NCBI GenBank assembly: GCA_023475265.1
Contig: JAMCWE010000262.1
Location: forward strand, 1 to 43,122
Reading direction: 5' to 3'
Source of the DNA: Bacteroidota bacterium
GTDB lineage: Bacteria; Bacteroidota; Ignavibacteria; Ignavibacteriales; Ignavibacteriaceae
DNA length: 43,122 nucleotides
Numbering within the stretch: position 1 is the first letter of the stretch; the number at the start of each line of letters is the position of its first letter. Position numbers and translations under genes: made by a program. Shown here piece by piece: positions 1 through 43,122 of this stretch. Under the pieces are notes generated by a model, which saw only the letters and a program-made list of their open reading frames with translations, was not told the DNA's origin and ran no database searches.

Positions 1-12
1 CTCAAATGACAA

Positions 13-147
13 TTACATTGCCTGCTGATTTGTATTGCTTTGAATGCTTCCCGGACTTGTTGGAGAATCTTTACATCCTACAACAAGAATCATCATTGCA
101 GAAATTAAGATTACAAACAAGTTCCTTATTTGTGTTTTGCCTTTCAT
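13..147 (-). CDS. Small lipoprotein, 44 aa
   Basis: This short reading frame begins with ATG and has an AGGA-type ribosome site about 9 bases upstream. The product starts with a charged segment (MKGKTQIR), continues with a hydrophobic stretch (residues 10-24) and reaches a lipobox-like LVVGC, so Cys25 is the likely lipidated residue. Only about 19 residues follow (KDSPTSPGS and a Q/N-rich end), so the mature peptide is a tiny tail on a lipid anchor. This could be a complete small lipoprotein or the surviving head of a larger one; the stop codon is clear. Function unknown. The gene points toward the window's left edge and is divergent from the mscL-like gene. The signal-peptide reading is well supported by composition, but expression is unproven. 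Confidence 0.55.
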   Translation of the reverse strand: MKGKTQIRNLFVILISAMMILVVGCKDSPTSPGSIQSNTNQQAM

Positions 148-444
148 TTCGTTAATCCTTTCATGATTATTTTTAATAAAAACTCTTAGCCTATGAAAAA
201 GGCGTTAAAGCTAAAACGTAATAATTATGCCAATTGGTTTATTAGAAGTCAAACTATTATTTTACAGGTAGTTACAATTTTTGCACAAAAAACCAAAGCA
301 CCTGGAAATTCATTAGAAGTGCCTGATGTATTTTGTTCAGGCAAATAATAAAAACAAATTTTCGGTAGGTCATTATGTCTTTTTGCATTTTATTAATTTG
401 ATCACTCATTTGTAAAATTTAAAAACATAGAAGGAGTAAATAAT
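148..444. other. Divergent intergenic region upstream of mscL-like gene
   Basis: About 300 bases of AT-rich sequence separate the small lipoprotein gene (minus strand) from the mscL-like gene (plus strand). It should hold both promoters, but I can name no convincing box. It contains one short dyad, GCCTGA (321-326) with TCAGGC (337-342) around a 10-base loop. The dyad is followed by A-rich sequence rather than a T tract, so it is not an obvious terminator. A good ribosome site, GAAGGAG (430-436), precedes the ATG at 445. No further gene is seen. Confidence 0.4.
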
Positions 445-753
445 ATGTTAAAAGAATTTAGAGATTTTGCAATAAAAGGAAATGTTCTTGACATGGCCGT
501 TGGTATTATAATAGGTACAGCGTTTGGAACCATAGTAAAATCTCTAGTCAGTGATGTTCTAATGCCTCCGTTAGGAATGTTGGTTGGCAATGTAGATTTT
601 TCCGAACTTTTTATTGTATTAAAATCCGGTTCTAAATTTGCTGGGCCGTATACAAATTTGAAAGAAGCATCGGCGGCGGGTGCTGTAACCTTAAATTATG
701 GATTATTTATTAATAGCGTTGTACCTCACAACTTTCTTAAAATAAACAAATGA
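445..753 (+). pseudogene. mscL: MscL-like mechanosensitive channel, truncated before TM2
   Basis: The first ~94 residues match the large-conductance mechanosensitive channel. There is an amphipathic start ([20 protein letters not shown]), the first membrane helix ([17 protein letters not shown]) and the LMPPLG turn. A short periplasmic loop ends in [11 protein letters not shown], which is where the second helix begins. The protein then stops after only nine more residues (PHNFLKINK). Family members are usually about 130-150 aa and continue with a hydrophobic TM2 and a cytoplasmic helix. I read the other two forward frames after the break and found no remnant of TM2, so a deletion is likelier than a simple frameshift. 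A small dyad (GTTGT/ACAAC, 718-732) sits at the break point. Since TM2 lines the outside of the channel, the product is probably non-functional. The start and ribosome site (GAAGGAG) are intact. Confidence 0.75.
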
Positions 754-775
754 ATTAATTTTTTAGCGAGTGAAA

Positions 776-1537
776 ATGAAACAGAAAATAGTTTTTTTAA
801 TAACACTTCTGACTATAATTTCTTTTAATAATTATTCTCAGAAAAAAAATACAAGTACGCTATTCCAATCATCACCAATAATTTCTCTATTAAACGGCGT
901 AATGAACGACAGCTTAACCGTTGGCGAAGTTACCAGATTTGGTGATTTCGGCCTTGGTACATTTAACGGCGTTGATGGCGAAATGATAGTTCTAAACAGA
1001 AAAATTTATCGAGTAGGTAATAACGGCAAAGTTAACCTTCCATCCAGGAATGAAAGAACTCCATTCGTCTCAGTAACATTTTTCCATGCTGAAAAATCTT
1101 TTGCGTGGAATCAAAATATGAACATGAAAAAATTTATCGAAACACTTGATGAAAAACTATCTTCGAAAAATTTAATTTATGCAATTAAAGTTTCCGGTAA
1201 ATTTGATTATATGGAAACCAGAAGCGAATCTAAACAAACCAAGCCGTATTCAAATCTTGCTGATGTTTTGAAAGGTCAATCTGTTTTTAAATTTAATAAG
1301 ATTGATGGAACATTAGTCGGATTTAGATTTCCGAATTATATGCAAGGCGTAAATGTTCCCGGATATCATTTCCATTTTTTATCTGCTGATAAAAAATCCG
1401 GCGGGCATGTTTTGGATTTTTCTTCGGGAAAAGTAAAAATTGAAATTGAAGCGATAAGTAATTTTGAAATGAATTTTCCTAAAACTGAAGAATTTCTTAA
1501 GGCTGATTTTGATAAAAAGCCTACTCCAGGCTTGTAA
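776..1537 (+). CDS. budA: Alpha-acetolactate decarboxylase, exported
   Basis: Acetolactate decarboxylase converts 2-acetolactate to acetoin plus CO2. The conserved body is clear: LLNGVMNDSLTVGEV near the start, then FGLGTFNGVDGEMIVL, and the zinc site YHFHFLS with GGHVLDF. Counting from the ATG at 776 the metal histidines fall at 198, 200 and 211, an H-x-H-x10-H spacing like that of characterised enzymes. The N-terminus (MKQKIVFLITLLTIISFNNYSQ) is a signal peptide, so the enzyme is probably periplasmic or secreted. The frame is open to a GTG at 770, but AGCGAG (765-770) is better placed for the ATG at 776. No acetolactate synthase is nearby. The gene is convergent with the pseudouridine synthase, with a 3-base gap. 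The symbol is the common family name (also alsD/aldC). Confidence 0.9.
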   Translation: MKQKIVFLITLLTIISFNNYSQKKNTSTLFQSSPIISLLNGVMNDSLTVGEVTRFGDFGLGTFNGVDGEMIVLNRKIYRVGNNGKVNLPSRNERTPFVSVTFFHAEKSFAWNQNMNMKKFIETLDEKLSSKNLIYAIKVSGKFDYMETRSESKQTKPYSNLADVLKGQSVFKFNKIDGTLVGFRFPNYMQGVNVPGYHFHFLSADKKSGGHVLDFSSGKVKIEIEAISNFEMNFPKTEEFLKADFDKKPTPGL

Positions 1538-1540
1538 GAA

Positions 1541-2116
1541 TTATCTTTTCAATTCTTCAATTTCATTTTTGGTTAATTCGCGGATAGAACCCGGAGTTAA
1601 ATTTCCGAGGGAGATATTTTTTATTCTTACTCTTATTAATCTTAAGGTTGGAAAGCCAATGCTTGCCGTCATTTTTCTAACTTGACGGTTTCTGCCTTCC
1701 GTAAGAATTAAACTAATCCATGATGTCGGAATATTTTTTCTTTCTCTAATCGGAGGAATTCTTGGCGGGAATGAAGGTTTGGTAATTTTTTTAGCAATCG
1801 CCGGTAAAGTTTTTTTATTTTGAATTATTACTCCTCTTCGCAATTTTTCTAAATCATCTTCCGAGGGAATTTTTTCAACTTGAACAAAATATTCTCTTTC
1901 ATGTTTATAATTAGGATTTAAAAGATAATCCGTTAATGCCTTATCATTAGTTAGCAACAATAAACCTTCGCTGTCAAAATCAAGTCTTCCAACTGGATAA
2001 ATATCTTTTGGAAAATTAAAAATATCCGATAAAGTTTTTCTTCTCTCTTTGTCAGTAAATTGAGAAAGAATTCCATACGGTTTATTCAAAATAAAATATT
2101 TAAAATTCTGGTGCAT
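1541..2116 (-). CDS. rluE: RluE-like 23S rRNA pseudouridine synthase
   Basis: This 191-residue protein belongs to the RsuA/RluB/RluE group of pseudouridine synthases, which isomerise uridine in rRNA. It opens directly with YFILNKPYGILSQFT, so the N-terminal S4 domain typical of RsuA and RluB is absent, as in RluE. The catalytic motif GRLDFDSEGLLLLTND places the active aspartate at D46. The C-terminal signature LTEGRNRQVRKM is present. RluE acts on U2457 of 23S rRNA in Escherichia coli; the site here is inferred only from subgroup. The ATG overlaps the last 17 bases of the upstream glycosyltransferase gene, so the two are probably co-transcribed and translationally coupled. The ribosome site is weak, which fits coupling. 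The link between the two functions is not obvious. Confidence 0.85.
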   Translation of the reverse strand: MHQNFKYFILNKPYGILSQFTDKERRKTLSDIFNFPKDIYPVGRLDFDSEGLLLLTNDKALTDYLLNPNYKHEREYFVQVEKIPSEDDLEKLRRGVIIQNKKTLPAIAKKITKPSFPPRIPPIRERKNIPTSWISLILTEGRNRQVRKMTASIGFPTLRLIRVRIKNISLGNLTPGSIRELTKNEIEELKR

Positions 2117-2744
2117 AGGTATTAGTTATGCTGTTCGGTGCATCGCGGTGATATTTATAAGTATTGAAATTAACTTTTTCAACTTTGAAATATTTCTCAG
2201 CCCTTTCCAGAAATTCCGAATCTTCGCTGTAGTCAATATTTCTGAAACCGTTTAAATTTAGAAATACTTTTCTCTTTCCAAAAAAAGTTGCGCCAACTGT
2301 ACACTGAGAAAGATGAATTAGTTTTTGCGGATTATTTTTATCTCTTACATATTCATCACCAATAATATTAACCCCGCCATGAATTAAATCTATCTCAGGA
2401 TATTTTTCCAAAAACTGATATCGAATTAATAAATGATCTTTCTCGTACTCGTCATCGCTGTCAAGAAATGTTATGTATTTCCCTGTTGCGTTTTTTATTC
2501 CTTTATTCCGGCTTAATGGTAATTTGATATTTTCTTGCTGCATTATTTTAATGTTTGAATATTTAGAATAATTTTCCGTTAAAATTTGAAATGAATTATC
2601 TTCGCTGCCGTCATCAATTGCTATAAGTTCCCATTCTTTTAATGACTGCCTTAGAAGTGAATCAATACTTCGTTTAAGATAGGATTCTCTATTATAAACT
2701 GTAAGTATTACAGAAACTTTGTAATCAACTTCCGGAATTGACAA
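2100..2744 (-). CDS. GT2-family glycosyltransferase
   Basis: This 214-residue protein has a GT-A fold glycosyltransferase family 2 domain. It shows the nucleotide-binding start VSVILTVYNRESYLKRSIDSL, then AIDDGSEDNS, and the DxD metal motif FLDSDDEYE. It is short for the family and ends soon after the catalytic core with no membrane segment, so it is a cytoplasmic enzyme adding a sugar from a nucleotide-sugar donor. Acceptor and sugar cannot be told. The start is a TTG at 2744: a clear AAAGGA ribosome site lies about 9 bases upstream and no better ATG precedes the VSVIL core. It is upstream of and overlapping the RluE-like gene. The GT9 gene at 3328 on the other strand may serve a related surface-glycan pathway, though the two are not in one operon. 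Confidence 0.85.
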   Translation of the reverse strand: MSIPEVDYKVSVILTVYNRESYLKRSIDSLLRQSLKEWELIAIDDGSEDNSFQILTENYSKYSNIKIMQQENIKLPLSRNKGIKNATGKYITFLDSDDEYEKDHLLIRYQFLEKYPEIDLIHGGVNIIGDEYVRDKNNPQKLIHLSQCTVGATFFGKRKVFLNLNGFRNIDYSEDSEFLERAEKYFKVEKVNFNTYKYHRDAPNSITNTYAPEF

Positions 2745-2981
2745 AATTTTTTCCTTTCAAATAAATTGAAATAATATTTAAAGAAAATTGGATTTAATTA
2801 TAAAATAAAATAATGAAAAAAAACGTGTTCTGTGTAAATTATAGTTCTTTAGGTCAATAGTTCAATTTTATCATAAGTTTATTTATTTTTAAATGGTAAA
2901 ATTGATCGGGTTAAGATGGACATGATCGCTACCTAATAAATAAGAGTTAATCAGAAACTCAATTAACCGGCGAGGTTTAAA

Positions 2982-3209
2982 ATGTCATATAGAGATCAGC
3001 AAAAATATTTAGATGAATTGAGAAAGTATGAAAAGAAGTTCGATCATAATGAGCTTGAAGAATATAAGATGTTTGTAAAAATGCAGAAAGATGAGGAAGA
3101 ATTTGATTCTGTTTCTCTTCAAAGATTAACCGAACTTTTCGGGAAATATTATCAACCTGTAGATAAACATAAATATGATTCTTTCTTTAAAAAGAGAGAC
3201 AATTTATAA
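2982..3209 (+). CDS. Small charged hypothetical protein, 75 aa
   Basis: I do not recognise a family. The product is rich in Lys, Glu, Asp and Tyr (MSYRDQQKYLDELRKYEKKF at the start), with no signal peptide or membrane segment, and it looks largely alpha-helical, possibly a short coiled coil around residues 5-45. The gene has a good start: GAGG lies 9 bases before the ATG. A small dyad (GAGTT/AACTC, about 2944-2960) lies in the leader. It stands alone between a divergent glycosyltransferase gene and the GT9 gene 118 bases downstream. Codon use resembles its neighbours, which supports a real gene. A cytoplasmic accessory or regulatory protein is possible but unproven. Confidence 0.6.
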   Translation: MSYRDQQKYLDELRKYEKKFDHNELEEYKMFVKMQKDEEEFDSVSLQRLTELFGKYYQPVDKHKYDSFFKKRDNL

Positions 3210-3327
3210 TTTTAATTCATAAATTTTTGCCTTCCAAATAATTTTCTCAGGGGAAATATGCTTTTCTGAAAAGTTAGATATTCTCTAAAATTTCCTTAAA
3301 TTTTCACAACAAAATTAAATCTGCTTA

Positions 3328-4386
3328 ATGAAAATTTTAATATTAGCACTTTCGGGCATCGGCGATGCACTTATGTTTACACCAGCATTAAAATTAATTC
3401 GTGCGACTTATCCCGATGCACAAATCGATGCGCTTGTAATGTTCAAAGCCGTAAAGGATATGTATGAAAGAAATCCGGATATAAATAACATCCATTACTT
3501 TGAATTTCTCAACCGGGGATTTATTCCATCATTAAAATTTTTATTCGGCTTAAGGAAAAAATATGATATTTCAATAAATGTTTATCCTTCCAACCGGAAA
3601 GAATATAATGTAATCAATTTTTTAATCGGAGCGCCGAAACGCGCTGGTGTAAAATATTTAAGAATGAATGCTCGCGAACTCGGTTTCTTAAATAATATTT
3701 CTATCGTTGAAGACGATTCATTGCATAACGTTCAAACTAATATTAAGCTGGTTGAAAAATTATTAAATAAAAAATTTGCTGAAGAACCGGATCTCAATTT
3801 TCCATTGACTAAAGATGATGAAAATTTTGCCGAAGAATTTCTTATCAATACAAACATTAAAGAAAATGATTTGGTAATTGGTTTCCATCCAGGTTCGGCT
3901 ACTTTGAAGAATCATATAAAAAGAAGATGGGAACCGGAAAAGTTTATTCAGCTTGGTAAAAAATTAATTGAGACGAAAAATGCAAAGATATTAATTTTCG
4001 GCGGACCGGAAGAAGAAGATCTAAAAAAATTAATAGTCAATTCAATTGATTCCGAAAATGCAAAGCTGGTAGACACAAAAAATTTACCGCAAAGTGCAGC
4101 GGTATTAAAAAGATGCGATGTGTTTGTAACCAATGATTCGAGCATGCTGCATATTGCTTCCGCAATGAAAAGAAAAGTTGTGGCAATAATGGGGCCTACA
4201 AATCCAAATTACATTCATCCATGGAATACGGATTACAAAATTGTTTCGTTGAATTTGGAATGTTCTCCGTGTTTTATTTATTCACCACGGCAATTGATTT
4301 GTTTTCGGAATGATGTAAAATTCAAATGCATAAAAGAGCTGAGCGTTGATTTGGTTTATAATTCCGTTTTAGATTTTTTGAAATAA
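3328..4386 (+). CDS. GT9-family (heptosyltransferase-like) glycosyltransferase
   Basis: This 352-residue protein resembles the ADP-heptose:LPS heptosyltransferases (GT9). The N-terminal half starts with MKILILALSGIGDALMFTPAL, the usual GT9 opening in which the Asp is catalytic. The C-terminal half contains VIGFHPGS and FVTNDSSMLHIASAMKRKVVAIMGPTNP, the nucleotide-sugar site. A Cys-rich tail (LECSPCFIY...LICF...FKCI) is also common in the family. It acts at the cytoplasmic face of the inner membrane, likely adding a sugar to lipopolysaccharide core or another surface glycan; the exact donor is unknown. No strong ribosome site is visible before the ATG. The 3' end overlaps the convergent LOG-family gene by 18 bases. 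Confidence 0.85.
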   Translation: MKILILALSGIGDALMFTPALKLIRATYPDAQIDALVMFKAVKDMYERNPDINNIHYFEFLNRGFIPSLKFLFGLRKKYDISINVYPSNRKEYNVINFLIGAPKRAGVKYLRMNARELGFLNNISIVEDDSLHNVQTNIKLVEKLLNKKFAEEPDLNFPLTKDDENFAEEFLINTNIKENDLVIGFHPGSATLKNHIKRRWEPEKFIQLGKKLIETKNAKILIFGGPEEEDLKKLIVNSIDSENAKLVDTKNLPQSAAVLKRCDVFVTNDSSMLHIASAMKRKVVAIMGPTNPNYIHPWNTDYKIVSLNLECSPCFIYSPRQLICFRNDVKFKCIKELSVDLVYNSVLDFLK

Positions 4387-4914
4387 ATTCTTTTCTAAAT
4401 AATCTGCAATTTCTCCTGGCGTATCGAAACATTTTATTAAACCGTTTTTTCTTCCTTCATGTTCAATTTGTTTTTCCATTATGCTGACAATCTCTTTCCA
4501 CAATTTAGAATGACAGGCAACAGGCTTAATTACCGAAAGATTTTTATTCATAAATTCCCAAACAACCGAAAGTTCAAGCAAAGTACCGGTGCCGCCTTGA
4601 AGAATAACATATCCGTCGCCAAATTCAACAAGCTTTGAAATTCTTTCGAACAAAGTTTTACATTCAATTTGTTTTGTTAAATGCTTGCTCGGAGCCGTAC
4701 CCCAAATATCAACAGTAACTCCAATTGCTTCTGCACCATTTTCTTTCGCGCCTTTGGAAACTGCGTCCATTATTCCTTGGTAACCACCTGTGCAAACATT
4801 AAAACCTTTCTTTGCCAAAATAATTCCAAGCTCATAAGCTGTTTCATATTCTTTATCTCCCGGCTTCGGAATTGAACTGCCGAAAATTGTAATTGTTTTT
4901 TTCTTTTGATCCAT
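4369..4914 (-). CDS. LOG-family (Rossmann-fold) nucleotide-binding protein
   Basis: The protein has the fold of the LOG/'lysine decarboxylase-like' family, whose studied members are phosphoribohydrolases that cleave the ribose-5-phosphate bond of nucleoside monophosphates. It starts with TITIFGSSIPKPGDKEY, then has TGGYQGIMDAVSKGA and the signature GGTGTLLEL (usually PGGxGTxxE; here Q replaces P). About 181 residues is normal for the family. The frame extends to a TTG at 4920, but the ATG at 4914 (MDQKKKTITIFG) is the more natural start. The ribosome site is only purine-rich. Substrate is uncertain: cytokinin-type activity should not be assumed for this subgroup. It is convergent with the GT9 gene. 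Confidence 0.8.
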   Translation of the reverse strand: MDQKKKTITIFGSSIPKPGDKEYETAYELGIILAKKGFNVCTGGYQGIMDAVSKGAKENGAEAIGVTVDIWGTAPSKHLTKQIECKTLFERISKLVEFGDGYVILQGGTGTLLELSVVWEFMNKNLSVIKPVACHSKLWKEIVSIMEKQIEHEGRKNGLIKCFDTPGEIADYLEKNLFQKI

Positions 4915-5043
4915 GTGCAAAAATTTTTCTTTTTTCTGTATTTGAATTTAATTAAGATATAATCTTATCAATTGGAAAGGAGAAAAAATAAAAATAATGA
5001 AAATTTGAATTATCAAAATTAAGCTGTTATTTAATTTTAAAAT

Positions 5044-6012
5044 TTACTCGTAATAATTTTTATCCCATTTATGAACTTTTAATTCGTCCAGCAGCTTGGG
5101 TGAAAGCGATCCTTTTTTTACGCTTGCAATATTTGCAAAAAGATTTTTTTCCTTTCGCATTCCGGGAATGACCGATGTAACGGCATCAAAGCTTATGATG
5201 AATCGCAATGCTGCTTCGGCAAGAGATTGTGTTTCCAATTTCACATCATTCCAAATTTTATCAGCTCTTAATTTTACATCCACTTTTCTCTTATCGCGAA
5301 AATAATTATTGCGAAAATCGCCTACCGGAAATTCAGTAGACGGATTAATGTTGCCGGTTAATGCGCCTTCATCAAAAGGAACACGCGCAATAATGCTGAT
5401 ATTGTTCTCTTTGCAAAAAGGGAATAAGCGTTCAATTGGTTTTTGTTCGAAGATATTAAAGATTACCTGGTAGCTGTCAATTAATCCAGTCTTGCCTGCT
5501 TCAATTCCGTTTGTCGGCTGATGATCGTTTATAGAAATTCCCCAGTATCGAACCTTACCATCTTTTTTTAATTTTTGAACTGCTTCTTTCCAATCATCGC
5601 TGCGGCTCCACTTGTCATTCCATACATGAAATTGCATTAGGTCAACATAATCTCTTTTAAGATTTCTAAGACTTTCTTCTGTTTTTTTAATGATATGTTT
5701 TTTTGAAAATGATTCTTCTAAAGTTGAATTACCGGAAGCCGGCCATTCGTATTTTTGCGAAGGTATTTTCGAAGCAATGAACAATTTTTTACCTGTTTCT
5801 TTTTCAACTTCGCCTACCAGATTTTCGCTATGACCGTTGCCATAAACAAGTGCAGTATCGAAAAAATTTATTCCTTCATCAATAGCTTTAATTAATACTT
5901 TTTTTGATTCTATGTCATCGGCTCCAATCCACATTGATTTACCAATACCCCAGCAGCCGAAACCCAAGACAGATATAGATTGATTAGACTTTGCAAATTT
6001 TTTAAGCATCAT
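5044..6012 (-). CDS. Aldo/keto reductase
   Basis: This 322-residue NADPH-dependent oxidoreductase of the aldo/keto reductase superfamily forms a cytoplasmic (beta/alpha)8 barrel. The catalytic tetrad is complete: D52 and Y57 (NFFDTALVYGNGHSE), K82 (ASKIP) and H129 (LMQFHVW). The cofactor region near the C-terminus (AVTSVIPGMRKEKNLFANIA) is also typical. The family reduces aldehydes or ketones to alcohols, and the particular substrate cannot be read from sequence. The gene is monocistronic: its upstream region is the long divergent gap before the sigma factor gene, and the next gene on its strand (4914) is about 130 bases away with no overlap. The start MMLKKF offers two adjacent Mets; either is possible. 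Confidence 0.88.
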   Translation of the reverse strand: MMLKKFAKSNQSISVLGFGCWGIGKSMWIGADDIESKKVLIKAIDEGINFFDTALVYGNGHSENLVGEVEKETGKKLFIASKIPSQKYEWPASGNSTLEESFSKKHIIKKTEESLRNLKRDYVDLMQFHVWNDKWSRSDDWKEAVQKLKKDGKVRYWGISINDHQPTNGIEAGKTGLIDSYQVIFNIFEQKPIERLFPFCKENNISIIARVPFDEGALTGNINPSTEFPVGDFRNNYFRDKRKVDVKLRADKIWNDVKLETQSLAEAALRFIISFDAVTSVIPGMRKEKNLFANIASVKKGSLSPKLLDELKVHKWDKNYYE

Positions 6013-6320
6013 AAAAATTCAGCTTTGTTAGTTTAGTTAGGTGTTTTTCTTTTTAAATTATTTTACTTGATTTATCTCCAAATCAAAATAACATTTTAAA
6101 ACTTATTTACAAACTGATACACAAAAAATCAATTTATTAAGAAAGTAACTTTCTAAAGCGTGAAAGAAATCATAAAATTTTAATTAGCATTTTAATGAAG
6201 CTTAACCGGGCATTTGTTTAAAAGAATGAATATTTTAAAATAAGGTCCAATTAAAATTATAATTCACTTCACAACCTTTTTGAATAAACGAGGTCTAACT
6301 TAACAGAAGAAAAGGATTAG
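6013..6320. promoter_or_regulatory. Divergent regulatory region, possible ECF-type promoter
   Basis: This 308-base AT-rich gap divides the aldo/keto reductase gene from the ECF sigma operon. Close to the sigma gene there is AACC at 6273-6276 and GTCT at 6293-6296, separated by 16 bases. That resembles the general ECF promoter layout (AAC-type -35 box, GTC-type -10 box, 16-17 spacer) and would fit autoregulation, a common habit of such operons. The match is short and could be chance. No gene is seen in the gap. Confidence 0.3.
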
Positions 6321-6899
6321 ATGACACAAGAAGAAAACAACTTGATACTAGCGGCTCAGAAAGGAGATAGAACGGCTTTCGAAGATCTCATTTACCTTTA
6401 TGACAAAAATGTTCTCGGCATCGCTTATTCCTTTGCCGGAAGCAGCGAAGATGCTAAAGATATTTACCAGGAAGTTTTTTTGCGGGTCTTTAAGAGCATA
6501 AAGAAGTTTGAGTTCAGAAGCGAATTCTCCACCTGGCTTTACCGGATAACGACCAACGTTTGCCTGACGTATCGTACCCAGAAAAAGAAGCTAGCGTACA
6601 CTTCTTTGGATGAAGAATATGATGCTGAAGACGGTGAGCAGAGGTCGTTAGCCGATTCTCTGATCGGAAGCGGGAAGACAGACGACCAAGCTATCGGTTC
6701 CGAAATCTCCGAACAAATTGAAACTGGACTTGAAAAGCTTTCGCCGCAGCAAAAGATGGTTTTTACGCTGAAACATTTTAAAGGATATAAGATCAAGGAA
6801 ATTTCTTCAATGATGAATTGTACCGAAGGTACTGTGAAGAATTATCTCTTCTTTGCTACACAAAGGATGAGAGAACATTTAAAAGATTTTTTGGATTAG
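6321..6899 (+). CDS. ECF-type RNA polymerase sigma factor
   Basis: This 192-residue sigma-70 family factor has only regions 2 and 4, as in extracytoplasmic-function (group IV) sigma factors. Region 2 covers about residues 10-80 (ALEDLIYLYD-like helix, then DAKDIYQEVFLRVFKSI and FSTWLYRITTNVCLTYRT). Region 4 covers about 130-185 (LSPQQKMVFTLKHFKGYKIKEISSMMNCTEGTVKNYLFFATQRMR, the helix-turn-helix that reads the -35 box). An acidic linker of about 35 residues lies between. An AAGGA ribosome site precedes the ATG. The next gene, 9 bases downstream, encodes its likely membrane anti-sigma factor, so this is a transcription switch responding to an extracytoplasmic signal. Confidence 0.93.
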   Translation: MTQEENNLILAAQKGDRTAFEDLIYLYDKNVLGIAYSFAGSSEDAKDIYQEVFLRVFKSIKKFEFRSEFSTWLYRITTNVCLTYRTQKKKLAYTSLDEEYDAEDGEQRSLADSLIGSGKTDDQAIGSEISEQIETGLEKLSPQQKMVFTLKHFKGYKIKEISSMMNCTEGTVKNYLFFATQRMREHLKDFLD

Positions 6900-6908
6900 G
6901 AGTAAAAA

Positions 6909-7889
6909 ATGGATCATCAAATATTTAATGAAATGATTCAACTGGCGCTGCTTGATGAATTAAACGACGATGAAATGAAGAAGCTTCACCAGCATCTGAT
7001 CGAATGCAGCGACTGCCAGGCTGAGTATGATAGGCTGAACAAATATCTTTCTATCATTAATCAAAATAAAAGCGGAGCGGTTGACGACGAACTTTTGCAG
7101 GAAGCCAGAAATCAGTTCCGGAGAAAGCTTAATTATGATATTTCAAGACAATCAATTTTAGAAAAGTTATTTAGTGCGTTCAGAAAAAATATCTGGATTT
7201 ATAAACGACCCGCATTAGCCGGTGCATTTTCAATTGCTGTTGGCTTATTCGCCGGGTATTTAATTTTTTCACCGGGCAGTTCGTCAAATATGAATTTAAT
7301 TGGAGATAAAAATGGTGTTGAAGAAAATGCAACAACAATTTCTAATGTAAGATTCATTAACGATTCTTCCAGCACCGGCGAAGTCGCATTCACCTTTGAT
7401 GCAATTAAGCAGGTTACGATGAGAGGAAAGCTGAGCGATCCTTCAGTGCAGAGAATCTTAGCAGAAGCTCTTGTTAACGAAAAAAATCCAGGCACGAGAA
7501 TTCAAACTGTAAATGCGCTTGCAAATATTTCAAATAAGCAGGAAAGCTTGCCAACCGGTAAGTCTAATGTAAATCCAAAAGTAAAGTCGGCATTATTAAC
7601 GGCTTTAAAATATGACGGAAATCCTGCAGTCCGAATGGAAGCCTTAAAGGCATTACTTAATTTCCCGTTCGACAACGATATAAACGAAGCTTTGCTTTTC
7701 GTGCTTCAGCGCGATAAGAATTCCGGACTTCGTATTGCAGCTATTAACGGGCTTGCAAGCGCAACCCAGAATGGAAAGACAATCGATCCCGAAACAATTA
7801 AAATCTTAAATCAAAAAATTAAAAACGATGACAACGAATATGTACGCATTCGTGCTGCATCCTTAATAAAGGAAGAGAACATACAATGA
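6909..7889 (+). CDS. Membrane anti-sigma factor, zinc finger plus HEAT repeats
   Basis: The 326-residue protein starts with an anti-sigma zinc-binding domain: H29, C33 and C36 form the H-x3-C-x2-C motif (HLIECSDC) that holds ECF sigma factors. One membrane helix follows at about residues 102-120 (ALAGAFSIAVGLFAGYLIF). The C-terminal ~155 residues (about 170-323) hold HEAT-like helical repeats, seen as repeated hydrophobic pairs ending in 'VRMEALKALLNF', 'LRIAAINGLAS' and 'VRIRAASLI'. With the zinc finger inside the cell, the HEAT domain should face the periplasm and may sense a protein partner or be clipped by proteases. It lies 9 bases after the sigma gene, and its stop overlaps the start of the DUF4097 gene (ATGA), so the three are one unit. 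Confidence 0.88.
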   Translation: MDHQIFNEMIQLALLDELNDDEMKKLHQHLIECSDCQAEYDRLNKYLSIINQNKSGAVDDELLQEARNQFRRKLNYDISRQSILEKLFSAFRKNIWIYKRPALAGAFSIAVGLFAGYLIFSPGSSSNMNLIGDKNGVEENATTISNVRFINDSSSTGEVAFTFDAIKQVTMRGKLSDPSVQRILAEALVNEKNPGTRIQTVNALANISNKQESLPTGKSNVNPKVKSALLTALKYDGNPAVRMEALKALLNFPFDNDINEALLFVLQRDKNSGLRIAAINGLASATQNGKTIDPETIKILNQKIKNDDNEYVRIRAASLIKEENIQ

Positions 7890-9070
7890 AAGCTATAAGA
7901 CTAACAGCAGCTTTATTATTTTTCTCGTCTTTGGCTGTTATATTGAAAGCAGCGGATGGCGATGACGTAACAAAATCATTCAAGGTTAACAAAGGCGGTA
8001 CGCTTAAAGTATATATTATGACCGGCGATATAACAGTTGATACCTGGAATAAGAACGAAGTAAATGTTTCGATTGCAAATATTGATGAGAACCAGAATAA
8101 CCTCCTAAATATAAGTCAGTCCGGGAACAATGTTACTGTAAAATTTAACGGCAGCGGATACTACGGCAACTCTAATGTCAAAGTCTCCGTTCCATCGGAA
8201 TATAATTTGAATTTGCAGACAAGCCAGGGAGATGTGCAGCTTTCCAATAATTTAAAAGGGAGTGTGCAGATTGAAACCAGAAGCGGAGATATTACGCTCG
8301 CAAGTATTAACGGATATTTGAAAGCTCTGACCAACGGCGGCGACATTACCTTAAACGCAGTAAACGGCACTGCCGATGTTACAACATACGGCGGAGATAT
8401 TACAACCGGAAATGTAAATGGCAATCTTTCACTTTCAACCATGGGCGGAGATATTGAAGCACAGAACATTACCGGCAAAGCTGACATTTCTACCAGGGGC
8501 GGTACAATAAATTTATTGAACGTTGGAAAAGATCTTCACGCAATAACTAACGGCGGCGATATTACAACCGGGGATGTCGGCGGAAACGCAGATATAAGCA
8601 CCATGGGCGGAAGCATCCACATGAAAAAAGTTTCCGGCAGCGCAATATTAAAAACCAATGGCGGTAATATTAAGCTTTTCGGCGCTTCGGGCTCAACTAA
8701 AGCAAGAACATTCGGCGGCAATCTTGAATTGTATAATATCAACGGCTCCGTTGATGCGAGCACTAATAGCGGAGATATTTATATTGAATTGAAACCCGGC
8801 GGCAGCAGCAGCAGCATTGCTTCCATGAACGGCGGCGTAAAACTTTTTATCGATCCATCGGCAAAAGCTACAATAAATGCTGTGGCGTACGGCGTTCAGT
8901 ACGGCGAATCAATTAATGATTACATCAAATCAGATTTCCCGATGAAGAGATCCGAAACCTCTCAATACAGCAGTTCAACAAAAGCTACAATTACTTTAAA
9001 TGGCGGTGGAAGCAATATAAATGTTAGATCGGATAACGACCGCATCGAAATAAGAAAATTGAAAAAGTAA
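7886..9070 (+). CDS. Secreted DUF4097-type beta-repeat protein
   Basis: The 394-residue product has a signal peptide (MKAIRLTAALLFFSSLAVILKA) and a long right-handed beta-helix-like ladder. From T112 to T293 the same 18-residue rung recurs: Thr-x-Gly-Gly-Asp-Ile at the start of each turn, then a hydrophobic strand and an Asn/Ser-Gly turn. There are eleven starts, in exact 18-residue steps apart from one extra residue after the first. This is the DUF4097 'putative adhesin' repeat. The location is periplasm or outer surface. It overlaps the anti-sigma gene by four bases, so its expression and probably its role are tied to the ECF system, either as the regulated output or as a partner for the HEAT sensor (inference). 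Confidence 0.85.
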   Translation: MKAIRLTAALLFFSSLAVILKAADGDDVTKSFKVNKGGTLKVYIMTGDITVDTWNKNEVNVSIANIDENQNNLLNISQSGNNVTVKFNGSGYYGNSNVKVSVPSEYNLNLQTSQGDVQLSNNLKGSVQIETRSGDITLASINGYLKALTNGGDITLNAVNGTADVTTYGGDITTGNVNGNLSLSTMGGDIEAQNITGKADISTRGGTINLLNVGKDLHAITNGGDITTGDVGGNADISTMGGSIHMKKVSGSAILKTNGGNIKLFGASGSTKARTFGGNLELYNINGSVDASTNSGDIYIELKPGGSSSSIASMNGGVKLFIDPSAKATINAVAYGVQYGESINDYIKSDFPMKRSETSQYSSSTKATITLNGGGSNINVRSDNDRIEIRKLKK

Positions 9071-9077
9071 AAAAACT

Positions 9078-9132
9078 AAGGTATAGCGGTATAATGGTAT
9101 AAGGGCTTTATATCGCTATACCCATATACCTT
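9078..9132. repeat. 55-bp GGTATA-type palindrome after DUF4097 gene
   Basis: The segment begins AAGGTATA (9078-9085) and ends with the exact complement TATACCTT (9125-9132). Inside, the 14 bases at 9080-9093 pair with those at 9109-9122 with one mismatch. GGTATA recurs three times on the plus strand, so alternative foldings exist. It starts 8 bases after the stop codon and has no downstream T tract, so it may be a repeat element or mRNA 3' stem rather than a classical terminator. Confidence 0.7.
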
Positions 9133-9232
9133 CATTCTCCGCACATTTCTTCTTGCCGAAAATTTTTTTTCAGTGTAACTTACCAGCCAAATTGCAACAA
9201 CATTTTTATTTTAATTCCATCCGGGAGAAAAA

Positions 9233-9934
9233 ATGAAATCATTACCAGCACTTAATAATTTTCCAATTAAGACGCTTAACTTCTTGAAAAAGCTTTCCAA
9301 AAATAATTCGCGTGAGTGGTTTGAAGCTCACCGTGAAGATTACAATTCCGATTTCTTAGAACCGGCGCTGCAGCTCGTCGTTGAGCTTGGAGAAAGACTT
9401 TCGACAATCGCACCAAATATCCAGGCTGTTCCGAAGATTGATAAATCAATATTCAGGCTTCACCGCGATGTCCGATTCAGCAAGGATAAATCGCCGTACA
9501 AAACCAATCTCGGAATTTATTTCTGGGAAGGCAAAAAGAAAATGGATAGCCCCGGATTTTATTTCGAGATAAACACAAAAGGATTTTTCTACGGCTCAGG
9601 AATTTATATGCCGTCAAAAGAACAATGGAAGCTTTATCGCGATGCGGTTTCAAATCCGGCGCTTGGAAAAGAATTGGATAGTGCTGTAAAAAAAGTTTTG
9701 AAGAAGGATAATTATTCACTTGGAGGAAAGAAATATAAAAAAGTTCCGAAGGGATACGATCCGGAGTCACCTTATGCGGGATACCTTCTCCATGAAGGAC
9801 TTTATACTTTTTATGACAGTGAAAATATAAATGAGTTGACGAAGGTTGATGTTGTGGATTTTTCTTTTAAGAAATTTAAGGACATGCTTCCGGTTCACCA
9901 GTGGCTGGTAAAAATTCTCGAAGGAGTTAAATGA
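9233..9934 (+). CDS. DUF2461 family protein (TIGR02453 type)
   Basis: The 233-residue protein matches the DUF2461 family by its opening (LNFLKKLSKNNSREWFEAHR), the IFRLHRDVRFSKDKSPYKTN block around residues 80-100 and the later GFYFEI and GSGIYMPS strands. The family is widespread, soluble and of unknown biochemical role. It has no signal or membrane segment. Its last four bases overlap the ATG of the ABC transporter ATPase gene (ATGA), which suggests a co-transcribed set of three genes. Why an exporter would be tied to DUF2461 is unclear. The start is preceded by GGGAGAAA, a good ribosome site. Confidence 0.85.
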   Translation: MKSLPALNNFPIKTLNFLKKLSKNNSREWFEAHREDYNSDFLEPALQLVVELGERLSTIAPNIQAVPKIDKSIFRLHRDVRFSKDKSPYKTNLGIYFWEGKKKMDSPGFYFEINTKGFFYGSGIYMPSKEQWKLYRDAVSNPALGKELDSAVKKVLKKDNYSLGGKKYKKVPKGYDPESPYAGYLLHEGLYTFYDSENINELTKVDVVDFSFKKFKDMLPVHQWLVKILEGVK

Positions 9935-10848
9935 TATCCATTAAAAATGTTACCAAAAAATTTCCAACTGTTACCGCACTGGATAATATCTCGCTCGACA
10001 TTAAGGAAAAAGAATTTTTCGGCTTGCTCGGGCCGAACGGTGCGGGCAAATCAACTTTGATGAATCTTATCATCGGCTATCTTGATGCAGACGAAGGCGA
10101 GCTGACTGTAGCCGGTGAAAAAGTCACCCGCAACAATCTTGAGTCAAGAAAAAAGATCGGCTTGGTGCCGCAGTCAATCGCGCTGTACGATGATATTTCC
10201 GCTCAAGAAAACCTGGAAATCTTTGGATCATTTTTCGGAATCAAAAAAAATCTTCTTCGCGCAGTCATCGCAGAAAATCTTAACCGCGTAGAACTTTATG
10301 ATAGAAGAAAAGATAAAGTAAAAGGATTTTCCGGCGGAATGAAGCGGCGCTTAAATATTGCTGCAAGCCTGCTTCACGATCCGGAAATATTATTGTGCGA
10401 TGAGCCTACTGTCGGAGTCGATCCGCAATCGCGTAATGCCATCTTCGATTATCTCGAAAAGCTAAATGAAGAAGGCAAGACGATCATCTACACAACTCAC
10501 TACATGGAAGAAGCAGAAAGGTTGTGCAGCCGCATTGCAATAATCGATCACGGAAAAATAATTGGCGCTGGCTCGCTTGATGAATTGCTCTTGCTTCTTC
10601 CTTACGAGCAGACAATTCTCATCAGCAAAAATCAATTGACTGAACATAAAAAAGATTTGTTCGGCAAATTCGGCACGATTCTGAATGATCAGGAAAAGTA
10701 TGAACTGAAACCTTTTGAAAAATTAAAACTCTCGGATTTTTTCAAAGCGATGGAAGAGAACGGAATCGGATACAATTTTATCGATGTGAACAAGCCGTCA
10801 TTGGAAGCGCTTTTTCTTCACCTAACTGGAAGGAGATTGAGAGATTGA
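9931..10848 (+). CDS. ABC-2 type transporter ATP-binding protein
   Basis: This 305-residue ATPase subunit powers an exporter at the inner membrane. Visible motifs in order: Walker A GPNGAGKST (residues 34-42), Q-loop VPQSIALYDDIS, signature FSGGMKRRL, Walker B ILLCDEPTVGVDP, and the H-loop TTHYMEEAE. The C-terminal ~80 residues form the extra domain common in drug, lipid or polysaccharide exporters of the ABC-2 class (CcmA/NatA-like). The start overlaps the DUF2461 stop, and the stop overlaps the permease start, so translation is coupled through all three genes. The transported substrate cannot be read from sequence. Confidence 0.93.
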   Translation: MISIKNVTKKFPTVTALDNISLDIKEKEFFGLLGPNGAGKSTLMNLIIGYLDADEGELTVAGEKVTRNNLESRKKIGLVPQSIALYDDISAQENLEIFGSFFGIKKNLLRAVIAENLNRVELYDRRKDKVKGFSGGMKRRLNIAASLLHDPEILLCDEPTVGVDPQSRNAIFDYLEKLNEEGKTIIYTTHYMEEAERLCSRIAIIDHGKIIGAGSLDELLLLLPYEQTILISKNQLTEHKKDLFGKFGTILNDQEKYELKPFEKLKLSDFFKAMEENGIGYNFIDVNKPSLEALFLHLTGRRLRD

Positions 10849-12158
10849 AAACAATTTTACAGCTTATCAAAAAAGATTACATTCTTTTCTGGCATGATAA
10901 ACCCGCTGTCAGTCTTACCTTCGTGGTTCCGATATTTCTCATCTTTTTATTCGGTTCGATATTCAGCGGTGTTAGCAGCGGACCGACAGGCATCGACATT
11001 GCATTCATGAATAATAGCGATTCTAAGATTGCCAAGAAGCTTGAATCTGTTCTCGATACAACTCAAGCCTTTCATCTTGTTAGAGAATTCCGTGATGACA
11101 ACGGTAACATGGTTTCCTTTGATACAAATTCAATTAAGGATTTTGTGCGCAAAGGAAATGCAGTTGCAGCGCTTGTAATTCCTAAAGATGCTTTCACAGA
11201 TACATCAATGGGATTGAAATTAAAATTCTTTTATGATCCGAAGAACGATATGGAAATGCAGATGATTGAAGGCGTGCTTACGCAAAGAGTGATGACCCAG
11301 ATGCCAAGCTTATTTATGACCGGCATGCAGCATAAGGCTGAAACTTATTTAGGAACGGACAAAGGAAAAAACTTCAACAAAAAGATTGCTGAGACAGTTG
11401 GTAAATATTTCAATGTAGATACCGCAAAAATCCTTCATTGGTCAAGCTATGATTTTGCCGATTCGTCGAACATCGACAGCGCTTCAAGTAAATCCAATTT
11501 CTTCTCCGATCTTCTTCAACTTGATAAAGAGCAGCTTGTTGGAAAAGAAGTAAATAACCCTAATGCAACGCGCAGCGTAGGCGGCTGGGCGATGATGTTC
11601 CTCTTATTTACATTAACAGCAACATCAACTTCGCTGTTTGATGAAAATAAAAGCGGCGTAGTGCTTAGGATTCTTTCTGCACCGGTGTCACGCGTTCATA
11701 TTTTGTGGGGAAAATACCTTTACAATTTTTCACTCGGCTGCATTCAGCTTCTCGTAATGTTTTTTGTTGGCTATCTTCTTTTTAGGATTGATATTTTTTC
11801 ACACTTTTTCAATTTACTTCTGGTCATCATCGCCGGTGCTTTGGCTTGCACTGCATTCGGAATGCTGCTGGCTGCGGTAAGCAAAACTTCGGCTCAAGCA
11901 AACGGTCTCGGCACTTTGCTCATCTTAACGATGAGCGGGATCGGCGGGGCCTGGTTTCCAACCTTTATCCTTCCGCCGTTCATACAAATTCTTAGCAAAT
12001 TCTCGCTTGTTTATTGGGCGATGGAAGGATTTATGAACGTTCTTTGGCGCGGTTCAAATACTTTAGAAATTCTTCCGAATGTCGGAGTGCTCATCGGTAT
12101 AGCGGCTGTGGTTAATATATTCAGTATTATTCGCTTTAAGAAAGGTAATTTGTTTTGA
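10845..12158 (+). CDS. ABC-2 type transporter permease
   Basis: The 437-residue membrane subunit of the ABC exporter has the ABC-2 layout. There is one N-terminal membrane helix (PAVSLTFVVPIFLIFLFGSIF), a long extracytoplasmic segment of about 190 residues, then five helices from about residue 240 onward. The typical phrases TATSTSLFDENKSGVVLRILSAPVSR and GGAWFPTFILPPFIQILSKFS are present, as in YhgE/NatB-like and DrrB-like permeases. The start is TTG at 10845, inside the ATPase stop codon region, with AAGGAG upstream. A drug, lipid or small-molecule export role is likely, but the cargo is unknown. Stem-loops follow the stop. Confidence 0.9.
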   Translation: MKTILQLIKKDYILFWHDKPAVSLTFVVPIFLIFLFGSIFSGVSSGPTGIDIAFMNNSDSKIAKKLESVLDTTQAFHLVREFRDDNGNMVSFDTNSIKDFVRKGNAVAALVIPKDAFTDTSMGLKLKFFYDPKNDMEMQMIEGVLTQRVMTQMPSLFMTGMQHKAETYLGTDKGKNFNKKIAETVGKYFNVDTAKILHWSSYDFADSSNIDSASSKSNFFSDLLQLDKEQLVGKEVNNPNATRSVGGWAMMFLLFTLTATSTSLFDENKSGVVLRILSAPVSRVHILWGKYLYNFSLGCIQLLVMFFVGYLLFRIDIFSHFFNLLLVIIAGALACTAFGMLLAAVSKTSAQANGLGTLLILTMSGIGGAWFPTFILPPFIQILSKFSLVYWAMEGFMNVLWRGSNTLEILPNVGVLIGIAAVVNIFSIIRFKKGNLF

Positions 12159-12165
12159 AAAATAA

Positions 12166-12222
12166 TTTGCGCTATAAGTGCAAACTATCTGAAAGTGTAG
12201 AACAAAAAACTTTTCCAGATAG
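12166..12222 (+). terminator. Two stem-loops after the ABC operon
   Basis: Eight bases after the permease stop, TTTGC (12166-12170) pairs with GCAAA (12180-12184). Right after it CTATCTG (12185-12191) pairs with CAGATAG (12216-12222), with an inner AAGT/ACTT. There is no strong T tract after the second stem, so this is either a weak terminator or a stabilising 3' structure. Confidence 0.4.
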
Positions 12223-12485
12223 CTCATGTATTTAAATTTACTGAAGATTGATAATCGATATTTAGACTTCATAACAATGTGGTTTATGATCTGCTGTCAG
12301 GAAAGAATTAAAAATTACTGACAAAAATTTAGTATGATGACTATTTACAAGAGCTTTAATCCTTGTTTATCAGCACTAAATAGCAACAAAATCTTTATAA
12401 TATTAGGTTATGAACTTTAACATTTGTATTTTGGCATATCCGGTATTAGTCCGGAATTTTTTATTATTATTTTTTGGAGTTCTTT
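12223..12485 (+). promoter_or_regulatory. Leader and probable promoter of RRM gene
   Basis: The stretch is AT-rich and non-coding. A TATAAT box at 12396-12401 is a candidate -10 element; no good -35 box is seen at the right distance. It would give a leader of about 75-80 bases before the GTG start. Near the end, CCGG-tattagt-CCGG followed by a run of T could form a small hairpin ahead of the ribosome site GGAG (12476-12479). Long structured leaders are common for cold-shock and RNA-binding protein genes, so post-transcriptional control is possible. Confidence 0.35.
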
Positions 12486-12737
12486 GTGAGTACTAAATTA
12501 TTTGTGGGTTCCTTACCCTGGTCTATTGATGATGCAACATTACAGCAAACTTTTGAAGCACACGGTACAGTTATTTCAGCAAAAGTTGTCAAAGACCGCG
12601 AAACTGGACGCTCAAGAGGATTTGGTTTCGTTGAAATGGAAAATCCTACAGATGCAAAAAATGCTATTGAAGCATTAAACGAGTCAGAATTAAATGGAAG
12701 AAATATTGTTGTTAACGAGGCAAAACCTCGCGGATAA
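12486..12737 (+). CDS. RRM-domain RNA-binding protein
   Basis: This is a single RNA recognition motif of 83 residues. RNP2 is LFVGSL (residues 5-10) and RNP1 is RGFGFVEM (44-51), both with the aromatic residues that stack on RNA bases. The protein ends shortly after the domain (NEAKPRG) without the Gly-rich tail found in many relatives. Similar small RRM proteins occur in cyanobacteria and Bacteroidota, where several are cold-induced. The frame is open to a TTG at 12474, but the GGAG ribosome site sits at 12476-12479, which fixes the start at the GTG at 12486. It has its own leader and a strong terminator, so it is monocistronic and probably well expressed. Confidence 0.92.
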   Translation: MSTKLFVGSLPWSIDDATLQQTFEAHGTVISAKVVKDRETGRSRGFGFVEMENPTDAKNAIEALNESELNGRNIVVNEAKPRG

Positions 12738-12758
12738 GAAAATATTTTTTTAATATTT

Positions 12759-12784
12759 CCGCAGGAAGGTAATTCACCTGCCGG
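12759..12784 (+). other. 3' stem-loop in RRM transcript
   Basis: CCGCAGG near 12759 can pair with CCTGCCGG near 12777, separated by about 11 bases. It lies between the RRM stop codon and the terminator and may protect the 3' end of the short mRNA. Confidence 0.4.
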
Positions 12785-12798
12785 ATTATTGATTCTGT

Positions 12799-12824
12799 AA
12801 GGCGCCCAATGAGGCGCTTTTTTT
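12799..12824 (+). terminator. Intrinsic terminator of RRM gene
   Basis: GCGCC (12802-12806) pairs with GGCGC (12813-12817) over a six-base loop and is followed directly by seven T. It is the most classical terminator in this part of the window. Confidence 0.85.
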
Positions 12825-12910
12825 ATTACTCTTTCATGAATATTTTTTAGAATCAAAATTGGAAATAAAATAATGTACCTGAAAATTAATTCCGTCAAAA
12901 TTGGTGCTGC

Positions 12911-14677
12911 ATGAATAAATCTTTTAAAAACTTTTTTCTTACTCTATCCATTGTTCTTTTTGCCTTTCAGATTTCATTCTCTCAGACAATCAAATTAAAA
13001 CTGATCGAAACCAGCGATGTACATGGCTCGATTTTTCCGTACGATTTTATAAACGATAAATCCATTAACACTTCGCTTGCGCAGATTTATTCTTATGTAA
13101 AAGAAGAAAGAGCAAAGGAAGATCAAGAAGTTGTATTGTTGGATGATGGAGATATTCTTCAGGGTCAGCCGGTGGTTTATTATTATAATTTTGAACGAAC
13201 GAATGTTCTGCATATTTGTTCTCAAGTTATGAATTATATGAAGTACGATGTGGGCACTGTGGGTAACCATGACATTGAACCAGGTCATCCGGTTTATGAC
13301 AAGATAAAGAATGAATTTAATTTTCCATGGCTAGCAGCAAATGCGGTTGATATTAAAACCCAAAAACCTTATTTCAAACCATATGTAATCATCAATAAAG
13401 ATAAAATAAAAATTGCTGTTCTTGGAATGATTACTCCGGCAATTCCAAATTGGCTTCCTAAAAATATCTGGAAAGGAATTCAGTTTGAAGATATGGTTGA
13501 GACTGCACGCAAGTGGATTAAGATAATTAGAGAAAAAGAAAAGCCCGATTTAATTGTAGGATTGTTCCACTCCGGTCCGGAAGATGAAATGAAGAATTTT
13601 GAAAATGGAAAAAGAGAAATAGAAAATGCTTCACGTCTTGTTGCAGAGCTAGTTCCGGGATTCGATATAGTTTTTGCCGGGCACGATCATCAAGTATGGA
13701 ACACTTTTGTAAAAAATCCGGAAGGCAAGGATGTATTGATACTTGATCCTGCAAATGCTGCCCGTCATGCAGCGGTTGCCAGTGTAATTTTGAATTATGA
13801 TAAATCAACTCATCAATGGGTAAAAAAAATAAAGGGAGAAATAATAGACAGTAAAAATTATAAACCGGGCGATCAGTTTATGAAAAAGTTTTCTCCGGTA
13901 ATTGAAGAAGTAAAGAAATATGTTTCAAAACCAATCGGAACTTTTACTCAAACAATCTCTACTCGCGAATCAATGTTTGGCGATTCTCCATTTATCGATC
14001 TAATCCAGAAAATTCAGCTTGAACTGACACATGCTGATATTTCATTTGCTGATCCGCTTGCCTTTGATGCTGAGATAAAAAAAGGAACTGTGTACGTCCG
14101 CGACATGTTCAATCTTTATAAATATGAAAATCTACTTTACACGATGAAACTTACCGGGCAGGAAATTAAAGATTATTTGGAATACTCGTATGGCAACTGG
14201 TTTAATCAGATGAAAAATGAAAACGACTATTTGCTGGAGTTTAAAATCGACTTAACCGGCAGCCTCGTTTTTACCAACGGAAGACCGCAGCTTGCAGTGC
14301 CTTCATACAGCTATTCTTCAGCAGCAGGAATTAATTATACTGTGGATGTTTCCAAGCATGCTGGAGATAGAGTTACGATTTCATCCATGTCTGATGGGAG
14401 GCCTTTCGATTTACATAAGACTTATAAAGTTGCCGTCAATTCATACCGCGGCAACGGCGGTGGCGGGCATCTGACGATAGGCGCAAAGATTCCGCAGAAA
14501 GAGCTTGCTGCGCGAGTCATTAATTCTACCCAAAAAGATCTTCGGTATTATTTAATGAAATGGATTGAGAAGAAAAAGATTGTTACTCCGGAATCATTTG
14601 GAAATTGGAAAGTAATTCCGCAAAGTTGGTGGATAAAAGGGAAGGAAAAGGATTACAAAATTTTGTTTGGGCAATAA
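12911..14677 (+). CDS. Exported 5'-nucleotidase / metallophosphoesterase
   Basis: The 588-residue protein belongs to the 5'-nucleotidase/2',3'-cyclic phosphodiesterase (UshA/CpdB) family. After a signal peptide (about residues 1-25) it shows the two-metal site: SDVHG (D36, H38), LDDGDILQG, GTVGNHDIE and FAGHDHQVW. The C-terminal substrate domain (about 330-560) includes FGDSPFIDLIQ and the NSYRGNGGGGH block that usually binds the base. It should act in the periplasm, removing phosphate from extracellular nucleotides so nucleosides and phosphate can be taken up. It stands alone, with a large palindrome after the stop. The ribosome site is weak. Exact substrate preference is not determined. Confidence 0.88.
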   Translation: MNKSFKNFFLTLSIVLFAFQISFSQTIKLKLIETSDVHGSIFPYDFINDKSINTSLAQIYSYVKEERAKEDQEVVLLDDGDILQGQPVVYYYNFERTNVLHICSQVMNYMKYDVGTVGNHDIEPGHPVYDKIKNEFNFPWLAANAVDIKTQKPYFKPYVIINKDKIKIAVLGMITPAIPNWLPKNIWKGIQFEDMVETARKWIKIIREKEKPDLIVGLFHSGPEDEMKNFENGKREIENASRLVAELVPGFDIVFAGHDHQVWNTFVKNPEGKDVLILDPANAARHAAVASVILNYDKSTHQWVKKIKGEIIDSKNYKPGDQFMKKFSPVIEEVKKYVSKPIGTFTQTISTRESMFGDSPFIDLIQKIQLELTHADISFADPLAFDAEIKKGTVYVRDMFNLYKYENLLYTMKLTGQEIKDYLEYSYGNWFNQMKNENDYLLEFKIDLTGSLVFTNGRPQLAVPSYSYSSAAGINYTVDVSKHAGDRVTISSMSDGRPFDLHKTYKVAVNSYRGNGGGGHLTIGAKIPQKELAARVINSTQKDLRYYLMKWIEKKKIVTPESFGNWKVIPQSWWIKGKEKDYKILFGQ

Positions 14678-14696
14678 CAATACAAAATCAATAGAA

Positions 14697-14752
14697 CACG
14701 GATTACACTGATTGCGCGGATTTTCACAGATTTTAAATCAGTGTAATCCGTG
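14697..14752. repeat. Palindrome with 16-bp arms (CACGGATTACACTGAT type)
   Basis: CACGGATTACACTGAT at 14697-14712 is perfectly complemented by ATCAGTGTAATCCGTG at 14737-14752, across a 24-base centre. A second, nested pair (GCGCGGAT near 14714 and ATCCGCGT near 14755) shares the region. It begins 20 bases after the 5'-nucleotidase stop. Sequences built on 'ACGGATTACAC' recur as intergenic repeats in many bacteria, to my recollection, so this is likely a mobile or repetitive palindrome that may also end transcription. Confidence 0.8.
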
Positions 14753-14804
14753 ATATCCGCGTTCCATTGTTTTTAAAATTATCCCGCTTAAAATTTTTTA
14801 TTTG

Positions 14805-14812
14805 TAAATTTG
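14805..14812 (+). promoter_or_regulatory. Candidate Bacteroidota-type -7 box before hemL
   Basis: TAAATTTG matches the TAnnTTTG -7 consensus known from Bacteroidota, 32 bases before the hemL start. No clear TTG -33 partner is present, so the assignment is tentative. Confidence 0.3.
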
Positions 14813-14844
14813 TCACAATATTTTAACGAAACTCGGAAATTAAA

Positions 14845-16161
14845 ATGAATACACTAATAAGCACAAAATTATTTAAAGAAGCCCAGCAATATATTCCCGG
14901 CGGTGTAAACTCACCGGTACGCGCATTCAAAGCAGTCGGTGGTAATCCAATATTTATTCAGCGCGGTGAAGGTTCAAAGTTTTACGATGTGGATGGAAAT
15001 GAATTTATAGATTACATCGGAAGCTGGGGACCTCATTTGTTCGGACACAATCCGCCATTCATAAAAAAAGCGTTATTAAAAGCAGTAGAAGACGGCACTA
15101 GCTTCGGCGCTCCAACGAAGCTTGAAGTTGAAATTGCAAAATTAATTACTGAACTCGTTCCTTCAGTTGAAATGGTTAGGATGGTAAACAGCGGAACCGA
15201 AGCCACAATGAGTGCGGTTCGTGCTGCACGGGGTTTTACCGGAAAGGAAAAATTTATAAAGTTCGAAGGATGCTATCATGGACATGCGGATTATTTTTTG
15301 ATCAAAGCAGGTTCGGGCGCATTAACATTTGGTGTGCCGACAAGTCCTGGCGTTACAAAAGGCAATGCGGCAGATACTCTTATTGCCGATTACAATGACA
15401 TCGACTCCGTAAAAAATATAATTCATCAAAATAATGATGAAATTGCCGCAGTAATAATTGAACCAATCGCCGGAAACATGGGAGTTGTTCCAGCAGAGAA
15501 AAATTTTTTAGAAGAATTAAGAAACATTTGCAGCGAAGAAAAAATTGTTTTGATTTTTGATGAAGTAATGACCGGCTTCCGGGTCGCGAAAGGCGGCGCT
15601 CAAGAATTATACGGAATAAAGCCTGATCTCTCAACGTTTGGAAAAATAATCGGCGGCGGATTACCTGTCGGCGCTTTCGGCGGCAAAAAAGAAATTATGG
15701 AAATAATTGCGCCGAATGGTCCGGTTTATCAAGCAGGTACCTTAAGCGGCAATCCGCTCGCAATGGCTGCAGGTTATGCTGCGCTTACCTACATAAAAGA
15801 TCATCCGGATGTTTATAATATTCTTGAAGAAAAATCAGCGTATCTAGAAAACGGCATTCGGGAAGCTTTGACTGACGTAAAAAAGAATTATGCTTTAAAT
15901 AGAGTCGGCTCGATGATGACTTTATTCTTTACTGAGGGTGAAGTCAATAGCTTCAAGTCTGCTGTTAAATCCGATACTATACTTTACGGTAAATTTTATA
16001 GTGAGATGCTGAAACACGGAATTTACTTAGCTCCTGCGCAGTTTGAGGCGGTTTTTGTGTCAACAGTACACAGTAAAGTTGACCTCGATAAGACAGCTTC
16101 GGCGTGTGTGGAGGCGTTGCGGTTTGTAAGAGATAAAAAAAATTATAAAAATATTTTTTGA
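14845..16161 (+). CDS. hemL: Glutamate-1-semialdehyde 2,1-aminomutase
   Basis: HemL converts glutamate-1-semialdehyde to 5-aminolevulinate, the first dedicated tetrapyrrole precursor, in the C5 (tRNA-glutamate) route. The 438 residues are full length for a class III PLP aminotransferase fold. Diagnostic blocks are [18 protein letters not shown] at the N-terminus, the cofactor region [26 protein letters not shown] and [18 protein letters not shown], where K267 is the PLP-binding lysine; [16 protein letters not shown] follows. Other heme-pathway genes are not in this window, so it is a stand-alone gene. No strong ribosome site is seen before the ATG. Confidence 0.95.
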
Positions 16162-16223
16162 TATTAATTCAAAATTTATCAAATTAACACCCGTATATTT
16201 TAAAATACTAAAAGGAGTGATTC

Positions 16224-16844
16224 ATGAAAAAAGTTATTCTACCAATTATTATTGTTTTATTTACAGCTGTCCCTTTTATTCAAGCACAGTCTAATCTAAG
16301 ATTTGGTCCAACAATTGGTCTGAATATTGCGACTATTGGCGGTAAGGATGCATCAGGTAGTCTCACCAGCAAGACAGGACTATATCTTGGTGGCTTTATG
16401 ACATATCAATTTAGTGATATGTTTGCTCTTCAACCTGAAGTTGCTTACACTATGAAGGGAGCTTCTTCTTCAGGTGGTGGTGAAACAAATACTTGGTCAT
16501 TTAACTATATAGAAGTACCAGTTTTATTAAAACTTTATATTCCTATAGCAGGTACATCTACTATTAAACCAAATATTTATGCCGGACCCGCATTTGCTTT
16601 TAATGTTGCCGCAAATTTTGAGCAAACTGTAAATGGACAATCTACAACAACAGATATGAGCACTGCAATGAAAGGTTTTGACATGAGTATTGCTTTTGGC
16701 GGAGGAGTTGGATTTAATGTCGGATCAGGTTTGTTAGACTTTTCAGTGCGCTATTCTTTAGGTATGACTTCTTGGGATAATTCTGGGAAAAATTATACTC
16801 TTACAAATAACGTATTTTCTATTGTTGCTGGTTATGGCTTTTAG
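16224..16844 (+). CDS. Outer-membrane beta-barrel (porin-like) protein
   Basis: The 206-residue product has a signal peptide ending near IQAQ and then alternating hydrophobic/polar strands, typical of the PorT/OmpW-like 'outer membrane protein beta-barrel' family of Bacteroidota. Recognisable are FGPTIGLNIATIGG at the start, QPEVAYTMKGASSS, the periplasmic turn YIEVPVLLKLYIP, PNIYAGPAFAFN and the last strand ending in aromatic VAGYGF, the usual signal for barrel insertion. Function is not known beyond a small 8-strand-type barrel. An AAAAGGAG ribosome site precedes the ATG and a strong terminator follows, so it is monocistronic and likely abundant. Confidence 0.85.
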   Translation: MKKVILPIIIVLFTAVPFIQAQSNLRFGPTIGLNIATIGGKDASGSLTSKTGLYLGGFMTYQFSDMFALQPEVAYTMKGASSSGGGETNTWSFNYIEVPVLLKLYIPIAGTSTIKPNIYAGPAFAFNVAANFEQTVNGQSTTTDMSTAMKGFDMSIAFGGGVGFNVGSGLLDFSVRYSLGMTSWDNSGKNYTLTNNVFSIVAGYGF

Positions 16845-16880
16845 TATTTATTAGAATATAATAAATATTTTAATTTATAT

Positions 16881-16908
16881 AACCCTGCTAAAACGGCAGG
16901 GTTTTTTA
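16881..16908 (+). terminator. Intrinsic terminator of the beta-barrel gene
   Basis: AACCCTGC (16881-16888) is perfectly complementary to GCAGGGTT (16896-16903) over a seven-base loop, and the stem runs into a T tract. This is a strong rho-independent terminator. Confidence 0.9.
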
Positions 16909-17024
16909 TTTATATTCTAATTAAAAACTTAAATCACAGATAATTAAAAGTTCGTTGTAATTAAAGATCGAATTAATAATATTCTCATCCAATCAAAAAA
17001 TATTTTTAAGGAATTAGATTAATT

Positions 17025-19937
17025 ATGAATTATTCAAAAGGGAACAACAGCATTTCCAAAATGACCATGAAAAAATCGGAGCTATTTTTTTTAATAATTA
17101 GCGTTATGATTTTTTTTAGTCTTGGATTTAAAAGTCAATCCGGGCTTCCTTCCGGTCAGACTGGTGCTCAATTTGTAATTCACAACGGAAATCTTTTTTA
17201 TCTAGCCAACACCCTGGTTGTTAAATTAAAAAATCAACAAATAAACGGACTTCTTAAAGCTCAGAATTTAACAGCGCAGCTAAACCAAAATTTCGGGCAA
17301 TTTAAATTCACTTCAGCCAAAGAAATGTTCGGAACTTCCACCTCAGAAACTGCATTCGGATTAAATAGAATTATGCTGGTTAAGTATAACAGCGGTGATG
17401 ATCCGCTTTATGTTTCTTCGAAGATCAAAGAATTAAGCAATGTAGAATGGGCCGAGCCTAAATATGTCAGAAGAATTACTTTTGTTCCAAGCGATCAATA
17501 TTATTCTCAGCAATATAATCTTGCAATAATTAAAGCAGCACAAGCTTGGGATATTTCAAAAGGTGATACAAATGTTGTAATTGGAATTGTAGATACCGGT
17601 GTCGATTGGCCTCATCCGGATTTATATGCAAACATATGGCATAATCCGCATTGGCAAACCGATACAAATTTTCCCGGCGATTCAATCGGCTGGGATTTTG
17701 GCGGCAATGGCAGCGGGAATAATCCCACGCCTGATAATAATCCAATTGAAGATAATCCGTATCATGGAACTTTTGTTGCCGGCATAGCATCAGCAGTTAC
17801 TAACAATGGAATTGGCGTAGCCGGTATTGGCTACAAATGTAAATTAATGCCGGTTAAAGTAACGCAGGCAAATCAAATCGATCCGACTTCTAATTCACCT
17901 TATGTAATATTCGGATTTGAAGGAATAAAATACGCCGCAGATAACGGCGCTAAAGTTATTAATTGCAGCTGGGGCGGCGGCGGCTATTCTAATGCTGAGC
18001 AGAATGTAATAAATTATGCGATGTCTAAAGGTGCTCTTGTAGTTGCCGCAGCCGGAAATGACGGTGTGTCGGAATCTTTTTACCCGGCTTCCTATGCAGG
18101 TGTTCTTTCTGTAGCAGCCACAGATCAAAATGATGCTGTAACAAGCTTCTCAAATTATGGTGAGAACATTGATGTTTGCGCTCCCGGGATTAGTATTTTT
18201 TCAACTTGGCAGCCGAATACTTATTCCAGCAACGGCGCAGGAACTTCTTTCTCTTCCCCGCTTGCTGCAGGTCTGGCAGCATTAGTTTCTTCCCGCTTTC
18301 CCAATTATACTCCCTCGCAGGTTGCAGAACAAATTAGAGTTAATAGCGATAATATTGACAGCTTAAATCCTACATATAAATATCTATTGGGAGGTGGAAG
18401 AATAAATGCGTATAAATCTCTCGCCGATTCAAATTCGGAATCCGTTCGGGCAATTAGTTATCAATTTTCTGATGCAGCTCCCGGAGGAAATGGCGATGGA
18501 ATTTTCCAGCCCGGCGAAACCATTACCGTCGGAATAAAATTCATGAATTATCTTAGCCCGATTAAAAATCTTACGGTTGCTCTTAACAGCATGAATTCTT
18601 ATTCAACTATTTCTAATAATACTTTTAGTACAAGTAATGTTGCTTCGCTTGACTCGTTTGATAATTCAACTTCTCAATTTACAATTAAGCTAGCCAGTCC
18701 ACTTCCGTACGATGCTAACCTTCAATATAGATTGAATTATACCGATGGCAATTATTCGGATTTCCAGGTTTTCAGCATTCCGGTTAATCCATCTTATTCC
18801 ACTCAAACCAACAACAATCTTGCGCTTACAATCGGCAGCAAAGGGAATTTTGGTTTTAATGATTACCCAATCAACATACAAGGTAATGGATTTGAATTAA
18901 TAAATGGAAGTAATATGCTCTTTGAAGGAGCTTTAATAATTGGTAATTCATCTTCAACAATTGAAGATGCTGCACGCGGTTCGGATCAAAATTATGAAGA
19001 CTCTTCTTTTAGTGTAGTGCAGCCTTTTAAAATTCAAATACCGGGACACAATGCCGATCAGCAAGGCGAAACAATTTTTAATGATGATAATGCCGGCGCT
19101 TCTAAATTAGGAATTTCAACTAAGCTGCAATCTTTTTCTTTTACCGGTTCGCCTGATAATAATTATATAATCCTCAGATACAGCTTTACTAATAATTCTG
19201 GCAATAGCATTTCTAATTTTTATGCCGGACTTTTTTGCGATTGGGATTTGGTTGATGGACAAAATGATTCTACAGCTTATGATTATACCGGAAACTTTGG
19301 ATATGCGCTTCACACTATTTCCGGTTTTAATTCTATGGTTGCTACTGCACTAATCTCATCAACAAATTACGGCTATTGGGGAATTCTTAACAGCGATACA
19401 GGATCTGTTTGGGGAATTTATAACGGATTTACATCTGCTGAAAAATGGCAGGCAATTTCCAGCGGTATTGGCAAGCAGAAAGCAGGAGTTGGTGACATTT
19501 CTGAAGTTACTTCCGGCGGGCCATATACAATTTCAGCAGGACAAACTTTGATCGCAGCGTTTGCAATTGCCGCAGGAAACAGTCTTACTGATTTAAGAAC
19601 TGCAATCAATAATGCACGATTAAAATATCAAAGTATTCCAACGTTAGTTGAAAATAATTCCAATCAAATTCCGTTTACATACAGCTTGATGCAGAATTAT
19701 CCAAATCCTTTTAATCCTTCAACATTTATTAAATATCAGATTGCGAAAGAAGCACATGTTACATTAAAAATTTATGATGTGCTTGGTAGAGAAGTTGAAA
19801 AATTAGTCGATGAAGAAAAGCCTGCCGGTAATTACACTGTTAATTTTAATGCAAGTTTACTTTCGAGCGGAGTGTATTTCTATAAAATTACTTCGGGTAA
19901 TTATTCGGCTGCAAAGAAAATGGTTTTGATGAAATAG
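17025..19937 (+). CDS. Subtilisin-like (S8) protease with T9SS sorting tail
   Basis: The 970-residue secreted serine protease has a signal anchor at about 16-37 and an inhibitory propeptide at about 50-155. The subtilase domain has the full triad: D190 (GIVDTGVDWPHPDL), H247 (YHGTFVAGIAS) and S408 (GTSFSSPLAAG). About 400 residues of beta-rich modules follow. The last ~90 residues are the type A T9SS sorting domain (LMQNYPNPFNPSTFIKYQI ... SGVYFYKI ... KKMVLMK), which sends the protein across the outer membrane and is normally cleaved during surface attachment or release. The first of three nearby Mets (17025) has an AAGGAA site 10 bases upstream. It is monocistronic. Role: extracellular protein digestion. 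Confidence 0.93.
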   Translation: MNYSKGNNSISKMTMKKSELFFLIISVMIFFSLGFKSQSGLPSGQTGAQFVIHNGNLFYLANTLVVKLKNQQINGLLKAQNLTAQLNQNFGQFKFTSAKEMFGTSTSETAFGLNRIMLVKYNSGDDPLYVSSKIKELSNVEWAEPKYVRRITFVPSDQYYSQQYNLAIIKAAQAWDISKGDTNVVIGIVDTGVDWPHPDLYANIWHNPHWQTDTNFPGDSIGWDFGGNGSGNNPTPDNNPIEDNPYHGTFVAGIASAVTNNGIGVAGIGYKCKLMPVKVTQANQIDPTSNSPYVIFGFEGIKYAADNGAKVINCSWGGGGYSNAEQNVINYAMSKGALVVAAAGNDGVSESFYPASYAGVLSVAATDQNDAVTSFSNYGENIDVCAPGISIFSTWQPNTYSSNGAGTSFSSPLAAGLAALVSSRFPNYTPSQVAEQIRVNSDNIDSLNPTYKYLLGGGRINAYKSLADSNSESVRAISYQFSDAAPGGNGDGIFQPGETITVGIKFMNYLSPIKNLTVALNSMNSYSTISNNTFSTSNVASLDSFDNSTSQFTIKLASPLPYDANLQYRLNYTDGNYSDFQVFSIPVNPSYSTQTNNNLALTIGSKGNFGFNDYPINIQGNGFELINGSNMLFEGALIIGNSSSTIEDAARGSDQNYEDSSFSVVQPFKIQIPGHNADQQGETIFNDDNAGASKLGISTKLQSFSFTGSPDNNYIILRYSFTNNSGNSISNFYAGLFCDWDLVDGQNDSTAYDYTGNFGYALHTISGFNSMVATALISSTNYGYWGILNSDTGSVWGIYNGFTSAEKWQAISSGIGKQKAGVGDISEVTSGGPYTISAGQTLIAAFAIAAGNSLTDLRTAINNARLKYQSIPTLVENNSNQIPFTYSLMQNYPNPFNPSTFIKYQIAKEAHVTLKIYDVLGREVEKLVDEEKPAGNYTVNFNASLLSSGVYFYKITSGNYSAAKKMVLMK

Positions 19938-19945
19938 TGATAGCA

Positions 19946-19984
19946 GTAACCTTCGAGGTCACTGATTTAGACCTCGAAGGTTAC
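19946..19984. repeat. Palindrome with 15-bp arms (GTAACCTTCGAGGTC)
   Basis: GTAACCTTCGAGGTC (19946-19960) and its exact complement (19970-19984) flank a nine-base loop. It starts eight bases after the subtilase stop codon and could act as its terminator stem, although no T run follows. GC content is much higher than the flanks, suggesting an inserted repeat element. The arms themselves read 'ACCTTCGAGGT', a smaller palindrome. Confidence 0.85.
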
Positions 19985-20075
19985 GGCGACAAATGTCATA
20001 ATAGTAAATGATTTTTCGCTTTATGATATTGAAATTTTTTTGTAATAGTTAGTTTATTCTAACTTAAAACGCTAA
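19985..20075. other. Non-coding spacer before the 21-bp array
   Basis: AT-rich sequence of about 90 bases between the palindrome and the repeat array. I see no gene or clear regulatory site in it. Confidence 0.4.
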
Positions 20076-20411
20076 TAAGTTTGTTTTTCTTCATTTTTAG
20101 CTTGTTTTAGACATTTTCGGATGTTCGTTTCTTTACTCCGGATGTTGGTTCCTTTAGAATCGATGTTGGTTTCTTTATTCACTATGTCTGTTTGTTATTT
20201 CCAAATGTTTGTTTCGTTGTTCTGCTGGTTTGGTTCTTTATTCTTAATGTTTGTTTCTTCGTTATCAATGTAAGTTTCTTTGTTCCACATGTCCGTTTCT
20301 TAACTTTCTATGTGCGGAACTTAATTCTGTACATCCGTTATTAAGTTTTGTACTTGTGTAATTAAGAATCGGATGTTAGAAAGTCATACCGGAAGTTGCG
20401 GAATTATATTT
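20076..20411. repeat. Degenerate 21-bp tandem array I
   Basis: The segment is built of units exactly 21 bp long. The anchor ATGT (or a one- to two-base variant) stands at 20121, 20142, 20163, 20184, 20205, 20247, 20268, 20289, 20310 and 20373, with degenerate copies at the in-phase places 20226, 20331 and 20352. A typical unit reads ATGTTNGTTTCTTTATTC plus three variable bases. Units diverge strongly but no insertion or deletion breaks the phase over at least 252 bases. Two weaker units precede 20118 and one follows 20390. The plus-strand frame through the array has no in-frame start and no ribosome site, so it is unlikely to be coding. Function unknown; not a CRISPR array. Confidence 0.8.
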
Positions 20412-20550
20412 CTCTAGATTATTTAATACCTCCACAATTTCTTTTAATAAAAAAAATCTAACGGTTTTTTGATAAATCAATAATTAATTAAGAAAAACAA
20501 TTTATATTATTATCAATAATTCTATTTAAAATTATTTTCAAGGAATTACC
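20412..20550 (+). other. AT-rich leader of the asparaginase gene
   Basis: About 140 very AT-rich bases that should contain the promoter of the next gene. No confident box is seen. An AAGGAA ribosome site lies at its end. Confidence 0.35.
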
Positions 20551-21561
20551 ATGACCACACGAAGAAAATTCATTATCGAAACAATAGCCGTTACAACTGC
20601 TGCCGCTGCAGCAATCCATCCTTCAGGAAGAAAAATCAGCAAAGGCTTAATGTCGTTTGAAAAAACATTTGGTAATTCCCAAAATAGAAATAAGCCTGTT
20701 GTAATATCAACATGGGATTTTGGAATAAGAGCAAACGCAAAAGCATGGGAAACACTTTCCGCTAATGGAAGAGCGCTGGATGCTGTTGAAAAAGGCGTAA
20801 GTGTAATTGAAGCAGATCCGACAATAACGACGGTAGGTTATGGCGGTTTTCCAGATCGCGATGGCTATGTTACACTTGATGCAAGCATAATGGATGAAAA
20901 CGGAAATGCCGGCGCTGTGGCTTTTCTTCAGCACATTATGCATCCGGCTTCTGTTGCTAGAATGGTTATGGAAAAAACTCCGCACGTTATGATTGTCGGC
21001 GATGGCGCATTGAAGTTTGCACTAGCAAATGGTTTTAAGAAAATGAACTTGCTTACAAAAACTGCCAAAGATGCCTGGAAAAAATGGCTGAAAGAAAATA
21101 ATTATAATCCAGTTATAAATAGAAATAACCACGATACAATTGGCATGCTTGCGCTTGATAATAATGGAAATTTATCAGGCACGTGCACAACAAGCGGATT
21201 GGCTTTTAAATATCATGGAAGAGTTGCAGACTCTGCAATAATCGGTGCTGGTTTGTTTGTAGATAATGAAGTTGGCGCAGCAACATCAACCGGGCTTGGC
21301 GAATCGGTTATTAAAGTTGCAGGCAGCCACCTTGTGGTTGAACAAATGAGAGATGGAAAATCACCAAAGGAAGCTTGCGAAATTGCAGTTAAAAGAATTG
21401 CCGAAAAACAAAAAGATTACAAAACATTTCAGGTCGCTTTCATTGCAATAAATAAGATGGGAGAAATTGGTGCTTACGCAATTCAGAAAGGTTTTCAGTA
21501 TGCTCTTTATCAAAATGGTGAAAATAAATTATATCATTCTGATTATTTATTAAAGAGTTAG
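20551..21561 (+). CDS. Tat-exported glycosylasparaginase-type N-terminal nucleophile hydrolase
   Basis: The 336-residue protein belongs to the isoaspartyl peptidase/asparaginase-2 family, closest in look to N4-(beta-N-acetylglucosaminyl)-L-asparaginase, which frees GlcNAc from asparagine. A twin-arginine signal (TTRRKFIIETIAV...AAAAA) implies folded export to the periplasm. The precursor self-cleaves before the nucleophile T196 in the motif NNHDTIGMLALD. The second subunit has SGTCTTSGLAFKYHGRVADSAIIGAG, also characteristic. It would remove the sugar link left after glycoprotein digestion. It is monocistronic, lies downstream of repeat array I and has an AAGGAA ribosome site. Plain asparaginase or isoaspartyl peptidase activity is the alternative. 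Confidence 0.88.
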   Translation: MTTRRKFIIETIAVTTAAAAAIHPSGRKISKGLMSFEKTFGNSQNRNKPVVISTWDFGIRANAKAWETLSANGRALDAVEKGVSVIEADPTITTVGYGGFPDRDGYVTLDASIMDENGNAGAVAFLQHIMHPASVARMVMEKTPHVMIVGDGALKFALANGFKKMNLLTKTAKDAWKKWLKENNYNPVINRNNHDTIGMLALDNNGNLSGTCTTSGLAFKYHGRVADSAIIGAGLFVDNEVGAATSTGLGESVIKVAGSHLVVEQMRDGKSPKEACEIAVKRIAEKQKDYKTFQVAFIAINKMGEIGAYAIQKGFQYALYQNGENKLYHSDYLLKS

Positions 21562-21648
21562 CTCTGATAATGATTGATTAAAGATTATTTTTTGTAAATA
21601 GTTAATTTAGTATATTTATAAAAAGATTATTTCAGAGAGCATTCCTCG

Positions 21649-23250
21649 ATGGCAATGAAGAAAAATTCTAAGGTTAATATTAAAGTTAATGGTAAGTTAA
21701 GAGGGACCAATCAGAAAAATGAAGAGAGATTATCATCTCAAAGTAATGACAACATTTCTTCAAATAATAAATTTATCAATCCCATTGCGGAGTTTGTAAA
21801 CGGAATTGATGATAGTTTCCTGTGGCATTTGAAAAAAGAAGGTGAAAAGGAAATTGTTTTTTATACAAATAATATTTTAAAAGTTACCGGTTATTCCGGC
21901 GAAGAATTAAAACACTTTCCGGGCAGAGGGAATGCAATAGTTTTTGAAGAAGATCAGCTAAAAGTAAAAAAAATATTTGCTGAGTTTATAGATGACCCTT
22001 CTAAAGATTTTATAAAGCTTATCTACCGCATAATTAGAAAAGATAAAAAAATAATCTGGATTGTGGAAAGTGTTTCCGTTAAACGGAATAATGACGGACA
22101 TGCTTTTGAATTCAATGGAATTGTTACGGATATAACCGAGCTTAAAGAAACAGAATTATCACTTGAACGTTCATTGGATAATTTTAGACAGCTTAATTCC
22201 TCTAAAGATAAATTTATTTCAATGTTGTCGCATGATCTCAGAGCGCCGTTTACAAGCATACTCGGCTTTTCAGAAATTCTGATAAATGAACCGAATTTGA
22301 CAAACGAAGAAAGACTTGAATATCTAAATTATATAAACGATTCTTCGCAGAACCAATTGCAGCTTGTAAATTATTTGTTAGATTGGTCGCGCCTGCAAAC
22401 AGGCAGAATAAAAATTGAACCGCAAAGGTTAAACGCACAAAGTATTGTATTCAACTGTATTTCTTCTTTAACCGGAAACGCAATAAGAAAAAATTTAGAA
22501 ATTAAAGTTCAAATTAAAGATTCTCTTTTTGTTCAAGCCGATGAACGGCTTTTAACCCAGGTAATTACTAATCTTTTAAGTAATGCGATCAAATATTCGC
22601 CTGAAGGAAAAACCATAGAAATTGCTGCAGATTTTTTTAACGAAAAATTTGTTGAGTTTATTGTTAAAGATGAAGGCCTCGGTATTTCTGAATCCAATAA
22701 AGCCAAATTATTCAAAATAGAAAAAATGTTTTCCACAGAAGGTACAAAGGGTGAGAAAGGCACCGGCTTGGGGCTTTCGCTTGTAAGGGAAATTATTGAA
22801 AAGCATGATGGTGAGATCTGGTTTTATTCGGATTTAGGAAAAGGAAGTGAATTTCATTTTACAATTCCATCTTCGCCCAACACTATACTTTTAGTTGTTG
22901 GTGAATGCGGAGAAAGAAAAAGATATGAATCAATTTTGATAGAAAATTTTCCTGCATATCAAATTATCAGCGTAAAGAACGGTTATGAAGCTTTGAGCCA
23001 CTATTTAACTCAGCTTCCATCTTTAATTATAACGGATTACGATTTACCTTTAATGAACGGAATACAATTTATAGAATCGATTAGGCGGGAAGATAAAGGC
23101 GGCAGAATCGCAATTATAGCTTTAGTCTCTGATGTTTCAGAAGATATAAGACGAGAGTATAATTTATTTGGCGTGGAGACAATTCTGCAAAAGCCTGTTG
23201 ACGAAGATCTTTTCAGTGAGAAAATACAAGTTGTTTTAGAATACCAGTAA
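21649..23250 (+). CDS. Hybrid histidine kinase: PAS, kinase core, degenerate receiver
   Basis: The 533-residue soluble sensor has one PAS domain (about 50-165; FYTNNILKVTGYSGEELKHF), then a HisKA dimer domain with H195 in SHDLRAPFTSILGF. The HATPase domain (about 290-405) has the N box (LLSNAIKYSPEG) and glycine boxes DEGLGIS and GTGLGLS. A C-terminal receiver-like domain (about 415-530) follows. The receiver keeps D463 (IITDYDLPLMNG) and the lysine in LQKPVD, but the acidic pair is changed (VVGECGE where VDDE is usual) and the switch Thr/Ser position is Val (IIALVSD). It may thus be a regulatory rather than a phosphorelay receiver. No response regulator lies next to it. The signal is unknown. 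Confidence 0.9.
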   Translation: MAMKKNSKVNIKVNGKLRGTNQKNEERLSSQSNDNISSNNKFINPIAEFVNGIDDSFLWHLKKEGEKEIVFYTNNILKVTGYSGEELKHFPGRGNAIVFEEDQLKVKKIFAEFIDDPSKDFIKLIYRIIRKDKKIIWIVESVSVKRNNDGHAFEFNGIVTDITELKETELSLERSLDNFRQLNSSKDKFISMLSHDLRAPFTSILGFSEILINEPNLTNEERLEYLNYINDSSQNQLQLVNYLLDWSRLQTGRIKIEPQRLNAQSIVFNCISSLTGNAIRKNLEIKVQIKDSLFVQADERLLTQVITNLLSNAIKYSPEGKTIEIAADFFNEKFVEFIVKDEGLGISESNKAKLFKIEKMFSTEGTKGEKGTGLGLSLVREIIEKHDGEIWFYSDLGKGSEFHFTIPSSPNTILLVVGECGERKRYESILIENFPAYQIISVKNGYEALSHYLTQLPSLIITDYDLPLMNGIQFIESIRREDKGGRIAIIALVSDVSEDIRREYNLFGVETILQKPVDEDLFSEKIQVVLEYQ

Positions 23251-23360
23251 AAGCTGGGGATCATTTCAATGAAGAATTTTTATATAAGATTTATTTTGTT
23301 ATTACTTTCTAAATTATTTTAGACGTATAGAATTTAAAAGAAAAATTAAAGGAGAATATT

Positions 23361-24689
23361 TTGAATATTGCAGTAATCGGAACTGGTTATGTCGGCTTAG
23401 TAACAGGAACATGTTTTGCCGAAACGGGAAACGATGTTATTTGTGTTGATATAGATAAAGCAAAAATTGAAAAAATGAAAGAAGGCATTATTCCAATTTA
23501 TGAACCGGGGTTGGAAATATTATTCGAGAGAAATATAAAAAACGGAAGATTAACTTTTACAACTGATCTTCATGAAGCAGTGAGAAAATCCGAAATAATT
23601 TTTCTTAGTCTCCCAACACCGCAAGATGGAGACGGCAGCGCTGATCTAAAATATGTTCTAGGTGTTGCCGATGATCTTGGAAAACTTTTTAAGGCAGAAC
23701 CAAACATTGGATATAAAGTTTTAGTCGATAAAAGCACCGTACCGGTTGGTACAAGTGATAAAGTTCGAAAAGAAATTCACAAGCACGCACCAAAATTTGA
23801 GTTTGATGTTGCGTCCAATCCGGAATTCCTAAGAGAAGGAATGGCTGTCGATGACTTTATGAAACCGGAACGCGTCATTATTGGCACAAGCAATGACAAA
23901 ACAAAACAGCTTCTTGAACAATTGTATGAGCCGTTCGTCCGGTCAGGCAATCCAATTTATTTTATGGATGAACGATCTGCTGAGATGACTAAGTATGCTG
24001 CAAATTCTTTTTTGGCGACTAAAATTTCATTCATGAATGAGATTGCAAATCTTTGTGAACTTACCGGTGCAGAAGTAGATAAAGTGAGAATAGGTATCGG
24101 ATCAGATTCGAGAATTGGAAAAAGATTTTTATTTCCCGGAGTTGGTTACGGCGGTTCTTGTTTTCCTAAAGATGTAATTGCGCTTGTCAACACCGCAAAT
24201 GAAAATAAATATGATTTTAAAATTCTTAAGTCAGTTATAGAAGTTAATGAAAAGCAGATTGAATTGTTTTTCAAAAAAATATTGCATCATTATAACGGTG
24301 AAATAAAAGGTAAACATTTTGCACTTTGGGGATTAGCTTTCAAACCCAATACTGATGACATACGCGAAGCGCCTTCAATTAAATTGATCAAGCAATTACT
24401 TGCAAAGGGCGCCGCTATTTCTGCTTATGATCCGGAGGCAAAAGAAACCACAAAAGCAATCCTTGGTGAAAAAATTATTTATACCGAAAATGCATACAAA
24501 GCTTTAGAGCATGCCGATGCGTTAATTATAGTTACCGAATGGAATGAATTTAGGACCCCGGATTTTTCAAGAATAAAAACTTTGCTCAAAAAACCTGTAA
24601 TATTTGACGGAAGGAATTTATATGATCTTGATAAAATGAAATCAAACAACTTTATTTATTATTCTGTAGGTAGAGTTCCAATAAAATAA
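23361..24689 (+). CDS. ugd: UDP-glucose 6-dehydrogenase
   Basis: Ugd oxidises UDP-glucose to UDP-glucuronate with two NAD+, supplying uronic acid for surface polysaccharides. The 442 residues are full length. The Rossmann motif is MNIAVIGTGYVGLVTGTCFAE, the second domain has NPEFLREGMAVDDF, and the catalytic cysteine is C267 in GVGYGGSCFPKD. FALWGLAFKPNTDDIREAPS in the third domain is also diagnostic. The start is TTG at 23361, nine bases after GGAGAA (23351-23356). A NusG/UpxY-like factor gene follows by 47 bases, a pairing reminiscent of exopolysaccharide loci, yet no glycan cluster is present downstream. Confidence 0.94.
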   Translation: MNIAVIGTGYVGLVTGTCFAETGNDVICVDIDKAKIEKMKEGIIPIYEPGLEILFERNIKNGRLTFTTDLHEAVRKSEIIFLSLPTPQDGDGSADLKYVLGVADDLGKLFKAEPNIGYKVLVDKSTVPVGTSDKVRKEIHKHAPKFEFDVASNPEFLREGMAVDDFMKPERVIIGTSNDKTKQLLEQLYEPFVRSGNPIYFMDERSAEMTKYAANSFLATKISFMNEIANLCELTGAEVDKVRIGIGSDSRIGKRFLFPGVGYGGSCFPKDVIALVNTANENKYDFKILKSVIEVNEKQIELFFKKILHHYNGEIKGKHFALWGLAFKPNTDDIREAPSIKLIKQLLAKGAAISAYDPEAKETTKAILGEKIIYTENAYKALEHADALIIVTEWNEFRTPDFSRIKTLLKKPVIFDGRNLYDLDKMKSNNFIYYSVGRVPIK

Positions 24690-24736
24690 GTTCCATTTTT
24701 AATTTGTGTTCAAAAAATTCCATATAGGTAAAATAA

Positions 24737-25288
24737 ATGGCAGATGAATTAAGCAATAAAAGATTATCATCACCAAAAGAAAAAGCTTGGTTTGCGCTTT
24801 ATACCAAACCCCGCAGTGAATTTAAAGCTGCGGAACAAATTGAAGAGCATGGAGTTAATTATTATCTGCCTACAATCACCACGCTTAAACAATGGAGCGA
24901 TCGAAAGAAAAAAGTAACCGAACCATTAATGAGAGGTTATATTTTTATTTTTGCTGATGAAAAAGAACGTATAATTTCACTTGAACAAAAAGCAATTGTA
25001 AGATGTGTTTTCGATGCCGGCAGGCCGGCTAAAATTCCACAGTGGCAGATTGATAATCTAAAAACCATGCTTAGTACAAAATCGGATTTTTATATTCATG
25101 AAGGATTAGTCCCTGGGGTTCAAGTTAGAATTACTGATGGCCCGTTTGCCGGCGTCATAGGTAAAGTTCAAGGTAATGAAAATGATAAAACTATTGCGGT
25201 TTCAATAGACTTATTGAATCGCTCCGTTATTGCACATCTTCCGAAGGGAAGTGTTTTTGAAGTAATAAGCGAAAAAACTGAAAAATAG
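24737..25288 (+). CDS. NusG-paralogue (UpxY/RfaH-like) antitermination factor
   Basis: The 183-residue protein has an NGN domain (WFALYTKPRSEFKAAEQI at residues ~15-32, then YYLPTITTLKQWSDRKKKV and LMRGYIFIF) and a C-terminal KOW domain (VRITDGPFAGVIGKVQG). Such NusG paralogues bind RNA polymerase and help it read long operons, usually for capsule or LPS in Bacteroidota (UpxY). The housekeeping NusG is normally beside ribosomal genes, so this is likely the specialised type. Its context is ugd on the left and a nuclease gene 105 bases to the right, without the long glycan operon it would serve. It may act elsewhere in the genome (inference). Confidence 0.88.
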   Translation: MADELSNKRLSSPKEKAWFALYTKPRSEFKAAEQIEEHGVNYYLPTITTLKQWSDRKKKVTEPLMRGYIFIFADEKERIISLEQKAIVRCVFDAGRPAKIPQWQIDNLKTMLSTKSDFYIHEGLVPGVQVRITDGPFAGVIGKVQGNENDKTIAVSIDLLNRSVIAHLPKGSVFEVISEKTEK

Positions 25289-25393
25289 TTTTACCGGTAA
25301 TTAATTTTTAATTAGAAAAACTATCCAAAGTTCACTTCTTGCAGTAGGTAAATTATTTTTTTATGTTGGCTTCAACTATTAACCGGATAAAAA

Positions 25394-26389
25394 ATGCTGG
25401 ATCAAAAAGAATTAAATTTGATTGAGAAAGGCGAAAGGATAGATCATTTTCTTTTAATCAGAAAATGTGAATTGAGACAGACAAAAGCTAACAAGCCTTA
25501 TTTGTATTTAGAGCTTGGAGACAAAAGCCAAACTATTGGTTCCAATGTTTGGGATAACTTCGAAAATTTTTATAAATCCATTGTTGTTGGCGAAGTAGTT
25601 AAAGTTCAAGGCAGCCTGGATGATTATCAAGGGAATCCTCAAATAAAGATTTTATCAATTAGAAAAACCAAACCATCAGAACAAATAACTCCGGAAGATT
25701 TTTTGCCTAAATCAAAAAGAGATTTGGGTGAAATGAAAAAAGAATTTATAGACAGAATTGAAAAAATATCAAACCCATTTCTTAAAACATTGATTAAGAA
25801 TATTTTCAATAACGAAAATTTTGAAAAATTTTCCAAATCACCCGCGGGTAAATCTTGGCATCATTCTTATCTCCACGGGCTTTTAGAACACACATTAGAA
25901 ATAATTAAAATATGCGATTTGATGTGCGATATTCATTCTGAAATTAATCGTGATCTTCTTATTTGCGGTGCTATGCTTCATGATTTTGGTAAGACCGAAG
26001 AATTAGGTTCAAATGTTTCATTCGATTATACCGACAAGGGGAAATTACTCGGCCATATTGTTATTGCTTCAATGAATGTAAATGAAGAAACAAAAAAAAT
26101 CTCCGGCTTCCCTGATGATTTGAAGAATTTATTATTGCACTTAATATTAAGCCATCAAGGCAAGCTTGAATTTGCATCACCGGTTGTTCCGAAAACTCTT
26201 GAAGCAATTACTCTATATCAAGCTGATGAACTAAGCGCTAAAGTTAATGCTTATAAAAATGCTTTGTCTTTAAACACAACTTCAGAAAACAAATGGACAA
26301 AATTTATTTCACTTGCGTCAACTGATCTTTACAACCACGGTTTAACTTCAGAAGTTGATAATTCAATTAATAAATCTTTATTTGATTAA
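25394..26389 (+). CDS. yhaM: YhaM-like 3'-5' exoribonuclease (OB fold + HD domain)
   Basis: The 331-residue protein has an N-terminal OB-fold (about 15-95; FLLIRKCELRQTKANKPYLYLELGD) and a metal-binding HD domain (about 150-320). HD features are WHHSYLHGLLEHTLEI, the paired H196-D197 in MLHDFGKTEEL, GHIVIAS and HLILSHQGK. This combination is that of YhaM/CBF1, which trims RNA or single-stranded DNA from the 3' end in a Mn-dependent manner. It is cytoplasmic. It lies 17 bases before the TPR-protein gene, with which it is probably co-transcribed. The symbol is by domain arrangement; function is inferred from the family. Confidence 0.85.
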   Translation: MLDQKELNLIEKGERIDHFLLIRKCELRQTKANKPYLYLELGDKSQTIGSNVWDNFENFYKSIVVGEVVKVQGSLDDYQGNPQIKILSIRKTKPSEQITPEDFLPKSKRDLGEMKKEFIDRIEKISNPFLKTLIKNIFNNENFEKFSKSPAGKSWHHSYLHGLLEHTLEIIKICDLMCDIHSEINRDLLICGAMLHDFGKTEELGSNVSFDYTDKGKLLGHIVIASMNVNEETKKISGFPDDLKNLLLHLILSHQGKLEFASPVVPKTLEAITLYQADELSAKVNAYKNALSLNTTSENKWTKFISLASTDLYNHGLTSEVDNSINKSLFD

Positions 26390-26406
26390 TAAAAAAGGGA
26401 TTCGCT

Positions 26407-27201
26407 ATGAAACCTTCTTCTAAATTTTTCTTGTTCTTTTTATCGTTAGTTATTTCAATTACAATTTCTAATTTAACATTTGGACAAAAATTAGAAGAGC
26501 TGCTTAAGCAAGGGGATGATTATCTTGATGTAAGTTTTGATAATCAAAAAGCGTTGGATGTCTTTCAGAAAGCCGATAAGCAATTTCCGAATAATTGGGA
26601 AGTAAATTGGCGGTTAAGCAGAGTGTATGTATACCTTGCTGAAAGAATGCCTGAAAGCACCAGTGCCCAGAAAGATGCACAGCTTGCCGTATATCAAAAA
26701 GCTTATGACTATGCTGATAAAGCAGTAAAGCTTGCGCCGGAAAAATCAATTACTTATGTACGAAGAGCAATTGCAAACGGAAGAATTGCTTTGTTCAAAG
26801 GAGTTTTTTCTGTTGCCGGTGTTGTGAATTCTGTAAAAGCAGATTGCGAAAAAGCAATTGACCTTGGCAATGGCGGCAATTATGTTCAAGCGCTTGCTCA
26901 TTATGTACTTGCACGAACTAACGACAAAGTAAGTGAAAAATGGAAACCGGCTCGCGCAATACTTGGGTTAGGCTGGGCGGATATGGACAAAGCGTTCAGC
27001 GAATATAATATTGCCATCAAACTTTATCCGAACTTTAGAATGTTTTATTTAGATTACGCCAAAGCATTGATTAAAGAAGATGAATACGCAAAAGCAAAAG
27101 AAATGTTAAACAAAGTTATTGCAAGTCCAAAGAGAGATGAGAACGATGATAATCAATTATACGAAGCGAAAAATCTTTTAGAACAAATAAAAAATAAATA
27201 A
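26407..27201 (+). CDS. Exported TPR-repeat protein
   Basis: The 264-residue protein starts with a signal peptide (about 1-26, ending TFGQ) and is then all-helical with tetratricopeptide-like units: ALDVFQKADKQFPNNWEVNWRLSRVYVYLAE, YDYADKAVKLAPEKSITYVRRAIANGRIAL, FSEYNIAIKLYPNFRMFYLDYAKALI and AKEMLNKVIASPKRDE. It should act as a periplasmic scaffold. The middle portion resembles the TatT/RMD-type TPR proteins in which KDCEKAIDLG-like helices follow a GxFS loop, but a specific partner cannot be named. It lies between yhaM and the sirtuin gene, each within 22 bases. Confidence 0.75.
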   Translation: MKPSSKFFLFFLSLVISITISNLTFGQKLEELLKQGDDYLDVSFDNQKALDVFQKADKQFPNNWEVNWRLSRVYVYLAERMPESTSAQKDAQLAVYQKAYDYADKAVKLAPEKSITYVRRAIANGRIALFKGVFSVAGVVNSVKADCEKAIDLGNGGNYVQALAHYVLARTNDKVSEKWKPARAILGLGWADMDKAFSEYNIAIKLYPNFRMFYLDYAKALIKEDEYAKAKEMLNKVIASPKRDENDDNQLYEAKNLLEQIKNK

Positions 27202-27223
27202 AGTTATTTCTTAGGGGAATTGA

Positions 27224-27967
27224 ATGGAAATATCAGAAAAAACAATTGATAAAATAATATCAGCAAAATCGATTGTGTTTTTTACCGGCGCTGGTATTTC
27301 TGCTGAAAGCGGAATTCCTGTCTTTCGCGGCAAAGATGGAATTTGGAACAAGCTGAAACCGGAAGAGCTTGCAAACTTTAATGCGTTCCTAAAAAATCCC
27401 GAAATGGTTTGGGAATGGTACAACCATCGAAAGAAAATTATAAAGGATTCAAAGCCAAATGCTGCTCATCTATCTATTGCCGAACTTCAAAATTATTTTT
27501 CAGAAGTAATTGTCGTTACTCAAAACATTGATAACCTGCATCGCCGCGCTGGCAGTAAAATAATTTATGAGCTTCATGGAAATATCGAAAGAAATTATTG
27601 CATTAAATGTCATGCCTTTTACAATTATGAAATTGATTTAACTCATGGAGTTCCCAAATGCGGCTGCGGCGGTTTGATTCGCCCGGATGTGGTTTGGTTT
27701 GGAGAATATTTACCGGAAGATCAATTAAGCGCTTCAGAAAGAGCTGCTGAAAATTGCGAAGTATTTTTTATTGTTGGAACATCCGGTGTCGTTTATCCGG
27801 CGGCGTCTTTGATTTATACAGCGAAAGAAAATAAAGCATATTTAATTGAAATAAATATTGAGCAAACCGAAATATCTTATCTGGCGGACGAATCTTATTT
27901 TGGAAAAGCAGGAGAAATTCTTCCGGAGATACTTAAAAAAATTAAAATACAACTTGGTAAAGATTAG
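27224..27967 (+). CDS. cobB: NAD-dependent protein deacylase, sirtuin
   Basis: CobB-type sirtuins remove acyl groups from protein lysines using NAD+. Visible are FFTGAGISAESGIPVFRGKDG (NAD site, residues 19-39), QNIDNLH and the catalytic H118 in YELHGN. The zinc site is C126-x2-C129 with C146-x-C148, then PDVVWFGE. Tyr66 and Arg69 (WYNHRK) form the Y-x2-R pair of class III sirtuins (CobB, SIRT5), which favours succinyl or malonyl groups. 247 residues is full length. The gene is preceded by AGGGGAA and follows the TPR gene by 22 bases. Regulation of central metabolism by deacylation is likely. Confidence 0.93.
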   Translation: MEISEKTIDKIISAKSIVFFTGAGISAESGIPVFRGKDGIWNKLKPEELANFNAFLKNPEMVWEWYNHRKKIIKDSKPNAAHLSIAELQNYFSEVIVVTQNIDNLHRRAGSKIIYELHGNIERNYCIKCHAFYNYEIDLTHGVPKCGCGGLIRPDVVWFGEYLPEDQLSASERAAENCEVFFIVGTSGVVYPAASLIYTAKENKAYLIEINIEQTEISYLADESYFGKAGEILPEILKKIKIQLGKD

Positions 27968-28112
27968 AATAATTTTTTTGCTAATTCATTTCATTAACAG
28001 TTGTAAGCATTTTTTCCAATTTCAATTAATGTTGATAAAGCACGTGTCGAAGATTGAAATATATTATTAAATTGCATTTAGAAATTCATATTAATTTTGA
28101 AAGGAAATAAAA

Positions 28113-28556
28113 TTGAAAATTGCAATAGCATCGGATCACGGCGGATTTGAATTAAAAAAATATTTAGCTGATTGGCTTAAAAAAGAAAATTATGAAGTTT
28201 TTGATCTTGGCAATCATGTGTACGATAAAGAAGATGATTATCCTGACTTTGCTAATGCAGTTGCGGTTGAAGTTTCGAATGGAAACGCTGAAAGGGGAAT
28301 TGCAATTTGCGGCAGCGGTGTTGGCGCATGCGTAGCAGCGAATAAAACTAAAGGAATAAGAGCATGCGTTTGTCATGATACTTACTCTGCGCATCAAGGA
28401 GTTGAACATGACAATATGAATGTCCTTTGTTTAGGCGCGAGGATTGTCGGAGATGAATTGTCCAAAGAATTGGTGAGAGCTTTTCTAAGTGCTAAATTTA
28501 TAAACGAAGGAAGATTCAAGAGAAGATTTGATAAAGTCGCTGTGCTGGATAAATAA
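28113..28556 (+). CDS. rpiB: Ribose-5-phosphate isomerase B
   Basis: RpiB interconverts ribose-5-phosphate and ribulose-5-phosphate in the pentose phosphate pathway. The 147 residues match the family: MKIAIASDHGGFELKKYL at the start, GIAICGSGVGACVAANKTKGIRA (the Cys in ICGSG is the enolising base) and CHDTYSAHQGVEHDNMNVLCLGARI. The start is TTG with AAAGGAA upstream; the next Met is too far inside. A terminator follows. The 145-base gap after the sirtuin gene suggests it may have its own promoter. Confidence 0.95.
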   Translation: MKIAIASDHGGFELKKYLADWLKKENYEVFDLGNHVYDKEDDYPDFANAVAVEVSNGNAERGIAICGSGVGACVAANKTKGIRACVCHDTYSAHQGVEHDNMNVLCLGARIVGDELSKELVRAFLSAKFINEGRFKRRFDKVAVLDK

Positions 28557-28599
28557 CAAATACTAAAGATGTTATTTATAATATCTTTAATTAAAGAAT

Positions 28600-28627
28600 C
28601 CAACTTCTAAGAAGGTTGATTTTTTAT
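28600..28627 (+). terminator. Terminator of rpiB
   Basis: CAACTTCT (28601-28608) pairs with AGAAGGTTG (28610-28618) with one bulged base, followed by a run of six T. It lies 45 bases after the rpiB stop. Confidence 0.6.
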
Positions 28628-28641
28628 TTACCTTAAAAGCC

Positions 28642-28675
28642 AGCATAAAAGAACGAACCTTCATTCTTTTATGCT
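28642..28675. terminator. Perfect stem-loop between convergent rpiB and MarC genes
   Basis: AGCATAAAAGAA (28642-28653) is perfectly complementary to TTCTTTTATGCT (28664-28675), with a 10-base loop. It sits eight bases beyond the MarC stop and reads as a terminator for the minus-strand operon; the T-rich arm also gives it some value on the plus strand. Confidence 0.7.
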
Positions 28676-28683
28676 TTCCACAA

Positions 28684-29322
28684 TTATTTTATTAAGAAAA
28701 TATCTCTCAAGATTGGTTTAAGCCCGCTGAAAAGGAATTCAACTGCAATAACCATTACTATTAAACCCATTATTCTCATCAGTACTTTATTACCGCTGTC
28801 GCCTAAAAATCGCATTACTTTTCTAGCGCTTAAAAGAATTGCTAAAGTTATCGCGAGTACAAGAACTATTGTAAACAATAAAACAATTTTTTGAGAGATC
28901 TCATGAGCGTCGTTCATCATAACAATTGCTGCTGTAATTGCACCGGGTCCGCAAATCAAAGGAATAGCGAGCGGAGTTATTGAAATATCATTTGCAAAGT
29001 CAACAACATTTTCATCATCTGATTTTGTTCTGATCAATCGCGCTTGAAGCATGTCGAATCCAGCCATGAAGAAAATAATTCCGCCGACTACTTTTAAACT
29101 GTTGACTGAAATCTGGAAGAATTCAAAAATGAACCTGCCAGCAAATGCGAACAATAAAAGAGTTAGTAAAGCTGTTAGAACAGATTTAATGGCAACTCGT
29201 TTTGCTTCTGACGGCAGCATTTCCGAAGTCATTGAAGCATAAATTGGAATTACGCCGAGAGGGTTTACCATCGTAAATATCGAAGTAAAAGAAAGAAGTC
29301 CGAATTCAAAAAGATGCTGCAT
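28684..29322 (-). CDS. MarC-family integral membrane protein
   Basis: The 212-residue protein has six predicted membrane helices and matches the MarC/UPF0056 family. Family marks are FTMVNPLGVIPIYASMT near the start and GIIFFMAGFDMLQAR, and FANDISITPLAIPLICGPGAI is especially diagnostic. The family's role is unresolved; the name reflects an early link with multiple antibiotic resistance that was not upheld. Some relatives are thought to be transporters. It starts six bases after the stop of the PLP decarboxylase gene on the same strand, so the two probably share a transcript. Confidence 0.9.
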   Translation of the reverse strand: MQHLFEFGLLSFTSIFTMVNPLGVIPIYASMTSEMLPSEAKRVAIKSVLTALLTLLLFAFAGRFIFEFFQISVNSLKVVGGIIFFMAGFDMLQARLIRTKSDDENVVDFANDISITPLAIPLICGPGAITAAIVMMNDAHEISQKIVLLFTIVLVLAITLAILLSARKVMRFLGDSGNKVLMRIMGLIVMVIAVEFLFSGLKPILRDIFLIK

Positions 29323-29328
29323 AATTTA

Positions 29329-30810
29329 TCAGGTTAAAATTTCTGTTAATTTGTTTTGAAGAATTTCTTGAGCGAGCATAACATGTTTTTCTTCGGTCCT
29401 CAAACCGGAAATAACCAGTCGGCAAACAAATTTTCCATTCAGCTTTGTATGCGTTAGAAAAATTTTTCCGGTTGAGTTCACAGAATTCATTAATTGTTCA
29501 TTTAATTCATTAAGCTTTTGTTCATCATTTAAATCTTGCGGATGGGCGCGAAAACATATTGTACTGAATGGAACCGGCGCCATCTTTTCAAAATTAGTAT
29601 TTTGACCAATCCACTCGGCAAAAATTTTTCCCAGTCTTAAATGATCCTTAATTCTATTTGCTATTCCTTCTGTGCCAAAATACCTGATGATAAACCAAAG
29701 CTTCAACGAACGAAATCTTCTGCCTAATTGAATCCCATAGTCCATATAATTGATAACAATATTGTCTTCAGAAGTTTTTAGATATTCCGGCACCAAACTA
29801 AATGCTTGTTTTAATATTTTCGGTTTGCGAGTATATAAAATGCTAAGATCAACAGGAGTAAACATCCATTTATGCGGATTGACAACGAGTGAATCAGCCT
29901 TTTCAATCCCATCAATAATGAATCTCATTTCAGGAATAATTGCAGCAACACCGGCATGTGCCGCATCTACATGAAGCCAAAGTTTTTCTCTCTTACAGAT
30001 ATCAGCAATTTCGTTCACCGGGTCAATGCTTGTTGTTGATGTTGTTCCGACTGTAGCTACAACACAAAAAGGTAACCAGCCATTTTCCCTATCTTCGGTA
30101 ATTGCTTTTTCCAATTGTGATGGAATCATTCTAAACTCGTTGTCGACTGGAATTTTTCTTATTCCGTCAATTCCAATCCCAAGAGTTATAGCTCCTTTTT
30201 CAATTGAGGAATGAGCTTGTTCTGATGTATAAATTTTTAGACGTGGAATTTCTTTTCTGCCGGCCAGTCCTTTTTGACGAAATTGATATTCACTTAGTTG
30301 CTCTCGTGCAGCAGCAATTGCATGCATAGAACTTACCGATGCAGTATCGTAAATAATTCCCCAAAAATTTTCGCTCAATCCAAGCATCTGTCTGAACCAA
30401 TCCAAAGTTACTTCTTCAAGCTCAGTAGCAGCTGGAGAAGTTTTCCATAACATTCCATTTGCATTGAATGCAGCAGATAAAAGTTCGGCGAGAATTCCGG
30501 GACCGCTGGAGGTTGAATTGAAATAAGCCATAAAGTTTGGATGATTCCAATGCGTAATGCCGGGCATGATTTTGCCATCAATATCTTTCAAAATTTCTTC
30601 CATCGATTCACCATCAACTGGCGGAGTTTTAGGAAGCTTAGATTTTATATCTCCCGGATTAATATTTGGCAGAACCGGATAGGATTCAATGTTTTGAAAA
30701 TAATCTGCTACCCAATCAATTAATTGATGACCAAAGTTACGGAATTCTTCAACCGGCATATCACCGATATTTTTCTTTGAGAAATTATTTTCTGTCGTTT
30801 TCATTTTCAT
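29329..30810 (-). CDS. Group II PLP decarboxylase (aromatic-amino-acid type)
   Basis: The 493-residue PLP enzyme resembles aromatic-L-amino-acid/tryptophan decarboxylases, which turn an amino acid into its amine and CO2. Typical blocks: THWNHPNFMAYF, the substrate-loop region SPAATELEEVTLDWFRQMLG, CVVATVGTTSTTSIDP, WLHVDAAHAG and the cofactor site VVNPHKW with PLP-binding K314. YMDYGIQLGRRFRSLKLWF closes the core. Glutamate decarboxylases have a different core, so an aromatic substrate is favoured, though not certain. The frame has a second Met two codons in; the ribosome site is weak for either. It precedes the MarC gene with a six-base gap. Confidence 0.88.
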   Translation of the reverse strand: MKMKTTENNFSKKNIGDMPVEEFRNFGHQLIDWVADYFQNIESYPVLPNINPGDIKSKLPKTPPVDGESMEEILKDIDGKIMPGITHWNHPNFMAYFNSTSSGPGILAELLSAAFNANGMLWKTSPAATELEEVTLDWFRQMLGLSENFWGIIYDTASVSSMHAIAAAREQLSEYQFRQKGLAGRKEIPRLKIYTSEQAHSSIEKGAITLGIGIDGIRKIPVDNEFRMIPSQLEKAITEDRENGWLPFCVVATVGTTSTTSIDPVNEIADICKREKLWLHVDAAHAGVAAIIPEMRFIIDGIEKADSLVVNPHKWMFTPVDLSILYTRKPKILKQAFSLVPEYLKTSEDNIVINYMDYGIQLGRRFRSLKLWFIIRYFGTEGIANRIKDHLRLGKIFAEWIGQNTNFEKMAPVPFSTICFRAHPQDLNDEQKLNELNEQLMNSVNSTGKIFLTHTKLNGKFVCRLVISGLRTEEKHVMLAQEILQNKLTEILT

Positions 30811-30905
30811 CCGAACAGTTTTAATTGTTTACAATGAAGATTTAAATTTTAACAAAGTTCTTTTAGGTGAATAAAATAATTTTAGATTAAAAATTAAAAC
30901 AAAAA

Positions 30906-33275
30906 TTAAATAGAACTTTTGAATATAACAGTAAAAACAGAACCAATACCTTTCCCACTTTTTACTTTTATTTCCGCATTTATAAGTTCGATATATTTTT
31001 TAACTAATGCTAATCCCAATCCGTTTCCTTCAAACTTTCTTGAATAACCGGTTTCCTCTTGGGAAAAAGGCAAAAACAGTTTTGGCAAATATTCATCGGA
31101 AATACCTATCCCAGAATCTTTAACATCAATGCAAATTGAATTTTCATCGCACTCATAAATTTCTACGGTTACTTTTCCTTCGTCTGTATATTTAATTGCG
31201 TTGCCGATTAAGTTTTGGAATATTTCGCTAACCAAATATTCATCTGCGATTACTTCTGCTTTTTGTGTTCTTTTTTCAAATGATAATTCCAAATTTTTCA
31301 TTTTTGCAGAATATTCAAACTCTTTAATCAAGCCGCTAATATTTGCCGATAGATCAACCTGACTTAGTTGAAATTCAATATAACCGCTTTGTAAAGCAGC
31401 CATATTTAGAATTAAATCAATTGTACGAAGCAGCCGTTTACCAGCGGAATCGATTGATGTAAAGGAAGATTCAAGATAGCTTTCAAGCTTGCCATCAAGC
31501 TCATCTCTCAAAAAGGAATTGTAACTTAAAATTACATTTATCGGCGATCGAATTTCGTGAGACATTTGCGCAAGAAATTCGGATTTTAACTTATCCGATT
31601 CTTCCGCTTTTTCTTTCGCTTTGATTAATTCCTTTTCAATTTTTTTCTTTTCAGTGATGTCTTCTTTTATTGCGAGGAAATGTGTAATCTTTCCATTGGC
31701 GTCCAGAATCGGAGATATTGATGCTGACTCCCAGAATAATTCTCCGCTTTTTTTCTTGTTATGAAATTCGCCTCGCCATTTTTTCCCATTTGCTAATAAA
31801 TCCCACAAATCTTTGTATTCATTTGGTGAAGTGTGGCCGGTTTTTAGAAAACGAGGATTTCTTCCAATTACTTCTTTAGCTTCATAGCCGGTAAGTTCTG
31901 TAAATCTTGGATTAACATATTCCAAATCGCCGAAAATATTTGTAATCATTATTGTGCTGGGGCTTTGCTCAACCGCTCTTGATAATTTTCTTAATTCTTC
32001 TTCAATTTGTTTTCTATCGGATATATCAATTAAAATCCCGCGCCATCCAACCGGAACATTATCCTGGAAAATTGGACTAGTAAAAACTAAAGCTGGAAAA
32101 GTTTTTCCATCTTTTTTCAAAGCTATATATTCTTTTTCTTCTATCTTTTCCTGTCTTAAAACTCTCTGAAGATTTTCCGCAGCTTTTTTATGTTCGCTTG
32201 GAATTAGAATTTGAAATACTGAAATTCCTTTTTCAAAATCCTCTTTGGAATATTTAAAAATATGGAAGCCTGATTTGTTGGCAAAAGTAATTTTACCATG
32301 GAGATCAATTTCAAAAACGGTTTGGGGAAGTAATTCGGCTAAATCCTCGAATTTCTTTTTGCTGTCTTGCAGAATATTTTCATGTTGTTTCCTTTCGGTA
32401 ATGTCTAGCAGAGTGCCTATAACAGCGAGCTTGCCTAAGTATGTTGTTCTTGAACCGTAAACTTCCACATCTATTATTTTATTATTTTTTGTTAATCCCT
32501 GGAATTCATAATGCATGGATTCGGTTAAGCCGGCCAGTCTTTTGGAAATATTGTTTTCTACTTTCTTAAATGAATCTAGAGGTGTTACATCTATCGGTCC
32601 CATTTTGTTAGTAAGTTCTTCCGTCGTATATCCAAAAATTTCCGCTAAGCGTGGATTTACATACTTAAATATTCCATCCTGGATCAAATAAATTCCCACC
32701 AAAGAATTTTCTGAAATTTTCCGAAACTTATTTTCTGATTCTAGAAGAGCTTCTTCTGTTTTTTTCCGATCGGTGATGTCTCTGTAAATCCCTTGAATTG
32801 CTTTTCTATTATTCCAATAAATTTCTGAAACATTAACTTCAATGTCTATTATTCTTCCGTCTTTAGTTTTTCCTTGTAATTCATATCTTGGAGCCAAGGG
32901 AAGATTTAAATCTCTTGCCATAAAACGATTCTTAATAATTTCCTTACTGGATGGTGCAATAACATCCATATAATTAAAATTATTAGAACTTAATTCTTCT
33001 TTCGTGTAGCCAAATAATTTTTCCCATGCGGGGTTGACTAAAACAAATTTTTCATCTTGAAAAACATAAATTGCATCTTGGGAAGATTCGATTAATATTT
33101 TATAGTTTTGTTCTTTTTCATGAAACGATTTTTCTAAGTTTTCATTTTTATCTTTAGAAGATTTCCCGGAATAATTTTTCTGTGTGGAAATCTTCTTTTC
33201 GAGCCGCTTAACTTTCCTTTGTAGCTTTGTAAGCTCGTCAATTAACTCACTTTTAGTTTTTGCGCTTTTATTCAT
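30906..33275 (-). CDS. Multi-PAS sensor histidine kinase
   Basis: The 789-residue kinase starts with a coiled coil (about 5-60) and then carries four PAS domains in tandem (about 57-175, 178-297, 298-425 and 428-552). They are recognisable by repeated phrases such as KFVLVNPAWEKLFGYTKEEL, YVNPRLAEIFGYTTEEL and YVNPRFTELTGYEAKEV. The kinase core follows: H573 in MSHEIRSPINVILSY, N box LIGNAIKYTDEG, DSGIGIS and GNGLGLALVKKY. There is no membrane segment or receiver, so it is a cytoplasmic sensor, perhaps of redox state or small ligands. No response regulator is next to it (orphan kinase). It is divergent from the acyl-CoA synthetase gene. Confidence 0.92.
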   Translation of the reverse strand: MNKSAKTKSELIDELTKLQRKVKRLEKKISTQKNYSGKSSKDKNENLEKSFHEKEQNYKILIESSQDAIYVFQDEKFVLVNPAWEKLFGYTKEELSSNNFNYMDVIAPSSKEIIKNRFMARDLNLPLAPRYELQGKTKDGRIIDIEVNVSEIYWNNRKAIQGIYRDITDRKKTEEALLESENKFRKISENSLVGIYLIQDGIFKYVNPRLAEIFGYTTEELTNKMGPIDVTPLDSFKKVENNISKRLAGLTESMHYEFQGLTKNNKIIDVEVYGSRTTYLGKLAVIGTLLDITERKQHENILQDSKKKFEDLAELLPQTVFEIDLHGKITFANKSGFHIFKYSKEDFEKGISVFQILIPSEHKKAAENLQRVLRQEKIEEKEYIALKKDGKTFPALVFTSPIFQDNVPVGWRGILIDISDRKQIEEELRKLSRAVEQSPSTIMITNIFGDLEYVNPRFTELTGYEAKEVIGRNPRFLKTGHTSPNEYKDLWDLLANGKKWRGEFHNKKKSGELFWESASISPILDANGKITHFLAIKEDITEKKKIEKELIKAKEKAEESDKLKSEFLAQMSHEIRSPINVILSYNSFLRDELDGKLESYLESSFTSIDSAGKRLLRTIDLILNMAALQSGYIEFQLSQVDLSANISGLIKEFEYSAKMKNLELSFEKRTQKAEVIADEYLVSEIFQNLIGNAIKYTDEGKVTVEIYECDENSICIDVKDSGIGISDEYLPKLFLPFSQEETGYSRKFEGNGLGLALVKKYIELINAEIKVKSGKGIGSVFTVIFKSSI

Positions 33276-33651
33276 AAAAATTATATTCTTTTATATACTT
33301 TCGAAAATATTGCGTCAATTTTAAAGCGATAATTGGTTTTGAAAAAGGTCAAAATTCAAACACAGTATACGAAGAAGAGATTTTAATTAGTTAGATTTTA
33401 TTTATTCTTAATACTTCCTAAATACGTAACTAATTAATTACTTCTCCAGGATAGTAATATTAAGATCATTAATAAATTGTCATAATCTAAAGTTGGACTA
33501 AACTATTGTTTCCAATAATTAATATTTATCAATTTAAAAAATTATCTAAAATTAATTTGAATTAATCTTCTTTGAATATAAATTATTTTATATCAATTTT
33601 CTGTTGTTATTTTGGACCTTAAAATTCAATACTTATTTGGGGAAATAAATT
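33276..33651. promoter_or_regulatory. Divergent control region with an 11-bp inverted repeat
   Basis: This 376-base AT-rich region separates the multi-PAS kinase gene from the acyl-CoA synthetase gene and must hold both promoters. It contains TTAATTAGTTA (33383-33393) and its exact complement TAACTAATTAA (33427-33437), 33 bases apart. This could be two half-sites of a regulator or a chance dyad in AT-rich sequence. No gene is seen, and I can name no confident -10 box. Confidence 0.4.
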
Positions 33652-35712
33652 ATGGACTTTAAAATTAAAAATTTTTTTTATCCTAAATCAATTTGCATTG
33701 CAGGCGCATCTTCAAAAGAAAAAAGCATTGGTTATGAACTAGTAAGATCAATAAAAAATTTTGGTTATACTGGAAAAGTTTATCCAATTAATCCAAAAGC
33801 TGATTCAATTCTCGGTTATAAATGTTATAAAAAAATTGAAGATGTTGCTGACCAAATTGATTTGGCAATAGTGGTTGTACCTAAAATTTTTGTAGAAGAA
33901 ACTGTAACAGAAACTCTTAATAAGAAAATTAAGTCGATAATTCTTGTAACGGCAGGATTCAAAGAAGTAAGCAAAGAAGGAGAAGCAGTTGAACAGAAAA
34001 TTTTAGCCAAAGTGAAAAATGCCGGAGCTAAAATGGTTGGACCCAATTGCATGGGTGTTATTACAACTTTTGAGGATGTAAAACTTAATGCAACCTTTGT
34101 TGCTGAAAAGCCGGAAATGGGCAAAACTGCTTTTCTTTCGCAAAGCGGCGCAATCGGAGCCGCAGTTCTAAATTCGCTTAGAGAAACAGATATTAAATTT
34201 GGTCACTTCATTAGCGTTGGAAATAAAGCCGATATTTCCGAAAACGACTTGCTTCAGTTTTGGCAGGAAGATGACAACATTCAAACGTTAACTTTTTATT
34301 TGGAAAGTTTTGTTGATGGTGAATCTTTCTTAAAATATTTTATCGAAGGTAGGATTACAAAACCAGTGATCGTTTTAAAAGCCGGTAGAACTAAAGCCGG
34401 AATGAAAGCTGCATCTTCACACACAGGCGCTTTAGGAAGCAGCGATAAAGTTGTTGATGCAGTCCTCGATCAATTTGGAATTATACGCGCAGAAACGCTG
34501 ACAGAACTTTTTAATACTTCTAAAGGATTTGAAAATTTCCCAAAGCCGATGGGAAATAGAATTGCTGTTGTTACAAATGCCGGCGGCCCCGCAATACTAG
34601 CAGTTGACTCACTTGAAAAAAATAATCTTCAACTTGCAAAATTTTCTGACGAGCCGAAAAGAAAATTAAGGGAAATAGTTCATCCGGAAGGCAGCGTTGA
34701 AAATCCGGTTGATCTACTTCCCGGCGGAACGGCAGAACAATTTAAAATTGTTAATGAAATAATTTCTGAGGATGAAAATGTTGACGCCGTAATTTCAATT
34801 TTTGTTGAACCAGTTATGGTTCCGGCATTTGAGGTTATTGAAAATGTCAATTCAATTGAATCGAACAAGCCGATATTTCAAGTGGTTATGCCTCTGCCTG
34901 AGTTTTGGGAAAATTACAGACATAATTCAAAATTTATGAAACCCCTTTTCAGAAATCCCGAAGATCCTGCAAAAGTAATTTCGAATATTTTGTTTTATCA
35001 TAAAAAATCCGGAAGGAAAAATTGTTTAATTCCAAAGACGAATCAAAATCGTTTTGCCGATGAAATAGGATTTATTTCAAATCAATCAATTCAAAGTCTA
35101 GCGGAGGAATATAATTTCCCCGTAATTGGTTCGCACTTGATCAATGAAAATCAACTAAATAAAATAGCTGAGGAGTTTAACTATCCGGTTGTATTGAAAG
35201 GAATATCGAAAGAAGTTGTTCATAAATCTGAATTGGACACAGTTAAGTTGAATATTAAAAATGCTCACGACCTTTTGATTGCCGCGAAATATGTTTCTAA
35301 AATATTTAAACAAAACAAAATCAGCTTAGAACAATTTCTAATTCAGCCTTTCATAAAAGCAAAGCATGAAATTTTAATCGGCGGATTTAGAGACAATTCA
35401 TTCGGTCCGATGATTATGTTTGGCAGCGGCGGAAAGTATGTTGAAGTTTATGATGACACTTGTTTGAAATCTGCTTACTTAAATGATGATGATGTTGAAG
35501 AAATTATTTCGGGGAGTAAGATCGGGAGAATTCTTAATGGCGTGCGCGGGGAAAAGTCGGTTGATCTTCAAAAGATAAAAAACTTAATCAAATCGTCTGC
35601 ACAGATGATGCTTGATAATCAAAGAATAAGTGAATTTGATTTTAATCCAGTGATAATTACTGAAGATGAGTCGCTCTTTATAGTTGATGCAAGAATAAAA
35701 CTTGCAGATTAG
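33652..35712 (+). CDS. ADP-forming acyl-CoA (acetyl-CoA) synthetase, fused alpha-beta
   Basis: The 686-residue enzyme makes ATP from ADP and phosphate while releasing an acid (such as acetate) from its CoA thioester. The alpha part has the CoA-binding domain (YPKSICIAGASSKEKSIGYELVRS, then FAVVVPK-like IDLAIVVVPKI) and two succinyl-CoA-ligase-like domains (FLSQSGAIGAAV, and SSHTGALGSSDK with the phospho-accepting H257). The beta part (about 460-686) is an ATP-grasp domain with PVVLKGISKEVVHKSELD and LIGGFRDNSFGPMIMFGSGG. Fusion in a single chain is common in bacteria. It is typical of fermentation of amino acids or peptides. It is convergent with AMP nucleosidase, with a six-base gap. Confidence 0.93.
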   Translation: MDFKIKNFFYPKSICIAGASSKEKSIGYELVRSIKNFGYTGKVYPINPKADSILGYKCYKKIEDVADQIDLAIVVVPKIFVEETVTETLNKKIKSIILVTAGFKEVSKEGEAVEQKILAKVKNAGAKMVGPNCMGVITTFEDVKLNATFVAEKPEMGKTAFLSQSGAIGAAVLNSLRETDIKFGHFISVGNKADISENDLLQFWQEDDNIQTLTFYLESFVDGESFLKYFIEGRITKPVIVLKAGRTKAGMKAASSHTGALGSSDKVVDAVLDQFGIIRAETLTELFNTSKGFENFPKPMGNRIAVVTNAGGPAILAVDSLEKNNLQLAKFSDEPKRKLREIVHPEGSVENPVDLLPGGTAEQFKIVNEIISEDENVDAVISIFVEPVMVPAFEVIENVNSIESNKPIFQVVMPLPEFWENYRHNSKFMKPLFRNPEDPAKVISNILFYHKKSGRKNCLIPKTNQNRFADEIGFISNQSIQSLAEEYNFPVIGSHLINENQLNKIAEEFNYPVVLKGISKEVVHKSELDTVKLNIKNAHDLLIAAKYVSKIFKQNKISLEQFLIQPFIKAKHEILIGGFRDNSFGPMIMFGSGGKYVEVYDDTCLKSAYLNDDDVEEIISGSKIGRILNGVRGEKSVDLQKIKNLIKSSAQMMLDNQRISEFDFNPVIITEDESLFIVDARIKLAD

Positions 35713-35718
35713 AATAAA

Positions 35719-36492
35719 TCAATACACAAAATGCTTTATCGCTTCTCCTTTAATTTCCAATTCAGTCATGGCTTCTATTCCGATTTGCAAATGAAGTTTT
35801 GAAAATCTTTCGGTAACTTTTTTGTCAGACTCTTCAGTCTTTATTCCTTCCGGAACGAGCGGCATATCTGAAACTAGAAGTAAAGCACCTCGAGGGATTT
35901 GATTTACCAGTCCGACTATAAATAGCGTCGCGGTTTCCATATCAATGCCGATTGTGTAAAGTGTCTTTAAATATTTTTTAAAACTGTCATCCCATTCCCA
36001 AACTCGCCTGTTGGTTGTATAAATAACTCCGGTTCTATATTCCTGCTTGCGGGCAATGATTTTATCGGATACAAATTTGTGAAGTTTAAATGACGGCATA
36101 GCGGGAACTTCTTTAGGCACGTAATCATTGCTTGTTCCATCGCCTCGAATTGCAGCAATCGGCAGAATGAAATGTCCAATTTCCGTTGATGATTTTAATC
36201 CGCCGCATTTACCCAGAAACAAAACTCCTTTGGGTTTCTTAGCGACTAATAAATCCATTATTGTAGCTGCGTTCGCAGAACCGATACCGAAATTAATGAT
36301 TGTGAGTCCATTTGAATTTGTTGCCGTTTGCATCGGCCGATTAATTCCTTTTACATCGCATTTAAACTGTTCGGCAAAGTCAACAACATAGTTATTGAAA
36401 TTTGTAAGCAAGATATAGTCGCCGAATTCGTCAAGCTTAGTTCCGGTATAACGCGGCAGCCAATTTTTTGCAATGTCTAGTTTAGTTTTCAT
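35719..36492 (-). CDS. amn: AMP nucleosidase
   Basis: The 257-residue protein is of the short AMP nucleosidase type seen in Bacteroidota, a member of the nucleoside phosphorylase superfamily. It hydrolyses AMP to adenine and ribose-5-phosphate. Signatures are IINFGIGSANAATIMDLL, VLFLGKCGGL, AIRGDGTSNDYVP, TNRRVWEWD and the ribose-binding IDMETATLF. LLLVSDMPLVPEG is also typical. Cytoplasmic. The upstream region has an AT-rich dyad (about 36503-36525) but no strong ribosome site. Its product ribose-5-phosphate could be used by RpiB encoded nearby, though in a different operon. Confidence 0.9.
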   Translation of the reverse strand: MKTKLDIAKNWLPRYTGTKLDEFGDYILLTNFNNYVVDFAEQFKCDVKGINRPMQTATNSNGLTIINFGIGSANAATIMDLLVAKKPKGVLFLGKCGGLKSSTEIGHFILPIAAIRGDGTSNDYVPKEVPAMPSFKLHKFVSDKIIARKQEYRTGVIYTTNRRVWEWDDSFKKYLKTLYTIGIDMETATLFIVGLVNQIPRGALLLVSDMPLVPEGIKTEESDKKVTERFSKLHLQIGIEAMTELEIKGEAIKHFVY

Positions 36493-36702
36493 TGAATCAC
36501 TTTTATTTTATTTGAAATAAATAAATCCATAATGTTTGTAAATCTTGAGGGTTAATATCTAAATAGTTAAATGATTTTACAACCGCTTGTGCTTTTCTAA
36601 ACAATATCAAAGTTTAATTTTAAATTAAAATTATTCTCGATAATTAATTTTGAAAGAACTATATTTTCAGCCATCTGAACATTAATTAAAATGGGAGATT
36701 AA
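36493..36702. promoter_or_regulatory. Divergent region between amn and the exported hydrolase operon
   Basis: An AT-rich 210-base interval with a near-palindromic TTTATTTGAAATAAA-like segment close to the amn start. It must contain promoters for both directions. No specific box can be named with confidence. Confidence 0.35.
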
Positions 36703-38397
36703 ATGAAAAAAATTAATAGAAGAAAATTTCTTCAAAGTTCTTCGCTGCTCGGTGTTTCCGCATTGGCTTTCGGCTCAACTACTCTCAACAGATTTTCGCT
36801 CAGATCAAACGGCTTTGATGTCTTAATCAAGAATGGTAAAATAATCGATGGCACCGGCAGAGCGGAATATTCTTCAGACATTGGAATAAAAGATGGAAAG
36901 ATTTTGGCAATCGGTAATTTAAATTCTTCAGACGCACTAAAAATTATTGATGCAAAAGGATTGAAAGCAGTCCCCGGTTTCATTGATATTCATTCGCACA
37001 CTGATGTAGATTTAATTTTAAATCCGAAAGCCGAAAGTAAAATTCGTCAAGGAGTAACTACTGAAGTCACCGGGCAGGACGGTTTTTCATGGGGGCCTCT
37101 CGGCGGTCCTGAGCTTGATAAAACATTGAAAAACTTTAAGGAAGAATATGGCGAAGATTTATCGTGTCGAACATTAAAAGAATTCCTGGATAATTTTTCT
37201 TCAAGAAAATTCTCACCTAATTTAATTACAATGCTTGGATTGGGAACAATCCGGGAAGTTTTTGTAGGATTGGATAACAGGCCGGCAACCAAAGATGAAA
37301 TGAACTTAATGTTTACGGAAGTTGTGAAAGGAATTGAAGCCGGTGCGGTCGGAGTTTCAACTGGATTGGAATACACTCCCGGAAGTTTCGCATCAACTGA
37401 GGAACTAATAGAGCTTTGTAAAGCTGTACCGGAAAAATATCGGCTTTACGCAACTCACATGCGGAATGAAGACGACACGGTTCTTGAAGCAATTGATGAA
37501 GCAATAAAAATTGCAAGGGAATCAGGTTCGCGTCTTCAAATTTCTCATCTCAAAGTTTCCGGCAAATCAAATTGGTATAAAGCCGACGAAGCGTTGGAAA
37601 AAATTGATAAAGCAATTGCAGAAGGAATTGAAGTCCATGCCGACCGCTATCCTTATGTTGCTTATGCTACCGGACTTTCTAATTATTTCCCGCTTTGGTC
37701 GCGGGACGGCGGTACTGAAAAATTTATGGAACGGCTAAAAGATTCTTCGTTAAAAGATAAGATAAAGCAATATGCCGATAAGAAAGCTTCAAATTTGGAC
37801 GGCGATTGGAACGGTATTTTAATCTCCAACATTCCCAAAGATGATATGAGAATTTATCAGGGAAAAACAATTAAGCAAATTGCCGATGAAAACGGTTTAG
37901 ATTATTATGACGCCGCAGTAAAATTAATTTTAGATTCCGAAAACAGTGTTGATATTGTCGGATTTGGAATGGAAGAAAAATCTACGGAAAAAATTATTGC
38001 TCATCCTCGAGTAATGATCGCTTCAGACTACGGTTCTCATGCACCGTATCCGCCAATGAATAAAACAATCGCTCACCCGCGTTCTTATGGAACTTTTCCA
38101 AGATCAATCGCGAAATATGTTCGCGAAAGAAAAATATGTTCACTTGAAGAAATGATAAAGAAGATGACTTCTATGCCGGCAGATAAAATTAATCTTTCTG
38201 ATAGAGGAAGAATAGAAGAAGGTAGAGCCGCAGACGTAGTTCTTTTTGACTACGATAAAATTCAAGACAAAGCAACTTATACTGATCCGCATCAATATCC
38301 GGATGGCATTCCTTATGTAATCGTCAATGGCGAAGTCGTAATACATCAAGGCGAACATACCGGAGCTTTCCCTGGAAAAGTTATTAGAAATTTATAA
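36703..38397 (+). CDS. Tat-exported N-acyl-D-amino-acid deacylase family amidohydrolase
   Basis: The 564-residue amidohydrolase resembles D-aminoacylases, which split N-acyl-D-amino acids. A twin-arginine leader is present (MKKINRRKFLQSSSLLGVSA). The metal site starts in GFIDIHSHTDVDL. The family body includes RQGVTTEVTGQDGFSWGPLG, GAVGVSTGLEYTPGSFAS, YATHMRNEDD, QISHLK and, near the C-terminus, IASDYGSH and the RGRIEEGRAADVVLFD end motif. D-glutamyl or D-aspartyl forms are also possible substrates. It is the first gene of an operon with a peptidase (19-base gap) and a deacetylase, all exported, hinting at the breakdown of peptidoglycan or D-amino-acid-containing peptides. Confidence 0.9.
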   Translation: MKKINRRKFLQSSSLLGVSALAFGSTTLNRFSLRSNGFDVLIKNGKIIDGTGRAEYSSDIGIKDGKILAIGNLNSSDALKIIDAKGLKAVPGFIDIHSHTDVDLILNPKAESKIRQGVTTEVTGQDGFSWGPLGGPELDKTLKNFKEEYGEDLSCRTLKEFLDNFSSRKFSPNLITMLGLGTIREVFVGLDNRPATKDEMNLMFTEVVKGIEAGAVGVSTGLEYTPGSFASTEELIELCKAVPEKYRLYATHMRNEDDTVLEAIDEAIKIARESGSRLQISHLKVSGKSNWYKADEALEKIDKAIAEGIEVHADRYPYVAYATGLSNYFPLWSRDGGTEKFMERLKDSSLKDKIKQYADKKASNLDGDWNGILISNIPKDDMRIYQGKTIKQIADENGLDYYDAAVKLILDSENSVDIVGFGMEEKSTEKIIAHPRVMIASDYGSHAPYPPMNKTIAHPRSYGTFPRSIAKYVRERKICSLEEMIKKMTSMPADKINLSDRGRIEEGRAADVVLFDYDKIQDKATYTDPHQYPDGIPYVIVNGEVVIHQGEHTGAFPGKVIRNL

Positions 38398-38416
38398 ATA
38401 CTAACGGAGGATTTTC

Positions 38417-39697
38417 TTGAAAAAATATTCATTTCTATTGTTGCTTTTTTTATTGGCTTTAGCCGGCTGTTCAGCTACAAAAAAAATCCCAAAAGGATTA
38501 TACTACGATCCTCCTGGCTCAACAATAACAACAAATAAAATCATTACACCCGAACATAAAAGAACGATAACAATTAATTCTTCCGGAATTTCTGAAAGCA
38601 ATGAATTTGACGGCGCAAGATTAAATGATTTTTTTCAAGTTAACGATACGCTTTACCAAGCGGAGATGGAACCTGAAAACGCACCGGTAAATAATTCTGC
38701 ATGGTATTCATTCAAAGTTTGGTCAACTAAACCGCAAACAGTTTGGATTAACCTGAAATATAAAGATGGCAGCCATAGATATCATCCGAAGACTAGCCGC
38801 GACGGATTAAATTGGAAACCGCTTGATTCAACTTTTTACAAAATCGATACAGCCGCAGGCAGTGCGCTGCTTAAACTAAATGTTGACAAAGATACGCTCT
38901 GGATTTCCGGTCAAGAATTGATGACTTCAAAGGATTATGAAAATTGGATTAATAAAATTCTTGAAAATTCCTTCGCAAAGAAAAAAATTATTGGCTACTC
39001 TTCTCTTGGAAAGCCAATTAACGAATTAGAAATTTCAGAAGCATCTGATTCAGTAGATTATATTGTGTTAACCGGCAGGCAGCATCCTCCGGAAGTAACA
39101 GGGGCGTTTGCTTTGCTTTCGTTTGTGGAAACTATTACTGGAGATTCTGAAACAGCAAAAGAGTTTAGAAAGAAATTTAAGATTTATGTTATACCTTTAA
39201 TGAATCCCGACGGTGTTGATGCTGGCAATTGGCGGCATAATATTCATGGTGTCGATCTAAACCGCGATTGGTATTATTTCAATCAGCCCGAAACGCGAGC
39301 GGTTAAAGATGAAATGTTAAGATTAAAAAACTTATCCGGCAAGATGAAATTTTTTATTGATTTTCATTCAACACAAAAAGATGTTTTTTATATTTCCAAA
39401 AGTGATAGTTTGAATAACTCTGTTCCGCCCGAAATTCGTTTAGCTCATGAACGCGCGTATCATTTAACCAAAGATTGGTTTGCGCAAATTGGAAAATCTT
39501 TTCCGGAGTATTATATCAACATTGATGAATCATTAAATAATCCGAACTCCCCAACTTCGGACGAATGGATTTATAATAATTTTTATTGTCCGGCTTTAAC
39601 CTATGAAATGGGTGACGAAGATAATCGCGGGCAAATTAAAAAGCTTGCTTCTATTGCAGCAACGGAACTAATGAAATTATTATTAAACGAAAAATAA
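38417..39697 (+). CDS. M14-family zinc carboxypeptidase, lipoprotein
   Basis: The 426-residue protein has a lipoprotein signal ending LALAGC, so Cys18 should be lipidated and the enzyme membrane-anchored. After a ~170-residue beta-rich N-terminal region comes the M14 catalytic domain. The zinc ligands are HxxE (GRQHPPEVTG) and the later His in DFHSTQKD, with substrate-binding NR (VDLNRDWYYFNQPET) and the catalytic Glu in ALTYEMGDE. M14 enzymes trim C-terminal residues of peptides; some act on peptidoglycan stems. It has ACGGAGG upstream of a TTG start at 38417 and lies between the D-aminoacylase gene and the deacetylase gene (33 bases before the latter). Confidence 0.88.
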   Translation: MKKYSFLLLLFLLALAGCSATKKIPKGLYYDPPGSTITTNKIITPEHKRTITINSSGISESNEFDGARLNDFFQVNDTLYQAEMEPENAPVNNSAWYSFKVWSTKPQTVWINLKYKDGSHRYHPKTSRDGLNWKPLDSTFYKIDTAAGSALLKLNVDKDTLWISGQELMTSKDYENWINKILENSFAKKKIIGYSSLGKPINELEISEASDSVDYIVLTGRQHPPEVTGAFALLSFVETITGDSETAKEFRKKFKIYVIPLMNPDGVDAGNWRHNIHGVDLNRDWYYFNQPETRAVKDEMLRLKNLSGKMKFFIDFHSTQKDVFYISKSDSLNNSVPPEIRLAHERAYHLTKDWFAQIGKSFPEYYINIDESLNNPNSPTSDEWIYNNFYCPALTYEMGDEDNRGQIKKLASIAATELMKLLLNEK

Positions 39698-39730
39698 ATT
39701 ATCTCATTAAAAATTATGTAAGGTTATATC

Positions 39731-40618
39731 ATGAAAAAATATTTTGTACTTTTTATTCTTATGATCATAGTTTCATATTCAAATAATTATTCACAAGATC
39801 AATGTTCTATGAAAGAATTATTAATAAGATGCGATGATATTGGGATGTGCCACTCAGTTAATCTGGCGGTAGAAAAAGTTGTAAAAACCGGAATACCATT
39901 TTCTGCTTCGGTTATGTTTGTATGCCCGTGGTATCAGGAAGCGGTTGATATTCTGAAGGATCATCCGCAAGTAACGGTTGGTATTCATCTGACTCTAAAT
40001 GCTGAATGGAAAAATTATAGGTGGGGCCCGGTTTCCGGTAAATCGGCAGTACCGAGTCTTGTTGACAGCTTGGGATATTTCTTTCCATCAAGAGCGGCAT
40101 TCGAAGCGAATCATCCGAAGCTAGAAGAAATTGAGAAAGAACTTCGCGCACAAATAGAAAGAGCAATTCACAGCGGATTGAATATTAAATACGTTGATTA
40201 CCACATGAGCACTGCTGTTGATAAGCCTGAGTACCGCGCAATTTTAGAAAAGCTCGCCAACGAATATCATCTAGGAATTTCTCGATACTTTGGTGAGAAA
40301 GATATTCCGAATATGTATTCCGATCCAATTGAAAGCAAGGCCGACAGCCTTTATAAAACTCTTTCAAACATAAATTCTGATCAAGTTAATTTGTTGGTTT
40401 GCCATATTGGTGTTGATAATCCGGAACTTCAAGCGATGACGGATTTAAATCCATTCGGTCCAAAAGAGATGAGCAAGAACAGGCAGGCAGAATTAAGTGC
40501 AATAATCTCTCCAAAATTTCTTGATGCAGTAAAAGTTAATCATATTATGCTGATCAATTATGCTCAGCTTATTTCAAAAGTTGTATTGAAAAATATGAAG
40601 AGGCCAGCGGAGAATTAA
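39731..40618 (+). CDS. Exported YdjC/ChbG-family carbohydrate deacetylase
   Basis: The 295-residue product has a signal peptide (MKKYFVLFILMIIVSYSNNYSQ) and a YdjC-type domain. The first metal motif is LLIRCDDIGMCHSVN (D35, D36), then GIHLTLNAEW and VDYHMSTAVDKPEY supply the histidines. Family members remove acetyl groups from N-acetylated sugars (ChbG acts on chitobiose; HpnK is another branch). Export suggests it works on oligosaccharides in the periplasm. It is the last gene of the three-gene operon; the region after it has no simple terminator but holds repeat array II. Confidence 0.85.
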   Translation: MKKYFVLFILMIIVSYSNNYSQDQCSMKELLIRCDDIGMCHSVNLAVEKVVKTGIPFSASVMFVCPWYQEAVDILKDHPQVTVGIHLTLNAEWKNYRWGPVSGKSAVPSLVDSLGYFFPSRAAFEANHPKLEEIEKELRAQIERAIHSGLNIKYVDYHMSTAVDKPEYRAILEKLANEYHLGISRYFGEKDIPNMYSDPIESKADSLYKTLSNINSDQVNLLVCHIGVDNPELQAMTDLNPFGPKEMSKNRQAELSAIISPKFLDAVKVNHIMLINYAQLISKVVLKNMKRPAEN

Positions 40619-40840
40619 AATTATTTTCTCTTATCGTAATTGATTAAACTCTTCCTCATTTTTACTTAAATAATTCGGGAAGAGTATCTAAGCAGAAAAA
40701 TATTTATCTCACTTTTTTGACGCTATTCCTTTTCCCAAATTCCTCAGGCAAGTTCGGGAATTCTCAACGGGAATAAACTTTGGTTTAAAATCCATTGATA
40801 ATTCCATCTAAGATTTATATTAATTAATTCATTAATTACT
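40619..40840. other. Non-coding region before array II
   Basis: About 220 bases of mostly AT-rich sequence. Part of it (40744-40840) may contain worn-out copies of the 21-bp unit, but phase is lost. I see no gene; the reading frames here lack ribosome sites. Confidence 0.4.
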
Positions 40841-41091
40841 GAAAATTCACTTTCGGCTGGTAGAAATGCTCTTTCGGGGATTGGAAATGGATTTTCGCCT
40901 GTTCGAAGACCTCCTTCGCCGGCGAAGATGCTCTTCCGGAGGGCGAAAAGGCTCAACGGTGTGACGAAAAAGCATACCGAACGAGCGAAAAGGCTTAAAG
41001 GTGTGACGAAAATTCACATCGACAGGGCGAAAAGCATTATCGAAGAGGCGAAACTGCACATAGATGTGACGAATAAGTTATTTTAAATGGA
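40841..41091. repeat. Degenerate 21-bp tandem array II
   Basis: The anchor GAAA/GAAG/GAAT occurs at 40841, 40863, 40884, 40905, 40924, 40945, 40966, 40987, 41008, 41029, 41050 and 41071. The last eight are exactly 21 bp apart; earlier steps are 22, 21, 21 and 19. A typical later unit begins CGAAAAGGCTTAAAGGTGTG. The first five units each contain a small dyad such as GAAA-N5-TTTC or CGAA-N7-TTCG. GC content is well above the flanks. A minus-strand frame (40847-41059) reads as seven-residue repeats with Phe-Arg, but it starts at GTG with no ribosome site. Not a CRISPR array. Function unknown. Confidence 0.8.
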
Positions 41092-41162
41092 ATTTTGGAA
41101 TAATGGAATGTCGTATAAATTGTTAGTTCTTTCATACATCATTCCAAAACTCCAATATTCCA
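41088..41162. repeat. Imperfect palindrome (TTGGAATAATGGAATG type)
   Basis: The 23 bases at 41088-41110 pair with 41140-41162 with four mismatches. TTGGAATAATGGAATG on one side faces CATTCC and CCAATATTCCA on the other. It lies between array II and the stop of the minus-strand protease gene, 17 bases from that stop, so it may end the protease transcript. Similar TGGAATATTGGAA-type sequences are, to my recollection, frequent intergenic repeats in such genomes. Confidence 0.7.
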
Positions 41163-41178
41163 AATTCTTCGAGTCTAT

Positions 41179-43122
41179 CTATTTCAGCAAAATCATCTTC
41201 TTGGTTAGGACAAAACTTCCGGCTTCAATTCTGTAATAATAAACTCCGCTTGATAAATTATCTCCGTTGAATTTAATCGAGTAACTTCCCGGTGAATATT
41301 CTTTATCTGCAACTTGAGAAACTTGCTGCCCAAGCTGGTTGTAAATAGCAATTCTAACCTTTTCTGCTTTAGGCAAAGTGAAATCAATTGAAGTTGACGG
41401 ATTGAAGGGGTTAGGATAATTCTGCGACAAAGAAAATTGGTTTGGAGTTAATTCGATTTCCGGCTGCACCCCAGTAACTAAAGAAACATAAGCACGGATT
41501 AAATATATCGCGACTGTATCGCCGGCATTGTTAGTCGTAATATAATACCATCCGGGAGCTGATACTTGATCGGCAGTTTGTAAGTAAGTGAAGCTGTGAT
41601 AAGCGCTGGTTGAAGCGTAATCTGTTGCCATTACTCCTGGAGTGTTTGGTACAGAACCAATAGCAAATCCAACCGCAAATGGTTGATCAGTAGAAATGTT
41701 ATAAGATCGGAGATCAACCGTCGTCCAGTTTTGATAAGGTATCGGATAAGGCAATGGAGTTGTTGTACTAATTGATGCAGTAATTGGGACAGCTAATTTT
41801 TTCCCCAAAGGAGTCGGAGTTGGTGAACCTGTATATTGCCATACACCGCCGGTTATCGATCCTGCTCTACGTAAAGCCACTCTAATTGAATCGAGTTTTC
41901 CACCGGGGAAAGCATCAAAGGTTACGCACACAGTATCTGAAGTAGTCCATACATAATATCCTGTAGGTTCGGAAATATCCCATTTTAATTCTGTTGTGTT
42001 TGAAATAGTTGTTCCGGTTGCTTGATATGTGAAGATCTGCGATGAAGATTGGTTAGTATCAATCACGGCAAAATTAATTGTGGAATAAGTGCTTCCAAAA
42101 GCTGGTTCGGAGAATTGTGAATTAAGCGGAACGTCTAAAACTCGTGTGGTTCCGTTTCCGGTTTCAATTGCTTTTATAACAATTGAATTTGCCGGAGCTG
42201 TAAAAGTAATATTTAAATTAGAACCGTTCTTAAAGGAAATATATTTTGCAGCAAGCTGATTTACAGTATCAGTTGCGGTTACATTCGGAGTATAAAAAGT
42301 TTTGCTTACAGAGGCAGGAAGATTCGGATATAAATATCCCCATGATGTATTTACAGATCGATCATTTAATTTGTTTGCCATTTCCCAGTTTGTCATTAAC
42401 TGCCCGAAGCTTAAAGATTGTCCGGATTTGAATAATGCATTTACTAAGCCGCTAACACCGGTTAAATTATCTTGAACAACATTTTTAATGCTTCCAGTTC
42501 CGAATTGATCATTCCAATAAATAAAGAAGCGCTGCGCTCTTGCATAATCATTAAGCACCAAAGTATTATCCGAACCTCTCCAGCCAAGCAGATAATAGTT
42601 TGGCTCGTTAGCATATAAACCCTGGAATGAAGCAGGATAACCGCAATTAATTTCGGCAAACATAGAAAGGCCTTCATTGATAAATGTAGCTTCCGGATTT
42701 GTTTTATGGTAATTCCAGTTTATCATATGTTGAAATTCGTGAGCGCAAGTTTCAAGCGCCGTTTCAAATCCGCCGCCGGCAGTTGTATCACTAAGGTTTG
42801 TCGGATTGCAATCCATGAAATAAATTTCAGCTTGATTACTTTGTATTTGGTTTGTTTCGTTGTAGCTGTAAAAATAACCGGCAACCCAGCCGCCTGTTTT
42901 TGTTTGGCTGTAAGTATCCTGGATGTCAAGTATTTCAATTATTATTTTCTGATCGTTATCTACATCCGGCGGATTGCCAAAAGTATTTACGTCTGTTTGA
43001 AAAATCCCGACATTTGGATTTGCCGGAGTTTTGTTATCGAATTCGTTTATAACTGCATTCACTGCCGCTTGTGTTACTTTACCGCTGCTCCAAGAAGTAT
43101 TTTCAACAAACACATAACAATT
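41179..43122 (-). CDS. Secreted zinc metalloprotease with T9SS tail, 5' end outside window
   Basis: The reading frame is open to the window edge (residues NCYVFVENTSW precede the first possible GTG), so the true start lies beyond 43122 and at least 647 residues are present. The zinc motif is HEFQH in ETCAHEFQHMINWNY, followed by FINEGLSMFAE, where Glu is the likely third ligand. This pattern resembles hyicolysin-type (M30-like) or immune-inhibitor-type peptidases. After the catalytic part come beta-rich modules, and the last ~85 residues are the T9SS type A sorting domain (LSQNYPNPFNPSTSIDFTL ... SSGVYYYRIEAG ... KKMILLK). The mature enzyme is surface-attached or released. Role: extracellular protein breakdown. 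Confidence 0.88.
   Translation of the reverse strand, partial: NCYVFVENTSWSSGKVTQAAVNAVINEFDNKTPANPNVGIFQTDVNTFGNPPDVDNDQKIIIEILDIQDTYSQTKTGGWVAGYFYSYNETNQIQSNQAEIYFMDCNPTNLSDTTAGGGFETALETCAHEFQHMINWNYHKTNPEATFINEGLSMFAEINCGYPASFQGLYANEPNYYLLGWRGSDNTLVLNDYARAQRFFIYWNDQFGTGSIKNVVQDNLTGVSGLVNALFKSGQSLSFGQLMTNWEMANKLNDRSVNTSWGYLYPNLPASVSKTFYTPNVTATDTVNQLAAKYISFKNGSNLNITFTAPANSIVIKAIETGNGTTRVLDVPLNSQFSEPAFGSTYSTINFAVIDTNQSSSQIFTYQATGTTISNTTELKWDISEPTGYYVWTTSDTVCVTFDAFPGGKLDSIRVALRRAGSITGGVWQYTGSPTPTPLGKKLAVPITASISTTTPLPYPIPYQNWTTVDLRSYNISTDQPFAVGFAIGSVPNTPGVMATDYASTSAYHSFTYLQTADQVSAPGWYYITTNNAGDTVAIYLIRAYVSLVTGVQPEIELTPNQFSLSQNYPNPFNPSTSIDFTLPKAEKVRIAIYNQLGQQVSQVADKEYSPGSYSIKFNGDNLSSGVYYYRIEAGSFVLTKKMILLK

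Follow-up and report, generated by a model that had tools for sequence, protein, structure and literature searches.

A conserved ECF sigma factor, HEAT-domain anti-sigma factor and DUF4097 (Toastrack) gene trio as a candidate envelope-stress module in an Ignavibacteriaceae bacterium

The three open reading frames at 6321–9070 of the window (the whole stretch of 43,122 nucleotides analyzed here) encode an ECF sigma factor, a predicted membrane anti-sigma factor with a C-terminal HEAT domain, and a DUF4097 (Toastrack) protein predicted to be secreted, and sequence comparison indicates that this trio is strongly conserved (Table 1). We consider it probable that the trio works as an autoregulated envelope-stress ECF module, with the Toastrack most likely serving as its envelope-protective product and as an RseB-like feedback partner of the HEAT domain. 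This reading is based on the anatomy of the proteins, the gene order, the gene overlap, the conservation, the promoter element, and the leader peptide.

Table 1. Features of the sigma/anti-sigma/DUF4097 locus, in positions of the window.
Feature	Position	Strand	Evidence
ECF-type promoter (predicted): -35 AACCTT (6273–6278), -10 GTCTAA (6293–6298), 22 nt before the sigma start codon	6273–6298	+	Strict match and conservation
ECF sigma factor, 192 aa, sigma2 and sigma4	6321–6899	+	Sigma70_r2 63.8 bits, Sigma70_r4_2 56.8 bits, TIGR02937 111.3 bits (cut-off 42.9)
Membrane anti-sigma factor (predicted) with C-terminal HEAT domain, 326 aa	6909–7889	+	Pfam, AlphaFold2
HxxxCxxC motif (H29, C33, C36) of the anti-sigma domain	6993–7016	+	Motif in 102/151 near-full-length relatives
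Predicted transmembrane helix, residues 99–120	7203–7268	+	AlphaFold2 helix; TM-like hydropathy in 151/157 collected ORFs
Conserved two-strand segment, residues 142–167, consensus I.N.RF...GEVEF.FDAVKPV, between transmembrane helix and HEAT domain	7332–7409	+	AlphaFold2 and conservation
HEAT-like domain, eight helices, residues 178–325, predicted periplasmic	7440–7883	+	HEAT_2 E 3.7e-14; AlphaFold2
Secreted DUF4097/Toastrack beta-solenoid (predicted), 394 aa, leader helix 7889–7951	7886–9070	+	Pfam, AlphaFold2, Foldseek

The initial annotation had read the locus as a unit of an ECF sigma factor, a HEAT-repeat anti-sigma factor, and a DUF4097 protein, and the reading frames and Pfam matches agree with it. 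The first protein scored above the Pfam cut-offs for both Sigma70_r2 and Sigma70_r4_2, and its small size, the presence of sigma2 and sigma4 domains only, and the adjoining candidate anti-sigma gene are those of an ECF sigma factor. Its scores fall below the equivalog cut-offs of SigW (NF007223; 120.6 versus 209 bits) and RpoE (TIGR02939; 98.5 versus 236.15 bits). In the second protein, HEAT_2 scored 53.2 bits (Pfam cut-off 27.7) and zf-HC2 21.8 bits, marginally below its cut-off of 22.2. The AlphaFold2 model of this protein (mean pLDDT 84.7, pTM 0.52) begins with four helices (residues 3–79) and a further helix (83–97), followed by the helix that we read as transmembrane, a low-confidence linker (125–138), and a C-terminal part made of the two strands and the eight helices listed in Table 1. 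The N-terminal helical anti-sigma domain (ASD) with its HxxxCxxC motif has the anatomy of the class I (ASDI/zf-HC2) anti-sigma factors, with a marginal zf-HC2 score, while the C-terminal helices, the HEAT_2 match, and HEAT/ARM-like PDB matches (best E 2.2e-4) identify HEAT repeats. The two-strand segment, which the initial annotation did not describe, is conserved.

We gathered 157 anti-sigma ORFs with distinct sequences over the final 150 residues. Of these, 151 cover at least 200 of the 320 profile positions and are referred to here as near-full-length. Hydropathy placed a TM-like stretch between the ASD and the HEAT domain in 151 of the 157 ORFs, which bears out both the membrane helix claimed earlier and a predicted topology with the HEAT domain outside. 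The positive-inside bias counts against this topology in part, as no more than 97 of the 151 TM-like stretches show it. From what is known of ECF systems, the HEAT domain probably faces outward. The earlier claim of a zinc-binding sigma trap held in part: the HxxxCxxC motif is present here, but 49 of the 151 near-full-length relatives lack it. Since only 102 of them carry the motif, zinc is not essential to the anti-sigma architecture.

The third protein scored 55.1 bits against DUF4097 (PF13349; cut-off 22.9), and AlphaFold2 (mean pLDDT 90.1, pTM 0.84) modeled it as a beta-rich solenoid preceded by a leader helix (residues 2–22); the score and the fold are both as expected of a DUF4097/Toastrack protein. 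No other Pfam family, and thus none of the RseB type, matched it at E ≤ 1, and it missed the curated LiaG cut-off (NF049997; 52.5 versus 285 bits). A hydrophobic leader was present in 147 of 148 first-copy DUF4097 proteins, consistent with the secreted repeat protein proposed at the outset. Foldseek matched the model best (E 1.3e-6 to about 2e-4) to "putative adhesin" structures of Bacteroides/Parabacteroides and related ones (3pet, 3ljy, 3lyc, and 4opw), which are shorter (about 220–240 aa), 10–15% identical, and align with TM-scores of 0.19–0.35 by query. At such low scores, the resemblance of the predicted model is one of fold class only. The predicted location of DUF4097 outside the membrane differs from that of the intracellular Toastrack of other systems, as given in the main text of PMC11237479.

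The gene order, on whose presence in related genomes the initial annotation had staked its proposal, is widely kept. DUF4097 lies immediately 3' of the anti-sigma gene in 144 of the 146 near-full-length cases with room (at least 600 bases downstream), and a sigma gene is adjacent on the 5' side (gap below 150) in 141 of the 148 with at least 500 bases upstream. The 151 near-full-length anti-sigmas come from the class of the window, further families of the phylum, and one Acidobacteriota MAG. Among the seven cases without an adjacent sigma gene, it lies further up in four (L023, L072, L217, and L241) and none was detected in three (L055, L224, and L267). Only two near-full-length anti-sigmas with room lack an adjacent DUF4097 gene (L085 and L087); three further loci without one (L084, L096, and L104) match the ASD part only. 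The four-base overlap reported for the last two genes is an ATGA at 7886–7889, within which the DUF4097 gene starts. This exact overlap recurs in 75 of the 146 ORFs with an adjacent DUF4097 gene, and in 34 more the gap is between -1 and 3. At least 49 of the 151 ORFs with downstream room are followed by more than one DUF4097 gene, a minimum because many loci have short flanks. The other flanking genes vary between loci, while the DUF4097 adjacency stays. No PspA, PspC, or LiaI was found among the Pfam-scanned neighbors in 3328–12158 of the window.

The anti-sigma was matched in 38 of 59 genomes (the genome of the window included). Across 30 order-level loci, a sigma-like ORF lies upstream in all 30 (a short one of 139 aa in L023) and DUF4097 directly downstream in 28, the remaining two being at a contig edge (L010) or having ~216 bases left (L006). 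At the class level, matches at E ≤ 1e-25 were obtained in 120 of 391 genomes, which represent 64 of 189 genera. At 1e-3, a sample of the phylum gave 199 matches out of 395; among the matches listed, at least 44 are long with E < 1e-25, and the remaining ones listed are to the ASD or the HEAT part alone. Other families of the phylum have shorter versions of the module (L089 and L106, for example), and the full trio is present on the Acidobacteriota MAG chromosome (L066). Within the genus, 4 of 13 genomes (G002, G006, G007, and G012) lack the anti-sigma, and the sigma ortholog and the module-type DUF4097 are missing as well, the best other ECF being 31–36% identical to the sigma factor. Three of the four genomes are 79–89% complete, and the joint absence is therefore firm only in G007, which is 99% complete.

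An ECF promoter had been claimed at 6273–6296; the element is real but ends two bases further, at 6298, and an equivalent lies upstream of the orthologous sigma genes. AACCTT-N14/15-GTCTA occurs once in the window, compared with 0.02 expected. The pattern AAC(C)-N-GTCTA lies 5' of the sigma gene in 29 of the 30 order-level loci, 27 of these with AACC, and in the missing one (L022), the start codon was called too far upstream; the strict motif is found 20 nt before the shorter start (G020, L151). Over 88 loci, which include the 30 order loci, the same expression matched in 46, and it was not found before the sigma gene in most of the short Bacteroidota-type loci. We also searched a looser pattern in the 142 loci whose anti-sigma match spans 250 positions or more; it lies before the sigma gene in 100 of them, compared with 1.4 in dinucleotide shuffles, and was not found there in 42. 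The corresponding figures are 28 of 30 (0.38 in shuffles) for the order set, 46 of 61 (0.82) for the class fetch, and 26 of 58 (0.70) for the other loci, a family-to-phylum mix with L066. The pattern was shaped on the order set and partly relaxed after L085 and L087 had been seen; therefore, the class set is the fairer test. Because the element is conserved before the sigma genes, the operon is very probably autoregulated.

Does the regulon extend beyond its own operon? In the genome of the window, the strict motif has five sites compared with one in the control. One is the site of the operon itself. A second lies 30 nt upstream of the single further DUF4097 gene, which encodes a lipoprotein with a lipobox-like SAC|G, and a third 57 nt before a MoxR gene; a one-mismatch motif lies about 25 nt before a DUF5916/CBM9 gene. 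Two sites are on the opposite strand inside genes (C94 in the ribosomal S9 gene and C154 in a radical-SAM/Mob_synth_C gene) and were judged to be chance matches. MoxR is a doubtful target, as its promoter (CGTCTAA, gap 47–82) also occurs in two genomes that lack the sigma factor (G006 and G007). Over 25 genomes, there are 90 strict sites, of which we examined 83, the other seven being sigma-operon sites. An ORF of 150 aa or more begins 15–35 nt downstream of 36 of the 83 sites; random points in these loci have such an ORF in 157 of 2969 cases (5.3%). Of these 36 sites, 12 precede sigma operons, and the other 24 include 8 before DUF4097 and 11 before DUF5916 genes, all assigned by family searches, and one before a PspC gene (L165). 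An LTXXQ gene (L170) has the motif 38 nt away, beyond the 15–35 band.

Genome-wide, the strict motif has a mild excess in the genus (50 sites versus 35 in the reversed control) and no excess in 12 other genomes of the order (40 versus 40). Within the genus, an 880-aa type of DUF5916 occurs in 8 of the 9 genomes with the sigma factor and in none of the 4 without it (Fisher p 0.007), and the motif precedes 6 of the 9 copies of its gene and is missing from three. The DUF4097 lipoprotein gene keeps an ECF-like promoter in sigma-lacking G006, G007, and G012, and each of the four sigma-lacking genomes has shorter DUF5916 genes with a looser element, which precedes 8 of the 14 shorter copies overall. 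Since these promoters persist where the sigma factor is missing, another ECF sigma of similar specificity probably shares these targets, unless the elements are relics. In the two genomes whose anti-sigma lacks an adjacent DUF4097 (G391 and G276; L085 and L087), the DUF4097 genes are located elsewhere, and their ~400-aa DUF4097 genes have AACCAT-N15-GTC[AC]A near the start, the same as their sigma operons. This pattern, written after inspection, is absent from the shorter DUF4097 loci L287 and L294, and the six scanned loci contain it nowhere else; its placement would fit DUF4097 as a core target also where the gene is unlinked. Taken together, the promoter patterns are suggestive of a regulon beyond the operon itself. 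Since the operon is very probably autoregulated and ECF-type promoters recur in front of DUF4097 genes, DUF4097 is likely to be a product of the switch, if nothing more.

How might such a switch operate? Judging from known ECF systems, the N-terminal domain of the anti-sigma factor would hold the sigma factor at the inner face of the membrane, while the HEAT domain on the outer side would read a protein cue, and envelope stress would release the hold. The freed sigma factor would then transcribe its own operon from the AACCTT-GTCTAA promoter, together with envelope genes that have the same element, including those of Toastrack (DUF4097) proteins and a DUF5916/CBM9 protein. The co-translated Toastrack would be secreted and accumulate outside as the most likely envelope-protective product and, like RseB in RpoE-RseA-RseB, the most likely feedback partner of the HEAT domain. 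We infer the sequestration, the side of the HEAT domain, the direction of the feedback, and the contact between the Toastrack and the HEAT domain.

Could the outward HEAT domain be a dedicated receptor for the Toastrack that the cell itself makes and secretes? Coupling analysis (MI-APC and mean-field DCA) was applied to 133 paired rows from the 157 ORFs, the others having failed the filters of coverage, completeness, length, or sigma/DUF4097 presence. Inter-protein pairs were below expectation in the top 200 for every protein pair, the sigma/ASD positive control included. Mirror-tree partial correlations, in which shared descent is still included, were 0.38 for HEAT-DUF4097, 0.17 for ASD-DUF4097, 0.51 for sigma-HEAT, and 0.33 for sigma-DUF4097. 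No ORF among the collected loci matches both the HEAT anti-sigma and the DUF4097 profile. In seven loci, the two genes are in the same frame and readable as one chain; in a mixed read-through alignment, DUF4097-only rows were 10–15% identical to the query, which we took as misalignment. We regard the contact as quite possible, though a little short of an even chance, and only tentatively propose a widespread receptor-ligand loop with the HEAT domain as its dedicated receptor. If such a loop exists, the amount of free Toastrack arriving at the receptor would tell the cell the state of its envelope, and the circuit would be closed and homeostatic, unlike RseB and Lia.

The main alternative holds that DUF4097 is an output only, which repairs or shields the envelope, whereas the HEAT domain senses something else, which may be misfolded envelope proteins, another partner, or a protease. 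Several DUF4097 genes have ECF-type promoters, some of them unlinked to an anti-sigma gene; two near-full-length HEAT anti-sigmas have no DUF4097 beside them; and neither a coevolution signal (flat for the sigma/ASD control too) nor a fusion was found, all of which a pure output would explain. It would be less expected, on the other hand, that 144 of 146 anti-sigma genes keep DUF4097 as their neighbor, 75 of 146 with the four-base overlap, although the other flanking genes change, and that the anti-sigma, the sigma, and the module-type DUF4097 are absent jointly in the genus. We see the output-only explanation as credible, yet as the minority case.

The initial annotation had suggested DUF4097 as the ligand that sets the switch. 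Read as the opposite direction of feedback, DUF4097 would be an activating ligand whose binding to the HEAT domain frees the sigma factor in a bistable switch. The two proteins are encoded in the same operon and predicted in the same compartment, and autoregulation would yield the positive feedback. By analogy, however, a feedback partner of the RseB type would be as natural a reading; the periplasmic partners known to be encoded downstream of membrane anti-sigmas, RseB among them, are negative regulators, and the coupling and fusion searches gave no contact signal (with the same flat control). We therefore think an activating ligand unlikely. Still far less probable is an intracellular Toastrack that serves as a scaffold beneath the membrane, the role inferred for PspC/Lia-linked Toastracks, with the HEAT domain likewise inside. 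An intracellular Toastrack is argued for in the main text of PMC11237479, but the leader helix of the model and the hydrophobic leader on nearly all first-copy DUF4097 proteins point outward, as does the TM-like stretch before the HEAT domain. The module with an RseB-like Toastrack remains our preferred reading.

In its layout, the trio resembles RpoE-RseA-RseB of E. coli and AlgU-MucA-MucB, where a sigma factor, a single-pass membrane anti-sigma factor, and a periplasmic protein are encoded in the same order behind an autoregulated ECF promoter. It differs from both in its third gene, which encodes a DUF4097 beta-solenoid, and in the outer part of the anti-sigma factor, which consists of the two-strand segment and HEAT repeats. 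Class I (ASDI) anti-sigma factors have an N-terminal helical HxxxCxxC domain, are encoded beside an ECF sigma factor, and are fused to variable partner domains (PMC7406223), and the anti-sigma factor described here shares the domain, the motif, the ECF neighbor, and a fused partner. The main text of that paper does not mention a HEAT partner ("heat" appears there in heatmap and in a heat-shock reference), and PMC3174227 and PMC2841595, which mention both HEAT repeats and anti-sigma, are unrelated to a HEAT anti-sigma in their accessible text. In the literature searched, we came across no HEAT-domain anti-sigma paired with DUF4097, and the ECF reclassification may already list such a group.

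As given in its main text, Ravi et al. 2024 (PMC11237479) inferred PspC/Lia-linked Toastracks to be intracellular, sub-membrane scaffolds and mentioned a Toastrack with an operonically linked sigma factor; "anti-sigma" has no match in that text. The PSP/Lia systems described there are alike in coupling DUF4097 to transcriptional control, and one relative has the element before a PspC gene (L165), whereas the Toastrack here has a leader peptide and is paired with a HEAT anti-sigma. For the Toastrack/DUF4097 proteins, which are widespread and functionally obscure, the module offers candidates for both the transcriptional circuit and the receptor and predicts the compartment. The parts are known individually, and the HEAT anti-sigma with DUF4097 is a variant of the ECF/anti-sigma systems.

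The AACCTT-N15-GTCTAA element is found again ahead of MoxR genes elsewhere in the genus, including in two genomes that lack the sigma gene of the operon. In the window's own genome (G000), the MoxR AAA ATPase gene is followed by a 291-aa open reading frame. The second DUF4097 gene of this genome has an ECF-type promoter 30 nt upstream, and its product carries a lipobox-like SAC|G.

Features and their coordinates (L, locus; C, contig of G000)
Feature	Position	Remarks
MoxR AAA ATPase gene	L116:1181-2164, C91	Element AACCTT-N15-GTCTAA ahead of the gene
Second DUF4097 gene of G000	L115:2193-3140 = C72:41692-42639	
Aldo/keto reductase gene	Window 5044-6012	Divergent from the operon; Pfam

The divergent position beside the operon is held by aldo/keto reductase-like proteins, as judged by eye, in L002, L006 and L007, and by a DUF5916 gene in L008 and L009. 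Three loci each contain two neighboring sigma/HEAT anti-sigma/DUF4097 sets, arranged head-to-head in L093 and L106 and on the same strand in L102, which suggests paralogous modules. In L013, L014, L017, L018, L021 and L027 (A1), the zinc ligands of the anti-sigma domain are gone while the remainder is kept; these anti-sigmas would be zinc-free variants.

The AlphaFold2 model of the operon's DUF4097 protein matches the solved structures 3ljy, 3jx8 and 3lyc. Their Parabacteroides distasonis source proteins have nearly consecutive accessions and may represent another Toastrack gene cluster.
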